The position numbers and the translations under genes are program-made. A stretch of DNA of 64,000 nt from Corynebacterium yudongzhengii (GTDB lineage: Bacteria; Actinomycetota; Actinomycetes; Mycobacteriales; Mycobacteriaceae), in assembly GCF_003065405.1 (NCBI RefSeq), contig NZ_CP026947.1, positions 806,001 through 870,000 on the forward strand. The letters are read 5' to 3'. Below are positions 1 to 64,000 of this stretch, piece after piece. The notes below the pieces were generated by a model. It was not told the origin of the DNA. It made no database searches and saw only the letters and a list, made by a program, of their open reading frames with translations. Within the stretch, counting starts at the first letter, position 1, and each line of letters begins with the position of its first letter.

Positions 1-2131
1 CATCGTCCACCAGGCCCCCGCCTTCGGTGAGGACGATATCGCCACCACCAAGGAATACGGCATCGACCTGGTCATCCCGGTCGACATGGACGGCAAGTTC
101 ACCGACTTAGTGCCGCCGTACTCCGGCCAGCTGGTCTTCGACGCCAACAAGGACATCATCCGCGACCTCAAGGCCGCCGGGCGCGTGCTGCGCCATCAGA
201 CCATCGAGCACTCCTACCCGCACTCCTGGCGCTCCGGCGAGCCGCTGATCTACATGGCGCTGCCGAGCTGGTTTGTCGACGTCGTCGCCATCCGCGACCG
301 CATGGTCGAGCTCAACCGCGAGGGCATCGAATGGATGCCGGCGCACGTGCGCGACGGGCAGTTCGGCAAGTGGCTGGAAGGCGCGCGTGACTGGAACATC
401 TCGCGCACCCGCTACTGGGGCTCGCCGATCCCGGTGTGGGTATCTGACGACGACAACTACCCGCGTGTCGACGTCTACGGCTCCCTCGACGAGCTCGAGC
501 GCGACTTCGGCACCCGCCCGAAGTCCCTGCACCGCCCGTACATCGATGAGCTGACCCGCCCCAACCCGGACGACCCGACCGGCAAGTCCACCATGCGCCG
601 CGTCCCCGACGTCCTCGACGTCTGGTTCGACTCCGGCTCCATGCCTTTTGCTCAGTTCCACTACCCGTTCGAGAACAAGGAGTGGTTCGAGTCCCACGCG
701 CCGGCCGACTTCATCGTCGAATACATCGGCCAGACCCGCGGCTGGTTCTACCTTCTGCACGTGCTCTCCGTGGCGCTGTTTGACCGCCCGGCGTTTTCCA
801 AGGTCGTCGCCCACGGCATCGTGCTGGGCGACGACGGCCAGAAAATGAGCAAGTCCAAGGGCAACTACCCGAACGTCAACGAAGTCTTCGACCGCGACGG
901 CTCGGATGCCATGCGCTGGTTCCTCATGTCCTCGCCGATCCTGCGCGGCGGCAACCTCATCGTCACCGAGCAGGGCATCCGCGACGGCGTGCGCCAGGCC
1001 CTGCTGCCGATCTGGAACGCGTACACCTTCCTGCAGCTCTACTCCCACACCGAGGCCAGCTACCGCACCGACTCCACTGACGTGCTGGATCGCTACATCC
1101 TTGCGAAGCTGCATGATGTGGTGGCGGGCGTCGAAAAGGCGCTGGATAACACCGATATCGCGGCGGCGACCGAGAAGGTCCGCCAGTTCGCCGACGTGCT
1201 GACCAACTGGTACGTCCGCCGTTCCCGTGACCGCTTCTGGGAGGGCCAGGACGCCCACCCCGAGGCCTTCGACACCCTGTACACGGTGCTCGAGACGCTC
1301 ACCCGCGTCACCGCGCCGCTGCTGCCGTACATCAGCGAGGTCATCTGGCGCGGTCTCACCGGCGAGCGCTCGGTCCACCTGAGCGACTTCCCGGAGGCCT
1401 CCGATTACCCGGCGGACTGCGAGCTCGTCGAGACCATGGACGCCGTGCGCGCCGTGTGCTCTTCCGCCTCCAGCGTGCGCAAGGCCAACAAGCTGCGTAA
1501 CCGCCTGCCGCTGCCGGCGCTGACCGTCGCGGTGGCGGACTCCGCGCGTCTCGACGCCTTCGCTTCCGTCATCCGCGACGAGGTCAACGTCAAGGACCTC
1601 GTGCTCACCGACGACGTCGATTCCGTCGGCAGCTTCGAGGTCGTTGTCAACGCCAAGGTCGCCGGCCCGCGCCTGGGTAAGGATGTTCAGCGCGCCATCA
1701 AGGCCGTGAAGTCCGGCGACTACGAGCGCGTCGGGGATACCGTCGTCGCCGACGGCATCGAGCTTCGCGACGAAGAGTTCACCGAAAGGCTCGTCGCCGT
1801 GCACCCGGAGAACACCGCGCGTATCGACGGCCTCGACGGCCTCGTCGTCTTGGATACCGACGTCACCGAAGAGCTCGAGGCAGAGGGCTGGGCCGCCGAC
1901 GTCATCCGCGGCATCCAGGACGCCCGGAAGCACTCCGGCTTCGACGTCTCCGACCGCATCACCACGGTGCTCTCCGTGCCGGAGGACAAGGAAGAGTGGG
2001 CCAACAGGCATGCGGATCACATCGCCGCGGAGACGCTGTCGACGGATTTCTCCGTCACGACGGAGGATCTCGGCGCCGGCGCGCACGACGTGGTCAAGGG
2101 CGTCACCGTGACCGTGGCGAAGAACGGGTAG
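1..2131 (+). CDS. ileS: Isoleucyl-tRNA synthetase, C-terminal part (5' truncated by window)
   Basis: Charges tRNA-Ile with isoleucine in the cytoplasm. The frame is open from base 2, so the gene starts outside the window; 709 residues are visible. The visible part begins in the class I catalytic core with an [10 protein letters not shown] segment. It continues through the WFDSGS and GQTRGWFY segments typical of IleRS and reaches the KMSKS loop at bases 842-856. The alpha-helical anticodon-binding domain and a long C-terminal extension follow, as in the large actinobacterial IleRS type. The gene ends at a TAG and is followed directly by family A repeats rather than a clear terminator. Identification is secure; only the N-terminus is missing. 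Confidence 0.97.
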
Positions 2132-2167
2132 GTTTACCTGGACGGCTGGGGTGCTGGGTGGCATGAC

Positions 2168-2265
2168 GCGCTAGCGCTGGTCGAAAGGAGGAGCACCTAA
2201 AGGAGTGCTGGTTTCGACCGCGTGAGACTCGTTTAGGAGCGGCTGAATTCGACCAGCGTAAGCGC
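2168..2265. repeat. Family A palindromic repeat, copy 1
   Basis: About 98 bp. The left end GCGCTAGCGCTGGTCGAAAG and the right end CGACCAGCGTAAGCGC are imperfect inverted repeats. Between them are further GGTCGAAA/TTTCGACC and AGGAGT/ACTCCT arms, so the whole element could fold into a long bulged hairpin. Confidence 0.8.
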
Positions 2266-2378
2266 ACTATGGGTGCACGGCCGGGCAGGTGCGTGACTCT
2301 ACTGTCCGGTCGTCCCATCGGTCTCAATAGCCCCTCCTGTGGGCTCTCGCGGCCTGCCGGACCTTTCCTCCCCATAAC

Positions 2379-2480
2379 GCGCTAGCGATGTTCGAAAGGA
2401 GGAGCACCTAAAGGAGTGCTGGTTTCGATCTCCCAGGACTCCTTTCGTAGCGACTCCTTTCGACCGGGTGTGCGAACGTG
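2379..2480. repeat. Family A palindromic repeat, copy 2 (diverged)
   Basis: Starts GCGCTAGCGATGTTCGAAAG and shares the AGGAGCACCTAAAGGAGTGC core with copy 1. Its right half carries two ACTCCTTTCG arms but a diverged end. Confidence 0.7.
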
Positions 2481-2630
2481 ATACCGCAACATGTCCGTAA
2501 GGGTGCCTGTGTCCTGAAGTCCCGCTTTCCTGTGCGAATCCGCGTTGTTTCTTCAAGTATTTGCGTTCGAAAGCCACGGGAGACCATAAAGTCGGCCGCT
2601 GTCGAGATTAGACAACCCCATCCGTATAGG

Positions 2631-2728
2631 GCGCTAGCGCTGGCCGAAAACAGCCACCCCTAAAGGAGTACTGGTTTCGACCGCGTGAGACTCGTTTAGG
2701 AGTGACTCCTTTCGACCAGCGTAAGCGC
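2631..2728. repeat. Family A palindromic repeat, copy 3
   Basis: Starts GCGCTAGCGCTGGCCGAAAA and ends CGACCAGCGTAAGCGC, the same right end as copy 1. The internal CCCCTAAAGGAGT segment is closer to the copies in the tandem array at 10453-10950. Confidence 0.8.
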
Positions 2729-2823
2729 ACCATGAACGCCAAAGTGCCCTCGCGAAACGCGTGTGCACTGCTGAGGCGGTTGGTGCTGCTGAGACGCGAA
2801 CCCGCGAACCCGCGAACCGCCAC

Positions 2824-3256
2824 CTACCGCCCAGCGGAGGCGGCGCCCTTGCTCATGGGCGGCTGGGAGTCCTCATCCGGCAGAGTCATTTTGCCGGTGG
2901 CATCGACGTCGTAAATCCCCAGACCGTTCTTGGTGGCGTAGTCCTGGATCCACTGGCTGGCGGCTTGGGCGTCTGAGTCAGAGACCGTGACCTCGAGGTG
3001 GTCGAAGTCGAGGAAGTACTGCGCGGGTGCCACTCCACGTTCTTCGGCGTCGGCGCGGGCGGTGTCGTCGCTGGCTTCGGCGTCGGGGAAGACGGCACGG
3101 ATGTCGTCGTAAAGCGTTTGGATGCGCTGGGATCGCTCGCCGGGGGGTAAACGATGGATCCTCATCGCGGGTGAACAGGGTCTGTGACCATTCGTTGAAG
3201 CCCGCCTCGTCGTGCGGAACCAGGGCGGGGTCGAAGAGAATCATATCGTAGCTCAT
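2824..3256 (-). pseudogene. Hypothetical small protein, frameshifted in a C6 tract
   Basis: The start MSYDMILFDP (ATG at 3256) and the following ~27 residues lie in one frame. The remaining ~110 residues (ERSQRIQTLYDDI… to the stop at 2824) lie in another. Reading on the minus strand, the frames meet in a run of six C (plus-strand G6 at 3142-3147). Removing one C joins them into a single protein of about 143 residues. No family was recognised; the second part is acidic and looks like a small soluble domain. The gene is followed by family A repeats. It may be a true pseudogene, a slipped-strand switch or a one-base sequencing error. Confidence 0.7.
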
Positions 3257-3282
3257 AGTGGACCCCGATAGTAATGACGGGA

Positions 3283-3288
3283 TACAGT
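3283..3288 (+). promoter_or_regulatory. -10 box of leaderless EamA transporter gene
   Basis: TACAGT lies exactly 7 nt before the ATG at 3296, so transcription is expected to begin at or next to the start codon. No Shine-Dalgarno sequence is present. Confidence 0.55.
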
Positions 3289-3295
3289 CATTTCC

Positions 3296-4144
3296 ATGTT
3301 CTCTGTCAGTGGCCCTGGCACTCGGTGGGCAGCGCCGGGGTTGATGGCGCTGGCCGGGGGTTCGCTCTATGTTGGCTCCGCGCTGGCCGTTGGTCTGTTT
3401 GAGGTGTTTCCGCCCGCGGTGGTCGCCTGGTTCCGCATCAGTGGCGCGGCCGTGCTTCTGTTGGCACTGCACCGGCCGAGTCTCGAGGCGTTTATCGACA
3501 GCAGGGGTTTCAACGCCGCCGTGTTCGGCCTCGCGACGCTGAGCATGAACATGCTGTTCTACGAGGCAATCGCCCGCATCCCCATGGGCACCGCCGTGGC
3601 GATCGAGTTCCTCGGGCCCATCGCGGTGGCGGCGCTCGGGTCCCGCTCGCTGCGGGACTGGTCGGCGCTCATCCTCGCTGGTGCCGGCGTGCTGGTGATC
3701 TCCGGGACGGTGTTATCGGATTCGCTCAGCGGCATCGCCTTCGCCCTCGGCGCGGGAGCTGCGTGGGCGGCGTACATCGTGGTGGGCTCCCGGATCGCGG
3801 GCACGGCCGGCGCCTCGTGGGATTCTTTGACCGCCGGTTTTACCTGGGCGGCAGTGCTGGCCTTGCCGGTGATGGTCTTCTTCTGGCCGGCAGATGCCGA
3901 TATGCCGACGCTCAACCTCCTCGGCCTCATCCTCGGGCTCGGTTTGCTCTCGGCCGCGGTGCCGTACTCGCTGGATCAGATCGTCATGCGCATAGCCGGT
4001 GCCGCGTACTTCGCCGTGCTGCAGGCGATCCTGCCGATCGTGGCGGCGATCGTCGGCGCCATCGCGCTGAGCCAGTGGCTCACGATGGCGGAGTTGATCG
4101 GCATCGTCTTGGTCGTCGCGGCCGTCGCGTTGCGCAGGCCGTAG
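3296..4144 (+). CDS. EamA/DMT-family inner-membrane transporter
   Basis: A 282-residue membrane protein with about ten hydrophobic helices and two EamA repeats, as in drug/metabolite exporters of the RhtA/RhaT type. The N-terminal region (LMALAGGSLYVGSALAVGLF) and the later FRISGAA and FLGPIAV segments fit the threonine/homoserine exporter-like branch. It probably exports small metabolites such as amino acids; the substrate cannot be read from sequence. The start is supported by the -10 box 7 nt upstream. dinB follows 12 nt later in the same direction. Family assignment is firm, substrate unknown. Confidence 0.88.
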   Translation: MFSVSGPGTRWAAPGLMALAGGSLYVGSALAVGLFEVFPPAVVAWFRISGAAVLLLALHRPSLEAFIDSRGFNAAVFGLATLSMNMLFYEAIARIPMGTAVAIEFLGPIAVAALGSRSLRDWSALILAGAGVLVISGTVLSDSLSGIAFALGAGAAWAAYIVVGSRIAGTAGASWDSLTAGFTWAAVLALPVMVFFWPADADMPTLNLLGLILGLGLLSAAVPYSLDQIVMRIAGAAYFAVLQAILPIVAAIVGAIALSQWLTMAELIGIVLVVAAVALRRP

Positions 4145-4156
4145 GCTGGAGGTGGT

Positions 4157-5569
4157 ATGCAGCGCTGGGTTCTTCACATCGATATGGACGCGTTTTTCGC
4201 CTCCGTCGAGCAGCTGACCCGCCCGACGCTTCGGGGTCGGCCCGTGCTGGTCGCCGGGGTCTCGGGCAGGGGAGTGGTCGCCGGCGCCTCCTACGAGGCC
4301 CGCGTGTTCGGCGCGCACTCGGCGATGCCGACGGCCCGGGCTGCGCGGCTCGTCGGTAACCGGGCAGTGCTGGTCTCCCCACGCAAGGAGGTCTACGCGG
4401 TGGCCTCCCGCCGCGTCTTCGAGGTGGTCCACCGCCATGTCGACACCGTTGAGCAGCTATCTATCGACGAGGCGTTCATGGAACCCGCGGAGTTGCAGGG
4501 GGCGGGGGTTGAGGACGTCGAGAAGTGGGCGCAACGCCTGCGCGCCGATATCCGCGCAGAGACCGGCCTCGCCGCCTCCATTGGCGCCGGTTCCGGCAAG
4601 CAGTTCGCCAAGATCGCCTCCGATGAGGCCAAGCCCGACGGCGTGTTCCTCATCCCCGAAGACAACCAGCTGGAGATCCTGCATCCCATGCCCGTGAAGA
4701 AACTCTGGGGTGTCGGCCCGGTGACGAACACGAAACTCGCCGGCATGGGGGTGAGAACCATCGGGGAGCTGGCGAAACTCACCACCCGCGAGGTCGAAAT
4801 CTCCTTAGGCACCACCACGGGCCTTTTCCTTCGCGATCTCGCCCGGGGCATCGACGAACGCCCCGTCGCCCCGCGCGCCGAAGCCAAGCAGACCTCCGCC
4901 GAGCACACCTACCCGGAAGACCTCACCACCCGCGCCGAGGTCGACGCCGCGCTCATCCGCAGCGCCCAGGACGCGCATCGCCGGTTGCGTCGCGACGGAC
5001 GCGGCGCCCGCACCGTCACCGTCAAGCTGCGCATGGCCGACTTCCATATCGAGTCCCGCTCCGCGACCCTGCCCTATGCCACCGATGACCTCGACACCCT
5101 GCAGGCCGTCGCCTTCCGCGTGGTGCGCTATCCGGAGGAGGTCGGCCCGATCCGGCTGGTGGGGGTCGGCTACTCCGGGCTCGAGGCCACCCGCCAGGAC
5201 GTGCTGTTTCCCGAGCTCGAACTGCAGGCGATCCCCCCGACGACCACCGAGGACAGCGACTACGAAACCGGAGTGTCCGACGGCGTTGACGCCGCCCAAG
5301 AAGCCGTGCGCTTCGACCCCAGCGACTTAAAGCCGGCCTCCACCGATACCTGGCGCGCCACCCAGGACGTCTACCACCCGGACTACGGTCACGGGTGGGT
5401 GCAGGGCAGCGGGCATGGCAGGGTGAGCGTGCGCTTCGAGACCCGGGAAACCGGGCCCGGAAAAACCCACACCTTCGACGCCGAGGATCCCCAGCTGCGC
5501 CCGGCGGATCCCCTCGACTCGCTCGCTTGGCAGGACTGGCTTAAGAACCGCGCGGATCCGGCGGACTGA
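4157..5569 (+). CDS. dinB: DNA polymerase IV (Y-family translesion polymerase)
   Basis: A 470-residue error-prone polymerase for lesion bypass. The metal-binding HIDMDAFF motif is at residues 7-14 (Asp9) and the LSIDEAF motif with the catalytic Asp-Glu pair near residue 105. The IGAGSGKQFAKIASD segment and the helix-hairpin-helix region (LWGVGPVTNTKL) follow. The little-finger domain precedes a C-terminal extension of about 110 residues that is longer than in E. coli DinB. A GGAGG sits just before the ATG, and TAGGCT lies 9 nt upstream. Its stop is one base from the end of the convergent asparaginase gene. Confidence 0.95.
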   Translation: MQRWVLHIDMDAFFASVEQLTRPTLRGRPVLVAGVSGRGVVAGASYEARVFGAHSAMPTARAARLVGNRAVLVSPRKEVYAVASRRVFEVVHRHVDTVEQLSIDEAFMEPAELQGAGVEDVEKWAQRLRADIRAETGLAASIGAGSGKQFAKIASDEAKPDGVFLIPEDNQLEILHPMPVKKLWGVGPVTNTKLAGMGVRTIGELAKLTTREVEISLGTTTGLFLRDLARGIDERPVAPRAEAKQTSAEHTYPEDLTTRAEVDAALIRSAQDAHRRLRRDGRGARTVTVKLRMADFHIESRSATLPYATDDLDTLQAVAFRVVRYPEEVGPIRLVGVGYSGLEATRQDVLFPELELQAIPPTTTEDSDYETGVSDGVDAAQEAVRFDPSDLKPASTDTWRATQDVYHPDYGHGWVQGSGHGRVSVRFETRETGPGKTHTFDAEDPQLRPADPLDSLAWQDWLKNRADPAD

Positions 5570-5570
5570 G

Positions 5571-6455
5571 TTAGAGCAGTTCCGCGACGTCGATACCCGA
5601 CGCCAGCGCCACGAGCAGCGCCATGCGCGCCTGCCCAGCGCTGAGCCCACCCGCGCCCACCGCGCCGAGGCGGGCGAGGGTGGCGCCGCCGCCGTCGCCA
5701 CCATAGGCCAGGCGGACCTGGCCGAAAGGAACTCGCGTGGCGACGACCACCGGCACGCCCCGCTCCAGCACACCGGCGACGGCGCGACCGAATTCCACCG
5801 GCATATTGCCCGCGCCCAGCGCCTGGATGACCAGGCCGTCGGCGCCGCGGGCGGTCGCCTCGACGATCCGGGCGTCCGCGCCGGGGTAGGCGGCGACGAT
5901 GGGCACGTCGAGGCCGTCCAGCTGCGTGCGCGGCAGCCGGCGCGGGGGAGTGCCGGCGGGGTTGGAGGCGAAGGCGGTGGTGTCGTCGGTATGCGCCTTG
6001 CGCAGCCCGCGGGCGGGAAGCAGCTCACCGCCGAAGGCGACGAGCACCCCGGTATGCGTGCGGGCGGCGGCGACGGCGTCGGCGAGGTTGGTGGGGCCGT
6101 CGGAATCCGGGCGGTCGAACGCGCGCTGCGCGCCGGTGAGGATGACGCCGGCGCGCTCGTCGGGATGCATGAGATCGAGTACGGCGGCGGTGTCCTCCAG
6201 AGAATCGGTGCCATGGGTGATAACGACGGCGTGCGTATCTTCCCGCGCCAACTCAGCATGGACCTGCGCGACGAGCTGATCCAGCTCCTTCAAGGTGACC
6301 GAGGAGGAATCGAGGTGGATGAGGTCGGTGATCTCCACCTCGGCGCTGACCCCGGCGGCCGCCGCGAGGCGTTCGCCGGTGACGGTGGGTATCAGGGCCC
6401 CGTTGTCGTCGGTGGTGCAGGCGATGGTGCCGCCGGTTGTCAGCAGGGAAATCAT
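5571..6455 (-). CDS. L-asparaginase
   Basis: Hydrolyses L-asparagine to aspartate and ammonia. The protein of 294 residues begins MISLLTTGGTIA, which holds the first catalytic threonine (TGGTIA). The second catalytic motif HGTDSLEDTA contains Thr83-Asp84. There is no signal peptide, so it is probably cytoplasmic. The frame could be extended upstream, but residues before Met1 do not resemble the family, and ATG 6455 places the TTGGT motif at its usual distance from the N-terminus. It is convergent with dinB. Confidence 0.9.
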   Translation of the reverse strand: MISLLTTGGTIACTTDDNGALIPTVTGERLAAAAGVSAEVEITDLIHLDSSSVTLKELDQLVAQVHAELAREDTHAVVITHGTDSLEDTAAVLDLMHPDERAGVILTGAQRAFDRPDSDGPTNLADAVAAARTHTGVLVAFGGELLPARGLRKAHTDDTTAFASNPAGTPPRRLPRTQLDGLDVPIVAAYPGADARIVEATARGADGLVIQALGAGNMPVEFGRAVAGVLERGVPVVVATRVPFGQVRLAYGGDGGGATLARLGAVGAGGLSAGQARMALLVALASGIDVAELL

Positions 6456-6577
6456 GGGACCAACACTGCCACAATTAGTACTGGTGCCGCAGCGTGCGTG
6501 TATGATGGTGAGTTGAAAACTACCCCCGATCCCCACGACCGCACGTCGGTGCGGAGGGGTGTAAGGAGAATATCCCC

Positions 6578-7249
6578 GTGAAGTTTCGCAGCATCGGTGC
6601 CATCGTGGCAGCTGCCGGCCTGAGCGTATCTCTCGTCGCGTGCGGTGATGACAACGGAGAGGACGAGAACACCGGGCAGGAGGCGACCCAGGAGACCACC
6701 ACCTCCGAGGCCGCCGCGGAGATCCCGACCGCCGACGAGCTCAACCAGATCCTCGCCACCGCCACCAACCCGGAGGCGTCGGTCGAGGAGCGCGTCAACA
6801 CCGTCGAGGGCGGCGAGAACGTCGACCCCGCGCTCTTCGACACCCTGACCGCCTCCCAGGCGGAATCCGGCGCCGAGTTCCAGGTCGTCGACCCGGTCCT
6901 GCCGGGCTACACCCCGGAATCCGTGCTGGCCACCGTGAACTTCACCCTCCCGGACCGCGAGCCGAACGTCGCCGAGAACGTCGAGTTCGTCTACGAGGAT
7001 GACCAGTGGAAGCTGTCCCAGTCCTGGGCCTGCACCCTGGTGACCAACACCGTCGAACCGGATCAGGTCCCGGCCATGTGCCAGGACCAGGGCGCTGGCC
7101 AGCCGGCCGAGGGCGAGCCGGCACCTGCCCCTGAGGGCGAGCCGGCCCCGGCTCCGGAAGGTGAGCCCGCCCCGGCACCTGAGGGCGCTCCCGCTCCGGA
7201 AGGCGCCCCCGCGCCCGAGGGCGAGCCTGCCCCGGCCCCGGCGCAGTAG
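6578..7249 (+). CDS. Predicted lipoprotein with Pro-Ala-Glu-Gly repeat tail
   Basis: A 223-residue exported protein of unknown function. The signal peptide ends in the lipobox LVAC near residue 22, followed by an acidic linker rich in E and T. A compact domain of about 110 residues (DELNQIL to CTLVTNT) resembles the small low-molecular-weight domains common on mycobacterial and corynebacterial lipoproteins. The last ~45 residues repeat EPAPAPEG-type units, probably an extended wall-spanning tail. The start is GTG 6578 with AAGGAG 9-13 nt upstream. TATGAT at 6499-6504 is a good -10 box, giving a leader of about 70 nt. It would be processed by Lgt and LspA, both encoded in this window. Confidence 0.8.
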   Translation: MKFRSIGAIVAAAGLSVSLVACGDDNGEDENTGQEATQETTTSEAAAEIPTADELNQILATATNPEASVEERVNTVEGGENVDPALFDTLTASQAESGAEFQVVDPVLPGYTPESVLATVNFTLPDREPNVAENVEFVYEDDQWKLSQSWACTLVTNTVEPDQVPAMCQDQGAGQPAEGEPAPAPEGEPAPAPEGEPAPAPEGAPAPEGAPAPEGEPAPAPAQ

Positions 7250-7262
7250 TACAGCTACCGCC

Positions 7263-8258
7263 TTAAGCCTCGGCATCAGTATCGAAGCCGAGGGAGACCG
7301 AAGAATCCTGCACCACCGCCTGATCTGCACCGCTGTAGATCACGCGGGTGGTGATATCGACCTGCCCGTCGACCGGCAGCGCGCTGGAGAGATCGACCGT
7401 GAGGTTTCCGCGAGCGGCGGTGTCAGAGTTTTCGAGGGTCAGCTCGGTTTCCTCGAGGTCCTCGGCACCCGGAGCGCCCTCCAAGCTCAGCGCGCCTAAG
7501 GTGGGCCGCTCGGCGACGTCGACGGAAAGCTCGACGGTGTTTTCGCCGATCTCCTCTAGGCGGTAGGTGATCGTGCGCAACAGAGAGGCATCGCCGGCGA
7601 CGCGCGTATTCACCTCCCACTGCGCCCCTGGCCCGACCGGCTCGGAGGGGAAGATCACCGGCAGCGAGAGCATCTTCATCAGCGCGCCTTCGACGGCCGC
7701 GCGCCCCTCATCGCTGGCGGCCTCGGGGGCGGAGAGCATGACCGTCGAGATCTCGCCGGAATCATCCCCGCGCCAGCCGACGCGGAAGCCCTCCGCGCTG
7801 CGCAGCTCCGGCAGCAGCGCTTGGTCGTCGACAGTCGCCGAACCCAGCCGATATTCCGGGGCGCGCGTCGCCTCGCGCTGGCCCTCGTCGGGCTCACTCG
7901 CCTTGGCGGTAGCCCCCGACAGCGGCAGCACCATCTGCGTTCCCCCGCCCAGTTGACCTTCCGGAGCCTCGGTTTCGAGGGAGTCGAGCGATTCGATCGA
8001 CTGCGCAAAACCATCCGCCACGGTGACGGTGACGGCTTGCTCATCTGCGTCGACATCGGTGTAGGTGAGGGTGTCGGAGGGGTTGTCGCCGGCGTCGATA
8101 AGCGTCACTTTCGGCGCGTCGATGGGCAGGCCGACGGGCTGGTCGAGGGGGGCGTCATCGGCTGCCGGGTCGGGCGCGCAGGCCGCGACCGCAAGAAGCG
8201 CGGCGGTGGTAGCGGTGGCCAGAGGGATTCGGGTGCGACGAGAACGAAGAGACATCAC
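7263..8258 (-). CDS. Predicted lipoprotein of unknown function
   Basis: A 331-residue exported protein. The N-terminus is basic, then hydrophobic, and ends in the lipobox AVAAC near residue 27. The mature part begins APDPAADDAP and is rich in acidic residues and beta-type sequence. It contains DUF-like repeats of the kind found in corynebacterial surface lipoproteins; I recognise no enzyme motif. The start is either GTG 8258 or the ATG three bases later. TAAGCT lies six bases before the ATG, so ATG 8255 from a leaderless transcript is also plausible. It is convergent with the lipoprotein gene at 6578 and divergent from lspA. Confidence 0.75.
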   Translation of the reverse strand: MMSLRSRRTRIPLATATTAALLAVAACAPDPAADDAPLDQPVGLPIDAPKVTLIDAGDNPSDTLTYTDVDADEQAVTVTVADGFAQSIESLDSLETEAPEGQLGGGTQMVLPLSGATAKASEPDEGQREATRAPEYRLGSATVDDQALLPELRSAEGFRVGWRGDDSGEISTVMLSAPEAASDEGRAAVEGALMKMLSLPVIFPSEPVGPGAQWEVNTRVAGDASLLRTITYRLEEIGENTVELSVDVAERPTLGALSLEGAPGAEDLEETELTLENSDTAARGNLTVDLSSALPVDGQVDITTRVIYSGADQAVVQDSSVSLGFDTDAEA

Positions 8259-8312
8259 ACCAGCTTAATCTACCGCGTGCCAGTTGGTCACCGACACGGG
8301 GTTTGAGGAACA

Positions 8313-8873
8313 ATGAACGTCGTGAGTGAACCCGACAAGCCCTCGAGATCGACCGCGGTGACCCGCGATCCTCGTCGACGCGGCCGCAACCTCGGCCTCA
8401 TCATCGCGATGATGGTGGCGGTGGCTGTGATCGACCAGGTCGTCAAGCAGATTATGGTCACCAACTTGCAGGAAGGCGTACCGGTCAACGTCATCGGCGA
8501 GTTCTTCCAGCTGTTCTTGCTCTATAACCCGGGCGCCGCCTTCGGGATGGGGCAGGATTCCACCTGGCTGTTCACTATCATCCAGCTGGCGTTCGTCATC
8601 GGCACGACGGTCGCGGCGTTCTTCCTGCGCGATCGGCCGACCTCGGCGGGGCTCGCGCTGATCGGCGGCGGTGCGCTGGGCAACCTGATCGATCGCCTGG
8701 TGCGCGAGCCCGGTTTCTACTTCGGGCACGTAGTCGATTACATCTCGATCGGGGACTTCGCGATCTTTAACCTCGCCGACGCCTCCATCAACATCGGCGT
8801 CGTCGTCTTCGTCATCGCGATTCTCACCGAGGAGCGCCGGCTGAAGAGGGAGTACGAGCATGACGACGCGTGA
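8313..8873 (+). CDS. lspA: Lipoprotein signal peptidase (signal peptidase II)
   Basis: Removes the signal peptide of diacylglyceryl-modified prolipoproteins in the cytoplasmic membrane. It has 186 residues with four predicted membrane helices after a basic N-terminal extension. The family motifs are present: [16 protein letters not shown] with the first catalytic aspartate, VVDYIS, and FNLADASIN with the second. GAGGA precedes the ATG at 8313. The 3' end overlaps the pseudouridine synthase gene by 14 nt, suggesting translational coupling. Confidence 0.97.
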
Positions 8874-9789
8874 GGTCAGACAACTCGCCGTACCCGAGGG
8901 GCTCGAAGGCATGCGTGTCGACGCCGCCGTCGCCCGCCTCTTCGGCGTCTCCCGCACGGTCGCCGCCGAGCTGGTGGTAGAGGGGGATGTGCTTGTCGAC
9001 GGCGCCACCTCCCTCAAATCCGACCGGCTGACCTCCGGCACCCTGCTGGAGGTCACCCTCCCGGCGCCGGAAGAGCCTTTGACCCCGCGCGCCGAGTACG
9101 TCGAGGGCATGGACGTCATCTACTCGGATAAAGACATCATCGCCGTGAACAAACCCGTCGGCGTCGCCGCCCACCCGACCGTCGGCTGGGACGGCCCGAC
9201 CGTCGTCGGGGGACTCGCGGCCGCGGGCTTTCGCATCTCCACCTCCGGCCCGCCGGAGCGCAAGGGCATCGTGCAGCGTCTCGACGTCGGCACCTCCGGG
9301 GTCATGGTGGTCGCCGCGAGTGAACGCGCGTACTCGGCGCTCAAGCAGGCGTTTCGCGACCGCACCGTAGAAAAGACCTACCACGCGCTGGTCCAGGGTC
9401 TGCCGGATCCCATCGTCGGGACCATCGACGGCGCGATCGGCCGGCACCCCTCGTCCGGCTGGAAGTTCGCCGTCACCGCCGACGGCAAACCGGCGATCAC
9501 CCACTACGAGGTGATCGAGGCCTTCCGCGAGGTCTCGCTCGTGGAAGTGCGCTTAGAGACCGGGCGCACCCACCAGATCCGCGTGCACATGTCCTCGATC
9601 GGCCACCCCTGTGCCGGTGATCCGATGTACGGCTCCGACCCGAAGCTCGCGCAGCGCCTCGGGCTCAACCGGCAGTGGCTGCACGCGGTCAAGCTCGGAT
9701 TCAGACACCCCGGAACCGGCGACTTCACAGAGATCACCGCGCCCTATCCGCAGGATCTCGACGACGCCCTCGCGAAGGTCCGCTCGTGA
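8860..9789 (+). CDS. rluD: RluD-family 23S rRNA pseudouridine synthase
   Basis: Converts specific uridines of 23S rRNA (probably in helix 69) to pseudouridine. An S4 RNA-binding domain occupies roughly residues 12-75. The catalytic domain follows and contains [12 protein letters not shown] and the catalytic-aspartate motif RLDVGTSG, here preceded by Q where many homologues have [10 protein letters not shown] and GDPMYG are also present. It overlaps lspA by 14 nt, and its TGA overlaps the GTG start of the next gene. This lspA-rluD pairing is common in actinobacteria. Confidence 0.92.
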
Positions 9790-10403
9790 GCCAGCCCGAT
9801 TATCACAGCCGGCGCGTCGGAGCCGTCTTGGTGCTCGTACTGCTGATCTTTGCCGGCCTGTTCGTCTACGCGATGTTCGACGACGCCACCAACAAACCCC
9901 AGGCCATCGCCGGCGATCAACTCGGCCCCGATACCGACGAGTCCTTCACCGCCTACCAAGAGCGGGCGGGCGCGGGTCTTCAGCAGGCCGCGGAAGAGCA
10001 CGACGAGCCTGTCTTCGCCCTCGTGACCTTCGCCGAGCCGCTGACCGCCGGGAAGGCCGGGGAGCTGCTCGAAGGAATCGATCGAGTGAACACGATGCTG
10101 GTGGGCATCTCGACGCCGCGTCCGCTTCCCGAACCCATCAGCGGCAAGACGCGTGCCGACGTCTTCGCCCACCAGTTCTCCCTGATCGATAGCTCCCTCG
10201 AGGGCGTCGGTGACGTGCCGCGGCCCTACCGGCTCACCGCCGTGACCGCCTACGACACCCCGCAGGCTTTCGCGGAGCTCGCCGGTGCGGACTCGGTCGC
10301 GGCGGTGGAGGTTTTGCCCCCGGATGCGGCCTGGGGGAACTTCGGGATCCGCCCGGCAGTACCGCCCGGAATCGACATGTTGGAGGTCGCGGCGCCGCGG
10401 TAG
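9786..10403 (+). CDS. Single-pass membrane protein of unknown function
   Basis: The GTG at 9786 overlaps the TGA of rluD (GTGA), giving a 205-residue protein that begins [10 protein letters not shown]. One N-terminal membrane helix ([20 protein letters not shown]) is followed by an extracytoplasmic domain of about 165 residues with no recognised motif. Position and overlap make it the third gene of an lspA-rluD operon. An upstream extension of the same frame runs antiparallel to nothing but rluD codons and was not used. Downstream lies the 200-bp tandem repeat. Confidence 0.75.
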
Positions 10404-10407
10404 GGGT

Positions 10408-10444
10408 GTGGTGGGCTGTGTTGGGCTGTGCTGGGCTGTGCTGG
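10408..10444. repeat. Short tandem repeat, ~10-bp unit
   Basis: Three to four imperfect copies of a GGGCTGTGTT/GGGCTGTGCT unit just after the stop of the membrane protein gene. Confidence 0.65.
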
Positions 10445-10452
10445 CGTATGCA

Positions 10453-10950
10453 GCGCTAGCGCTGGTCGAAAGGAGTCACCCCTAAAGGAGTCCTGCTTTC
10501 GACCGCGCGAGAGTCCTTTCTATGAGGGTGATTTCGACCGGGCGTCTGGTTAAACGGCGTTTAAGTTTCTGCTGTGGCGGATGGGGTTGGTGTGCGGGTT
10601 GGGGTGGCGCTCCTGGGTGCCGGCGGGCTTTCGGTTAGCCGGTGTGCGTGTTGCGCTAGCGCTGGTCGAAAGGAGTCACCCCTAAAGGAGTCCTGCTTTC
10701 GACCGCGCGAGAGTCCTTTCTATGAGGGTGATTTCGACCGGGCGTCTGGTTAAACGGCGTTTAAGTTTCTGCTGTGGCGGATGGGGTTGGTGTGTGGATT
10801 GGGTTGGCGCTCCTAGGCGCCTGCGGGCTTCCGGTTGGCCGGTGTGCGTGTTGCGCTAGCGCTGGTCGAAAGGGGTCACCCCTAAAGGAGTCCTGCTTTC
10901 GACCGCGCGAGAGTCCTTTCTATGAGGGTGCTTTCGACCGCACGCAAAAA
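10453..10950. repeat. 200-bp tandem direct repeat, 2.5 copies, containing family A palindromes
   Basis: Units start at 10453, 10653 and 10853, so the period is exactly 200 bp; the third copy is cut after about 98 bp. Each unit starts with a family A palindrome (GCGCTAGCGCTGGTCGAAAG…). The two full units then carry a perfect TTAAACG-G-CGTTTAA palindrome (10550-10564 and 10750-10764) and a G/T-rich spacer. The copies differ at only a few positions, indicating recent duplication. Confidence 0.9.
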
Positions 10951-11003
10951 CGCACTACCGCTGTATGGTTTTGGGACCTGCACGAACCACCACACACCCC
11001 GAC

Positions 11004-11891
11004 CTACCCCGCATCCGCGGCCTCCCCACGCCTGCGCCGCCGAGCCCGACGCCGAATCGCTATCAGATCCCACAAATAGACCGCGACCGCTATCCAGATG
11101 ATGAGGAATCCGATCCACCGGTTCGTCGAGAGGTGTTCGTCCATGACGATGACGGCCCAGATCATCTGCATAGTCGGGGTGGAGTACTGCAGCATGCCGA
11201 TCGTGGATAGCGGCAGCCTCTTGGCCCCGGCGCCGAAGAAGAACAAGGGGGCTGCGGTGATGACGCCCGCAACCATGAGCAACACCGCATGCCCGGCGCC
11301 TTCGGTCGTGAAGGTGGAAGCGCCGGTGGCCTCGAGGTAGAGCAGGTAGGCCGCCGCGATGGGGGAGACAACCAGCGTCTCCGCGGTCAAGGAGGCGGCC
11401 GCGGAGAGCGAGACCCGCTTTTTCACCAGCCCGTAGAAACCGAAGGTGAACGCCATGCCGAGCGCCATCACCGGCGGCTGGCCGGTGAGCACCGTCAACC
11501 ACACCACGCCGACGGCCGCAATCGCCACCGAGATCAGTTGCAGGCGGCGCAGTTTTTCGCCGAGGAAGATCATCGCCAACGCGATCGACAGCAGTGGGTT
11601 GATGTAGTAACCGAGCGCCGCATCCGCCACGTTGCCGGAGTTCACGGCGAGCACGTAGGTGCCCCAGTTGCCGGAGATCAGCAGGCCGGCGGCGACGATG
11701 CGCCTCCACTCGCGGCCGTCTGCGCTGCGTAGTTCCTTCCAGTTCCGCATCACCGACATGACGATGACCATGAAGATCGCGCACCACAGGATGCGGTGCG
11801 AGAGGATCTCGAGGGGCCCAGCCGGCAGCAGTAGGGGGAAGAAGGCCGGGAAGAAACCCCACATCAGGTATGCGATGAGGATGTAGGCCAT
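11004..11891 (-). CDS. rarD: RarD-like EamA-family transporter
   Basis: A 295-residue protein with about ten membrane helices. It opens with AYILIAYLMWGFFPAFFPLL and contains LSHRILWC and GNWGTYVLAVNSGNV segments characteristic of RarD (the chloramphenicol-sensitivity protein family). Two EamA halves are visible, the second including LQYSTPTMQMIWAVIVMDE. The C-terminus is a basic, Arg-rich tail. TAAGCT (minus strand, 11900-11905) lies 8 nt before the ATG, suggesting a leaderless transcript. Substrate is unknown. Upstream it is divergent from dnaE. Confidence 0.88.
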   Translation of the reverse strand: MAYILIAYLMWGFFPAFFPLLLPAGPLEILSHRILWCAIFMVIVMSVMRNWKELRSADGREWRRIVAAGLLISGNWGTYVLAVNSGNVADAALGYYINPLLSIALAMIFLGEKLRRLQLISVAIAAVGVVWLTVLTGQPPVMALGMAFTFGFYGLVKKRVSLSAAASLTAETLVVSPIAAAYLLYLEATGASTFTTEGAGHAVLLMVAGVITAAPLFFFGAGAKRLPLSTIGMLQYSTPTMQMIWAVIVMDEHLSTNRWIGFLIIWIAVAVYLWDLIAIRRRARRRRRGEAADAG

Positions 11892-11986
11892 AGACGATGA
11901 GCTTAATCACGGCGGGCGTTTCCCGTCGGGAAGCGGGCGTACGCAGGTGTGACAGAGATGTAATTTACGGCCGCGGCGACGGCGGT

Positions 11987-11992
11987 TAGTAT
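11987..11992 (+). promoter_or_regulatory. -10 box of leaderless dnaE
   Basis: TAGTAT is followed by exactly 7 nt and then ATG 12000. An in-frame ATG at 11991 lies inside this box, so 12000 is preferred as the start. Confidence 0.6.
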
Positions 11993-11999
11993 GACGCGC

Positions 12000-14900
12000 A
12001 TGGGGAAGCGTTCATTCGTGCATCTGCACAATCACACCGAGTATTCCATGCTGGACGGCATGGCCAAGATCGACATGTTGGCCGAGGAGGTCAAGCGCCA
12101 AGGCATGCCCGCGGTCGGCATGACTGACCATGGCAACATGTTCGGCTCGGACGCTTTCTACCGTGCGATGACGGCGGCGGACATCAAGCCGATCATCGGC
12201 ATCGAGGCCTACATGGCCCCGGAGTCGCGCTTCAACAAAAAGCGTGTGACCTGGGGTACTCCGGATCAGAAGCGCGATGACGTCTCGGCATCAGGTGCGT
12301 ATCTCCACCAGACCATGATCGCGGAGAACGCCACGGGCTTGAAGAACCTCTTCTACCTGTCGTCGATGGCGTCTTACGAGGGGCAGCTCGGCAAGTGGCC
12401 CCGCATGGACGCAGAGCTCATCGCCGAGCGTGCCGACGGCATCATCGCCACCACCGGCTGCCCTTCTGGCGACGTGCAGACCCGCCTGCGCCTCGGGCAG
12501 TTCGACGAGGCCCTCGAGGCCGCCGCGATGTGGCAGGACATCTACGGCAAGGAGAACTACTTCCTCGAGCTCATGGATCATGGCCTGCACATCGAGCGCC
12601 GCGTGCGTGATCAGCTGCTCGAGATCGGCCAGAAATTGGACCTGCCGCCACTGGTGACCAACGACTGCCACTACGTCCTCGAGTCCCAGGCGCCGGCGCA
12701 CGAGGCCATGCTGTGTGTGCAGACGGGCAAGACGCTTCTCGACGCCGACCGCTTCAAATTCGACGGCACCGGCTACTACATCAAGTCTGCCGAGCAGATG
12801 CGCGAGACCTGGGATGAGATGGTCCCGAAGGGCTGCGACAACACCCTCTGGATCGCCGAGCGCGTCGGCGACTACAGCGAGGTCTGGGAAGAGCACACCC
12901 ACGACCGCATGCCCATCGCCGACGTCCCCGAAGGCTATAACCCGACGACCTGGCTCACCCACGAGGTCAAGGCCGGCCTCAGTGAGCGTTTCGACGGCGG
13001 CGACGTCCCCGACGAGTACCTCGAGCGCGCCGAATACGAGATCGAGGTCATTGACGGTAAGGGCTATCCGTCCTACTTTCTCATCGTCGCCGAGCTGATT
13101 CGCCACGCCCGCGAGATCGGCATCCGCGTCGGGCCGGGCCGTGGTTCGGCCGCGGGTTCTCTGGTCGCCTACGCGCTGAAGATCACGAACATCGACCCGC
13201 TCGAACATGGCCTTTTGTTCGAGAGGTTTTTGAACCCGGAGCGTCCGTCGGCACCTGATATCGATATCGACTTCGACGATCGCCGCCGCGGCGAGATGAT
13301 CACCTACGCCGCTGAGCGCTGGGGCGAGGACAAGATCGCCCAGGTGATCACCTTCGGCACCGTCAAGACGAAGCAGGCGATCAAGGACGCGGCGAAGGTG
13401 AACTTCGGCCAGCCGGGCTTCCAGATGGCAGACCGCATCAACGGTGCGCTGCCCCCGGCGATCATGGCCAAGGACATCCCGCTGGCGGGTATTACCGATC
13501 CCGAACACGAGCGCTACAACGAGGCCTCCGAGGTGCGCTCGTTGATTGAGACGGACCCGGACGTCGCCAAGATTTATGAGACCGCCCGTGGCCTGGAAGG
13601 CGTGGTGCGCCAGGCCGGCGTGCACGCCTGTGCCGTGATTATGGCGAGCGTGCGCCTGCTCGATCACATCCCGATGTGGAAGCGGCCCGCCGACGGTGCC
13701 ATCATCACCGGCTGGGACTACCCGGCCTGCGAGGCCATCGGCCTTTTGAAGATGGACTTCCTCGGCCTGCGCAACCTCACGGTCATCGGCGATGCCATCG
13801 AGAACATCAAGCGCAACCGCGGCGAGACGGTGCTTCTCGACGACCTCGAGACCAACGACCCCGCCGTCTACGAACTGCTCGGCCGCGGCGATACCCTCGG
13901 CGTGTTCCAGCTCGACGGCGGCGGCATGCAGGAGCTGCTCAAGCGCATGAAGCCGACCGGCTTCAACGATATTGTCGCCTCCCTGGCGCTGTACCGCCCA
14001 GGCCCGATGGGCGTCAACGCCCACTTCGACTACGCCGATCGCAAAAACGGTCGCCAGGAGATCACCCCGATCCACCCGGAACTCGAGGAGCCGCTGCGCG
14101 ACATCCTCGACGAGACTTATGGCCTGATCGTGTATCAGGAGCAGATCATGGAGATCTCCCGCAAGGTCGCCAACTACACCGCCGGCGAGGCCGATGGCTT
14201 CCGTAAGGCCATGGGTAAGAAGAAGCCCGAGGTCCTGGCCCAGCAATACGAGAAGTTCTCGCAGGGCATGTTCGACAACGGCTACTCCAAGTCGGCCGTC
14301 GACGCGCTGTGGGGAACGATCGAGCCCTTCGCCTCGTACGCGTTCAACAAGTCGCACGCCGCCGGCTACGGCCTGGTGTCCTACTGGACGGCCTACCTCA
14401 AGGCGAACTACGCCCCGGAGTACATGGCCGCGCTTCTGACCTCGGTCGGCGACAAGAAGGACAAGTCCGCGATCTACCTCTCCGATTGCCGGCACTTGGA
14501 CATCAAGGTGCTGCCGCCGGATGTCAACGAGTCCGAGCAGGACTTCGTCGCCGTCGGCGAGGACATCCGCTATGGCATGTCCGCGATCCGCAACGTCGGG
14601 CGCGAGGTGGTCGACTCGATCATTAAAACGCGCACGACGAAGGGGAGGTTTACGTCGTTTACTGATTACCTCGACAAGATCGATTTGCTGCCGTGCAACA
14701 AGCGCATCACCGAATCGCTGATCAAGGCCGGCGCCTTCGACTCGCTGGGCCATCCCCGCAAGGGCCTCATGCTCGTTCAGGAAGATGCGGTCGATTCCGT
14801 GTTGACCACCAAGAAGGCCGCCGATAAGGGCCAGTTCGACCTGTTCGCCGGCCTCGGCGGCGACGATGGGGGAGAGGGGTCGAGCGTTTTCGCCATCGAC

Positions 14901-15560
14901 ATTCCCGACGACAGCTGGGAGCGCAAGCACGAGCTCACCCTGGAGCGCGAGATGCTCGGTATGTACGTCTCGGGCCACCCGCTCGACGGCTACGAAGACG
15001 CCCTGGCCGCCCAGACGGATACCCAGATGACCACCATCCTGGCCGGCGAAGTCCACCACAAGCAGCAGCTGGTCATCGGCGGCATCATCTCTGGGGTGGA
15101 TCGGCGCTTTTCCAAGAAAGACGGCTCGCCGTGGGCAATCGTCACGGTGGAAGACCACCACGGCGCCCAGGTGGAGATCCTGGTGTTCAACAAGGTCTAC
15201 TCGCTGGTCGCGCCGCAGATCGTCGAGGACAACATCATCCTGGCGAAGGTGCATGTCTCCATCCGCGACGGGCGGACCTCGCTGTTTTGCGACGACATCC
15301 GCGTCCCCGACCTCGGCCCCGGCAACGGTGCGGGTCTGCCGCTGCGGCTGACCATGCGCACGGAGCAGTGCACCGTCGATAACATCGCGAAGCTGAAGAA
15401 CGTGCTCGTGAATAACAGCGGCGACTCCGACGTCTACCTCAACCTCGTGGCGGGGGAGGAGTCGACGCTCATGGTCCTCGGCGAACACCTGCGCGTGGAG
15501 CGTTCCGGTAACCTCATGGGTGATCTCAAGGCCACGATGGGCTCGGGCATTCTCGGCTGA
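12000..15560 (+). CDS. dnaE: DNA polymerase III alpha subunit
   Basis: Catalytic subunit of the replicative polymerase; 1186 residues. The N-terminal PHP domain begins [16 protein letters not shown] and retains the histidine-rich metal site. The polymerase core contains [14 protein letters not shown], with the catalytic aspartates, and [11 protein letters not shown], with the third. The helix-hairpin-helix region and a C-terminal OB domain ([15 protein letters not shown]) follow. The start at 12000 is chosen because a TAGTAT box lies 7 nt upstream; the ATG at 11991 would add three residues. It is monocistronic, with the acetyltransferase gene 28 nt downstream having its own -10 box. Confidence 0.97.
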
Positions 15561-15588
15561 GAATGATCCCGGTCTAGGCTGGTGTGCC

Positions 15589-16098
15589 ATGACTTCTGGC
15601 AACCACACACCGGAGATCCTCCTGCGAGAGACTACCGCCGAGGATCTGACCTACATCAAGCGGCTGAACTACCTCGCCGAGGTTTTCGGCGAGGAGTCCA
15701 CCACCCCCGACTCGCAGGGCTTCTTGGCGTCGGCGCGGTTCTACGTCGACGCGTGGCGCGCAAAGCAGGGCGGGTTCATCGCGATGGATACCTCGCTGGA
15801 CAATCCCGCCGGCGGTGTCTGGATCATCGAAGGTGACGACGATCTGCATGGCACCGGATATGTTTCCGCCGACATTCCTGAGCTGGCTATCGCCGTCGAG
15901 AAGCGCTACCAGGGCCACAAGCTGGGCCCGCGCCTGATCCAGGCGGCGACCGAGCTGGCGCGTGAGCGGGGCTTCGCCGGTATTTCGCTGGCGGTCAACC
16001 TCGACAACACGCGTGCGCATCGGCTGTATGAGCGGCTGGGCTTCGTATTCCATGCCGAGCGCGAGGATAATCACATCGCGATGGTGCGCCGTTTCTGA
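15589..16098 (+). CDS. GNAT-family N-acetyltransferase
   Basis: A 169-residue acetyl-CoA-dependent acyltransferase. The core GNAT fold is visible as VEKRYQGHKLGPRLIQAA (acetyl-CoA pyrophosphate loop) followed by AVNLDNTRAHRLYERLGF. The N-terminal part (LRETTAEDLTYIKRLNY) is the usual substrate-side region. The start ATG 15589 is preferred over an upstream extension because TAGGCT lies 8 nt before it and the upstream frame overlaps the end of dnaE. Substrate not predictable. Confidence 0.85.
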   Translation: MTSGNHTPEILLRETTAEDLTYIKRLNYLAEVFGEESTTPDSQGFLASARFYVDAWRAKQGGFIAMDTSLDNPAGGVWIIEGDDDLHGTGYVSADIPELAIAVEKRYQGHKLGPRLIQAATELARERGFAGISLAVNLDNTRAHRLYERLGFVFHAEREDNHIAMVRRF

Positions 16099-16138
16099 CA
16101 CCCCGGGGACTTATTGAATTTTCGTTGAAAATGGGTGC

Positions 16139-16167
16139 TACGCTAGCTGGGTAGACAGATCAGTTCA
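16139..16167 (+). promoter_or_regulatory. Promoter and McbR-like site upstream of the MetE-like gene
   Basis: TACGCT at 16139-16144 is a plausible -10 box, giving a leader of about 55 nt. At 16152-16167, overlapping the expected start of transcription, TAGAC-N6-GTTCA matches 8 of 10 fixed positions of the corynebacterial McbR operator (TAGAC-N6-GTCTA), a regulator of sulfur and methionine genes. The match is partial. Confidence 0.35.
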
Positions 16168-16205
16168 CTCTGTGTGGCGTTTCAGAAAGGTAGAGCGAAT
16201 ACACG

Positions 16206-17408
16206 ATGGTCAACAAGATCCGCACCACCCACGTCGGCTCTCTGCCGCGCACCCCGGAGCTTCTGGAGGCGAACAACCAGCGCGCCAACGGCACCATCGA
16301 CGATGAGAAGTTCTTCGAGATTCTCGAGAACTCCGTCAACGAGGTGGTCAAGCGCCAGGTGGATCTCGGCGTCGACATCGTCAACGAAGGCGAGTACGGC
16401 CACATCACCTCCGGTGCCGTGGACTACGGAGCGTGGTGGAACTACTCGTTTAGCCGGCTGGGCGGGCTGACCATGACCGACGAGGATCGCTGGGCCGCCC
16501 AGGAGGTCGTGCGCTCCGCGCCGGGCAACATTCGTCTCACCTCGTTCTCCGATCGCCGCGACCGCGCGCTGTTCTCGGAGGCATACAACGACCCGGACTC
16601 CGGCATCTTCGCTGGCCGCGCCAAGGTGGGCAACCCGAAGTTCACCGGCGAGGTCACCTACATCGGCCAGAAAGAAGTCGAGACCGATATCCGCCTGCTG
16701 CGCAACGCCATGGACGCCGCCGGCGCGAAGGAGGGCTTCGTCGCTGCGCTCTCGCCGGGCTCTGCGGCCCGCCTGAAGGATGAGTACTATTACGACGACA
16801 CCGCGCTGGTGAACGCCTGTGCCGACGCCATGTCCCAGGAGTACAAGGCGATTACCGACGCCGGCTTCACCGTCCAGCTCGACGCCCCGGACCTCGCCGA
16901 GGCATGGGACCAGATCAACCCGGAGCCGTCGGTCGCCGACTTCCAGGACTGGCTGAAGATTCGTATCGACGCCATCAACTCCGCCCTCAAGGGTCTCCCG
17001 CGGGAGCAGACCCGACTGCACATCTGCTGGGGTTCCTGGCACGGCCCGCATGTCACCGACGTGCCCTTCGAGGACATCATCGACGTCATCCTCGAGGCCA
17101 ACGTTGGCGGCTACAGCTTCGAGGCGTCAAGCCCCCGCCACGGACACGAGTGGCGCGTCTGGTCCGACGGGCGCCTGCCCGAAGGCCGCGTCATCTACCC
17201 GGGCATGGTGTCGCACTCGACGAACGCCGTCGAGCACCCGCGCCTAGTGGCCGATCGCATCATTCGCTTCGCCGAGCAGGTCGGTCCGGAAAACGTCATC
17301 GCCTCCACGGACTGCGGCCTCGGCGGTCGCCTGAACCACCAAATCGCCTGGGCTAAGCTTCAGTCGCTGGTCGAGGGCGCCGAGATCGCTACCAAGGAGC
17401 TCTTCTAG
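16206..17408 (+). CDS. Cobalamin-independent methionine synthase II-family protein (MetE C-domain-like)
   Basis: A 400-residue stand-alone MetE C-terminal-type barrel, about half the size of true MetE. It begins IRTTHVGSLPRTPEL. Likely zinc ligands are seen in LHICWGSWHGPH and in STDCGLGGR. This architecture is shared with epoxyalkane:coenzyme M transferase-like and other alkyl-transfer enzymes, so the substrate may be a thiol other than homocysteine. AGAAAGG precedes the ATG at 16206. It is monocistronic. The possible McbR-type operator in the leader would fit a role in sulfur metabolism. Family is firm; exact reaction uncertain. Confidence 0.85.
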   Translation: MVNKIRTTHVGSLPRTPELLEANNQRANGTIDDEKFFEILENSVNEVVKRQVDLGVDIVNEGEYGHITSGAVDYGAWWNYSFSRLGGLTMTDEDRWAAQEVVRSAPGNIRLTSFSDRRDRALFSEAYNDPDSGIFAGRAKVGNPKFTGEVTYIGQKEVETDIRLLRNAMDAAGAKEGFVAALSPGSAARLKDEYYYDDTALVNACADAMSQEYKAITDAGFTVQLDAPDLAEAWDQINPEPSVADFQDWLKIRIDAINSALKGLPREQTRLHICWGSWHGPHVTDVPFEDIIDVILEANVGGYSFEASSPRHGHEWRVWSDGRLPEGRVIYPGMVSHSTNAVEHPRLVADRIIRFAEQVGPENVIASTDCGLGGRLNHQIAWAKLQSLVEGAEIATKELF

Positions 17409-17416
17409 GGCCCTGC

Positions 17417-17746
17417 TCAGGCGTAGCACAAGTCGATGTTGAACTTGTGGTCGATATCGCTGGAGAAGTTCAAATTCCAGCGGATATCGGAAGGCGTCAG
17501 CGCCATGCCCGTGTGCACCTGCGGGTGCGCCGGGTGGCTGATCTTGTAGTGCTTGCCGCCGCGGGAGACCTCAAAGCCTTTGCTCTTGGAAAGCGGAATC
17601 ATATGTTGCGGATCATCCGGTAGGGAACGCCGCTGCCGCTGAGACGTGGATGCCGGCTTGGCTTTGCGCCGGGGCTGAGGGCTCGGCGACTCGGAGCGCT
17701 TATTCGGCGCGAAGTAGATCAGCAGATCTTCTTCGGGGTTGACCAC
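17417..17746 (-). CDS. Small hypothetical protein with HicA-like C-terminal segment
   Basis: A 109-residue frame opening at a GTG (17746). The first half is basic and Pro/Ser-rich (NKRSESPSPQPRRKAKP). The second half (SKGFEVSRGGKHYKISHP, then TPSDIRWNLN) resembles the HicA mRNA-interferase fold, including the histidine position of GSHH-type motifs. The open frame continues upstream of the GTG for about 20 codons without an ATG, which may mean the true N-terminus is lost. No HicB-like partner is adjacent. I would treat it as a possible toxin relic or an unrelated small protein. Confidence 0.45.
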   Translation of the reverse strand: MVNPEEDLLIYFAPNKRSESPSPQPRRKAKPASTSQRQRRSLPDDPQHMIPLSKSKGFEVSRGGKHYKISHPAHPQVHTGMALTPSDIRWNLNFSSDIDHKFNIDLCYA

Positions 17747-18066
17747 CAGGTAGTAGTCCTTGGTGCGATTTTCGCTATTCTGTTCACCATGTTTGGTTTC
17801 TTTAACCTGAGTTAGGACATTTAGTCAGGTTTTGGCAGCCGTTCGATGATGGCGGCGACCACGAGTTCCACATGACCGGTCAAGAAAGTATTCCTAAGGG
17901 AACACCTGACTTTGAGCTCTTCCCGTTCCCCGGAGAGGCACGATCGTCGAACCTGGAGAGCGATTGATCGATGAACCCGGCGGTCTCAACAGCGCCACTT
18001 TCACCCCAGCCCGATGAGACGAGAAAACCCCCGGACCACCAAGCGGCCCGGGGGAATTCTTCAGTC
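17747..18066. other. Intergenic stretch with possible coding remnants
   Basis: About 320 bases. One plus-strand frame near 17810-17965 reads FWQPFDDGGDHEFHMTGQES and continues to a TGA at 17965-17967. It looks protein-like but has only an internal ATG (17874) and no clear ribosome-binding site. A GC-rich hairpin at 18028-18054 is listed as a terminator. Confidence 0.4.
18028..18054 (-). terminator. Rho-independent terminator for the minus-strand secreted-protein genes
   Basis: On the minus strand a CCCCCGGGCCGC arm and a GTCCGGGGG arm form a GC-rich stem with a short loop, followed by TTTTC. It lies 13 bases beyond the stop of the small secreted protein gene. Confidence 0.75.
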
Positions 18067-18444
18067 TTAGCGCCCGAAGTTTGCGAGCATTCCCTCGATG
18101 TTCTCCACGCCGATGATCGGGATGAACGTGACGCCGGCCTGAATGATCAGTCCGACGGCAGCCACGATGGCACCGATGATGGCCATCGCCAGCTCACCCT
18201 CCGGGCTCGGGTTGATGGAGCTCTGGACCCACTCGGGGAGGTGCGAGTAGTCCTTCTCCTCGTTCTCGGTCTCCCCCTCCTCAGCCTCAACCTCACCCTC
18301 AGCAGCCGGCTGCTCGGCAACCTCAGCCTGCTCAGTGCTAGAAGACTGGGGCAGGCTAGAAGAGGACTGGGCAACAGCCGGGGTGGTCAGGGCCAGGGCA
18401 GAGCTGGTGGCGGCGATCAGCGCGAGAGAAATACGACGACGCAT
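18067..18444 (-). CDS. Small exported protein with C-terminal hydrophobic segment
   Basis: A 125-residue protein of unknown function. A classical signal peptide (RRRISLALIAATSSALALTT, cleavage after PAVA) is followed by a Ser- and Glu-rich linker (about residues 35-70). A hydrophobic C-terminus (AMAIIGAIVAAVGLIIQAGV) then leads to a short amphipathic tail. The start ATG 18444 has AAAGGA 8-13 nt upstream; an ATG/GTG further upstream has none. It lies downstream of the large YncE-like exported protein in the same direction, and both share the plan of signal peptide, Ser/acidic linker and hydrophobic C-terminus. A terminator follows. Confidence 0.75.
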   Translation of the reverse strand: MRRRISLALIAATSSALALTTPAVAQSSSSLPQSSSTEQAEVAEQPAAEGEVEAEEGETENEEKDYSHLPEWVQSSINPSPEGELAMAIIGAIVAAVGLIIQAGVTFIPIIGVENIEGMLANFGR

Positions 18445-18532
18445 AGTGACATTCCTTTGCAAACTTCGGAGATTGAGGAGCCGGACACGAAGTTAGCACC
18501 CACCTCGCTATACGGGAACCCTCAGAGAACTT

Positions 18533-20512
18533 TTAGGGGAGGATATCCTCGATGTGATCACGCAGGTGCGGCGGGATCAGCGACATGAGGAGCTGGCCGA
18601 TCGCCGGGGTCGAAGCGATCACGCCACCGATAGCAGCGATCAGAGCGATCAGCCCGCCCACGACGAGCAGCCCGGAGCTGGAGGACACGCTCGATTCACT
18701 CGAGCTGCTCGAACCAGCAGCGGATCCATCGGCCGGGTCCTCGCCGGAGCCCTCGGTCACCGCACCGGTGATCTCGAAGACGGTGGTGGTGCCGGAGACC
18801 TCATTGCCCACGACCACGAGGTCGTTGCCGTTCGGGGAGTCGGCGGCCGGGATGAACACCAGGCCTTCCGCGCCGAGGTCACCGGCGTCTTGCCAGTTAT
18901 CGACGAGCTCTTCGCTCTCCTCATCTATGGCGGAGACGTCGAAGTTCCGGTTGTTGACATAGGCGACGTAGCTGGCGTTCGCTGGGTCGGTGATGTCGTA
19001 GACGAAGATGCCGCCGACCCGCTCGAGGCCGATGAAGGCGTAGTCCCGGCCGTTGATGTGGCCGAGCGCCACGCCCTCCGGCTCCGGGCCCTTGTTGTCG
19101 GAGCGGGAGTCGAACCAGCCTTCGTCGTGACCCGCGTTAAAGACCAGCTTGCCCTGCTCGTGGAGGCGTGCGGTGATCTCCTCGAACTCGGAGCCGGAGT
19201 TGAACACTTCGGTGCCGTCGGTGGAGAAGATAGAAAACGACCGCGAGCCGAAAGAGTACAGCTCGTTGAAGCAGGTGCCGTCCTCGTTGAGGCCGTCGGC
19301 GATGGTGATGTTCAGGCGCCCGGCGTTCTCATCGGCCTGGAACTCTTCGATCTCCTCGGCGCTCATGCCCGCGAAGCCTTCGCAGATACCCGGCAGCGGG
19401 TTGTCGGCGTAGTCGGTCTCGTCCGGATCGCCGAGATGCTTGATGCGCGCCTCTTCGGAGTAGGCGTCCCAGTCGCGGGCGTCGCCCTCGTTGGCCATGA
19501 CCACGTAGTCGCCGCCGTCGTTAGCCGTGTAGCCCACGATCGAATCCGGCTGGTGGATGCCGCGCACCGGCCATTCGGTGATGTTGATGCGATCGTCCCG
19601 GTCGGAAGCGTCCAGCGGTACCTGTGAGTGATCGGCGGTGCCCAGCGGGAAGATGTTGGTGACGGTCGCGGTCTCCACATCGACCACGGCCACGGCGTTG
19701 TTCTCCTGCAGCGTGGTGTAGAGCTTGCCGCCGACCTCGGTGATGTACTCGGGCTCGAGATTCTGAGCGACGGTGGTGGAGTACTCCGCGCCGTCGACCT
19801 CCGCGGGGCCGAAGATGCGCACGCCCTCCGGCAGCTCGCGGGGGCCGTCCTCGTTGTAGGCCCGGAAATCAGCCACGCGCACGTCGCTCTGCGCCGGGGC
19901 CCGCAGATCGCCGATCTCGGGCAGCGCGATGATCGACACCGAGCCCTCCGGGTCGAAGGAGTAATTCTCGGCCGGCTCGCCCTCATTGGCGACGAAAGCG
20001 TAACGGCCGTCGGCGGAAATCCCCACCATGTCCGGCAGGGCGGCGTCGTGCTCGCCGTTGTTACCCAGCTTGACCTTCCCGAGTACCTCACTGGTGTTGG
20101 CGTCGAAGAACAGCATCTCGCCCTCGGCGGTCTTGTCGGCCGGCTCGACGGCGGCGACAGCCAGACCGTCCTCGCGCACGGTGACCGAGTTGATGCCGAC
20201 ATCATCGCCCGCGGAGACATCACCGACCTTGGTGGGGTTGGCAGGATCGGTGATGGAGATCACGTCGATGCTTCCGGACTGCGCGTTGACGGTGAGAACG
20301 ATGTTCTCGGCGGCGTAGAAGTCCACGATCTCCGCCGCGCCCTCGTCGAACTGGCCGGTGTCGTAGGAACCGATCGGGGTGATCTGGAAATCATCGGCGT
20401 TGGCGAAATCGGTCACCGGGTTCTCGACGACGAGAGCGGAGGCGGGGGCGACCAGCGCAAGTGAGGTGGCGGTGGCGGCGCACAGGGCCACGGCCGTACG
20501 GCGGAGGGCCAC
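18533..20512 (-). CDS. Exported choice-of-anchor I / YncE-like beta-propeller protein
   Basis: A 659-residue surface protein. The signal peptide ends near LVAPASA. Propeller-like repeats follow (AENIVLTVNAQSGSIDVISI; GRYAFVANEGEP; YTTLQENNAVAVVDVETATV; GDYVVMANEGDARDWD; GRDYAFIGLERVGGIFVYDI), as in the 'choice-of-anchor I' family. A Ser-rich linker (SSSSSESSVSSSSG) leads to a membrane helix and a short amphipathic tail. These proteins are sometimes annotated as alkaline phosphatases, but no phosphatase active site is visible here. GTG 20512 is preceded by AAGGAGG. It is divergent from ilvA. Confidence 0.82.
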   Translation of the reverse strand: MALRRTAVALCAATATSLALVAPASALVVENPVTDFANADDFQITPIGSYDTGQFDEGAAEIVDFYAAENIVLTVNAQSGSIDVISITDPANPTKVGDVSAGDDVGINSVTVREDGLAVAAVEPADKTAEGEMLFFDANTSEVLGKVKLGNNGEHDAALPDMVGISADGRYAFVANEGEPAENYSFDPEGSVSIIALPEIGDLRAPAQSDVRVADFRAYNEDGPRELPEGVRIFGPAEVDGAEYSTTVAQNLEPEYITEVGGKLYTTLQENNAVAVVDVETATVTNIFPLGTADHSQVPLDASDRDDRINITEWPVRGIHQPDSIVGYTANDGGDYVVMANEGDARDWDAYSEEARIKHLGDPDETDYADNPLPGICEGFAGMSAEEIEEFQADENAGRLNITIADGLNEDGTCFNELYSFGSRSFSIFSTDGTEVFNSGSEFEEITARLHEQGKLVFNAGHDEGWFDSRSDNKGPEPEGVALGHINGRDYAFIGLERVGGIFVYDITDPANASYVAYVNNRNFDVSAIDEESEELVDNWQDAGDLGAEGLVFIPAADSPNGNDLVVVGNEVSGTTTVFEITGAVTEGSGEDPADGSAAGSSSSSESSVSSSSGLLVVGGLIALIAAIGGVIASTPAIGQLLMSLIPPHLRDHIEDILP

Positions 20513-20675
20513 GATACTGTCCTCCTTGAGTTATCAAAATGTGTGAAAAACCTGGCTTCATAAAAGCTAGCTGTCAGCCATGTGGAAGAGACGACACAGA
20601 AACAACGCCGATGTGACAAGCAAGTGAATCTTTCGTGAACCAGGCCCAACGCCCCGGCCCGGCCACCGGAAGCGC

Positions 20676-20681
20676 TAGAAT
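20676..20681 (+). promoter_or_regulatory. -10 box of leaderless ilvA
   Basis: TAGAAT lies 8 nt before the ATG at 20690; no Shine-Dalgarno sequence intervenes. Because the transcript would have no leader, attenuation of ilvA at this site is not expected. Confidence 0.55.
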
Positions 20682-20689
20682 TTCCACCC

Positions 20690-21970
20690 ATGAACGACGT
20701 TGCGTACGAACCGGTGCATGCTTCCGATATCCAGGCCGCCCAGGCCCGGATTTCCTCGGTGATCGCCCCGACCCCGCTGCAGTACTGCCCGCGCCTGTCG
20801 GAGGAGACCGGGCATTCCGTCTACCTCAAGCGCGAGGACCTGCAGGACGTGCGCTCATACAAGATTCGCGGCGCCTACTACGCCATTTCGAATCTCTCGG
20901 AAGAACAGCGCAGCGCCGGCATCGTCGCCGCCAGCGCCGGCAACCACGCCCAAGGCGTGGCGTATGCCTGCCGGACGATGGGGATGCCGGGCAAGATTTT
21001 CGTGCCCACCACCACCCCCAAGCAGAAGCGCGATCGCATCGCCGTCCACGGCGGCGAGATGGTGGAACTGGTCATGGTCGGTTCCAACTTCGACGAGGCC
21101 GCCCAGGCCGCCCGCGAGGATGCGGAAGAGCGCGGCGCCACCATGATCGAGCCTTTCGACGCCCGCGATACCGTCATCGGCCAGGGCACCGTCGCCGCGG
21201 AGATCCTAAGCCAGCTCACGGCGCTGGGGAAGAACCTCGATACCGTGATCGTGCCCGTCGGCGGCGGTGGGCTGCTCGCCGGCATCACCAGCTATCTGGC
21301 GGATATGGCCCCGCGCGCGGCGTTGATCGCCGCCGAGCCCGCCGGCGCTGCCTCGCTGGCCGCCGCGTTCGAGAATAACGGCCCGGTGACCCTCGAGTCC
21401 GTCGACAGCTTCGTCGACGGCGCCGCCGTCAAACGCATCGGCCGTTTCCCGTACCAGGTTATCGACGCCAACCAGTCCCGCATCCACGCCGTCAGCTGCG
21501 ACGAGGGCGCGGTGGCCACCGAGATGCTCAACCTCTATCAGTCCGAGGGCATCATCGCCGAGCCCGCGGGCGCCCTGTCGGTCGCGGCGCTGCAGAGCGT
21601 CAACCTGCCGGCCGGCTCCACCATCGCCTGCGTCATCTCCGGCGGCAACAACGACGTGTTGCGCTACGCCGAAGTCATGGAGCGCTCCCTGGTGCATCGC
21701 GGCCTGAAGCACTACTTCCTAGTGAACTTCCCGCAGGAGCCGGGGCAGCTGCGCAGCTTCCTCACCGACATCCTGGGCCCCGACGATGACGTCACCCTCT
21801 TCGAGTACCTCAAGCGCAACAACCGCGAGACCGGTGCCGCCCTGGTCGGCATCGAACTCGGCGATGCCGGAGACCTCGGCGGCCTGCTCGAGCGCATGGA
21901 GGCCTCGAAGATCAAGTGCGAGTACCTCGAGCCCGGTACCCCCGAATACGAGTTCGTCGTCCGCACCTAA
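20690..21970 (+). CDS. ilvA: Threonine ammonia-lyase (threonine dehydratase), biosynthetic
   Basis: Deaminates threonine to 2-oxobutyrate, the first committed step to isoleucine. It has 426 residues, PLP type II fold. The PLP lysine is K58 in DVRSYKIRGAYY. SAGNHAQG and the glycine loop GGGGLLAG bind the cofactor. The C-terminal ~95 residues (RGLKHYFLVNFPQEPGQLRS onward) form a single ACT-like regulatory domain, shorter than the two-domain E. coli enzyme and typical for corynebacteria; isoleucine feedback is expected. It converges on treZ with a gap of only 5 nt. Confidence 0.96.
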   Translation: MNDVAYEPVHASDIQAAQARISSVIAPTPLQYCPRLSEETGHSVYLKREDLQDVRSYKIRGAYYAISNLSEEQRSAGIVAASAGNHAQGVAYACRTMGMPGKIFVPTTTPKQKRDRIAVHGGEMVELVMVGSNFDEAAQAAREDAEERGATMIEPFDARDTVIGQGTVAAEILSQLTALGKNLDTVIVPVGGGGLLAGITSYLADMAPRAALIAAEPAGAASLAAAFENNGPVTLESVDSFVDGAAVKRIGRFPYQVIDANQSRIHAVSCDEGAVATEMLNLYQSEGIIAEPAGALSVAALQSVNLPAGSTIACVISGGNNDVLRYAEVMERSLVHRGLKHYFLVNFPQEPGQLRSFLTDILGPDDDVTLFEYLKRNNRETGAALVGIELGDAGDLGGLLERMEASKIKCEYLEPGTPEYEFVVRT

Positions 21971-21975
21971 AGGCG

Positions 21976-23727
21976 CTAGGCACCGCGGCGCAGGAGCGCG
22001 AACTCCCAGGCGCCGAGCTTGGTGTCCTCATTGCTTATCGACGGCCGCGTGAACGAATACACCAGCTCACCACCAAAGGGCGCGGTGACGGGTTGATCCG
22101 AGAGGTTCGCCACTAGCAGGTACTCACCGTGGCCGAAGGCTAACCAGCGCTTCTCATTCCCACCGGTTTCGACGAACCAGTCCCGCAGGTCAGGGTGTGC
22201 GATGCGAAGGTCGGTGCGCAGGGCAAGCAGGCGTCGATAAGCGTCGAAAATCTCCTGCTGCTGCGCGGTGAACGTCCAGTCGAGCTTCGCCGCGTGGAAG
22301 GTCTCGGGATCGGCGGGATCGGCGATCTCTTCGTCCGCCCAGCCGGCGGAGGCGAACTCGGCGCGACGGCCTTCGCGGGTGGCGTCGAGCAGGTGCTCGT
22401 CGGTATGCGAGATGAAAAACGGGAAGGGGGTGCGCGCGCCGAACTCTTCGCCCATAAACAGCATCGGGGTGAAAGGGGAGAGGTAGATCAACGCCGCCTT
22501 GAGCACCTGCTGGGTAGGGCTGAGGTTCATCGACGGGCGATCGCCGGCGGCGCGGTTGCCCACCTGGTCGTGGGTCGTCGTGTAGGTCACCAGCCGCCAG
22601 GCCGGGGTGTGCGCCAGATCCAGTGCGCGGCCGTGGGTACGCCTGCGGTAGGCGGAATAGGTCTGGTTGTAGCGCCAGCCCATGCGCAGGGTGTCGGCGA
22701 GCACTTCGATGTCGCCGTAGTCCTTGTAGTAGGCGTGGTCTTCGCCCGTGATCAGGGTGTGGATGCCGTGGTGGATGTCGTCGACCCACTGGCCATCCAG
22801 CCCATAGCCGCCGGCGGCGCGCTCGGTGATCAGGCGCGGGTTATTCAGATCGCTTTCGGCGATGAGGGTGCGCGGGCGACCGTTGATACCCTCGAGCTCC
22901 GCGGCGACGATGCTCATGTCCTCCATGATGGAATACGCCAGCCGGTCGTCGTAGGCGTGCACCGCGTCGAGGCGCAGGCCGTCGATGTGGAACTCGCCCA
23001 GCCACTGGCGCACGGCGCCGAGCACGTAGGCGCGGACCTCGTCGGAATCCGGGCCCGAGAGGTTAACCACATCACCCCAGCCCGTGGCGCCCGCGGCCGT
23101 GTAGGGGCCGAACATGCCCACGTAGTTACCGTCCGGGCCGAAGTGGTTGTAGACCACATCGAGCACTACCGCCAGGCCGCGGGCGTGCGCGGCATTGACG
23201 AAACGCTTCAGCCCGTCCACCCCGCCATAGGCCTCGTGCACCGCGTACCAATCGACGCCGTCGTAGCCCCAGTTACGCTCGCCGCCGAAAGGCTGCACCG
23301 GCATGAGCTCGACGGTGTTCACGCCGAGCTCCACCAAATAATCCAGTTTCTCGACGGCCGCATCCAACGTCCCCGCCGGAGTGAAGGTGCCCACGTGCAG
23401 CTCATAAAGAATCATCGACGACAATCCGCGACCGGTCCACTGCTCATCGGACCACGCGAAATCCGTGACCACGACCTCGGAGAAACCGTGGATGCCGTCC
23501 GGCTGCGAGCGGGTGCGCGGATCGGGCAGCGGCTTCGACCAGCCGTCATCGTTGTGCACCTCGTAGGCGTAGCGCTGGTGCTTAAGCATCGGGATATCGC
23601 TGATCCACCAGCCACCGCTTGCCTGCTGGAGATCGTGGGCCGGGCCTTCGGGGTCGTCGAGACGCAAACGCACCTGATCGGCGTGCGGGGCCCAGACGGA
23701 GAACACCTGTGTCGCTTCATCGCTCAT
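21976..23727 (-). CDS. treZ: Malto-oligosyltrehalose trehalohydrolase
   Basis: Releases trehalose from the maltooligosyl-trehalose made by TreY. The 583-residue protein has an N-terminal early-set beta domain (FSVWAPHADQVRLRL) and a GH13 barrel. The catalytic regions HIDGLRLDAVHA, YNHFGPDG and TTHDQVGNRAAGDR are present. Start ATG 23727 is preferred to an upstream extension that overlaps the divergent gene. TAGTCT (minus strand, 23736-23741) lies 8 nt before it, suggesting a leaderless transcript. Together with treY this gives the complete TreYZ route, which makes mycolate-carrier trehalose in corynebacteria. Confidence 0.95.
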   Translation of the reverse strand: MSDEATQVFSVWAPHADQVRLRLDDPEGPAHDLQQASGGWWISDIPMLKHQRYAYEVHNDDGWSKPLPDPRTRSQPDGIHGFSEVVVTDFAWSDEQWTGRGLSSMILYELHVGTFTPAGTLDAAVEKLDYLVELGVNTVELMPVQPFGGERNWGYDGVDWYAVHEAYGGVDGLKRFVNAAHARGLAVVLDVVYNHFGPDGNYVGMFGPYTAAGATGWGDVVNLSGPDSDEVRAYVLGAVRQWLGEFHIDGLRLDAVHAYDDRLAYSIMEDMSIVAAELEGINGRPRTLIAESDLNNPRLITERAAGGYGLDGQWVDDIHHGIHTLITGEDHAYYKDYGDIEVLADTLRMGWRYNQTYSAYRRRTHGRALDLAHTPAWRLVTYTTTHDQVGNRAAGDRPSMNLSPTQQVLKAALIYLSPFTPMLFMGEEFGARTPFPFFISHTDEHLLDATREGRRAEFASAGWADEEIADPADPETFHAAKLDWTFTAQQQEIFDAYRRLLALRTDLRIAHPDLRDWFVETGGNEKRWLAFGHGEYLLVANLSDQPVTAPFGGELVYSFTRPSISNEDTKLGAWEFALLRRGA

Positions 23728-23791
23728 GAAACCCCAGACTAAGGGCGAAACGGGTTGGGCGCACGGGTAGGGTAGGGAGACGATCAGCGAC

Positions 23792-24442
23792 ATGAACGAC
23801 TCCTACCTGCTTCCCGAAGCCCACCGCGACTACGTCGACGAGTGGGAGCTCAAGCGCTCCCGGTTTCTCACCACCGCGCGCCGGGTCATGAACGAAAACG
23901 AGGCGCGGGAGTTCATCGACGAGATCAAAGCCACCTACCCGGATGCCAACCACAACTGCTCGGCGTACTACTACCACGTTGAGGGCTCCAATCCGGTGGA
24001 GCGTTCCTCCGACGACGGCGAGCCCTCCGGCACCGCCGGGCGCCCCATGCTGGAACAGCTCAAGGGATCGGGGATGTGTGACATCGCGGTCGTCGTCACC
24101 CGCTACTTCGGCGGGGTGAAACTCGGCGCCGGGGGATTGGTGCACGCCTACTCCGAATCCGTCGGGCGGGTGCTGCCGCAGATCCCGCGGGTGCGCCGCA
24201 GCCTGCGCGCGCTCTACACCGTGGAGTTCGAGCACGCCGATGCCGGGCAGAAGGAAGCCGAGCTGCGCGCCCGCGGCATCCACATCCTGGATGTCAGCTA
24301 CGGCGCGCGGGCCACCTACACCCTGGCCGTCGCTCCAGACGAGGCCGCAGAGCTTGCCGATACCCTCGCCACCCTCACCCAGGGTCAGGTGGTTCCCGTA
24401 GAGGCCGGAACCGCCTGGGTTGAACATCGAAGTAACCACTAA
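23792..24442 (+). CDS. YigZ/IMPACT-family protein
   Basis: A 216-residue protein of the YigZ (IMPACT N-terminal) family, an RNA/ribosome-associated group of unclear function related to translation control. Family signatures include KRSRFLTTARRV, EPSGTAGRPML and VVVTRYFGGVKLGAGGLVHAYS. The C-terminal DUF1949-like domain covers about residues 140-210. It is divergent from treZ across 64 bp and is followed by three small genes in the same direction. Confidence 0.88.
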   Translation: MNDSYLLPEAHRDYVDEWELKRSRFLTTARRVMNENEAREFIDEIKATYPDANHNCSAYYYHVEGSNPVERSSDDGEPSGTAGRPMLEQLKGSGMCDIAVVVTRYFGGVKLGAGGLVHAYSESVGRVLPQIPRVRRSLRALYTVEFEHADAGQKEAELRARGIHILDVSYGARATYTLAVAPDEAAELADTLATLTQGQVVPVEAGTAWVEHRSNH

Positions 24443-24445
24443 GAT
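24440..24445 (+). promoter_or_regulatory. -10 box of leaderless small membrane protein gene
   Basis: TAAGAT overlaps the stop of the YigZ-family gene and is followed by exactly 7 nt and ATG 24453, which decides this start over ATG 24444. Confidence 0.55.
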
Positions 24446-24452
24446 GGTGGGC

Positions 24453-24689
24453 ATGACGATGCAGCCGCGCCCTCACAACCCGATTCAGCAGCGCAAGGAC
24501 CAGGTCCGTAAGTACGCGCGCAACGGAGTCATCAGCGTCGCCGGCGGTCTCGCCGGCGGATTCCTCGTGGGATTATTCATCACCAAGTTCTGGCTTTGGA
24601 TGACTCTCGGAATTGTCATCGCCGTGGTCGGCGGAACGTATAACTTCCTGAAGGTCCGCCGGATCGTCAACCACCGCGACGAATACTAA
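24453..24689 (+). CDS. Small two-helix membrane protein
   Basis: A 78-residue protein with a basic N-terminus (QQRKDQVRKYARNG). Two closely spaced membrane helices (VISVAGGLAGGFLVGLFI and LWMTLGIVIAVVGGTYNFL) and a short charged tail follow. Function unknown; conserved as a small membrane protein near treZ in corynebacteria as far as I recall. The start is chosen from the -10 box 7 nt upstream. The S4 gene starts 3 nt after its stop. Confidence 0.75.
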   Translation: MTMQPRPHNPIQQRKDQVRKYARNGVISVAGGLAGGFLVGLFITKFWLWMTLGIVIAVVGGTYNFLKVRRIVNHRDEY

Positions 24690-24692
24690 AGG

Positions 24693-25079
24693 ATGTCCGT
24701 GCCGGAACCTGATGGAAAGCCGGTGCGTATCGACGTCTGGGTGTGGGCGGTACGCATCTTCAAAACCCGCTCGGCCGCCGCGGAGGCGGTGCGCGCCGGG
24801 CACGTGAAGCTCAACGGTTCGACCACCAAGCCCTCCCAGCAGGTCGTGCCGGGCGATCACATCCGCGTGTGGAAAGACCACCGAGAGCGGCGCTTCGAGG
24901 TCGTCGCCACCCTGCGCAAGCGCGCCGGGGCGCCTGTGGCCCGAAAGTGCTACGTGGACCACTCGCCGCCCCCGCCGCCGAAGGAGGTCCTAGCCTCGCT
25001 GCCGCAACGTGATCGGGGAGCGGGCCGGCCCACCAAGAAGGAGCGCCGCCAGCTCGACCGCCTGCGCGGGCATCGCTAA
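24693..25079 (+). CDS. S4-domain RNA-binding protein (Hsp15 type)
   Basis: A 128-residue protein whose S4 fold (RIDVWVWAVRIFKTRSAAAE, then AGHVKLNG, and PGDHIRVW) matches the heat-shock protein 15 family. Hsp15 binds stalled 50S subunits carrying nascent chains and helps recycle them. The C-terminal tail is basic (KKERRQLDRLRGHR). It is only 3 nt after the preceding gene and converges on relS with 8 nt between stops. Confidence 0.85.
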   Translation: MSVPEPDGKPVRIDVWVWAVRIFKTRSAAAEAVRAGHVKLNGSTTKPSQQVVPGDHIRVWKDHRERRFEVVATLRKRAGAPVARKCYVDHSPPPPPKEVLASLPQRDRGAGRPTKKERRQLDRLRGHR

Positions 25080-25087
25080 CACCACCG

Positions 25088-26086
25088 CTACAGGCCCAGC
25101 TGGCGCATCGTATTCAGCCGCGCCTTGAGACGCTCCGGGCGGTGCTCGGCGCGGTTGCCGCTGTTGCCGGTGCGCTCGATGTGCTCCTCGCGGAAGCGGA
25201 GGAGCAGGAGGTCGTCGATAAGCCGCACCTGCCCGGGCAAGAAACGATAACGCATCGAGCGGAACACCTTGGAGATGTCCGAGTCGTTGAGCAGCTCGCT
25301 GAGCTCCGCGACGGTGTTGATGCCGTTGGCCAGCAGCAACTCCTCCAACCAGCGGTAGTGCTCCGAGCGTGAGCGCGGGAAGCGGTTGCCGAGCAGCACC
25401 GCCAGAATGCCGGGCAGGGTCTCGGCGGTGATGGCGACGTCGTCGACATAGTCATCGCCTTCGGTCTCTTTTTCTTTGAGCGCGGCGATCTGATCGAACT
25501 GCTGGTCCGCGAGCTCGATGAGTCCGGCGGCGAGGGTAAACGCCCGATCGACCTGCGGGTCGATCTGCCCGCCCTGCTTGTAGCGCACGTCGTGCTCGAA
25601 CTCGGCCCACGCGTGCTGCAGCACGGTACGCACCTGGACCTCGAACTGCATGCCGACATACTCCGCCAGATCGCTGCGGCCTTCCGGCACCTCGAGGATC
25701 ATATGGTGCGAGCCGTAGCCGAAACCGCCGGCGATGCGCGTCTCCGCCGCCTTATCGACGCTGCGGTGCACCTTAAAAGACTCCGCCAACACATCGAGGG
25801 TCACCGGGATCTCCGTGGAGTGAAAGACGTTGACTCGCACCCCGATGATGTCGTGCACATCGTGCCAAGGATCCGGGTAGGCGCGGCTGCCGTCGTCACG
25901 CCGCCGGCGGGCCTTGGCTTTGAGCGAAGGCCACGACTTGATGCGGGCCGTGACCCGGTCGACGGTCACGCCCGCATCGGAGAGCAGATCCTCGATGTCG
26001 GCGGCGAAGGCGCTATCGGCGTGCGGGTGGGCGCGCACGAACTCGTGGTAGCGAGAGCCCAGCTGGGCGATGGTTTTATCGCTCAT
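25088..26086 (-). CDS. relS: Small alarmone synthetase (RelA/SpoT synthetase domain)
   Basis: Transfers pyrophosphate from ATP to GDP/GTP to make (p)ppGpp-type alarmones. The 332-residue protein has a synthetase domain at about residues 40-170. Motifs are RIKSWPSLKAKARR, DIIGVRVNVF, GFGYGSHHMI and the strongly conserved EVQVRTVLQHAWAEFEHDVRY. No HD hydrolase, TGS or ACT domain is present, so it is a single-domain synthetase with a ~150-residue helical C-terminal extension. Start ATG 26086 overlaps the 3' end of treY by 11 nt, implying cotranscription and coupling. The gene order treY-relS matches C. glutamicum as I remember it. Confidence 0.88.
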   Translation of the reverse strand: MSDKTIAQLGSRYHEFVRAHPHADSAFAADIEDLLSDAGVTVDRVTARIKSWPSLKAKARRRRDDGSRAYPDPWHDVHDIIGVRVNVFHSTEIPVTLDVLAESFKVHRSVDKAAETRIAGGFGYGSHHMILEVPEGRSDLAEYVGMQFEVQVRTVLQHAWAEFEHDVRYKQGGQIDPQVDRAFTLAAGLIELADQQFDQIAALKEKETEGDDYVDDVAITAETLPGILAVLLGNRFPRSRSEHYRWLEELLLANGINTVAELSELLNDSDISKVFRSMRYRFLPGQVRLIDDLLLLRFREEHIERTGNSGNRAEHRPERLKARLNTMRQLGL

Positions 26087-28598
26087 AGTCGGAAGAGACC
26101 AAAAGGGCAGTGGGGAAGATCTCGAAGACCTCAGCGACGGGGACCTCGCCGCTGAAGCTGCGGCCGGTGAGCCTATCGACCCACTCACCCGCCGGCAGGG
26201 TCAACGTGGCCTGGCCCCACCCGCCGCGCTGGTCGAGCACCTGCGGGCGCCGCGTGGTCACGGCAATTACCCCCACTGCGTCCTGCGCCGACGTCTCGCC
26301 GCGCGCCATGCCGACCAAGTGCCCGGAGCACGTGCCCTCGGCGAAGACCGCCTGATAAGAACCACCCACGAACAGGTCCGGCAGCTCGCGGCGCAGCTTC
26401 AAGGCCTGGTGGGTGATGTGCTGCTTGGCCCAGTTGCCATGCTTATCGACGTGCGGGTAGCCACCCAGGTGCCCGGCGGCGAGGGGCTCGGCGTTGTCCT
26501 CGGCGCCGGCTTCTGCGCGGGCGTCAGCGGCGATCTGTGCCCAGTCGATGCCTCCGGTGAGCATGTCCAGCGACTGGCTGCGTGCGGTGTAGTCCACGAA
26601 GCGGCGGTTGTCGGGGTCGACCAGCGAGTCGTCGAAGAACTCCTGGCCTTGGTAGATATCCGGGATGCCGGCGCCGATGAGCTGTAAGAGCTTACGGCCC
26701 AGCACGATCTGGTTGGTCGCCGTGGTGATCGGCTCCATGAACTCGGTGATCACGCTGGTCACAGGCCCGTCGAGAATCGTGTCGACCCAGTCGAGCACCG
26801 CCTGCTCGAACTGCTCGTCCTGGTCGGTCCAGGTGGTCTTCAAGCCGGCCTCGCGGATGGCCTTGAGCGCGTATTCGTGGAGGCGCTCGCGCAGGTTGTC
26901 GTCGATCTCGCCGTTCGCCGGCCAGACGCCGAGGATGTTCTGCAACAGGAAATGCCCGGTGGCGGGGTCGGGCGCCGGCACGCGCGTGGTGACCTTGCGC
27001 ACCAGCTCCGCGAAGTCGCTCGGGGCCTCGGTGAGCTCGATGATGCGGGCGCGCACATCCTCGCTGCGCTTGGTGTCGTGGGTCGACAGGGTGGTCATCG
27101 CCCGCGGCCACAGGGTGGCGCGCTCGTTCTGGTTGAGGTGGAACTCGGCGGCGGAGACCCCGAAACGTCCCGGCGCCCCGCCGACTTCTTGCAGGGCGAT
27201 GAGCCGGCTGGCGCGGTAGAACGTGGTGTCCTCGACGCCCTTGGCCATCACCGCACCACAGACCTGGGCGAAGCGGATCTTCGCCTCTTTGCCCTCGATG
27301 AGCGCGGCGGAGATGAGATCGAGCGCGTCGCGACGCGAAGGGTAACGCCGCGTCATCTCCGCGACCACGGTCGCGGTCACCCGGGACAGCGACAGGTAGT
27401 CGGCACGGTAGACGGGGATTTCGGCGACCAGATCGACGATCGTGTTGACGAGGTCTTCCTCACTGACCGTGTTGCCGGCGGTGGAGAAGTTATCGCGGCG
27501 GATCGCGCGCGCCAGGCGGGCGACCTCGGCGCCGAGCTCCGTGGCGGCGACGTCACGCTTGAGCTGCTGCTCGGTCGCCTCGAAGGCGGTCTCGTCCCAG
27601 GTCCACCCGGACTGCTGGAGAGCCAGGATGCTCATGTGGTCCTCGGCCTCCCGGGAGATGAACACGCCGTCGAGCTCCCGCAGCGCGTCATAGCCGGTGG
27701 TGCCCTCGACATCCAGGCGCGGATCGAGCGGCTCGGTGACCGACAGGATCTTCTCGACGAGCAGCCACCGATCCGGGCCGACGAGCTCGCGCAGGCGGTG
27801 GAGGTAGCTAAACGGGTCGGCCAGCCCGTCCGGGTGGTCGACGCGCACCCCGTCGATAAGGTCTTCGTTGATGAGCTGGCGCAGCATGCGGTGGGTGTGT
27901 TCGAAGACCATCGGGTCTTCCTGCCGGATGCCCGCCAGCGTGTTGACTGAGAAGAACCGCCGATAGGAGATGACCCCGTCGCGCCAGTACATCAGGCGGT
28001 AGTGCTGGCGATCATAGACCTTTACCGGGTCGTCGTCGAGGCTGTCGAAGGTGCCCTCGCGCACCGGGAAGTCGTTGTCGTAATAGCTTAAGACCGGCTC
28101 GTCGATCTCCTCGTCATGGCGCAGGACGAGCTTTTCCTCGTCGCCTGGCTCACCGAGAATCGGCAGGCCGAGCTTGCCGCCGGCCCCGTTGTCATCGTGC
28201 CAGTCGATGTCGAAGTAGAGCTCAAAGTCGGAGTCCTGGCCGTTCTTCAGCACGTCCCAGAACCACCGGTTGAGCTTGGGAATCTCCACGCTCATGTGGT
28301 TAGGCACGATGTCCATGATCAGACCGAGCCCGGCGCTATGAGCGGCCTTCGCCAGCTCGCGGAAGCCCTCGAGCCCGCCGAGCTCCGGGTTGATCTCGGT
28401 GGGGTCAGTGACGTCGTAGTTGTGGTTCGAGTGCGGCACGGCGGTGAGCACCGGAGAGAGGTACAGATGCGAGATCCCCAGCGAAGCGAGGTAGGGGATC
28501 TGCTCGGCGGCCTCGGCGAAGCCGAAGGCGCGGCCGGAGGGATCCGCCTTCGGGCCACGCAGCTGCAGGCGGTAGGTCGCGGTAATGGGGCGGCGCAA
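26076..28598 (-). CDS. treY: Malto-oligosyltrehalose synthase
   Basis: Isomerises the reducing-end alpha-1,4 link of maltodextrins to an alpha,alpha-1,1 link, supplying TreZ. It has 840 residues of the GH13 TreY type. ITATYRLQL is at the N-terminus, then YLSPVLTAVPHSNHNYDVTD, DIVPNHMS, IDGVRVDHPDGLADP and the late ALTTLSTHDTKRSED-like segment. The frame opens at a TTG with AAGGAG 7 nt upstream, and no better start was found. The 3' end overlaps relS. Upstream is the family B repeat island. Confidence 0.95.
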   Translation of the reverse strand: MRRPITATYRLQLRGPKADPSGRAFGFAEAAEQIPYLASLGISHLYLSPVLTAVPHSNHNYDVTDPTEINPELGGLEGFRELAKAAHSAGLGLIMDIVPNHMSVEIPKLNRWFWDVLKNGQDSDFELYFDIDWHDDNGAGGKLGLPILGEPGDEEKLVLRHDEEIDEPVLSYYDNDFPVREGTFDSLDDDPVKVYDRQHYRLMYWRDGVISYRRFFSVNTLAGIRQEDPMVFEHTHRMLRQLINEDLIDGVRVDHPDGLADPFSYLHRLRELVGPDRWLLVEKILSVTEPLDPRLDVEGTTGYDALRELDGVFISREAEDHMSILALQQSGWTWDETAFEATEQQLKRDVAATELGAEVARLARAIRRDNFSTAGNTVSEEDLVNTIVDLVAEIPVYRADYLSLSRVTATVVAEMTRRYPSRRDALDLISAALIEGKEAKIRFAQVCGAVMAKGVEDTTFYRASRLIALQEVGGAPGRFGVSAAEFHLNQNERATLWPRAMTTLSTHDTKRSEDVRARIIELTEAPSDFAELVRKVTTRVPAPDPATGHFLLQNILGVWPANGEIDDNLRERLHEYALKAIREAGLKTTWTDQDEQFEQAVLDWVDTILDGPVTSVITEFMEPITTATNQIVLGRKLLQLIGAGIPDIYQGQEFFDDSLVDPDNRRFVDYTARSQSLDMLTGGIDWAQIAADARAEAGAEDNAEPLAAGHLGGYPHVDKHGNWAKQHITHQALKLRRELPDLFVGGSYQAVFAEGTCSGHLVGMARGETSAQDAVGVIAVTTRRPQVLDQRGGWGQATLTLPAGEWVDRLTGRSFSGEVPVAEVFEIFPTALLVSSDYER

Positions 28599-28780
28599 GA
28601 TGGGCTCCTTGTACGAGACGGGTGCCGGTCAACGGGCGCCGGCTAAGCTGCCGACGCAGACATATCCAGCATAAGGAAAACGACGCCGAACCTCAGGAGG
28701 GGAGTAGGTGGGCTAGGCAGAGGCGCTATCGAGGCGGGTCTGCAGAGCGCCACACGCCTTCTCCACTTTGGGAGACCACC

Positions 28781-28874
28781 GGCAATGTGTTCCGCGTACC
28801 TATGAGTTCGCCGGGTTTTATCGATTCCCGATTACGCACGTGCGTAGAACCGGTCCCGTACTATGCGGCGGCAT
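28781..28874. repeat. Family B composite repeat, copy 1
   Basis: Order: CCTATGAGTTCGCCGGG, an ATCGATTCCCGA stretch, palindrome TTACGCACGTGCGTAG (28832-28847), a short linker, and ACTATGCGGCGGCAT (decayed right arm). Confidence 0.8.
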
Positions 28875-28908
28875 GGGGAGTCTGGGCTGTCGGAGGTGAT
28901 TCCGGCAG

Positions 28909-29009
28909 CGTGGCCACGCGGACCTATGAGTTCCCCGGGATTCATTGATTTCCGATTATGCACGTGCGTAAAACCGGTCGACTCCGTCCGCACTATGCCG
29001 TGGCATAGT
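28909..29009. repeat. Family B composite repeat, copy 2
   Basis: CCTATGAGTTCCCCGGGATT, then TTATGCACGTGCGTAA (one arm changed), a linker and the perfect-armed ACTATGCCGTGGCATAGT at 28992-29009. Same order as copy 1 and the reverse of the copies at 54762 and 54971. Confidence 0.85.
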
Positions 29010-29053
29010 CGCGTAGGTGGGTTTCACTAGCTCCGAGATTTCAGGCCTTCGGA

Positions 29054-29069
29054 TTACGCATATGCATAA
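29054..29069. repeat. Family B palindrome variant
   Basis: TTACGCATATGCATAA, a decayed form of the 16-bp palindrome core. Confidence 0.6.
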
Positions 29070-29155
29070 AAGTCCCCGGCAAAAGAAACGGTCCTAAAGC
29101 CACCGCGGCCGCTGAGTTTCCTATGCCATCGAAAAGTTTTATTGGAAACTATTTG

Positions 29156-29301
29156 TATTTTATGCGCGTGCGTGAAACAAGGGAGACTCCCTCACCCTTC
29201 CCCCAATAGGGCCACCGCAACGACCCCGTGAGCAGAAATAGCCCCAGAATCCCTATGCCGCCACATAGTTCGCCCAAGATTACGCACGTGCGTAAAACCG
29301 A
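29156..29301. repeat. Family B long copy
   Basis: Begins with a TTTATGCGCGTGCGTGAAA variant and runs through a CCCTCACCCTT segment and an AGGGCCACCGCAACG segment. CTATGCCGCCACATAG follows, and the element ends with the perfect TTACGCACGTGCGTAA at 29280-29295. The same order and orientation recur at 54875-55018. Confidence 0.8.
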
Positions 29302-29385
29302 CTTAGGTCAACTTAGTCAGGTATCGGTGAGGACACGGTGCAGCGAGATCACCTAAAAGAATCCCCGGCCAACCAGCCCGAGCCA

Positions 29386-29401
29386 TTACGCACGTGCGTA
29401 A
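29386..29401. repeat. Family B 16-bp perfect palindrome, isolated
   Basis: TTACGCACGTGCGTAA without the flanking modules. Confidence 0.8.
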
Positions 29402-29510
29402 TCCCTACGCCCGGCTGTCTTCCGGGGCGAAGGCTCGTCAGATGAGGCTGTGACAAACTCGCCACCCAGACAGCCGCCTGCAGAACCGGGCGCCACAACC
29501 TAGCCCAACC

Positions 29511-30119
29511 TCAGGAGGCCAGCAGGAAGCCGACGCCCGTGTGCTCTACCGGACGCGCCCGATCCAGGGGCACGGGAAAGCCTGCCTGGTAGATCACCAC
29601 GTCGCGCTCGTTCGTATCCGCCACCGTCGGTGCGTCCGCAGTGACCAGCATGCTCCTCTCGCCCGGTGCCGGCAGCCGGTAGTAGGGCTCGCCTCCCAGA
29701 CGCGTGCGTAGGAAATCGTTGACGATGCTAAAAGTGTGCGGATGCGCCAGCCAGCTTCCCGCGCACGTCTCGCCAATGGACAGCTTCCACCACTGACCGT
29801 GGCCCGAGTGTATAAGGCTCGCCGCGATGGCCCCTTCGCGGTTTATCGCCAGCGCGATGAGGTTGCCGGCAGCCTCATCCCATCCGGCCTGCAGGCTGAG
29901 GTTGCGTCGCCCGAGATCCTCCCGGCTGAGCACTTGGCCACCGGCGACGAGCACGGCGTCGAGCTCCAGCGACAAGGCGATGGCCGCGGGCTTGCGGCCC
30001 GGGTGATAGGACCCCAGGATGTTGTCGAACCCGCGGCGGTTGGCCAGCTGCGGCAGCAGCATGAGCGCCGCCGGGTCAGAGGGATCGGCTGGGGACGTGG
30101 GTTGTTCTGCGATGGTCAT
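29511..30119 (-). CDS. Hypothetical protein
   Basis: A 202-residue protein I do not recognise. There is no signal peptide or membrane helix. It has regions rich in small residues (IALSLELDAVLVAGGQVL) and a stretch QWWKLSIGETCAGSWLAHPH. The start ATG 30119 is preferred because GGAGAAAGG lies 13-20 nt upstream, and the upstream extension is Arg-rich and unlike protein. It lies downstream of the exonuclease gene on the same strand, separated by 106 nt, and borders the family B island. Confidence 0.65.
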   Translation of the reverse strand: MTIAEQPTSPADPSDPAALMLLPQLANRRGFDNILGSYHPGRKPAAIALSLELDAVLVAGGQVLSREDLGRRNLSLQAGWDEAAGNLIALAINREGAIAASLIHSGHGQWWKLSIGETCAGSWLAHPHTFSIVNDFLRTRLGGEPYYRLPAPGERSMLVTADAPTVADTNERDVVIYQAGFPVPLDRARPVEHTGVGFLLAS

Positions 30120-30225
30120 GGGGCACTGTCGCCTTTCTCCGGGAAGTTTCCGCGGTCGTCGAAATATCCGTCGGGGATATAGGACTGCCCGCAGCAAGCG
30201 ACGGTTCCCAGAGACACAACCCCTT

Positions 30226-31632
30226 TTAAAACGGTGGCTGTTCGTTGAGCCCGAGAACATCGAAGAGCCGCTCGGCCGGCCAGAACTCGATCTCCTGGCC
30301 CTTAGCGCGGTATTCTTCGGCCTTCTTCTCCTTGGAGGTCTTGGAGGCCCACTCGCCGATGACCAACAACGTGGTCTTCTTGGTCACGTTCTTGCCCACC
30401 TGGCCGCCGTGTTCGGCGATGCCGTTCCACAGCCGCGACTTATCGAAAGGCTCGAAGTCTCCCGTCAGCGTGACGTGTTGGTCGAACAGCGGGTGATCGG
30501 GATCCGCGTCCTTATTCGGCTCCGGGATCGTATCCGGGGTGGCCACCGATTGCCAGGGAGCCGGCGAGCGCTGCTGCCCACGAGAAGAAGAACCTGAAGA
30601 ACCCGAAGGCTTATCCCGAAAGTCCGTCCCCGCGCCCGTGGCCTTGTCCTCCTCGCCGCGCCGGGCCGCGACCGGGGCAGGCGAGGTAATACCCTCGGCC
30701 TGCAGCGCGCGGCCCGCACCTGTGCGATCGACCAGGACGGGGGTAATGCGGCCGTCGCGAAGCTCGCCGAGGGTAAGCCCCAGCGCGTGGAAGTCCTCCA
30801 TGAGGCTGCCGCGGTGGCCGCTGCGCAGTGCGAGGCCGGCGATGATCTCGCCGGCGGCCCGCGCATCCGCTAAGGCGTCGTGGTGGTTATCGAGCCAGAC
30901 GCCGAGGGCGGTGGCGACCGTCGGCAAGCGATGGTTGGCCACGTCCAAATCGCTGCGGCGCGATGCCGCCAACGAGCAGCCGAACAACATGGGCGGCAGC
31001 GTGTGCTCGGAGAGGCGGGCGGCATCGCGCAGGGCGGTGATGTCGAACTGGGCGTTGTGCGCCACCACCGGATCGTCGCCGATGAAGTCGGTGACCTTGC
31101 CCAGCAGCTCGCCAACCCGGGGTTGATCGGCAACCTGGTCTGGCGTGATCCCGTGGATGCGGATGTTGGTGTCCCAAAACTCCTCGGCACCCGCAGGTGG
31201 GCGGCAGTACCACTCGGCGGTCTCGCTCGGCTGGCCGTCGCGGAAACGCACGAGCCCGATCTGGCAGATCGAACCGGTCGCACCGTTGGCGGTCTCGACG
31301 TCGAGGGCGACGAAGTTCAAGCCCGTCACTGCGCCGTCGCCGGGGAGCTCGCCGCGCAGGGCGGCCTGGACATCTGCGACCAAGGCCTCGGCCTGGGCCT
31401 CCTGGTTCGGTGCGAAAGGGATTCGCCGGTCGAGGCCGGTGAGGAGCACATAGCCGCTATCGAGGTTGGTGGGGGCGATCAGCTCGGTGCCGGTGACCTC
31501 AGCGAGCTCGAGGGTCTCGCCGACGCCGCTGGTATCCGGGGTGATGCCGCGCAGGGAGGCGGCCAGCGGGCTGTAGTCGAGGCGCACCGTGGACTGGGTG
31601 AGCGTGACGGTCATCCCGTGGGCGTGGATCAT
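30226..31632 (-). CDS. DnaQ-like 3'-5' exonuclease with C-terminal BRCT domain
   Basis: A 468-residue DEDDh exonuclease. The exonuclease domain (about residues 105-270) carries FVALDVETANG (ExoI), VAHNAQFDITALRD (ExoII) and NHHDALADARAAGEI (ExoIII). A low-complexity linker rich in Ser/Gly/Arg precedes a BRCT domain from about residue 380 (HVTLTGDFEPF… GQVGKNVTKKTTLLVIG). The BRCT resembles that of bacterial ligase and probably binds DNA ends or partners. The ATG overlaps the glgX stop by 4 nt; a second ATG 18 nt in is an alternative. Probably a repair or proofreading accessory rather than the main epsilon subunit. Confidence 0.88.
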   Translation of the reverse strand: MIHAHGMTVTLTQSTVRLDYSPLAASLRGITPDTSGVGETLELAEVTGTELIAPTNLDSGYVLLTGLDRRIPFAPNQEAQAEALVADVQAALRGELPGDGAVTGLNFVALDVETANGATGSICQIGLVRFRDGQPSETAEWYCRPPAGAEEFWDTNIRIHGITPDQVADQPRVGELLGKVTDFIGDDPVVAHNAQFDITALRDAARLSEHTLPPMLFGCSLAASRRSDLDVANHRLPTVATALGVWLDNHHDALADARAAGEIIAGLALRSGHRGSLMEDFHALGLTLGELRDGRITPVLVDRTGAGRALQAEGITSPAPVAARRGEEDKATGAGTDFRDKPSGSSGSSSRGQQRSPAPWQSVATPDTIPEPNKDADPDHPLFDQHVTLTGDFEPFDKSRLWNGIAEHGGQVGKNVTKKTTLLVIGEWASKTSKEKKAEEYRAKGQEIEFWPAERLFDVLGLNEQPPF

Positions 31633-33980
31633 TCCTCGCCCTCCTGCCGGATCTGGTGGCCGATACCCGGGGTAAGAGTCGTGGTGCGCTCCGTCTCGGC
31701 GGCCGGCTCCGGATCGCTCGGCACGGTGATCGCGCGCGATTCCATGACGTCGGCCGGGTCACTCGGGTCGGTCACCGGGGTGGAGGTGGCGGCCTCTTCG
31801 GTCTCCTCGCCGTTGTCTTCCTCGTAGACCGGCGGCTCGAGTTGCTTGAGCACCATCGTCGAGCGTGCCGGGACGGTCAGGGTGCCCTCGGCCTCCAAGA
31901 TGGCGGCGTCCAGCGGGTAGCCGGTGGCCTCGGTGGTGTCGATGACCAGCTGCCACTTCGCGCCCAGTTTGCGCGGCGGCAGGGTGAACTCGATGGCCTC
32001 GTAGTGGGCGTTGAACATCAAAATGAAGGAGTCATCGACGACCTGCTGGCCGCGCTCGTCCGGCTCCGTAATGGCGTTGCCGTTGAGGTAGACCATCAGC
32101 GCCTTGCCGAAGGCGAAGTCCCAGTCGTCCTGCACCATCAGCTCACCAGAGGGCACGAGCCAGGCGATGTCGCGCTCGCGGACATCCGAACCCAAAGGCC
32201 CGCCCTCCAAGAAGCGGCGGCGACGAAACACCGGGTGGCGCTGGCGGATGCTGATGAGACGCTTGGCGAAGTCATGCAGCGCCTTGTTCTCTTCCAGCTG
32301 GTCCCAGTCCATCCAGGCCAGCTCGTTGTCCTGGCAGTAGACGTTGTTGTTGCCGTTTTGGGTGCGCGCCATCTCGTCGCCGTGGCTGATCATCGGCGTA
32401 CCCAGGCTGAGCAGCAAGGTGGTCAGGAAGTTGCGGCGCTGCCGGCCGCGCAGGTGCTGGATCTCCGGGTCGTCGGTGGGTCCTTCGACGCCGTGGTTCC
32501 ACGAGCGGTTGTGGCTCTCGCCGTCGTTGTTGTCCTCCCCGTTGGCCATGTTGTGCTTCTCGTTGTAGCTGACCAAGTCGTTGAGGGTGAATCCGTCGTG
32601 GGCGGTGATGAAGTTGATCGACGCCGTCGGGCGGCGGTCGTTGTTGGCATAGAGGTCCGACGAACCGGTCAGACGGGACGCGAACTCGCCGAGGGTCGCC
32701 TCCTCGCCGCGCCAGAAGTCGCGGACGGTGTCGCGGTACTTACCGTTCCACTCGGTCCACAGCGGCGGGAAGTTGCCCACCTGGTAGCCGCCGTCGCCGA
32801 CATCCCAGGGCTCCGCGATGAGCTTCACCCGGGAGACCACCGGGTCCTGCTGCACGAGGTCGAAGAAGGTGGCCAAACGGTCGACGTCGTTGAACTCGCG
32901 GGCCAGGGTGGAAGCGAGGTCGAAGCGGAAGCCGTCGACACGCATCTCGGTGACCCAGTAGCGCAGCGAGTCCATGATCAGCTGCAGCGAGTGCGGGTGG
33001 CGGACGTTCAGCGAGTTACCGGTGCCCGTGTAGTCCATGTAGTGGAACGGATCGCCGTCGACAAGTCGGTAATACGCCTGGTTATCGATGCCGCGGAAGG
33101 CGAACGTCGGGCCCAGGTGATTGCCCTCGGCGGTGTGGTTGTAGACCACATCCAAGATGACCTCGATGCCGGCCTCGTGGAAGGCGCGGACCATGCCCTT
33201 GAACTCGGCGACGGCCTCGCCCGGCTTGCGGGCCGCGGCGTAGTCCTGGTGCGGGGCGAAGAACCCGAAGGTGTTATAGCCCCAGTAGTTGCGCAGGCCC
33301 AGCTCGCGCAGGCGATCGTCCTGCATGAACTGGTGCACCGGCATGAGCTCGACGGCCGTGACCCCCAAGTCCTTGAGGTAGTCGATGACCGCCGGGTGCG
33401 CCATGCCCGCATAGGTGCCGCGCAGATTTTCCGGCACCTTGGGGTGCGTGGCGGTCATGCCCTTGACGTGCGCTTCGTAGATGACCGTCTCGTTGTACGG
33501 GATGTTCGGCGGGCGGTCGTTGCCCCAGTCGAAAAACGGGGTGATCACCACGGACTTCATGGTGTGGCCGAGGCTGTCTTCCTCGTTGCGGCCGGTGCCG
33601 GGCTCGTCGGCGAAGATGTCATAGGAAAACAGGGAGGCATCGCCGTCGAACTCGCCGTCGAAGGCGCGGGCATAAGGGTCGAGCAGCAGCTTGTTCGGGT
33701 CGCAGCGCAGCCCCTGGCCCGGGTCATAGGGGCCGTGGACGCGGTAGCCATAGCGCTGTCCCGGCACCACCCCAGGCAGGTAGGCGTGCCAGACGTGGGC
33801 GTCGACTTCCGTCAGCTCAATGCGGGTTTCGTTTTCTTCGCGGTCGATCAGACACAGTTCGACGCGCTCCGCGACGTCGGAGAACAGAGCGAAGTTGGTG
33901 CCGGCGCCGTCGTACTTCGAGCCAAGCGGGTACGGAAACCCTGGCCACACCTGCTGTTCTTGGGAAGTCTCAGAACTCAT
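31629..33980 (-). CDS. glgX: Glycogen debranching enzyme (isoamylase type)
   Basis: Hydrolyses alpha-1,6 branches of limit-dextrins made by glycogen phosphorylase. The 783-residue protein has an N-terminal CBM48-like domain (GSKYDGAGTNFALFS). The GH13 barrel carries DVVYNHTAEGNHLGPT, the nucleophile region VDGFRFDLAS, and AEPWDVGDGGYQVG. SINFITAHDGFTLNDLVSYN and the GDEMARTQNGNNN loop follow. The last ~60 residues are an acidic low-complexity tail. TACACT (minus strand, 33989-33994) lies 8 nt before the ATG. It overlaps the exonuclease gene by 4 nt, so the two are cotranscribed. Confidence 0.95.
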   Translation of the reverse strand: MSSETSQEQQVWPGFPYPLGSKYDGAGTNFALFSDVAERVELCLIDREENETRIELTEVDAHVWHAYLPGVVPGQRYGYRVHGPYDPGQGLRCDPNKLLLDPYARAFDGEFDGDASLFSYDIFADEPGTGRNEEDSLGHTMKSVVITPFFDWGNDRPPNIPYNETVIYEAHVKGMTATHPKVPENLRGTYAGMAHPAVIDYLKDLGVTAVELMPVHQFMQDDRLRELGLRNYWGYNTFGFFAPHQDYAAARKPGEAVAEFKGMVRAFHEAGIEVILDVVYNHTAEGNHLGPTFAFRGIDNQAYYRLVDGDPFHYMDYTGTGNSLNVRHPHSLQLIMDSLRYWVTEMRVDGFRFDLASTLAREFNDVDRLATFFDLVQQDPVVSRVKLIAEPWDVGDGGYQVGNFPPLWTEWNGKYRDTVRDFWRGEEATLGEFASRLTGSSDLYANNDRRPTASINFITAHDGFTLNDLVSYNEKHNMANGEDNNDGESHNRSWNHGVEGPTDDPEIQHLRGRQRRNFLTTLLLSLGTPMISHGDEMARTQNGNNNVYCQDNELAWMDWDQLEENKALHDFAKRLISIRQRHPVFRRRRFLEGGPLGSDVRERDIAWLVPSGELMVQDDWDFAFGKALMVYLNGNAITEPDERGQQVVDDSFILMFNAHYEAIEFTLPPRKLGAKWQLVIDTTEATGYPLDAAILEAEGTLTVPARSTMVLKQLEPPVYEEDNGEETEEAATSTPVTDPSDPADVMESRAITVPSDPEPAAETERTTTLTPGIGHQIRQEGEE

Positions 33981-34007
33981 AGCATCTTAGTGTAATGAAT
34001 CGGGCAT

Positions 34008-34568
34008 CTAGTGGCGCCCTGAGACCGCCCGCAGCAGCAACTCCACTTGGGCCGAGACATCCCCGCGCACCGCGTCGCCGGCGGCTTCTGTCTCGCCCTC
34101 GCCGAGGGTTTCGGCGAACTGTTGCTGCATCTGCAGCTGCATCCCCGCGCCGAGCAGAAGGTGTAAGAGCCCGCGGGCGGCGGTCTCCGCGGTGGTGTCG
34201 CCGACACCCTGGCCCTTAAGTGTGGTGGCCAGCAGCTTTTCGACGTCCGCGCGCAAGCTCGAGGACGGTTGCGCGAGAGCACTGGCGATGAGCTCGGAGC
34301 CGTCGCGATGCGCGAGCAATAACTCCTCGAGCGTCTCGCACAGCTCCTGCGGGTCCTTAGGGGTGCGCGCCTCCGCGCCGAGGACGGGGGAGAGGATGTC
34401 GTCAGCGATCGCGTGGATGAGCTCCTGCTTGTTGCTGATGTGCCAGTAGAGCGCGCCGGGGGCCACAGAGAGCTGGGTGGCCACCCGCCGCATGGTCATG
34501 TCGTTTAAGCCGTAGGTATCGAGGATCTCTATGGCTGCTTGCACGATTGCATCCCGGTTTAATTGCAC
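34008..34568 (-). CDS. TetR-family transcriptional regulator
   Basis: A 186-residue regulator. The N-terminal helix-turn-helix domain (RDAIVQAAIEILDTYGLNDM, then MRRVATQLSVAPGALYWHI) is typical of TetR. The C-terminal ligand domain is helical with a Gln/Glu-rich stretch (MQLQMQQQFAETLGEGETE). The GTG start at 34568 has TACGAT (minus strand, 34576-34581) exactly 7 nt upstream. An ACGGT-N9-ACCGT inverted repeat at 34567-34585 spans this promoter, so autorepression is plausible. Target genes are unknown; it is adjacent to glgX and divergent from a lipoprotein gene. Confidence 0.85.
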   Translation of the reverse strand: MQLNRDAIVQAAIEILDTYGLNDMTMRRVATQLSVAPGALYWHISNKQELIHAIADDILSPVLGAEARTPKDPQELCETLEELLLAHRDGSELIASALAQPSSSLRADVEKLLATTLKGQGVGDTTAETAARGLLHLLLGAGMQLQMQQQFAETLGEGETEAAGDAVRGDVSAQVELLLRAVSGRH

Positions 34569-34585
34569 GGTGGCTATCGTACCGT
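34567..34585. promoter_or_regulatory. Leaderless promoter and possible autorepressor site of the TetR gene
   Basis: The -10 TACGAT (minus strand, 34576-34581) is 7 nt from the GTG. ACGGT-N9-ACCGT surrounds it. A nearby GCTATCGGTGG copy at about 34589 repeats GGCTATCG-like sequence. Confidence 0.4.
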
Positions 34586-34777
34586 GGTGCTATCGGTGGT
34601 TCTTATGGTCACGCTGTGGCAACTCACAGCAACCTATGATCCGCTTGGTACCGAAAGTTTCTTCAAACTTGCTACAGTTGGGCACGTTGAACACCGGTTG
34701 ACATCACCACAACTTTCTTTACGATGTCCCCGCCGGTAGGTTTCTCAATAATTTGTCGAAACAACTCAGGAGTTTTC

Positions 34778-35539
34778 GTGACTGTCTCTCTGTCTGTGAA
34801 GAAGTCGCTGGTGCTGGTCGCGGCGACCGCCCCTCTCGCACTCGTCGCCTGCGGGTCGAACGGTGAGGAAGAAGAGGGCACTGCGGCTGACGCCTCCCAG
34901 AAGACCTCTCAGGCTACCAGCTCTCAGCAGGCGGACGACGAGAAGGACGCTGAAGACAAAGATAAAGATAAGGACGGCGACGCCGAAGACAAGAAAGATA
35001 AGGACGGCGACGCCGAAGACAAGGAAGCCAATGCTGAGGACAAAGACGGCGAGGATCGCCAGAACGGCAACGGCGATCAGGCCAACGCCGCCGCCGGTGC
35101 GGGTGCAGGTGCCCCGGGCGCCGGCGCCTCGGGTCAGCTGGAGGACCCCTTTGCCGGCGGCGATGTTGAGGTCGTCGAGCCGGAGCCGGTCCCCGGCGGC
35201 CAGCCCGCCAGCGAGCAGGACGCGCGCGCCATCTCCGATTTGGTCAACGGCATCTACGAGCAGGAGACCCTCCACGGCTTCATCTCGTACATGCCGGATA
35301 ACTCCTGCCAGGCCCTTTTAGCCGAGACCAACGCGGACGCTTTCTCCCTCGAGGGCATCCCGAACGCCCCGATGGATCAGATGCGGGGCTGGAACGAAAC
35401 CCACGTCTCGGACACCTCGGATGTGCTGGTCAACGGTGATACCGCCTCGGCGACCGTGACCGTCCAGACCGAGTTCGGCCCGGACTCTAAGACCCAGCGT
35501 TTCCGTAACGAAGGCGGCGCCTGGAAGTTCTGTAAGTAA
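34778..35539 (+). CDS. Predicted lipoprotein with Lys/Asp-rich repeat linker
   Basis: A 253-residue exported protein. The signal peptide ends in the lipobox LVAC near residue 28. A long linker rich in K, D, E and A contains a perfect 30-bp DNA tandem repeat (34964-34993, 34994-35023) coding for KDKDGDAEDK-type units. A Gly/Ala stretch and a C-terminal domain of about 100 residues (ARAISDLVNGIYEQ to the end) follow. This domain resembles NTF2-like domains of actinobacterial lipoproteins. GTG 34778 is chosen because AGGAG lies 6 nt upstream, and residues before it do not resemble a signal peptide. Confidence 0.78.
   Translation: MTVSLSVKKSLVLVAATAPLALVACGSNGEEEEGTAADASQKTSQATSSQQADDEKDAEDKDKDKDGDAEDKKDKDGDAEDKEANAEDKDGEDRQNGNGDQANAAAGAGAGAPGAGASGQLEDPFAGGDVEVVEPEPVPGGQPASEQDARAISDLVNGIYEQETLHGFISYMPDNSCQALLAETNADAFSLEGIPNAPMDQMRGWNETHVSDTSDVLVNGDTASATVTVQTEFGPDSKTQRFRNEGGAWKFCK
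34964..35023 (+). repeat. Perfect 30-bp tandem repeat inside a lipoprotein gene
   Basis: Two adjacent identical 30-bp units beginning AAAGATAAGGACGG. The unit length is a multiple of three, so copy-number change would keep frame and alter only linker length. Confidence 0.9.
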
Positions 35540-35550
35540 TCACGGTGGGC

Positions 35551-35556
35551 TACCCT
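35551..35556 (+). promoter_or_regulatory. -10 box of leaderless membrane protein gene
   Basis: TACCCT is followed by 8 nt and ATG 35565. Confidence 0.45.
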
Positions 35557-35564
35557 CGGTAGTC

Positions 35565-36113
35565 ATGCCCGCTACTGCTGTATCGCACCCGCCTCAGCGT
35601 CGCTTCCGCATCAACCGGAAGATCGGCACTGCGGCGGGTTTTCTCACGCTCGGGATCCTGCTCTACGCCGTTGTCGGCGCGGTGTGGGGCTTACTGCGCC
35701 CAGCGTATGAAGGCACGGTCGAATCTGGCGGAGTCATCGCGTTCGCCCCGGCCGCCGATATCGAGTTCACCTCTTTTATCACCTTCGCCGTGATCACCGG
35801 CGTGCTCGGCGTCATCTGCGGGCTGGTGTCCTTTGTGCGCGCCCCCGAGATGCGCGGCGCGCTTACGCTCTGCTGGATCGGCGTGGTCGCGCTCATCGGC
35901 GCGGTGGCGTTTTTCACCGTCGGCGAGCTCGCCGCCTCGCTCACCCAACGCGTCGCGCACACTGAGCTCGAGGCCGGCCAGGACGTGGCGATCGTGCCGC
36001 CGCTGGCGCCGGGCATCGCGTTCGTCGCCGCGCCGCTGATGGCGATGATGACCTACTGGTTCAGCATGTTCTTGGACCCGACCCCGTACGGAGCCGCGGA
36101 CCGCCCGGACTAA
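35565..36113 (+). CDS. DUF2567-like membrane protein
   Basis: A 182-residue membrane protein with four predicted helices (AAGFLTLGILLYAVVGAVWG; ITFAVITGVLGVICGLVSF; LTLCWIGVVALIGAVAFFTV; PGIAFVAAPLMAMMTYWF). A probable exposed loop between helices 1 and 2 holds YEGTVESGGVIAFAPA. It resembles the actinobacterial DUF2567 group; function unknown. It precedes hisD by 39 nt. The possible -10 upstream suggests its own transcript. Confidence 0.7.
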   Translation: MPATAVSHPPQRRFRINRKIGTAAGFLTLGILLYAVVGAVWGLLRPAYEGTVESGGVIAFAPAADIEFTSFITFAVITGVLGVICGLVSFVRAPEMRGALTLCWIGVVALIGAVAFFTVGELAASLTQRVAHTELEAGQDVAIVPPLAPGIAFVAAPLMAMMTYWFSMFLDPTPYGAADRPD

Positions 36114-36152
36114 GCTATGAGGGGCATTGACCTCACCAGAAGGGATCTCCCC

Positions 36153-37481
36153 ATGCTCTCCGTCACCGACCTGCGCGGTCAGACCCCGTCGACTGCTCAG
36201 CTGCGCCGGGCCGTGCCCCGGGGTGGCACTGACGTCGCCGCCGTCGTGCCGAAGGTGGAACCGATCGTCCACGATGTCCGCGAGAGGGGAGTAGCCGCGG
36301 CGCTCGCTTATGGCGAGCAGTTCGACGGCATCCGCCCGCCGGCCCTGCGGGTGCCGGCGGAGCCGTTGGCCGGCGCCGTCGATACGCTCAGCGACGCGGT
36401 GCGCGCCGCCTTGGAGGAATCCATCGCGCGCATCCGGAAGGTACACGCGGAGCAGCGCCCCGAGCCGCACACCACCACGCTTGCCGACGGCGCCCGCGTC
36501 ACCCACCTCTTCCGCCCCGTCGAGCGCGTCGGGTTGTACGTGCCGGGCGGGCAGGCGGTGTACCCGTCGAGCGTGCTCATGAACGTCATCCCCGCCCAGG
36601 AGGCGGGCGTGGATTCTCTGGTGGTCGCCTCCCCGCCGCAGGAGGCGAACGGCGGCCTGCCGCACCCGACGATCCTCGCCGCGTGCCACCTGCTCGGCGT
36701 CGACGAGGTCTGGGCCGTCGGCGGCGCCCAGGCGGTCGCGCTCATGGCTTATGGCGACGACGAGGAGGGCTTAGAGCCCGTCGACATGATCACCGGGCCC
36801 GGCAACATCTTCGTCACCGCGGCGAAGCGCCTGGTCAACGGCACCGTCGGCATTGATGCCGAGGCCGGTCCCAGCGAGATCGCGGTGCTTGCCGACGACA
36901 CCGCCGACCCCATCGAGGTGGCCTACGACCTCATCAGCCAGGCCGAACACGACCAGCTGGCCGCCAGCGTGCTCATCACCGACTCGGAGGACTTCGCCCG
37001 CCGCGTCGATGAAGAGATCACCGCCCGCTACACCGTCACCCGCAACGCCGAGCGCGTCCGCGAGGCCTTAAGCGGCCAGCAGTCCGGCATCGTGCTGGTC
37101 GACGACCTCGACGCCGCCATCGCCGCGGCCGACGCCTATGCCGCCGAGCACCTCGAGATCCACACGGCTAATGCCTCCGAAGTCGCCCGCCGCATCCGGC
37201 ATGCCGGGGCGATCTTCATCGGGCGCTATGCGCCGGTGCCCCTCGGTGACTACAGCGCCGGGTCCAACCACGTGCTGCCCACCTCGGGTACCGCGCGCTT
37301 CGCCTCCGGGCTGTCCACCTTCACCTTCCTGCGGGCGGTGAACCTCATCGACTACGACGAGCAGGCGCTCAAAGAGATCTCCCACCACGTCATCGCGCTG
37401 GCCGACGACGAGGACCTGCCCGCCCACGGCGAGGCGATCCGCGCCCGCTTCGAGAACCTGCCCACCGACAAGGAGAACTGA
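36153..37481 (+). CDS. hisD: Histidinol dehydrogenase
   Basis: Oxidises L-histidinol to L-histidine in two NAD-dependent steps. The 442-residue protein includes [24 protein letters not shown], the zinc-binding region SQAEHDQLA and [19 protein letters not shown]. The start at ATG 36153 ([10 protein letters not shown]) is chosen over ATG 36117 because AGAAGGGA lies upstream of it and the length equals other actinobacterial HisD proteins. TAAGCT at 36112-36117 could be its -10, giving a short leader. hisC follows after 2 nt. Confidence 0.96.
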
Positions 37482-37483
37482 TA

Positions 37484-38629
37484 GTGGACTTTCGCCCCGG
37501 GACCATCGCCGCCGAGACGAGTCTCGCGGACTTGCCGCTGCGCGAGGAGCTGCGTGGCAAGTCCGCCTACGGCGCCCCGCAGCTGCAGGTCCCCATCCAG
37601 CTCAACACCAACGAAAACCCGTACCCGCCGTCGGCGGCGCTCGTCGAGGACCTCGTCGCCGAGATCCGCCGGCTCGCCCCGACGCTGAATCGCTACCCGG
37701 AGCGCGATGCCATAGAGCTGCGCGAAGAGCTCGCCGCCTACGTGAGCACCCGCACCGGGGTGAGCGTCACCCGCGATAACCTGTGGGCCGCCAACGGCTC
37801 CAACGAGGTCCTCCAGCAGCTGTTGCAGGCCTTCGGCGGGCCCGGGCGCGCCGCGATGGGCTTCGTGCCGTCCTATTCGATGCACCCGATCCTCTCAGCC
37901 GGCACGCAGACCGAGTTCCTGCCCGTCGAGCGCGGCGCCGATTTCCGCATCGATATGAAGACCGCGCTCGCCGCCATCGCGGAGAAGCGTCCCGACATCG
38001 TCTTCGTGACCACCCCGAACAACCCGACCGGGGATGTCACCTCCCTAGCCGAGCTCACCCAGATTATCGAGGCCGCCCCCGGGCTGGTGATCGTCGACGA
38101 GGCCTACGCCGAGTTCTCGGACAAACCCTCGGCGACCACGCTGCTTAAGACCTACCCTCACAAGCTGGTGGTCTCGCGGACCATGAGCAAGGCCTTCGAC
38201 TTTGCCGGCGGCCGGCTCGGCTACTTCGTCGCCGCCCCCGCCTTCGTCGAGGCCGTGATGCTCGTGCGCCTGCCGTACCACCTCTCCGTGCTCTCCCAGG
38301 CGGCGGCGATCGTTGCCCTAAGGCATCAGGACGAGACACTGGCGACCGTCGCCAAGCTCTCCGAGGAGCGCGACCGCGTGGCTGCCCAACTGCATAAACT
38401 GGGCTTTAGCTATGTCGACAGCGAGTCGAACTTCTTGTTCTTCGGGTCTTTCGACAACCCGCACGAGATCTGGCAGCGCTTCCTCGACGACGGCGTGCTC
38501 ATCCGCGACGTCGGCGTGGGCGGGCATTTGCGGGTGACCATCGGCCTGCCGGAGGAAAACGACGCTTTTCTCAACGCCGCCGCGGCCATCGCGGAGTCCC
38601 TCAACCTCACCAAGGAGAACGAATCATGA
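37484..38629 (+). CDS. hisC: Histidinol-phosphate aminotransferase
   Basis: PLP enzyme converting imidazole acetol-phosphate to histidinol-phosphate. It has 381 residues of fold type [30 protein letters not shown] and DEAYAEF are present, and the PLP-lysine region is [17 protein letters not shown]. The GTG start is 2 nt after hisD, and the ATG of hisB overlaps its stop by 4 nt, so hisD-hisC-hisB form a tight operon. Confidence 0.96.
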
Positions 38630-39243
38630 CCGAGCGTGCCTTCGGCCCGCGCATCGGCCGGGCGAGTAGGACCACCTCCGAAAGCGATATCACCGTCGAG
38701 ATCAACCTCGATGGCACCGGCAAGACCGAGATCTCCACCGGCCTGCCGTTTTTCGATCACATGCTCACCGCCTTCGGCTCCCACGGGGCCTTCGACTTGC
38801 AGGTCAAGGCCGTAGGCGATACCGAGATCGACGCCCACCACACCGTCGAGGACACCGCCATCGTACTGGGCTGGGCGCTCGCCGACGCGCTGGGGGAGAA
38901 GAAGGGCATCCGCCGCTTCGGCTCCTGCCTTTTGCCGATGGACGAGGCCCTAGTCGAGGGCGTGGTGGATGTGTCGGGCCGTCCGTACTTCGTCATGAAT
39001 GGCGAGCCGGAGAATATGGAGTGGCAGATCATCGGCGGGCACTACGCCACCGTGATCAACCGCCACTTCTTCGAATCGCTGGCCCTCAACGCGCGGATCA
39101 CCCTGCACGTCAACGTCCGCTACGGCCGCGATCCGCACCACGTCACGGAAGCGGAGTACAAGGCCTGCGCCCGCGCCCTGCGCGCGGCCACCGAGGCCGA
39201 TCCCCGGATTAGCGGCGTGCCCTCCACTAAGGGTGCGCTCTAG
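38626..39243 (+). CDS. hisB: Imidazoleglycerol-phosphate dehydratase
   Basis: Dehydrates IGP to imidazole acetol-phosphate. The 205-residue monofunctional enzyme has metal-binding histidine motifs [30 protein letters not shown] and DPHHVTEA. It has no phosphatase domain, so histidinol-phosphate phosphatase is encoded elsewhere or by an impA/hisN-type gene. The start overlaps hisC by 4 nt. Confidence 0.96.
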
Positions 39244-39256
39244 GAGTAGGTAGCCG

Positions 39257-39463
39257 ATGCTGGAGATTGCTACCCTTGCTCAGGAGACGTCCCCGGTGAG
39301 CCACTGGCCCATCTGGGGCCTCTTTCTGTTAGCCGGACTCTTGGTCGGAGGGACCTGGTCCGCATACCAAAACTCATCGAAGGTGATGACCATCATTTTG
39401 GGGCTGCTCGCCGCCTTGGCGACGGTGGTGGCCCTGGCACTCTTAATCCAAGAAATGGGGTAG
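39257..39463 (+). CDS. Small two-helix membrane protein between hisB and MFS gene
   Basis: A 68-residue protein with two hydrophobic helices (WPIWGLFLLAGLLVGGTWSA and VMTIILGLLAALATVVALAL). AGGAG lies 12 nt before the ATG. It fits between hisB and an MFS gene (4 nt before the latter), so it is probably cotranscribed with both. Function unknown. Confidence 0.7.
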   Translation: MLEIATLAQETSPVSHWPIWGLFLLAGLLVGGTWSAYQNSSKVMTIILGLLAALATVVALALLIQEMG

Positions 39464-39467
39464 TGAC

Positions 39468-40880
39468 GTGGCGCAATCGGTACTTTCCAGGCAAGAGATC
39501 GAAAAGCTCGACAGCATCTGGAAGGCCCCCGGTTTCACCCCCACCCTCGTCGCCGTCGCCTCCGCGTTCGGCGCCTGGTCGCTGCTTCTGCCCGTCGTGC
39601 CGCTGGCGGTGATTGAGTCGGGCGGCTCGTCCACCCTGGCCGGAGCGTCGACCGGCATCTTCATGCTGGCGACGGTGCTCACGCAGATCGTCACGCCCTG
39701 GATGCTGCGCACCTTCGGCTATAACCCCGTCATGGTGGTCTCGGCGTTCATGCTCGGCGTGCCGGCGCTCGGCCACCTGCTGGGCGACGACGCCTGGATC
39801 GTGCTGTTGTTCTCCGCCCTGCGCGGCGTCGGCTTCGGCGCGATCACCGTCGCGGAATCCGCGCTCATCGCGGAGCTGGTGCCCGTGCGTTTTCTGGGTA
39901 AGGCCACCGGCATGCTCGGCGTGTTCATCGGCTTGTCCCAGATGGTCTTCCTGGCCGCCGGCGTGTTCATGGCGGACCTCGCCGGCTTCGGCAGCGTCTA
40001 CATCACCGCCGCGATCGTCGCGCTCATCGGGGCGGCGATGTGCCTGCGCATCCCGCGGATTAAGGCGGCCTCCGTGCGCGATCAGACGCCGGATCCGCAC
40101 GAGCCGCCGCGGGCGTCGATGTGGAAGCTGGTCCTCGTCCCGGCGCTCGCTCTGACCACGCTGTCGATGAGCTTCGGCGCCGTCTCGTCCTTCCTGCCGG
40201 CCGCCGTGCGCGAGCTCGACCCCGCCACCGGCGCGATCATCGGCGGGTTCATGCTCTCGTTCATCGGCGGCGCCTCCATGGTCGCCCGCTACGTGGCCGG
40301 TATCATCGCCGACCGCCGCGGCGAGCCCGGCTCTCTCATGGTCTACTCCCAGCTCACCGGCTTGGTCGGCGTCGGTCTGATGGCCGCGACGCTCTACTTC
40401 GAGCTGTCGGTGTGGCTGCTCGTGATCGCGGCGCTGCTCTTCGGCGCGTCCTTCGGCGCGGTCCAGAACGAGTCCCTGCTGTCCATGTTCCACCGCCTGC
40501 CGCGCTCGCGCGTCTCGGAGGCCTCTGCCGTGTGGAACATCTTCTACGACTCCGGCACCGGCCTCGGCTCCGTCGTCTACGGCGCGCTGGTCACCGGAAC
40601 CATGTTCGCCGGGGCCTTCGGGGCGGGCGCGGCGGTGATCGCGGTCGGCATCGCCATGACCGTGGCCGATCTCATCCTCGGCCGCAACCGCGTCACCGAG
40701 TTCGACAACATCCGCACCCGCCTGCAGCGCGTGCGCACCAGTGCCGCCCGCCGGGTACCGCGTCGTCTCGGGGTGCGCCAGGGCGCGGCTCGGCGCGTCG
40801 CCAAGAGCAAGCGCAAGCGCACCCGTCTGCACGAGCAGAAGTTCCCGCCCCACACCCCGCGTGACGACGACCGCGCGTAA
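39468..40880 (+). CDS. MFS transporter within the histidine cluster
   Basis: A 470-residue major facilitator with 12 predicted helices. FNDIWKAPGF-like N-terminal sequence precedes helix 1 ([20 protein letters not shown]), and an [11 protein letters not shown] loop is present. A basic C-terminal tail (about residues 410-470, rich in R and K) follows the last helix. GTG 39468 follows the small membrane protein by 4 nt. MFS genes between hisB and hisH are seen in other corynebacteria. The substrate is unknown, and an export role for a histidine-related or other metabolite is only an inference from position. Confidence 0.85.
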
Positions 40881-40883
40881 AAT
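40878..40883 (+). promoter_or_regulatory. Internal leaderless promoter before hisH
   Basis: TAAAAT overlaps the stop of the MFS gene and is followed by exactly 7 nt and ATG 40891. Confidence 0.55.
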
Positions 40884-40890
40884 CTCCGCC

Positions 40891-41529
40891 ATGAAACCCC
40901 GCGTCGCACTCCTCGATTATGGCTCCGGCAACCTACGCTCCGCCCACCGGGCGTTGGAGCGCGTCGGCGCCGAGGTCACCGTCACCTCCGATCCCAAGGT
41001 CGCCGTCGCCGCCGACGGCCTACTCGTCCCCGGCGTCGGCGCCTTCGCCGCCTGCATGCAGGGGCTCAAAGCCGTCCGCGGCGAGCGCGTCATCGGCGAG
41101 CGCCTCGCCGGGGATCGCCCGGTGATGGGCATCTGCGTGGGTATGCAGATCCTCTTCGAGCGCGGCACCGAGCATGGGCACGCCGCCGCCGGCTGCGGCG
41201 AATGGCCCGGCGAGATCACCCGCCTAGAGGCGGACATCCTCCCGCACATGGGGTGGAACACGGTGGAGATCGCCAAAGGCTCGCGGCTTTTCGACGGCAT
41301 CGCCGACGCCACCCGTTTCTACTTCGTCCACTCCTACGCCGCGCGTTCGTGGGAGCTCAACCCGGAACCTCCGCTGCCGTCGCCGCAGGTCAGCTGGGCA
41401 CAGCACGGCGGGGACCGCTTCGTCGCCGCCGTGGAGAACGGCCCTTTGTGGGCCACCCAGTTCCACCCGGAGAAGTCCGGCGACGCGGGCGCGCACCTGC
41501 TGGAAAACTGGCTCGCGTCGTTCCGCTAG
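40891..41529 (+). CDS. hisH: Imidazole glycerol phosphate synthase, glutaminase subunit
   Basis: Supplies ammonia to HisF. The 212-residue class I amidotransferase starts [13 protein letters not shown]. The nucleophile cysteine is in [11 protein letters not shown] and the His-Glu pair in FHPEKSG. ATG 40891 is chosen over a longer frame because the upstream residues belong to the overlapping MFS tail and a -10 box lies 7 nt upstream. Confidence 0.96.
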
Positions 41530-41552
41530 TGAATATTGGCCGCCGGCGGCGC

Positions 41553-41558
41553 TAGTAT
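41553..41558 (+). promoter_or_regulatory. Internal leaderless promoter before hisA
   Basis: TAGTAT followed by exactly 7 nt and ATG 41566, in the 36-nt gap after hisH. Confidence 0.6.
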
Positions 41559-41565
41559 TGCCACC

Positions 41566-42306
41566 ATGACGTTTACACTCCTCCCCGCGGTCGACGTCGT
41601 CGACGGGCAGGCCGTCCGCCTCGATCGGGGCGAGGCCGGCACCGAGAAGTCTTATGGCAGCCCCTTAGAGGCGGCGCTTAACTGGCAGGAGCAGGGCGCC
41701 GAGTGGCTGCACTTCGTCGACTTGGACGCCGCCTTCGGCCGCGGCTCGAACCACGAGCTCATGGCCGAGATCACCCGCACGCTGGATATCCACGTGGAAC
41801 TCACCGGCGGGATCCGCGACGACGCCTCCCTCGAGCGCGCCCTCGCTACCGGCGCCGAGCGCGTCAACATCGGCACCGCGGCCCTGCAGCGCCCGGAGTG
41901 GATCAGCCGGGTCATCCGTGAGCACGGCGAGCGCATCGGCATCGATATCGCCGTGACCGAAGTAGACGGCAGCTACCGCACGAAGGGTAACGGCTGGGTC
42001 TCCGACGGCGGCGATCTCTGGGAGGTCCTCGAGCGTCTCGACGCCGCCGGCACCCGCCGCTTCATCGTCACCGACGTCTCCCGCGACGGCATGCTCTCCG
42101 GCGCCAACATCGAGCTCTTAAGGGATGTCTCCGCCGCCACCGACGCCGCGGTCACCGCCTCTGGCGGGATCTCTTCGCTGGATGATGTCCTGGCGGTCGC
42201 CGAGTATGCCGACGAGGGCATCGACTCGGTGATCATCGGCAAGGCGCTCTACGAGAAGCGCTTCACCCTGGTGGAGGCGCTCGCGGCCGTCGAGAAGCTG
42301 GGGTAG
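41566..42306 (+). CDS. hisA: ProFAR isomerase HisA (corynebacterial subHisA type)
   Basis: Isomerises ProFAR to PRFAR in histidine synthesis. The 246-residue TIM barrel begins [15 protein letters not shown], with [20 protein letters not shown] and DVSRDGML. Compared by eye with M. tuberculosis PriA, the protein is very similar but has Thr80 where PriA has the serine needed for TrpF activity, and Asn142 where PriA has the key arginine (KGNGW against RGRGW). These are changes described for the corynebacterial enzyme that reverted to HisA-only function. Inference: it does not make tryptophan intermediates. Confidence 0.93.
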
Positions 42307-42310
42307 GTCC

Positions 42311-43105
42311 ATGGATCTCACGCGGCACCTGGCGGTGGCCGAGACCGTCGCCGACGAAGCCGAGGCCATGTTCGTCGCCGGGCTCGGCGCGGATCCCAGC
42401 GAGTTCAAGCTGCCCGGGGATTTCGTCACGCACGCCGACCTCGAGATCGAGGCGACCGTGCGTGAGATGCTGGAGGAGGCCTCCGGCATTCATGTCTACG
42501 GCGAGGAAGCCGGCGGCGACTATGACCCGCAGGCCATGTGGATCGTCGACCCCATCGACGGCACCAGCAACTACGCCGCCGGCAACCCGATGTGCGCGAT
42601 CCTCATCAGCCTGATCGTCGACGGCCAGCCGCGCGTCGCCGTGACCTCCATCCCGCTGCTCGGGCGGCGCCTTACGATGGTCGACGGCGGGCCCGTTTAT
42701 GTCAACGGCCGTCCCATCGAGCCGATCGCCGATCGCTGCGAGCTGGTCTCGCAGGTCGGTTTCTCCTCGGTGTCCTCGCCGAAGACCTCGGGGCATTCCA
42801 GCGGGTATCGCCAGGAGATGCTCTCGCGCCTGGCGTCCGGTCCGCTGCGCCCCCGGATCACCGGCTCCGTCGGCGTCGATCTCGCGTTGACCGCCCAGGG
42901 CATCTTCGATGCCTCGGTGAGCTTCTCGCCGTATGTCTGGGACAACGCCGCGGGTGTCGCCCTGGTGCGTGCGGCCGGGGGAGTGGTCACCGACATCAAC
43001 GGCGACGCCTGGCACCCCCAGGCCACGGGAGTCGTCGCGGGGACCCCGTCGGCCCACGCGGAGATCATGGGTACGATGGCAGAGATTGACCGTTCTTCCT
43101 CATAG
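42311..43105 (+). CDS. impA: Inositol monophosphatase-family phosphatase
   Basis: A 264-residue Mg-dependent sugar-phosphate phosphatase. The metal sites EEAGGDYD (Glu) and [15 protein letters not shown] (Asp-Pro-Ile-Asp-Gly-Thr) are present, as is the second motif [17 protein letters not shown]. Between hisA and hisF this is the impA position conserved from mycobacteria to corynebacteria. It may dephosphorylate inositol phosphate or related compounds; a role as histidinol phosphatase is possible but not shown. It starts 4 nt after hisA. Confidence 0.9.
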
Positions 43106-43116
43106 GAGGTGGCCTT

Positions 43117-43890
43117 ATGTCTCTGGCCGTCCGCGTTATCCCGTGCCTTGACGTCGACGAAGGTCGTGTCGTCAAAGGCGTGAACTTCGAAAACCTCCGC
43201 GACGCCGGCGATCCCGTCGAACTGGCCCGCCGCTACGACGGTGCAGGCGCCGACGAACTGACGTTCCTCGACGTCAGCGCCTCGAAACAGGACCGCGGTA
43301 CGATGCTCGAGGTCGTGCGCCGCACCGCCGAGCAGGTCTTCATCCCTCTGACTGTCGGCGGGGGAGTGCGCACCGTCGCCGACGTGGATGAGCTGCTGCG
43401 CGCCGGCGCCGACAAGGTCTCGGTGAACACTTCCGCCATCGCCCGCCCAGAGTTGCTGCGCGAGCTTGCCGACCGTTTCGGTTCCCAGTGCATCGTGCTA
43501 TCTGTCGACGCCCGCCGCGTCCGGGCCGACGGCGAGCCGCAGCCCAGCGGTTTCGAGGTCACCACCCATGGCGGCACCCGCTCGGCCGGCCTCGATGCGA
43601 TCGAGTGGGCGCGCACCGGCGAGCGCCTCGGCGTCGGCGAGATCCTGTTGAACTCCATGGACGGCGACGGCACGAAGCGGGGCTTCGATATCGAGCTGAT
43701 CACCGCGGTACGAAAGGCCGTCAACATCCCGATCATTGCCTCGGGCGGTGCCGGTAAAGCCGAGCACTTCCCGCCGGCGATCGCCGCGGGTGCCGACGCC
43801 GTGTTAGCCGCCAGCATCTTCCACTTCCAAGAAGTCACCATCGCCGAGGCGAAAAACGCCCTGCGCGAGGCCGGATACGAGGTGCGCTAG
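43117..43890 (+). CDS. hisF: Imidazole glycerol phosphate synthase, cyclase subunit
   Basis: Couples ammonia from HisH to PRFAR to form IGP and AICAR. The 257-residue barrel has [33 protein letters not shown] and [20 protein letters not shown] lies a few bases before the ATG. It is followed after 4 nt by hisI. Confidence 0.97.
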
Positions 43891-43894
43891 GACG

Positions 43895-44275
43895 ATGGCA
43901 GACTCCGAGAACCCGCAGGATTATGACCTCGATCCCGAGGTGAAAAAGCGCGTGCGCTTCAACGCCGACGGGCTCGTGCCGGCGGTCGTCCAGGCCGCGG
44001 AGACCGGCGAGGTGCTCATGCTCGCCTGGATGGATGAGCACGCGCTGGCCTATACGCTGGCGAGCGCCCGCGGTACCTATTATTCGCGCTCCCGGCAGGA
44101 GTACTGGATCAAGGGCTTGACCTCCGGCAACACCCAGGAGGTCACCGAGGCCCGCCTCGATTGCGACGGCGACACCGTGCTTATGAAGGTCCACCAGAAG
44201 GGCGGGGCCTGCCACACCGGCGATCGCACCTGCTTTGATGCCGATCAGTTGTTCAAGGAGGGAGACGATGAGTAG
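43895..44275 (+). CDS. hisI: Phosphoribosyl-AMP cyclohydrolase
   Basis: Opens the adenine ring of PR-AMP. The 126-residue monofunctional HisI contains [28 protein letters not shown] and the metal-binding region [10 protein letters not shown]…CHTGDRTCF. There is no fused HisE domain. Its 3' end overlaps the next gene by 8 nt (ATGAGTAG). Confidence 0.96.
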
Positions 44276-44954
44276 CGCTGTCAGCTCGACGGAAGCCATC
44301 CGGTCCCGCTCCCGGCGCAAGGGGCGCATCGGCGCCTTGCTGCTGGGCCTCGGCGCGTTGATCCTCTGGATCGGCTCGCGGATGAGGTGGGTGTCCGTCG
44401 ACGTCAACGACGAGCTCTCCGGCGCCTCCCAGCACGAGCTGGTCGGGGCCACCTGGTCCACGGAGTCGATGGCGGTCGCTTTGGTCCTACTCGTCGCCAT
44501 GATCGCGGGCCTGGCTTTGCGACGCCTCGGTCGCCGCCTGTCCGGCATCATCGGGGCCCTCGCCGCGGTGGGGGTCAGCCTCACGCCTGTGCGCCTGCTC
44601 ACCGCCGGAGCCGACCCCGAGCGCGCCCACAACCTGCTATTGACGGGTGCGGCCTCCCAGCGCGCCGACGCCCCGGTGAGCATCGCCGAGTGGGCGGAGG
44701 TCACGGCCACCTCGGTGCAGGCGGCCGGCCCGGTGGTGGCGCTGATCGGGGCGGCCGTCGCCGTGTTCGGCGCAGTTTTGCTCGCCACCCAGCCGGGCGC
44801 CGACGGCGCGAAGATGAACAAGTACGAACGCGCCGCCGCCCGCCGCGAAAAGCTCGCCGAGGACTTGGAGAATTCTCCGGATTCCGGGCGCGTCATGTGG
44901 GACGCGCTTGACGATGACATCGACCCCACCGACACTTCCGCCGACCGCCGTTAA
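44268..44954 (+). CDS. Trp-associated membrane protein (TIGR02234 type), relic of trp operon
   Basis: A 228-residue protein with four membrane helices ([73 protein letters not shown]). An acidic C-terminal tail follows. It corresponds to the mycobacterial membrane protein encoded between trpE and trpC (Rv1610 position). Here trpE is absent and hisI abuts directly. ATG 44268 overlaps the hisI stop, which decides the start over a longer frame. Function unknown; historically linked to tryptophan genes only by position. Confidence 0.78.
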
Positions 44955-45035
44955 GGGGGCTGATTTCCGGCTCCCCGCGCCCTTTGGATACGCTGCACGT
45001 GTGATCATCGGCACGGAGCCAGCCGGGAGGTGTGT

Positions 45036-45848
45036 ATGGGTGCGCCCTTGCCCGTGGATCGGGTAGTCGCGGGCATCCTCGAAGATGTGGCGGCCCGGGA
45101 GTCGCGCACATCCTTCCAGGAGATCAAAAGGCTCTCCACAACGGGCCCGGAGCCTAGGGACGCCGCGGCGGCGATCCTGCGCAGCGGCTGCGGCGTCGTC
45201 GCCGAAATCAAACGCAAGATCCCCCCGACCGGTGCGGACGTGCCCATCGACTCCGTCGGCGACATCGCATCCTTACTCGAAGACTCCGGGGTGCACATGG
45301 TCGCCTGCCAGACCGAGAAGCTGCGCTTCGCCGGCTCGCTGGAGGACATGTCCGCCGCCCGCCACGCCGTCGAGCTGCCGATGATGTGCCGCGACATCAT
45401 CGTCGATCCCTACCAGATCCACGAGGCCCGCTACTACGGCGCCGACATGGTGCCCTTGCAGGTCGAACTCCTCGACCAGGCCCGCCTCATCTCTTTGATC
45501 GACCGCATCGAATCGCTCGGCATGACCGCGCTCGCCGAGGTGCGCACCCCCGAAGAAGCCGACCGAGCCTTAGACGCCGGCTGCCGGGTCATCGGGGTCA
45601 ACGCGTGGTCGATCAACAACTCGCGCATCGACCGCGAGAACTTCGCCGCCATCGTCCCCGGCCTCCCGCAGGACGTGTTGCGCATCGCCCTCGGTGGGGT
45701 GCGCACCTCCCACGACCTTCTGGCGTATGCCGCCGCCGGGGCCGATGCTGTGCTCGTCGGCGAGTCGATCATGAGTGCTGCGGATCCCGCCGGCGCCGCC
45801 CGCACGCTGGTGGCCACCGGCCAGCACCCGGCGTGCCCGACGCGCTAG
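45036..45848 (+). CDS. trpC: Indole-3-glycerol-phosphate synthase homologue with altered active site
   Basis: A 270-residue TIM barrel clearly homologous to TrpC over its full length (closely similar to M. tuberculosis TrpC by eye). Several catalytic positions differ. The general-acid lysine of LRKDF is Arg119 (MCRDI), the serine of KRASPS is Ile62, the arginine of VNARD is Trp191, and the Glu-Ser of IAESG is Leu219-Gly220. Glu57, Lys59, Glu168 and Asn189 remain. Normal IGPS activity is therefore doubtful. GGGAGG precedes ATG 45036. It sits between the Trp-associated membrane protein and lgt, the ancestral trpC position, with no trpE, trpB or trpA. Confidence 0.85.
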
Positions 45849-45851
45849 GGG

Positions 45852-45868
45852 GCACTCTATTAGAGTGC
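45852..45868. promoter_or_regulatory. 17-bp palindrome overlapping the lgt -10 box
   Basis: GCACTCTATTAGAGTGC has perfect 8-bp arms around one central base. Its right half contains TAGAGT (45861-45866), which is 7 nt from ATG 45874 and so is the likely -10 of a leaderless lgt transcript. A bound regulator would block the promoter. It resembles a CIRCE element (GCACTC…GAGTGC) but the spacing is too short for one. Confidence 0.55.
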
Positions 45869-45873
45869 AACAC

Positions 45874-46770
45874 ATGATCACCGCGAACATCCCGTCCCCG
45901 CCGCAGGGCGTGTGGGACATCGGCGGATTCCCGCTGCGTGCCTACGCGATCTGCATCATCATTGGCATCCTGGTGGCCCTGTGGCTCACGGTGCGTCGCT
46001 ACACCGCCCGGGGCGGGGACCCCAACGATGTGTGGGACGCCGCGATCGTCGCCATCCCCGCCGGCCTCATCGGCGGGCGTCTCTACCACGTGATCACCGA
46101 CGCCCCGAAGTACTTCGGCGAGGACGGTAACCCCTGGCAGGCCTTCAACATCACCGCCGGCGGGCTTGGCATCTGGGGTGCGGTCGCCCTCGGCGGTATT
46201 GCCGTGTGGGTGCTGTTCCGCTTCAAAAACGTCCCGCTCGCGCCTTTTGCCGACGCCGTCGCCCCCGGCATCATCCTCGCCCAGGGCATCGGCCGGCTGG
46301 GCAACTGGTTCAACCAGGAGCTCTACGGGCGCGAAACCGAGGTTCCCTGGGCGCTGGAGATCTACTACCGCGTCGACGAGACCGGCCAGTTCGCGCCGCT
46401 GACTGGGCGTTCGACCGGCGAGGTCATCGCCACCGTGCACCCGACCTTTCTCTATGAGCTGCTGTGGAACGTCGCGGTGTTCTTCCTGCTCATCTGGGCG
46501 GATAGGTACTTCCGCCTCGGTCACGGCCGCGTGTTCGCCCTCTACGTCGCCGGGTACACCGCTGGCCGCTTCTGGATCGAGCTGCTGCGTGCCGACGAAG
46601 CCACCATGATCCTCGGCCTCCGCGTCAACACCTGGGTCTCCGCGCTCGTGTTCATCGCGGCCGTCATCATCTTCTTCCTACTCAAGTCGGGCCGCGAAAC
46701 CCCGCGGGAGGTCGATCCCCGCCCGCGCGACGAGGACGGCGAGCTCATCAAGTCCGCCCGTGAGCGCTAG
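45874..46770 (+). CDS. lgt: Prolipoprotein diacylglyceryl transferase
   Basis: Attaches diacylglycerol to the lipobox cysteine of prolipoproteins in the cytoplasmic membrane. The 298-residue protein has about seven helices and the signature [20 protein letters not shown]. Earlier [16 protein letters not shown] and the [10 protein letters not shown] segments also fit, as does the [11 protein letters not shown] motif. ATG 45874 is chosen from the -10 box 7 nt upstream. Three lipoproteins and LspA are encoded elsewhere in this window. pyk follows. Confidence 0.96.
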
Positions 46771-46796
46771 CAGAGCGAGGATGCCCGCCGCTGAAG

Positions 46797-46802
46797 TAGG
46801 GT
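46797..46802 (+). promoter_or_regulatory. -10 box of leaderless pyk
   Basis: TAGGGT is followed by exactly 7 nt and GTG 46810. An in-frame GTG at 46801 lies within this box. Confidence 0.5.
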
Positions 46803-46809
46803 GGTAGCC

Positions 46810-48255
46810 GTGGATAGAAGAACGAAGATCGTTTGTACACTTGGCCCGGCCGTGGCCAGCAAGGAGGGCATCCTCGAGCTGGTCCGTTCCGGCATGAACG
46901 TCGCCCGGATGAACTTCTCCCACGGAGAGCACCCGGAGCATGAGCAGAACTACCGCTGGGTCCGGGAGGCGACCGACGAGACCGGCCACGCCGTCGGCAT
47001 CCTCGCCGATTTGCAGGGCCCGAAGATCCGCCTCGGCCGTTTCGAAAGCGGCTCGACCTACTGGGAGAACGGGGAGGTCGTGCGCATCACCGTCGACGAT
47101 GTCGCCGGCACCCACGATCGCGTCTCCACCACGTATAAGAACCTGGCCCAGGACGCGAAGCCGGGCGATCGCCTGCTGGTCGATGACGGCAAGGTCGCCC
47201 TCGTATGCAAAGAGGTCGACGGCAACGACGTCGTCTGCGAAGTCGTCGAAGGCGGGCCCGTGTCGAACAACAAGGGCGTCTCCCTGCCGGGCATGGACAT
47301 CTCCGTGCCGGCGCTGTCGGAGAAAGACATCGCGGATCTGCGTTTTGCGATGGAGCTCGGCGTCGACTTCGTTGCCCTCTCCTTCGTCCGTTCCCCGGCC
47401 GATGTCGATCTGGTCTACGAGATCATGGACGAGTTCGGCTACCGCGTGCCGGTCATCGCGAAGCTGGAGAAGCCCGAGGCCGTCGACGCGCTCGAATCCA
47501 TCGTCTTAGCTTTCGACGGCGTGATGGTCGCCCGCGGTGACCTGGGCGTGGAGATCCCGCTCGAGGACGTGCCCCTGGTACAGAAGCGCGCCATCCAGAT
47601 CGCCCGGGAGAATGCGAAGCCGGCGATCGTCGCCACGCAAATGCTCGACTCCATGATCGAGTCCTCCCGCCCGACCCGCGCCGAGGCCTCGGATGTGGCC
47701 AACGCCGTCCTCGACGGCGCCGACGCGGTCATGCTCTCCGGCGAGACGTCGATCGGCAAGGACCCGCACAACGTGGTGCGCACCATGGCCCGCATCGTCC
47801 GCGTCGCCGAACGCGACGGGCACGTGCCGCCGCTGAGCCACGTGCCGCGCACCAAGCGCGGAGTCATCTCTTACTCCGCCCGCGACATCGCTGAGCGCCT
47901 CGGCGCCCGCGCCTTGGTGGCGTTTACCACCTCGGGCGATACCGCCAAGCGCGTGGCGCGTTTGCACTCGCCGCTGCCGCTGCTCGTGTTCACCCCGCAC
48001 CCCTCGGTGCGCTCGCAGTTGGCGCTGACCTGGGGCGCGGAGACCTTCCTGTGTCACTCCATCGAGTCCACCGATGAGATGATGCACGTCCTCGACGCCG
48101 AGCTGCTGCGCCTCGAGGAGTACCAGGAAAACGACATGATGGTCGTCGTCGCCGGTACCCCGCCCGGGGTATCCGGCAACACCAACATGATCCACGTGCA
48201 CATGCTGGGCGAGGACGTGACCGTCCCGAAGCACCACCAGGATCACCTGCGCTAG
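46810..48255 (+). CDS. pyk: Pyruvate kinase
   Basis: Converts phosphoenolpyruvate and ADP to pyruvate and ATP. The 481-residue enzyme starts MDRRTKIVCTLGPAVAS, as in C. glutamicum. RMNFSHG, the barrel lysine region IAKLEKPEAV, the metal-site region MVARGDLGVE and the MLDSMIESSRPTRAE segment are all present. The C-terminal allosteric domain is complete. GTG 46810 is chosen because it gives the conserved N-terminus and has a -10 box 7 nt upstream. Confidence 0.97.
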   Translation: MDRRTKIVCTLGPAVASKEGILELVRSGMNVARMNFSHGEHPEHEQNYRWVREATDETGHAVGILADLQGPKIRLGRFESGSTYWENGEVVRITVDDVAGTHDRVSTTYKNLAQDAKPGDRLLVDDGKVALVCKEVDGNDVVCEVVEGGPVSNNKGVSLPGMDISVPALSEKDIADLRFAMELGVDFVALSFVRSPADVDLVYEIMDEFGYRVPVIAKLEKPEAVDALESIVLAFDGVMVARGDLGVEIPLEDVPLVQKRAIQIARENAKPAIVATQMLDSMIESSRPTRAEASDVANAVLDGADAVMLSGETSIGKDPHNVVRTMARIVRVAERDGHVPPLSHVPRTKRGVISYSARDIAERLGARALVAFTTSGDTAKRVARLHSPLPLLVFTPHPSVRSQLALTWGAETFLCHSIESTDEMMHVLDAELLRLEEYQENDMMVVVAGTPPGVSGNTNMIHVHMLGEDVTVPKHHQDHLR

Positions 48256-48268
48256 GTGCTTGGTGGGG

Positions 48269-49198
48269 CTAGTCGATCGGCTCGTAGTGCTTGCGCGCTG
48301 CCTCTGAGAGGCCGATCGGCTGGTCGTTGTCGTCGTAGACGTAGAAGCCTTCGCCGGATTCGACTCCGATCTTGCCCTTGTCGATGAAGTCTTCCTTGAT
48401 CCGGCGGCAGTACTCCGCGGCGGACGCGTCGCCTTGTGCCGCCCGGTTCTTGTTGATGTTATAGCTGACGTTCAGCCCGATGTTGTCCAGCGCCTGGAAG
48501 GGCCGCAGGTCGGGTCCGCCTGCGATGACCTCGGCGACGTCGTCGATCGTTTCGATGTCGACCACACCTTTCACCCACAACTCGTGGGCATACTTCAGCC
48601 ACGTGGAAAACAGCGAGTTGATCACGTAGGCGGGATGCTCGCGGTGCAGGCGCACCGGTTTCATGCCCATCTCGCGGGCGAAGTCGACGACGGCGTCGGT
48701 GACAGCCGGGTCGGTATCAGGCGTCGGCATGATCTCCACGATGTTCTTGAGATGAATATCGTTGGCGAAGTGATACGCCAGGAACTTCTCCGGCCGGCCG
48801 GTGGCGTCTTTCATGTCGCTGGGTAAGAGGGTCGAGGTGTTGGTGAGCAGCACCGTCTTGTCCTCGAGGAAGGGTGCAAGGGTGGTGTAGGTCGTGCGTT
48901 TGATCTCGAGGTTTTCCGGCACCGCCTCGATGATGTAGTCCGCGTCCTGGGCGGCTTCCTCTAAAGAGGTGGTCATGCGGATGTTTTCGAGGGCCTTATC
49001 GGCCTGCTGCTTATCGACGCTCTCCAGGTCCCGCACATAGTTGCCCGCGATCGTGCGCATGCGGGTGCGCGCCGCGTCGACGGCGTCGTCGTCGATATCG
49101 AAAGAGGTCACGCGGTGGCCGCTAAAAGCGGCGCGGTAGGCGATCTGGGCGCCGAGGTTGCCGGCGCCTAAGACGGCGATGGTTCGTGCGGTGGTCAT
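48269..49198 (-). CDS. 3-hydroxyacyl-CoA dehydrogenase-family protein (downstream twin)
   Basis: A 309-residue NAD(P)-dependent dehydrogenase. The Rossmann motif VLGAGNLGAQIA is at residues 9-20, and the C-terminal helical domain includes HPAYVINSLFSTW. The catalytic His143 lies in AYHFANDIHL with Glu155. The usual HFFNP signature is altered (HFAND), so the substrate may not be a standard acyl-CoA. It lies 26 nt after its upstream paralogue, with AAGGAT before the ATG; the two proteins align without gaps and are about three quarters identical by eye. Confidence 0.87.
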   Translation of the reverse strand: MTTARTIAVLGAGNLGAQIAYRAAFSGHRVTSFDIDDDAVDAARTRMRTIAGNYVRDLESVDKQQADKALENIRMTTSLEEAAQDADYIIEAVPENLEIKRTTYTTLAPFLEDKTVLLTNTSTLLPSDMKDATGRPEKFLAYHFANDIHLKNIVEIMPTPDTDPAVTDAVVDFAREMGMKPVRLHREHPAYVINSLFSTWLKYAHELWVKGVVDIETIDDVAEVIAGGPDLRPFQALDNIGLNVSYNINKNRAAQGDASAAEYCRRIKEDFIDKGKIGVESGEGFYVYDDNDQPIGLSEAARKHYEPID

Positions 49199-49224
49199 GG
49201 GTTTAATCCTTGGTTGGTGCGGTG

Positions 49225-50154
49225 TTAGTCGATGGGTTCGTAGTGTTTGTGTGCCGCGTCCGAGAGACGGATCGGCCGGCGCTCGTCGTCGTAGATGTAG
49301 AAGCCCTCGCCCGATTCGATCCCGATGTGGCCTTTGTCCATGAAGTCTTCTTTGATGCGCCGGCAGTACTCTGCCGCTGCGGCATCGCCCTCGGCAGCCC
49401 GGACCTTGTTGACGTTGTAGCTCACGTTGAACCCGATGCGATCCTGCGCGTAGAAGGGCCGCAGGTCAGGTCCGCTTGCGATGACCTCGGCGACGTCATC
49501 GATCGTTTCGATATCTGCCACGCCCTTGACCCACAGGTCGCGGGCGTGCCGCATCCACGTGGAAAACAGCGAGTTGATCACGTAGCCGGCGTGCTCGCGG
49601 TGCAGGCGGATCGGCTTCATGCCCAACGTGCGGGCGAAATCGACCACGGCGTCGGTGACTTCCGGGTCGGTCTCTCGCGTGGGCATGATCTCCACGATGT
49701 TTCTCAGGTGAATCGTGTTGGCGAAGTGATACGCCAAAAACTTCTCCGGCCGGCCGGTGGCATCCATCATGTCGCTCGGCAGTAGGAGAGATGTGTTGGT
49801 CAGCAGTACCGTCTTCTCCTCCAGCTGCGGCGCGAGCTGGGCGTAGGTGGCGCGTTTGACCTCGAGGTTTTCCGGTGCCGCCTCGATGATGAAGTCCGCG
49901 CCCTGGGCGGCTTCTGCTAGCGAGGTGGTCATGCGGATCTTATCCGGGACCTTATCGGCTTGGTGCTTATCGACGTCTTCCAAATCCCGCACATAGTTCT
50001 CAGCGATCTTGTGCATGCGGGTACGGGCCGCCGCAACGGCGTCGTCGCTGATGTCATAAGAGGTCACGCGATGCCCGAAGAACCCCAGGCGGTAGGCAAT
50101 CGGAGCTCCCAGGTTGCCCGCGCCTAGGACAGCCACGGTGTGCGCTGCGGTCAT
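49225..50154 (-). CDS. 3-hydroxyacyl-CoA dehydrogenase-family protein (upstream twin)
   Basis: A 309-residue paralogue of the protein at 48269, with Rossmann motif VLGAGNLGAPIA and active-site region AYHFANTIHL. Both end with the identical HYEPID tail. AAGGAG precedes the ATG at 50154. It is the first gene of the pair, and divergent from an MFS transporter across 550 bp that contain a CRP/GlxR-type site and another palindrome. Probably a catabolic dehydrogenase for a hydroxy acid or its CoA ester; the substrate is not known. Confidence 0.87.
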   Translation of the reverse strand: MTAAHTVAVLGAGNLGAPIAYRLGFFGHRVTSYDISDDAVAAARTRMHKIAENYVRDLEDVDKHQADKVPDKIRMTTSLAEAAQGADFIIEAAPENLEVKRATYAQLAPQLEEKTVLLTNTSLLLPSDMMDATGRPEKFLAYHFANTIHLRNIVEIMPTRETDPEVTDAVVDFARTLGMKPIRLHREHAGYVINSLFSTWMRHARDLWVKGVADIETIDDVAEVIASGPDLRPFYAQDRIGFNVSYNVNKVRAAEGDAAAAEYCRRIKEDFMDKGHIGIESGEGFYIYDDERRPIRLSDAAHKHYEPID

Positions 50155-50299
50155 AGAGTCACTCCTTCTTCAGTGGGTGGTCGATGGCTAAAGCTCTAAG
50201 CAGCCCACGAGGCGGTGTTTCTCCGGTACGCGGTGGCCTCCTCCGGCATCGACCACCCCTCATCCTCGGTGTGGTGAACACTATTAAAGTAGCCGTAGC

Positions 50300-50313
50300 G
50301 TGACCTAAGTCAC
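50300..50313. promoter_or_regulatory. CRP/GlxR-type operator candidate
   Basis: GTGACCTAAGTCAC fits the GTGA-N6-TCAC core of the CRP family, which in corynebacteria is GlxR (TGTGANNTANNTCACA); the central TA is also present. It lies 146 nt before the first dehydrogenase gene. Confidence 0.55.
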
Positions 50314-50640
50314 TTCCATGGGATTAATTCTTAACTCATTAGGATTGCTATCGGCGAGAAAATTAATTCTTCAGGTAGGGCTGGCTGAGGTGGGGCTTGT
50401 CGGCTCCGATATGTCCATAGGTCCGCTGATCGGTGGGTGAAGTCCCTGCCTGGGGGTAAGAGGTGTCCGGCATTAAACCCTTATCGCGGCATGAGAAATA
50501 CCGGGTGGGTATCAATTTTCTAAGCAAAACTACAAGAGCTGGGCTTTTGCTGTTTGGTGGCGATGCGCCGTGTTCTCTGGCGACCGCTCAGGGATAGGGC
50601 CGCTGACTCGGGGGTGATAAGAACTAAAAGCACGTCCAAA

Positions 50641-50656
50641 TGTGTTCTAGAACACA
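50641..50656. promoter_or_regulatory. Perfect 16-bp palindrome upstream of the MFS gene
   Basis: TGTGTTCTAGAACACA is fully self-complementary and lies 50 nt before ATG 50707, a normal operator position. It resembles GlxR sites only loosely (TGTGT…ACACA) and could bind a local GntR, IclR or other regulator. Confidence 0.55.
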
Positions 50657-50706
50657 ACCCAAGCGGGTCAGGATTCCCGCGTGAAGGCCAACTGGAAGGT
50701 GAGGTC

Positions 50707-51957
50707 ATGATTTGGGATAGCACCAAGAGCTCCTACAAGTGGATCGTGCTTGTTGGGTCTTTTCTCGTCTATATGTTCGACTGCCTGGAAGTGACGGTTC
50801 TATCCTTCGTGCTTCCGGCTCTCTCGGAGGAATTCGCCATCACGCCGGTTACGGCTGGCGTTTTGGTGACGGCCACGTTGATCGGCATGGGGTTCAGCGG
50901 CCCGATTATCGGATTTGTCGCCGATAATATGGGCCGGAAATTTGCCCTTCTGACCTGCCTCGTTGTCTTCGTGGTTCTGACCGCGGGTATCTACTTGGCG
51001 CCGTCGGTCTGGATCATCATGGTCATGCGTTTCCTTGCGGGCGTGGGCCTCGGTGGAGTGTGGGGTGTGCTCGCGGCCTACATCACCGAAACCTGGCCGG
51101 CACGGCACCGTGGTAAGGCGATCGGTGTGGTGATGGCGGCGTATCCATTCGGTGGCGCTCTTGCAGCCCAGCTTTCAACACTGCTGCTGCCCAACTGGCG
51201 CCTGCTGTTTCTGGTCGCGGGAATCTCTGCCTTCATCCCGCTCGTGGTCGTGCTGGTGCTGTTCCGGGAATCAGAGGTCTGGAGGCAGGATCGTCACAAT
51301 CGAAGAGAGCAGGGGCAGACGGAAGCTGCTGGTTTTGGAGAGCTCTTCCGGGATGGTCGCGCCCGCCTTACCGTCATTGCCAGTATCGTCTGCAGCTTCG
51401 CGATGGTCGGTTTCTACGGGTCCAACTCTTGGTTCCCCACCTACCTGGCCGTCGAGCGTGATTTCAGCCAGGCTGAAATTGGCAACCACATCACCGTCAT
51501 GAGTATGACCTCCGTGGTCGGCTTCTTCGTCTTTGGTTACCTCGCTGATTACCTTGGTGGCAAGCGGGCAATCTTGGTGTCGCTGATCGGATCTGGAGTG
51601 ATGCTCTTTTTGTATGGTTTTACCAGCGGCAAGACTCTTCTGTGGCTGGTTGGTCCTCTGTTCTGCTTCTGCATGGTGCTTCCGGGCATCTATGCCCCGT
51701 ACATCAGCAGCCTCTACCCGGCGCGCATCCGCACTACCGGGGCCGGGTTCACTTATAACATCGGCCGCGGTATCTCAGCCTTCGGCCCCTTGGTGGTCGG
51801 CGCGATTGCCGAGGTGTTCTCCTTCTCTGTGGGCATCATGATCTTCGGCGTGCTCTTCGCCTTTGCTACTGCATTCATGTTGATGATGCCCTCGGTTGGA
51901 AAGCCTGTCGAGAAACAGCCGGTGGTCAAAGACAAGGAAGAAGCTGTCGCAGCGTAG
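50707..51957 (+). CDS. MFS transporter (metabolite:H+ symporter-like)
   Basis: A 416-residue major facilitator with 12 predicted helices. Helix 1 contains an acidic pair (YMFDCLEVTVLSF), the helix 2-3 loop is GFVADNMGRKFA, and WPARHRGKAIG lies in the helix 4-5 region. These features fit the aromatic acid/sialic acid type of symporters. It probably imports an organic acid. The start at ATG 50707 has AGGTGAGG just upstream. It is divergent from the dehydrogenase twins, which suggests uptake and oxidation of the same compound (inference). Confidence 0.85.
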   Translation: MIWDSTKSSYKWIVLVGSFLVYMFDCLEVTVLSFVLPALSEEFAITPVTAGVLVTATLIGMGFSGPIIGFVADNMGRKFALLTCLVVFVVLTAGIYLAPSVWIIMVMRFLAGVGLGGVWGVLAAYITETWPARHRGKAIGVVMAAYPFGGALAAQLSTLLLPNWRLLFLVAGISAFIPLVVVLVLFRESEVWRQDRHNRREQGQTEAAGFGELFRDGRARLTVIASIVCSFAMVGFYGSNSWFPTYLAVERDFSQAEIGNHITVMSMTSVVGFFVFGYLADYLGGKRAILVSLIGSGVMLFLYGFTSGKTLLWLVGPLFCFCMVLPGIYAPYISSLYPARIRTTGAGFTYNIGRGISAFGPLVVGAIAEVFSFSVGIMIFGVLFAFATAFMLMMPSVGKPVEKQPVVKDKEEAVAA

Positions 51958-52238
51958 CTGTTCAAGAGCGGTTTTTTAAGGCCCGTACGGTAGCCGGCGT
52001 CTCAGGCGTCGCTAGTGTACCGGCCTCTTTGGGGCCTCCATCTGTTAGGTACAGCTGTTCCATTCGACGGCCGGTGCCGTGTCGAAGGATGTTACTGCCT
52101 ATGTCCTAGCCATACGTCTTGAGTGACTCTTGCGAGTTATGGATCTAACTGGGTATATGTTCATTCTACCCCCGCGATTTACCCCCATTGCCGGTTAATG
52201 TCCACCCTATTTTCTACCCTTTCTGGCAAATCGAACAC
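51958..52238. other. Intergenic region between MFS gene and HNH gene
   Basis: No gene. An imperfect hairpin at 51980-52025 may terminate the MFS transcript; the rest is AT-richer than average and may hold the promoter of the HNH gene. Confidence 0.5.
51980..52025 (+). terminator. Possible hairpin terminator after the MFS gene
   Basis: Arms GGCCCGTACGGTAGC and GCTAGTGTACCGGCC pair imperfectly across a loop with a GGCGTC direct repeat, followed by only a short TCTTT. Confidence 0.35.
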
Positions 52239-53643
52239 ATGGACGAAAACTCGGGGGTAGAAATGGAAGACCTTAAAGAACTGACCAACGACGACATCTT
52301 GTACCGCCTCACCAGCGCGTGAGTCCATGCAGCACTACAAAGCCAAATTCCTTATCGCCCTAGCACTTTTCGACGCCCGCGGGCTAGCGAAAGACGCAGG
52401 CTCGTCCACTACCGCTGAATGGATGACCCGGGCACTGGACATCGCCCCGACCACCGCCTACGACTACCTACGCGTGGCTCGCGTACTGCTGGAGTTCGCT
52501 TATGTCGCTTACTCCTTCGAGCAAACCAAGATCGGGTATTCCCATGTGCGGTTGTTGAGTAGCTATCTGACGAAAGACAACGAGATCGAGCTGTTGTTAC
52601 TGGCAGAACAGCATTCCTACCGGGAGTTGGAACGCATCCTGATGAATCATCGGGATAACAGGCAGGACGAGCGACCGAAGGAAAACAGCTTCCGGATGTG
52701 GGTGGACAAGTCCAACGGACGCATTCGTTTCTCCGGTGATCTGGATCCGATATCCGGAGCGAAGTTGATGGCAGCTCTGAAGGTTGGTGAGCTGGCGAAT
52801 CTGGTGGATTTAGATGATATTGACCCAGAGGTTTTCGAGGATGATGAGCGTGTCCATGAGGAGTTAGTCAAAGCAGAAGCTGAGGCGGAAGCACGCGCGG
52901 CCGCCGAAGCCGCAGCGCAGGCGGAGGCTGCCCGGGAGGCCGGTGATTCTGAGGGCGCTGAGGAGTGGTCGTCGGTGAGTGGGTATGGCAGGACTGCGGC
53001 GTCGCAGTTGGTGCCGGCGCTGATGGGTTTGATCAATCTGGCGCGGTCGTCACCGGTAAATCGTCGGCGTGCCCCAGGTACGCAGGTGCATGTGATTCAG
53101 ACGGAGGATGGACAGTCGATTCTGCCAGGGTTGCCCGTACCGAGTGAGCAGGCGGTGACTGCGGAGATTGTCAACGGTCAGTTGCGGGGACATTTGCTGG
53201 ATGATCGGGGAGCGTCTCTCGTATTAGGGCGTACCCGCCGGTTGGTCAGCGATGCTCAGGCGTTGGCGATACTAACGAGATGGGGTTTTCAGTGTGCGGC
53301 TCCGGGGTGTTGCCATACGCAGTTTATGGAGTTCCACCATGTGATCCCGTGGTCGCAGGGTGGGCGCACAGAGCCGTGGAATATGGCGGCGTTGTGTAGC
53401 TCTTGTCATTCCTTGGTGACCTCCGGGGTGATAGAGATGTTTTGGGAGTCCGGGGAGCCAGGGGCGTTGGTGTTTCGGTACCGCACAGGTGAGGTGTATG
53501 CCTCGCGCCATGGTGGTTTGCCAGTGCGGAGGCCAATGGAGTTGTCGCGGTTGGATGTGCCAGCGTTGCCGCCGGGTAGTGACGTCATCGAGCTCGGTGA
53601 CGATGTGATGAGTTTTCAAGACCCGGATGATGCTGAGGCTTAG
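52239..53643 (+). pseudogene. DUF222/HNH endonuclease-type protein, N-terminal frameshift
   Basis: From ATG 52327 an intact 438-residue frame holds a DUF222-like region (residues ~1-190, with a Glu/Ala-rich helix). A C-terminal HNH nuclease motif follows: CAAPGCCHTQFMEFHHVIPWSQGG then CSSCH. Just upstream, another frame from ATG 52239 (MDENSGVEMEDLKELTNDDI) runs into a TGA at 52320, and dropping one base there would fuse it to ESMQHYKAKFL. The family normally has such an N-terminus, so the gene probably lost its first ~28 codons by a one-base frameshift. A shortened but working product from 52327 remains possible. Many corynebacteria carry several such genes. Confidence 0.6.
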
Positions 53644-53681
53644 GGGCTTGTAGGCCGGCGGGGTTGTGCTTGGTGCGAGGG

Positions 53682-53699
53682 TTTACGCACGTGCGTAAA
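53682..53699. repeat. Family B 18-bp perfect palindrome
   Basis: TTTACGCACGTGCGTAAA, 39 bases after the HNH stop. Confidence 0.85.
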
Positions 53700-53777
53700 A
53701 CCAACCCTTTGGACCGGAGAAACCTCGGGGCGCTCTTCCCGCTGGAGTGCTGAGATTCCTCGAGTCTCCGTTCTCGA

Positions 53778-53825
53778 TTACGCACGTGCGTAAAGCTTTC
53801 CGCCCGTACTATGCGGCGGCATAGT
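53778..53825. repeat. Family B palindrome pair
   Basis: TTACGCACGTGCGTAA (53778-53793) followed 14 bases later by ACTATGCGGCGGCATAGT (53808-53825). The second palindrome touches the start of the MFS pseudogene frame. Confidence 0.85.
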
Positions 53826-54473
53826 GAGTCTGGGGCAGTTTCCGCTCGCGGGGTCGACTCCGCCGTCAGACCCCCGTCGCCGCCCCACAACGCGCCGCTG
53901 GGACTGGTCGTTCGTGGTGTTGCTGGGATGCACCGTGGCGTATTGGGGGATCTATTCGCAGTGGCCGCTCGTCGTCCCGCCCTATGCCGAAAGCGGCTTC
54001 GGTACGCTTCTCGGGTCGACGTGGGTCTACACCGGTAACGCCATCCTCATCTAGGCTTTGCAGTACCCACTTCTCGTTATGGCCCTCAAGCAGGTCAGGT
54101 CGCCGTACGTTCTGGCGGGTGGATTCGTGTTTTTCATCGCGGGATTTTCGGTTCTCCCCCTGCCGGCTGCCCCAGTGACTCTCGTTGTTTTCGCGATGCT
54201 GTTTAGTGTGGCTGAGCTCCTGGTCAGCCCGACACTCGACGAGGTGACTGCGCAGCTGCGTCGGGAAGGGGCGGGGCTTACCCGGGCCTATGGCATGACC
54301 GCCACCTTTGCCGGTGTCGCATTGTTGACTGGCGCGAGCGCCGGCGGCGCTCTCACGAAAGCGTCGGTGCCCCGGGGGCCGTTATCTACTTGACGTTGTT
54401 TTTGGCAGTGCTCGGCCTGTCTGGGGCCTGCCGGCTCGGGGTAGGTGGTAGTGCGTGTCCGCGTAGTTGGTAG
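53824..54473 (+). pseudogene. MFS transporter pseudogene (C-terminal half)
   Basis: Encodes about the last six helices of a major facilitator. WSFVVLLGCTVAYWGIYSQW begins the recognisable part. The frame is broken by an in-frame TAG at 54052-54054, directly followed by ALQYPLLVMALKQVRSPYVL in the same frame. VVFAMLFSVAELLVSPTLDE continues the transporter, and a frameshift in a C4G5 tract near 54370 moves the last helix (AVIYLTLFLAVLGLSGACRL) to another frame. The N-terminal half is missing and is replaced by repeat sequence. Clearly non-functional. Confidence 0.82.
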
Positions 54474-54761
54474 TAGGGTTCCGGGTACTTGGATGGGAGT
54501 CCCCTCTAGTTCCTCCATGTCTCTGATGCGGAGGCCTTGTGGTTCGGCGTTTGTTGTGTCGGTACTACGGAAGGGAATTCTTCTTGTCGGGTGCACAGAG
54601 ATTACGGCGATAGGCCTTATCCCACGGTGTGCGGCACCGCGGAGTCTTTCTCGCCGGAATGCGCCTGCCGGAGTGTTCCGTGCGCCTTGGCGATCAGCCC
54701 AAAGAGAATTACTGGATCGCCGCCTTGGGCTACTGAGCTAGGCGGGAAGCCCACCTACGCG

Positions 54762-54840
54762 ACTATGTCGCGGCATAGTGCGGACTGGGTTTTACGCGCG
54801 TGCGTAATCGGAAACCAATGAATCCCGGGGAACTCATAGG
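54762..54840. repeat. Family B composite repeat (inverted relative to 28781)
   Basis: ACTATGTCGCGGCATAGT (54762-54779), linker, TTACGCGCGTGCGTAA (54792-54807), then ATGAATCCCGGGGAACTCAT: the exact reverse order and strand of the copies at 28781 and 28909. Confidence 0.85.
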
Positions 54841-54874
54841 TGCACGGGGTACACTGTCGCCTCAGGCCCCTACT

Positions 54875-55066
54875 TTTTACGCACGTGCGTAAAACAGGGC
54901 CAGCCCCCTCACCCTTCGACCCAACCGGGTCACCGCAACGCCCCCCGCGAGCGAAAACAGTCGCAGACTCACTATGCCGCCGCATAGTCCGGACTGGGTT
55001 TTGCACACGTGCGTAATCGGGAATTAATGAATCCCGGGGAACTCATAGGCACGCGAGGCACATTGT
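54875..55066. repeat. Family B long copy
   Basis: Starts with the perfect TTTTACGCACGTGCGTAAAA (54875-54894) and runs through CCCTCACCCTTCG and GGTCACCGCAACG segments. ACTATGCCGCCGCATAGT (54971-54988) and a decayed TTTGCACACGTGCGTAA follow, then ATGAATCCCGGGGAACTCAT. The first 140 bases match the order and orientation of 29156-29301. Confidence 0.85.
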
Positions 55067-55279
55067 CACCTGCGCCGTGCGGCGAACACTGATGCCGCCG
55101 CATTCGGGGTTTGCTGAAAGCTGAGGAGTCTGCTGCGCGCCGAGGCTGGGACGTGGCAACTGGGGCCAGAAGGCCGCCACCAACTACCCGGAAACCGTCG
55201 CTACCGTCTTGCCGGAGAAGCGCTACCAACAAACCGCATCTGACGGAGCCTTCGTCCTATCCCGCAGGAAGGAATGGTC

Positions 55280-56157
55280 ATGTTTTTCTATACGCTCACG
55301 CCCCTGCAGGCGGTCCTTGATGCCGCCGAGAAAGTCGGTGCACAAGTCATCGCCGTGGGCGATGCTGAGTCCTTATCCTCCCTGTCCACTGGGGGGGTAA
55401 TCCGACCGCTGAGGTGAGCGATCCCCTCAACCCGCTGAGTGTGGCCAGAGCGTTGGAGCCGATCGTCGACGAGTGCTCGATGTGCCTTGGATTAGGAGAT
55501 ACCACCTCCCAGGTAGCCACCCTCGTCACCAACGCGCTGGGGTTGGCAGAAGGCATGCTGCGGACGCTGAGAAGCCTCGAAATCATGCGGGACAAGCACC
55601 GGCTGCGTAACGCCATCTCCAGCGGCTCGAGCCTCAACGGGCTTTATTCGCTTGTCGACGTCACGCCCCACGACGATGGCCGCCTCGTGGAACTGAGGCG
55701 GCAGGTGGCGGAGGGGCTCGTCGTCAAGCCTCTTTCTGGCTCCGGTAGTACCAACGTCCACAGCATCACGAAAAAATCCCAGCTTCGCCGCCTAAAGCTT
55801 CAGCCGGCGCGCATCGGCGACCAAGACCGCGACCGCCTGTTCGACGCCGCCCGCACCGTCTTGGCTGTGGCGGGCTACCGGTTTGGCCTGTCGCACATCG
55901 AGTTCATTCTCGAAGGAGAAACACCCCGGTTGATCGAGGCCCACGGCCGCGTCGGCGCGACGGCTTTTGAGGTGCTGTTCAGAACGTATCTCGACAGGCG
56001 CTTGCCGCCCCTCAACCAGCGCGGGGAGCATGCGGCCGTGGTGTTCCCCGATCTTCGGAGCTGGGCCGATAGCGAGGAGAAGTGGCTCAACGTAGCGGGC
56101 GATGCCATCTCCGAGGCGGTGCGCTCACTGGTCCAGCAAGGAGCACTTACTTCGTGA
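55280..56157 (+). pseudogene. ATP-grasp ligase pseudogene, frameshifted at a G7 tract
   Basis: The N-terminus (ATG 55280, MFFYTLTPLQAVLDAAEKVG…GDAESLSSLSTG) is in one frame with AAGGA upstream. After a run of seven G (near 55389-55395) the rest is in another frame (PLNPLSVARALEPIVDEC… to the TGA at 56157). An eighth G would join them into ~292 residues. ATP-grasp features are GLVVKPLSGSGSTNV (phosphate loop strand) and FGLSHIEFILEGETPRLIEAHGRVGA (metal-binding end). The central ~80 residues usual between these parts seem absent, suggesting a further deletion. Its 3' end overlaps the glgP end by 11 bp. Confidence 0.72.
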
Positions 56158-58513
56158 TCGGGGTGGGCTCGAGCTTCCAGACGTCGTTGGCGTAGTCGCG
56201 GATCGTGCGGTCCGAGGAGAAGCGCCCGGAGCGGCAGATGTTGATCCAGCACTTCTGGGCCCACGCCCGCGGGTCGGCGACGTAGTCGGCGGCCATGCGG
56301 TCGCGGGTGGCGCGGTAGTCCTCGAAGTCACCGAGCAGGTAGTAGGTGTCGGTCGCGGTCTCGCCGTAGCCGTGGATCAGCGAGTTCTTCAGCTCGTGGA
56401 ACAGGCCGGTGCCGCGGTCGTCGAGGGTACCGTCGTCGAAGGCATCCAGCACGCGCTTCAGGCCCGGGACCTGCTCGTAGTACTCGTCCGGGGAGTACTC
56501 GGCGCGCAGGCGTGGCAGCTCTTCTTCGCGGGCGCCGAAGATGTAGGCGTTGTCCTCGCCGACGGCGTCAACGATCTCCACGTTGGCGCCATCCATGGTG
56601 CCCAAGGTCAGTGCGCCGTTCATCATGAACTTCATGTTGCCAGTACCGGAGGCCTCCTTACCGGCGGTGGAGATCTGCTCCGAGATGTCGGCGGCCGGGA
56701 TGATCTTCTCGGCGGGGGAGACGTTGTAGTTCTCGATGAACACCACGCGCAGGATCTGAGAGACCTCCGGGTCGTTGTTGATCAGCTCGCCGATGGTGTT
56801 GATCAGCTTGATGATCGCCTTCGCACGCACATACCCCGGCGCCGCCTTGGCGCCGAAGACGAAGGTGCGCTTCGGCACGTCGGTTTCGCCGTCGTGCTTG
56901 ATGCGGAAGTACAGATCCAGGATGTAGAGCGCGTTGAGCAGCTGACGCTTGTACTCGTGGAGGCGCTTGATCTGGACGTCGAAGATGGAATCCGGGTCGA
57001 CCTCGATGCCCTGGCGCTGGTAGATCCACTCCGCGAAGTCATGCTTGTTGGCCAGCTTGATCTCCTGGAGCTCCTCCATGAGCTCGCCGTCGGTGGAGAG
57101 GTGATCGAGTTCGGCGAGCTTGTCTAGGTCGGTGACCCAGTCGTCGTTACCCGCCAGGGAGGTCAGAAGCTCCGACAGGCGCGGGTTGCACATCTTCAGC
57201 CAGCGGCGCGGGGTGACACCGTTGGTCTTGTTGTTGAACTTCTCGGGCCAGATGGCGGCCCAATCGGCGAGCGTGTCACGCTTGATGATCTCGGAGTGGA
57301 TCGCAGCCACACCGTTGATGGAGTAGACGGCGTAGCAGGCGATCCACGCCATGTGCACGGTGCCATTCTGTACCGGCGCCATGCGCTCGATAACGTGGTG
57401 CTCGAGGCCGCGGACCGTCATGTCCATCCGGAAACGACGGTCGATCTCGGCGATGATCTCCCAGACGCGCCAGAACATCTCCTGGAAGATGGAGACCTCC
57501 CACTGCTCGAGGGCCTCGGTGAGCACGGTGTGGTTGGTGTAGGCGAAGGTATCGCTGACGATGTCCCAGGCCTCTTCCCAGCCGAGGCCGTGTTCGTCGA
57601 GAAGCAAGCGCATGAGCTCGGGGATGGCGAGCACCGGGTGAGTGTCGTTGAGCTGGATGCAGTTGTACTCGGCGAACGTGCGCACGTCCCCGTGGTGGGT
57701 GAGGTGGTTGTCCAGCATCTCCTGCAGGGAGGCGGAGGTGAAGAAGTACTGCTGGCGCACGCGCAGCTTCTTGCCCTCGTAGGTGGAGTCGTTGGGGTAG
57801 AGCACGCGCACGATGTCGTTGACACGCTCGCGTTCGATGATGGCTTCGGTGAAGCGCTGGGAGTTGAAGGCGTCGTAGTCGAACTCCGCCATCGGCTCGG
57901 CCTTCCACAGACGCAGGGTGCCCACGTTGTCGGTGCCGTAGCCGGTGATCGGCATGTCGTAGGGGATGGCGCGCACGACCATGTCGTCGAAGGTGACCTT
58001 GCGCTGGTTGGTGGCGCGCCGGATGGTAAACGGGTTGCCGTCCTCGCGCCAGGGATCCGGGTTTTCCACCTGGAAGCCGTCGGAGAACTCCTGGCGGAAC
58101 AGGCCGAAGCGGTACAGCAGGCCATAGCCGGTCACGGGCAGATCCTGGGTTACCGCGGAGTCCAGGAAGCAGGCGGCGAGGCGGCCTAAGCCGCCGTTGC
58201 CCAGTGCGGCGTCCTTCTCGGCCTCGAGCACGTCGGTGAGATCGCGGCCGTACTCGGCGGCCTCCTCGCGGGCCCGCTCCACCAAGCCGAGGTTGGTGAG
58301 GTTGTTCAGCAACGCGCGGCCCATGAGGAACTCAGCAGAAAAGTAGTGCTGCTGACGCACCGGGGCATAGGCTTTGCGGGTGGCGGTCCAGTTGTCGGCG
58401 ATCTCCTCGATCACGTTGCGGGAGAGACCGAACCAGAACTTGCGGTCGGTGGCGAGGGAGGGAACAGAGCCGGCGGCGGCACGGACGTGCCCACCAATGT
58501 GGTTGGTTCGCAC
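56147..58513 (-). CDS. glgP: Glycogen (alpha-glucan) phosphorylase
   Basis: Releases glucose-1-phosphate from glycogen non-reducing ends. The 788-residue GT35 enzyme carries YFSAEFLMGRALLNNL, GNGGLGRLAACFLDS, HLNDTHP-like QLNDTHPVLAIPELMR and the PLP-lysine motif EASGTGNMKFMMNGALT followed by GTMDGANVEI. GTG 58513 opens the frame; the conserved region begins near residue 11. It is convergent with the ATP-grasp pseudogene. With GlgX (31629) it forms the glycogen breakdown pair of this segment. Confidence 0.95.
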   Translation of the reverse strand: MRTNHIGGHVRAAAGSVPSLATDRKFWFGLSRNVIEEIADNWTATRKAYAPVRQQHYFSAEFLMGRALLNNLTNLGLVERAREEAAEYGRDLTDVLEAEKDAALGNGGLGRLAACFLDSAVTQDLPVTGYGLLYRFGLFRQEFSDGFQVENPDPWREDGNPFTIRRATNQRKVTFDDMVVRAIPYDMPITGYGTDNVGTLRLWKAEPMAEFDYDAFNSQRFTEAIIERERVNDIVRVLYPNDSTYEGKKLRVRQQYFFTSASLQEMLDNHLTHHGDVRTFAEYNCIQLNDTHPVLAIPELMRLLLDEHGLGWEEAWDIVSDTFAYTNHTVLTEALEQWEVSIFQEMFWRVWEIIAEIDRRFRMDMTVRGLEHHVIERMAPVQNGTVHMAWIACYAVYSINGVAAIHSEIIKRDTLADWAAIWPEKFNNKTNGVTPRRWLKMCNPRLSELLTSLAGNDDWVTDLDKLAELDHLSTDGELMEELQEIKLANKHDFAEWIYQRQGIEVDPDSIFDVQIKRLHEYKRQLLNALYILDLYFRIKHDGETDVPKRTFVFGAKAAPGYVRAKAIIKLINTIGELINNDPEVSQILRVVFIENYNVSPAEKIIPAADISEQISTAGKEASGTGNMKFMMNGALTLGTMDGANVEIVDAVGEDNAYIFGAREEELPRLRAEYSPDEYYEQVPGLKRVLDAFDDGTLDDRGTGLFHELKNSLIHGYGETATDTYYLLGDFEDYRATRDRMAADYVADPRAWAQKCWINICRSGRFSSDRTIRDYANDVWKLEPTPITK

Positions 58514-58649
58514 AGGGAATCAGACCTGCCTTCGAAAAGTCGAGTCAACGCTGAAATTTACGGTTTCCGCTATTCGAGACTATACGTAGACCGCGACTTT
58601 CACCGTGTGAGTGACCACGTGGCCACACCCGTCGATAAGCGGAGTTCCG

Positions 58650-59912
58650 TCACTCCGAGAGATAGGTGAGCACCGCGGCCGCGCCGGCCTTGGTCGTGGC
58701 CTCGACGGTCGGCTCATAGTCGGGCAGGAAGGTCGACTGGTGGTTGACCGGCACATCCGTATCCACGGTGCCGTTGGCCACGGCCTCGTCCCACACATCG
58801 TGCGGGGTGCAGCCGACGGTCCAGAAGATATACGGCGCCCGGAAGGCGGTCGGGATGTTGGAGAAGTCCTCGGAGGCACTCCAGCGGGTGGCCTCGACGC
58901 TGTTGCGGCCGAAAACCCTATCGAAGGTCGGGCGGATGGTGGTGTAGACCTCCGGGGAGTTATCGACGAGCTCACCGTGCGCGAAGAACTCGAACTCCGG
59001 CGGCTTCGGCGACTGGGAGGCCTCGCACTCGGCCTGCACGATGCGGCGGATCGAGGAGTAGATGCGGCGCTTGGTGTTGTTGTCGAAGAACCGGCAGTTG
59101 AGCACGAGCTCCGCGGAATCCGGGATGATGTTATTCGTCGTGCCCGCTTTCATCTGGCCGACGGTGATCACCGCGAAATCATCCGGGTCGACCTCCCGGC
59201 CCACCAAACCCTGCAGGCGCACCACGACCATCGCCGCGATATACGTCGGGTCGATCGCCTTGTGCGGCATCGAGCCGTGCGCCGAACGGCCGTACATGGT
59301 GATGCGGATCGAGTCACAGGCCGCGAAGATCGCGCCGGGCATGGTCTGCACCTCGCCGGCGCGCCCGGGCATCACGTGCTGGCCCATGCACACATCCGGC
59401 CGGGGGATGCGGGTGACCAAGCCGTCGGAAATCATGGCGTTCGCGCCGGTCGCGTTTTCCTCCGCCGGCTGGAACAAGGCGATGAAGGTGCCGTTCCAAA
59501 AATCGCGGTCGGCGTCCATGATCGCGCAGATGCCGGCCAGCGCGGCGGTGTGCATATCGTGGCCGCAGGCGTGCATCACGCCGGTCATGGTGCCATCGGG
59601 CCGCGGGCGCACGCGTGTCGACGCATAGGGCACTCCCGTCTCCTCCTTGACGGGAAGGCCGTCGATATCGGCCCGGAAGAGCACCGTCGGGCCGTCGCCA
59701 TTGCGGAAGATGGCGCACAGCCCGAACCCACCGATCGGGGAGATGACCTCACAGTTGAAGCGCTCGAGCAGGTCCTGGATCTTCGCGAAAGTCTCTGCCT
59801 CCTGGCCGGACAGCTCTGGGCGCTCGTGGAGGTCCTCGTAGAAGGGCCTTTGGAACGACAGATCGGCGTTGTGGTTGCTCAGCAGGCGGGCGACGTCGGT
59901 CGGGGCGGACAT
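58650..59912 (-). CDS. M20-family amidohydrolase (metallopeptidase)
   Basis: A 420-residue zinc hydrolase of the M20D/amidohydrolase type, acting on N-acyl amino acids or similar amides. HERPELSGQE, the metal-site RADIDGLPVKEETG, MHACGHDMHTAALAG and the catalytic glutamate region QPAEENATGANAMI are all seen, as is the dimerisation domain with GRSAHGSMPHKAIDP. ATG 59912 (MSAPTDVARL) is chosen over ATG 59924 because AAGGA lies 11 nt before it but directly abuts the other. Substrate unknown. Confidence 0.88.
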   Translation of the reverse strand: MSAPTDVARLLSNHNADLSFQRPFYEDLHERPELSGQEAETFAKIQDLLERFNCEVISPIGGFGLCAIFRNGDGPTVLFRADIDGLPVKEETGVPYASTRVRPRPDGTMTGVMHACGHDMHTAALAGICAIMDADRDFWNGTFIALFQPAEENATGANAMISDGLVTRIPRPDVCMGQHVMPGRAGEVQTMPGAIFAACDSIRITMYGRSAHGSMPHKAIDPTYIAAMVVVRLQGLVGREVDPDDFAVITVGQMKAGTTNNIIPDSAELVLNCRFFDNNTKRRIYSSIRRIVQAECEASQSPKPPEFEFFAHGELVDNSPEVYTTIRPTFDRVFGRNSVEATRWSASEDFSNIPTAFRAPYIFWTVGCTPHDVWDEAVANGTVDTDVPVNHQSTFLPDYEPTVEATTKAGAAAVLTYLSE

Positions 59913-59984
59913 GTGCGGGATCATCCTTTAAGTACTGGTTAGTGACACGGTACGTGGGAAATTCCCTAGCCACTATAGCCGGCG

Positions 59985-61313
59985 TCAGCTCAGGTTCGGG
60001 TTGTACAGCAAACGGTTAGGCCGCGTGCTGCACTCGGTGGCGATGCGGATGTCGCGGGAGATGACCCCCTCATCACGCAGCGCATACAGCGAGGAGACCA
60101 CCCGGTCGCGGATGTCGGTCGGCGAGAGCGTGTTGACGTAGATCTTCGTCCCGCCCTCGAAACCGGCCAGGGTGGACACGCGCCACTTGATGTTGACGCG
60201 CCAGGGCATCGGCAGATCGAGATCCGGCGGCTGGTGGTGCCACTCCTCGTTGCAGGGCACCTCCGGGCCGGTGGCGGCGTGCGCGGCGTGGATGAGATCG
60301 CTCATCGCGTCGACCTCTTCGGGCGTGTGCTCCCAGGGCCGGCAGTTCGCCGACGTCGAGTAGATGCTCACGGTGGGGTAGCGGTGCCCGATGCCGACGA
60401 GGAGCACCGCATGGTCGTTCTCCGCGATGATGAGGTTGTGGTAGCCGGCGAAGTTCACGCCCCACTCGTTGTACATGTTCTGGTTCAGCCGCAGCCGCGC
60501 GATCTCCTCGTTAGCCTGCACGCCGCGCGAATCGATGGCGACGAGCTGCTTGTGCAGGTGGTCGAAGGACGCGCCCGCCGGGGAGAGCCAGTTCTGGAAC
60601 ACCGAGACGTAGCGCGCGTAATGGTTGCGGGCATAGAGATCCTCCGTCGAGTCGACGGCGAGGCGGATGAACGCGCGGTGCTCGTCGATGCTCAAGGTGC
60701 CCGAGGAGGCGAGCTGGTCGTCGTGGGTGGCGCCGTCGATGAAGTGACGCCGAGAGATCAGCACGTCGTGGCCACCGGCGAAGTAGGACTCGCGCAGCTG
60801 GGTGCGCTCGGCGTCGTCGATATGCTCGGGGTCGCGGCCGGCGGCGCGCAGCCGCGTATCGACGATCGCATCCACGTGCTCACGGCCGACTTCAGCGGCG
60901 AGGTAGGACTCCATGCGCAGCCGCGTGGCCTCGTCCATGCGGTAGCCGTGGTTGGCCTGCCAGTAGGCGTAGCTGACGATCTCGAAGAGGTTGGGCACCC
61001 GCCGGAACTCGGCGCGGGTGTTCGCCATCTCTTCGGGAGTCAGGCCGCTGAGCTGCACCCAACTATTGCCGGAGCGCACCATGCGGGACTTCTCCGGCGG
61101 GGTGGCCAGCTGGCGGGCCTCGCAGAAGGCGCAGTAGTTTTCGGGGCCGTCGGTGTCGATCGGGGACGGGGTGCGGCTGGCCTTCGTCAACGGGCGGTTG
61201 CCGCGGCCCGGCACGGACCAGACTTCCGTACCGGAAAACGGGTTGATCTGCTTGATGGTCCCGTCCGACATCACGGTCAGGGGCGTGGGCTGGTGGAGAC
61301 CGGGGATCGTCAT
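59985..61313 (-). CDS. DUF4921-family protein, GalT/HIT-like
   Basis: A 442-residue cytoplasmic protein of the corynebacterial DUF4921 group. It shows a zinc-type CAFC (Cys61, Cys64) and the motif HLHKQ at residues 252-256, matching the HxHxQ active-site pattern of galactose-1-phosphate uridylyltransferases. A PCNEEWHHQPPDL segment near residue 365 is also histidine-rich. By inference it is a nucleotidyltransferase or phosphorylase of the GalT fold, with unknown substrate. TAGGCT (minus strand, 61321-61326) is exactly 7 nt before the ATG, back to back with the promoter of the next gene. Confidence 0.75.
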   Translation of the reverse strand: MTIPGLHQPTPLTVMSDGTIKQINPFSGTEVWSVPGRGNRPLTKASRTPSPIDTDGPENYCAFCEARQLATPPEKSRMVRSGNSWVQLSGLTPEEMANTRAEFRRVPNLFEIVSYAYWQANHGYRMDEATRLRMESYLAAEVGREHVDAIVDTRLRAAGRDPEHIDDAERTQLRESYFAGGHDVLISRRHFIDGATHDDQLASSGTLSIDEHRAFIRLAVDSTEDLYARNHYARYVSVFQNWLSPAGASFDHLHKQLVAIDSRGVQANEEIARLRLNQNMYNEWGVNFAGYHNLIIAENDHAVLLVGIGHRYPTVSIYSTSANCRPWEHTPEEVDAMSDLIHAAHAATGPEVPCNEEWHHQPPDLDLPMPWRVNIKWRVSTLAGFEGGTKIYVNTLSPTDIRDRVVSSLYALRDEGVISRDIRIATECSTRPNRLLYNPNLS

Positions 61314-61320
61314 ATCTCCC

Positions 61321-61335
61321 AGCCTAAATTAGGCT
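61321..61335. promoter_or_regulatory. Mirror-image divergent leaderless promoters
   Basis: AGCCTAAATTAGGCT: the left half is TAGGCT on the minus strand (7 nt to ATG 61313) and the right half is TAGGCT on the plus strand (8 nt to ATG 61344). The two -10 boxes are only 3 nt apart, in a 30-bp intergenic space. Confidence 0.65.
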
Positions 61336-61343
61336 GAGTGAAC

Positions 61344-61748
61344 ATGCCGATCATCCAATTCGATGTCCTCATCCCGAACGAGCATTCCGACTCTCCGCAG
61401 AAAGTCGCCGACGCCTTTCGCCTCGCCCTCAAGATCCTGGTAGACAAGGGCGAACTCAGCTCCGGCGAGGTCACCCACGAGCAGGTCGACGACGTGCACG
61501 AGGCCGTCGTCACCGAGCTGCGCGACGTCTACACCCGCGAACACGGCAAAGAGCCCGGCGCGGCGAGTATGCACCGCTACTCGGTGAAGGCTCACGGAGA
61601 GGCGATCTCTTATAACCAGCTGGCGATGGGGCTGTCGCGCGTGCTCACCCCGCAGGCCAGCCTGCCGGGCGACCGGGTGGCCGAGGAGCGCCACGAGGAC
61701 TTCGAGATCCCCGCGTTTTATCCCTGGACCGTCGATATCCGCAGGTAG
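61344..61748 (+). CDS. Hypothetical small protein
   Basis: A 134-residue soluble protein beginning MPIIQFDVLIPNEHSDSPQK. The first two thirds are helical and acidic (AFRLALKILVDKGELSSGEV), with no recognised family. ATG 61344 is favoured over GTG 61338 by the -10 box 8 nt upstream. Its last 31 bp overlap the convergent glycerate kinase gene. It shares a promoter region with the DUF4921 gene, so a functional link is possible. Confidence 0.65.
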   Translation: MPIIQFDVLIPNEHSDSPQKVADAFRLALKILVDKGELSSGEVTHEQVDDVHEAVVTELRDVYTREHGKEPGAASMHRYSVKAHGEAISYNQLAMGLSRVLTPQASLPGDRVAEERHEDFEIPAFYPWTVDIRR

Positions 61749-62719
61749 TCGGCGGCGATCGACGCGCCGGCGCGCTCATAGGCGGCCGCGGCGTTTTCCG
61801 TGCCCGCGGCGTCGAGATCAGCCTGCAGGATGGTCTCGCCGGCGAGGCCGAGGACGTCGGCGTCGTTAGTGGAGTCCGCCGCGAATGCCCTCCGGGCGGC
61901 ACCGGCGGTGATGACCAGCGCCTGGTCCTGGGTGATCTCGCTCGTATCCGCCGTGTGCGCGACCAGCTGTTCCGGGCTGACGAGGCTGACCTGCGCGCTG
62001 CCGTGGATGAGGCTGGAGATCCAGCTCAGCGCCATCGCCATGCCGCCGCCGGAGCCGATGCCCGGGGTCTGCGGATCCACGCCGGTGACCTCGGCCAGAC
62101 GCGCCATGCCGGCTGCGTTGTTAGCGAGCCCCGCGTCGGTGTCAGTGACCATGACCCACTCCATGGCGGCGGCGCCGGCGTTGAGCTTCGCGGTGTCGAA
62201 GTCGGCGAGCTCTTCGAGCGCATTCGCCCCCTTGGGCAGGGTGTGGCCGGCGCTGTTGAGCGGGTGGATGCCGAAGGCCACGAGGATGCCCACACCCCCG
62301 TCGTCCGTCACCGCGCCGTCTAAGCCGAGCACGATGCGGCGGGCGCCGCGCGACTGCGCGTCGGCGGCAAGCACGCCGATGCCGTAGCTATCGGATTCGC
62401 CTGGCGTGAAGGCCTCGGTGCCGGTGACGTCGGCGGCGTCGATATACGCGGTCGCCGCCGTCTGGTCGAAGGTATAGGTGGCCTCGGTGAGCCGGCCGGC
62501 GGCATCGGTGGTGGGTAAGGTAATGCGCTCGCCGCGAAACAGCGGCGCCAGGCGGGGGGCCGGCGTGCTCATCGGGGCAAGCGAGATCTCCGCATTGAGG
62601 ATCACCGAGCGCACGCCCTCGCCGAGATGCTTGGCGACGTCCTCGGCGCTCAGCTCACCCGCCCCGGAAGGTGCGACGAGGACGCGGATCGGGGAAGGTT
62701 CGTGTGCTGAATAGGCCAC
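61718..62719 (-). CDS. glxK: Glycerate kinase-family protein
   Basis: A 333-residue protein of the GlxK type, phosphorylating glycerate with ATP. Recognisable segments are VLVAPSGAGELSAEDVA at the N-terminus, ESDSYGIGVLAADAQSRGAR, VLGLDGAVTDDGGVGILVAF and GIGSGGGMAMALSW. It is shorter than the usual ~375-residue enzymes, and the second glycine motif reads LDGAVTDDGG where many have GGSATNDGG, so activity may be altered. The GTG at 62719 is preceded by AAAGGAG. The 3' end overlaps the neighbouring gene by 31 bp. Confidence 0.8.
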   Translation of the reverse strand: MAYSAHEPSPIRVLVAPSGAGELSAEDVAKHLGEGVRSVILNAEISLAPMSTPAPRLAPLFRGERITLPTTDAAGRLTEATYTFDQTAATAYIDAADVTGTEAFTPGESDSYGIGVLAADAQSRGARRIVLGLDGAVTDDGGVGILVAFGIHPLNSAGHTLPKGANALEELADFDTAKLNAGAAAMEWVMVTDTDAGLANNAAGMARLAEVTGVDPQTPGIGSGGGMAMALSWISSLIHGSAQVSLVSPEQLVAHTADTSEITQDQALVITAGAARRAFAADSTNDADVLGLAGETILQADLDAAGTENAAAAYERAGASIAADYLRISTVQG

Positions 62720-62788
62720 GGTGGGAAAGCTCCTTTGGGCGGATCGGGGGCTGGGATGGGAGATATCGACCAAAAGTTTAGCCTCTGA

Positions 62789-64000
<1,212 letters not shown>

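Follow-up and report, generated by a model that had tools for sequence, protein, structure and literature searches.

A TrpC homologue without IGPS catalytic residues is retained beside a putative membrane partner in Corynebacterium

Indole-3-glycerol phosphate synthase (IGPS, TrpC) depends on a lysine of the third strand and on the Glu and Ser of its IAESG motif, roles that come from work on IGPS enzymes other than the one described here. The protein that we call TRPC' is of the same family and length as the solved TrpC chains 4fb7 and 3qja (PDB), the latter being the M. tuberculosis enzyme. It aligns to them over nearly its whole length and shares PYQIHEAR and an HPxCP tail. In contrast to them, it lacks the general-acid Lys, the Glu-Ser of IAESG, the Ser of KRASPS and the Arg of VNAR, and its locus is devoid of trpE, trpB and trpA. 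The adjacent protein, here called X, belongs to the Trp-associated membrane proteins of PF09534/TIGR02234 (Rv1610; by its place also cg2294), scoring above both curated cut-offs, and differs from the described members in having a TrpC without catalytic residues beside it. The literature searched, as far as its text was accessible, gave no tested function for a protein of this family.

In C. glutamicum, two papers give the order of the his operon as hisHA-impA-hisFI-cg2294 and the function of cg2294 as unknown (PMC3896937; PMC6432763). A third report lists cg2293 as a putative IGPS of 261 residues (PMC6691914). By position and annotation, cg2293 is apparently TRPC' and cg2294 is apparently X. 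How a trp operon was transferred into Corynebacterium, and how this affected HisA/PriA, is described in PMC5404923. There, the PriA of Corynebacterium lost its TrpF role after the transfer and became SubHisA, a comparable case in which an enzyme of the recipient changed once trp genes had arrived. SubHisA retains one reaction, however, whereas TRPC' seems to retain none. Another small protein encoded in a trp locus, Streptomyces coelicolor TrpM (formerly trpX, SCO2038), has an effect on tryptophan synthesis. According to the text available it is encoded between trpC and trpB (trpCXBA) and is described there with no WxALDxxxDPT tail (PMC5036795); TrpM is not the X of this study. Our search of the open-licence literature, with subscription journals outside its scope, found no study of the Corynebacterium TRPC', of an IGPS pseudoenzyme or of the X motif.

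The window, a stretch of 64,000 nucleotides from C. yudongzhengii, covers positions 806001-870000 of a single-contig genome of 2.51 Mb. Its ORFs and profile searches bear out the gene order hisI-X-TRPC'-lgt-pyk of the original prediction, with X and TRPC' both on the + strand and with no trpE, trpB or trpA between hisI and lgt. The last two ORFs are presumably lgt and pyk, names that come from that prediction (Table 1). Since GGGAGG lies directly 5' of ATG 45036, this codon is a likelier start of TRPC' than GTG 45030. Residues of TRPC' are numbered from GTG 45030 throughout, an offset of two residues from the earlier count, which began at ATG 45036. Downstream of pyk, the - strand encodes two adjacent and mutually similar 3-hydroxyacyl-CoA dehydrogenase relatives of 309 residues (48269-49198 and 49225-50154; PF02737, PF00725), a tandem duplicate. 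The HisA of the window (41560-42306) has the bifunctional hisA-trpF model as its top match (408 bits), although the genome holds trpF within TrpCF; going by the literature it would be SubHisA.

Table 1. Features of the hisI-pyk locus, in window coordinates
Feature	Position	Strand	Basis
hisI, upstream context	43895..44275	+	PF01502, 112.7 bits
X, PF09534/TIGR02234 membrane protein	44268..44954	+	PF09534 161.1 bits; TIGR02234 176.3 bits
X C-terminal motif WxALDxxxDPT, residues 211-221, proposed docking peptide	44898..44930	+	conservation in 49 aligned X
TRPC', IGPS-related protein without IGPS catalytic residues	45036..45848 (alternative start GTG 45030)	+	PF00218, 166.1 bits
C54 codon of TRPC'	45189..45191	+	Val in 28/28 single-copy TrpC, Cys in 100/101 TRPC'
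R121 codon of TRPC', replaces general-acid Lys	45390..45392	+	Lys in 28/28 single-copy TrpC, in 6/101 TRPC'
Residues 126-139, best conserved stretch of TRPC'	45405..45446	+	mean entropy 0.08 bits, chosen positions
W193 codon of TRPC', replaces Arg of VNAR	45606..45608	+	Arg in 28/28 single-copy TrpC; W in 44, R in 39 of 101 TRPC'
L221-G222 codons of TRPC', replace Glu-Ser of IAESG	45690..45695	+	E221 lost in 101/101, S222 retained in 37/101
C-terminal tail GQHPAC of TRPC', residues 264-269	45819..45836	+	H266 and P267 in 101/101, C269 in 97/101
lgt (presumed), downstream context	45874..46770	+	ORF
pyk (presumed), downstream context	46801..48255	+	ORF

The PF00218 match of the window TRPC' is full-length (cut-off 27 bits, model positions 2-254 of 254). 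In the alignment to 4fb7 and 3qja (E about 2e-76) the general-acid Lys is replaced by R121, the Ser of KRASPS by I64, the Arg of VNAR by W193 and the Glu-Ser of IAESG by L221-G222; E59, K61, E170 and N191 are retained. These are the replacements first reported as Arg119, Ile62, Trp191, Leu219 and Gly220, which are right when counted from the ATG, and the proposed comparison with functional TrpC and with the corynebacterial copies at this locus confirmed them.

It had also been proposed to look for a complete trp operon elsewhere, and the lack of any other IGPS in the genome had been named as a sign that TRPC' still works as TrpC. A second IGPS is present (C1:2482266, 279.1 bits), and it sits in a complete operon of the order trpE, trpG, trpD, trpCF, trpB, trpA; the names of these neighbors come from reading their translations, with trpB additionally used as a search query. 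The translation of this TrpCF carries the usual residues (MECKSSSPS, CKDF, TEA, GINHRN, SESG). In one other genome (G144, one contig, 99% complete) the sole IGPS match is its own TRPC' and no trpB match was found in the contig, yet X, TRPC', lgt and pyk are all kept. We infer that this strain is a tryptophan auxotroph. For C. glutamicum, a frameshift in cg2293 with a stop at residue 55 is reported in strain EVO5, which was harvested after 1,700 generations of growth on glucose minimal medium (PMC6691914). Therefore, cg2293 is dispensable in a strain that lives in this medium. In transposon screens of C. glutamicum, the listed tryptophan auxotrophs lie in cg3359-cg3364 (PMC1590026).

PF00218 matches were found in all 201 genomes of the genus Corynebacterium, and the TRPC' and X queries each gave matches in 241 of 242 genomes. 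Among 80 chosen genomes, 47 were single-copy, defined by an E 1e-66 or better match at a working-type TrpC and no TrpCF-like second copy, and 28 of their loci were examined. All 28 have the order trpE-X-trpC-trpB-trpA-lgt-pyk, with hisI also visible in 27 (not in L090). The collapsed sample comprised 101 loci, the 30 closest to the window and 71 chosen to span low identity too. Here, trpB, trpA and a same-strand trpE are absent from all 101 within the stretch examined, which for 30 of them included flanks of only 1.5 kb; five loci have a weak trpE-like match on the opposite strand (L103, L105, L131, L155, L156). Ninety-nine of the collapsed loci include X within the stretch examined; in the other two (L038, L059) it lies farther away. 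Hence, the view that corynebacteria use a trp operon acquired elsewhere applies to no more than a part of the genus, since 28 of 28 single-copy loci retain the old gene set. The best 80 of 584 named relatives consist of 43 collapsed Corynebacterium loci (L213-L255, with C. tapiri as the closest, 71%), one single-copy Corynebacterium locus (L256) and 36 loci of other genera or unclassified Mycobacteriales. A second hisI-TrpC-lgt-pyk arrangement without trpE, trpB, trpA and X was seen in a Mycobacteriales MAG outside Corynebacterium that has another IGPS (L268, 4007-4813); its TrpC carries S64C, S66K and S222A and keeps K121 and E221.

Positions 59, 61, 64, 121, 170, 191, 193, 221 and 222 are invariant in the 28 single-copy TrpC. 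Among the 101 TRPC', E221 is kept in none, K121 in 6, S64 in 20, S222 in 37 and R193 in 39; E59 remains in 87, K61 in 81, E170 in 92 and N191 in 81. The same division is seen in the best 80 of 584 named relatives, where the 43 collapsed loci keep E221 in no case and K121 in two, and the other 37 all keep both. Judged by its sequence, TRPC' lacks residues that IGPS catalysis needs, and it very likely has no IGPS activity.

In a TrpC tree made with a quick method, in which four rows have very long branches, 46 TRPC' rows form one clade (SH-aLRT 100) with a stem of 0.45 changes per column, and TRPC' evolves faster than working TrpC. On a single collapse of the locus the trees point both ways. The one clade would fit it, but L090 (G240), a single-copy locus with a working TrpC and the full trp genes, pairs with the collapsed L255 amid collapsed rows when the tree is built from pyk, lgt and hisF (support 0.94), a position that a single collapse does not explain. 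The median dN/dS of TRPC' is 0.107 (range 0.029-0.215; 25 of 37 nearest pairs, those with dS < 1.5), compared to 0.108 for working TrpC (11 of 12 nearest pairs, same limit), so that the selection test proposed earlier points to purifying selection. For the neighbors, the values of collapsed versus single-copy loci are 0.113 and 0.181 for X, 0.095 and 0.136 for lgt, and 0.045 and 0.044 for pyk. If a pseudoenzyme is a protein that has lost catalytic residues and is under purifying selection, TRPC' is a predicted pseudoenzyme. The original prediction that the gene was kept after its pathway had left is well supported by the one clade, by purifying selection and by its persistence in the genome without trpB or another IGPS.

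The distribution of conservation within TRPC' was compared with that in single-copy TrpC using Shannon entropy, with the conserved position sets chosen after the alignment had been inspected. From single-copy TrpC to the 101 TRPC', the nine catalytic positions rise from 0.00 to 1.40 bits, the phosphate loops from 0.11 to 1.56 and all positions from 0.69 to 1.54. Conversely, entropy falls in the set of P117 and 126-139 (0.23 to 0.08 bits), at positions 53-54 (1.22 to 0.04) and in the tail (0.51 to 0.12), and positions 156-165 are nearly unchanged (0.15 and 0.19). Subsamples of 28 TRPC' rows gave the same picture. Nearly fixed in TRPC' are C54, DPYQxHEAR and the HPxC tail, with V54C and D126 as derived states in 100 of 101 copies each. 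Variable catalytic positions next to near-fixed residues elsewhere favor a non-catalytic binding role, and we consider it likely, given where conservation now lies, that TRPC' persists as a folded protein that binds a partner and no longer catalyses.

Alternatively, a remodelled active site could make TRPC' a new enzyme or a sensor of a small phosphorylated or aromatic ligand. E59, K61, E170, N191 and G223 are present in most TRPC', and the first four of these, which a bound ligand would need, count against a non-catalytic role. New site residues are moreover common to large groups (R121 in 80, W193 in 44, L, V, M or I at 221 in 99 and H172R in 87 of 101). However, the catalytic positions are on average barely better conserved than the whole of TRPC' (1.40 versus 1.54 bits). 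In rows L092-L106, E59, K61, K121, N191 and R193 are mostly replaced (K61 and K121 lost in 15 of 15 rows, E59 in 13 of 15), whereas dN/dS within pairs stays low (0.02/0.31 and 0.05/1.20, for example); P117, D126-Q129, H131-A133, R159, H266 and P267 are invariant in these rows. We therefore regard a new enzyme or sensor as somewhat unlikely. The suggestion of a new ligand or reaction made in the original prediction consequently loses ground at the catalytic positions, and the four retained residues leave room for a ligand.

If TRPC' is a non-catalytic binding protein, X is its most probable partner, a proposal that rests on gene pairing and motif conservation and to which we give about an even chance. 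A simple hydropathy scan of X finds four hydrophobic segments (about 19-39, 58-84, 93-111 and 156-174), and since the N terminus and the 85-92 loop carry positive charges, both termini are probably cytosolic. In 49 aligned X, G60, R90, R192, W211 and D219 are invariant, and Y186, R208, D215, P220 and T221 are among the columns conserved at 90% or more; half of those conserved columns fall in the 54-residue tail. The fixed DNA form of the motif has one match in its own genome. As a pattern, W..[LIMV]..[GD].[DE][PF][TS] precedes TrpC in all 28 single-copy loci, once at a distance of 1620 nt, and TRPC' in 99 of the 101 collapsed ones, there with gaps of 14-390 nt. Five loci (L099-L102, L104) have an X motif that ends in DFT, not DPT, and one genome (G229) has a shortened X with the motif kept beside TRPC'. 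An in-frame stop within the matched stretch was seen in at least 10 of the listed X matches (G140, G094, G019, G191 and G209, for example), and the X reading in L222 likewise holds a stop; these may be real breaks or wrong ends.

At the class level, the motif W..[LIMV]..G.[DE]P[TS] was found in 33 of 40 loci; over 526,868 six-frame residues it matched 33 times forward and never in reverse. A looser pattern adds one locus (L179), and six have no motif (L176, L177, L178, L180, L183, L197), at least one of which, L180, is cut by a contig end. Fourteen of the 40 loci had been chosen since PF09534 was absent (13) or below its cut-off (G373). In 11 of these 14, and in L204, we found a short form, mini-X, which consists of one hydrophobic transmembrane helix followed by the motif. 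Family f20, which contains small actinobacterial genomes, has only mini-X in all 12 loci examined, and its stop abuts or overlaps the trpC start. The mini-X frames (L166-L175, L179, L204) have 49-73 codons, carry WxxLDxGxDPT directly 5' of trpC and give no PF09534 match or one below the cut-off. X is thus the natural partner candidate: together with TRPC' it is all that remains of the old trp cluster, its tail is peptide-like and conserved, and elsewhere this tail sits on a minimal anchor just before trpC.

Two more specific proposals for the contact were rejected. The HP tail as the element that binds X does not hold up, since it is present in 22 of 28 class-level loci outside f20 and in 0 of 12 within f20 despite mini-X. 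Five loci combine X with a TrpC without this tail (L181, L188, L191, L198, L200), and working TrpC has the tail as well. Its absence from all 12 TrpC beside mini-X counts against the X partnership. Similarly, a change from G to D in the X motif as a mark of a partner change fails. G is found in 27 of 28 single-copy loci and D in most collapsed ones, but D also occurs in L090, whose TrpC is of the working kind, and G in several collapsed loci, so that the motif shows no clean covariation with collapse.

TRPC' could instead be kept to bind a partner other than X, such as another envelope or cytosolic protein, with its place beside X reflecting inherited gene order. Two draft genomes (G058, 91% complete; G234, 93% complete) have X with the motif directly before lgt and no TRPC' between, which is the clearest fact against an obligate pair; the presence of TRPC' was left unjudged in G195 (a run of N at 5002-5906 of L206 over its place), G131 (82% complete) and G226 (87%). 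PF09534 is found in 176 of 197 class-level genomes, mostly with a working TrpC, and X and trpC are usually non-adjacent in the other class-level loci, where, if both are seen, the stop of X mostly lies 0.8-2.5 kb from trpC. Against a different partner stands that TRPC' and X together are what is left of the old trp genes in 99 of 101 collapsed loci, and that mini-X abuts trpC in f20. In a comparison of 58 of the 101 rows, TRPC' distances follow those of X (partial r 0.33, 0 of 500 permutations), with values of 0.22 for hisI (2 of 500) and 0.13 for lgt, and X distances follow lgt (0.48) more than TRPC'. On balance we judge a partner other than X to be unlikely.

We consider it very improbable that TRPC' is a nonfunctional relic in slow decay. 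It has been lost in G058 and G234, is very divergent in G008 (where GC, YQLHEHR and HPA are still visible in the frame), evolves faster than working TrpC and was frameshifted in the evolved laboratory strain (cg2293). On the other side, its dN/dS equals that of working TrpC, the TRPC' matches listed contain no in-frame stop, and C54 and D126 are fixed in all but one copy. That it is a still working, if weak, IGPS isoenzyme, as its full-length PF00218 match far above the cut-off and K121 in six copies might suggest, can practically be dismissed, since E221 is lost in 101 and K121 in 95 of 101 copies, the best NCBIfam TrpC model (equivalog NF001369) gives 294.2 bits, below its cut-off of 329, and TRPC' is kept where trpB is missing.

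The reading that we prefer, and that we hold to be about as probable as all else together, is that TRPC' is a redundant, inherited IGPS kept as a non-catalytic binding protein with X as its partner. TRPC' would be the vertically inherited IGPS of Corynebacterium, redundant in genomes whose second trp operon is complete and encodes a TrpCF fusion. The old locus would then have lost trpE, trpB and trpA, and TRPC' its catalytic residues. The cytosolic-looking C-tail of X, with its WxALDxxxDPT motif, would hold TRPC' at the membrane, and TRPC' might, at a guess, stabilize or regulate X. In other actinobacteria a working TrpC would be tethered likewise while still making indole-3-glycerol phosphate. 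More broadly, and with less confidence, we propose that the TrpC of actinomycetes may have two jobs, synthesis of indole-3-glycerol phosphate and docking on X or mini-X via this motif, of which pathway replacement in Corynebacterium would have left docking only.

TRPC' offers a natural separation of two possible TrpC functions: in part of one genus catalysis seems to be gone and something else is still selected. For annotation, this means that it should not be named indole-3-glycerol phosphate synthase, nor be proposed as a drug target on that basis. The partnership with X and the short motif can be tested directly in C. glutamicum, which is both a laboratory and an industrial strain. The data suggest that the widespread PF09534 protein may serve as the membrane anchor of a tryptophan enzyme, and that a short form of it with 49-54 residues, undetected or weakly scored by Pfam, may be encoded in small actinobacterial genomes. 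If TrpC indeed has two jobs, Corynebacterium would reveal a second, membrane-tethered function in a textbook enzyme of tryptophan synthesis.
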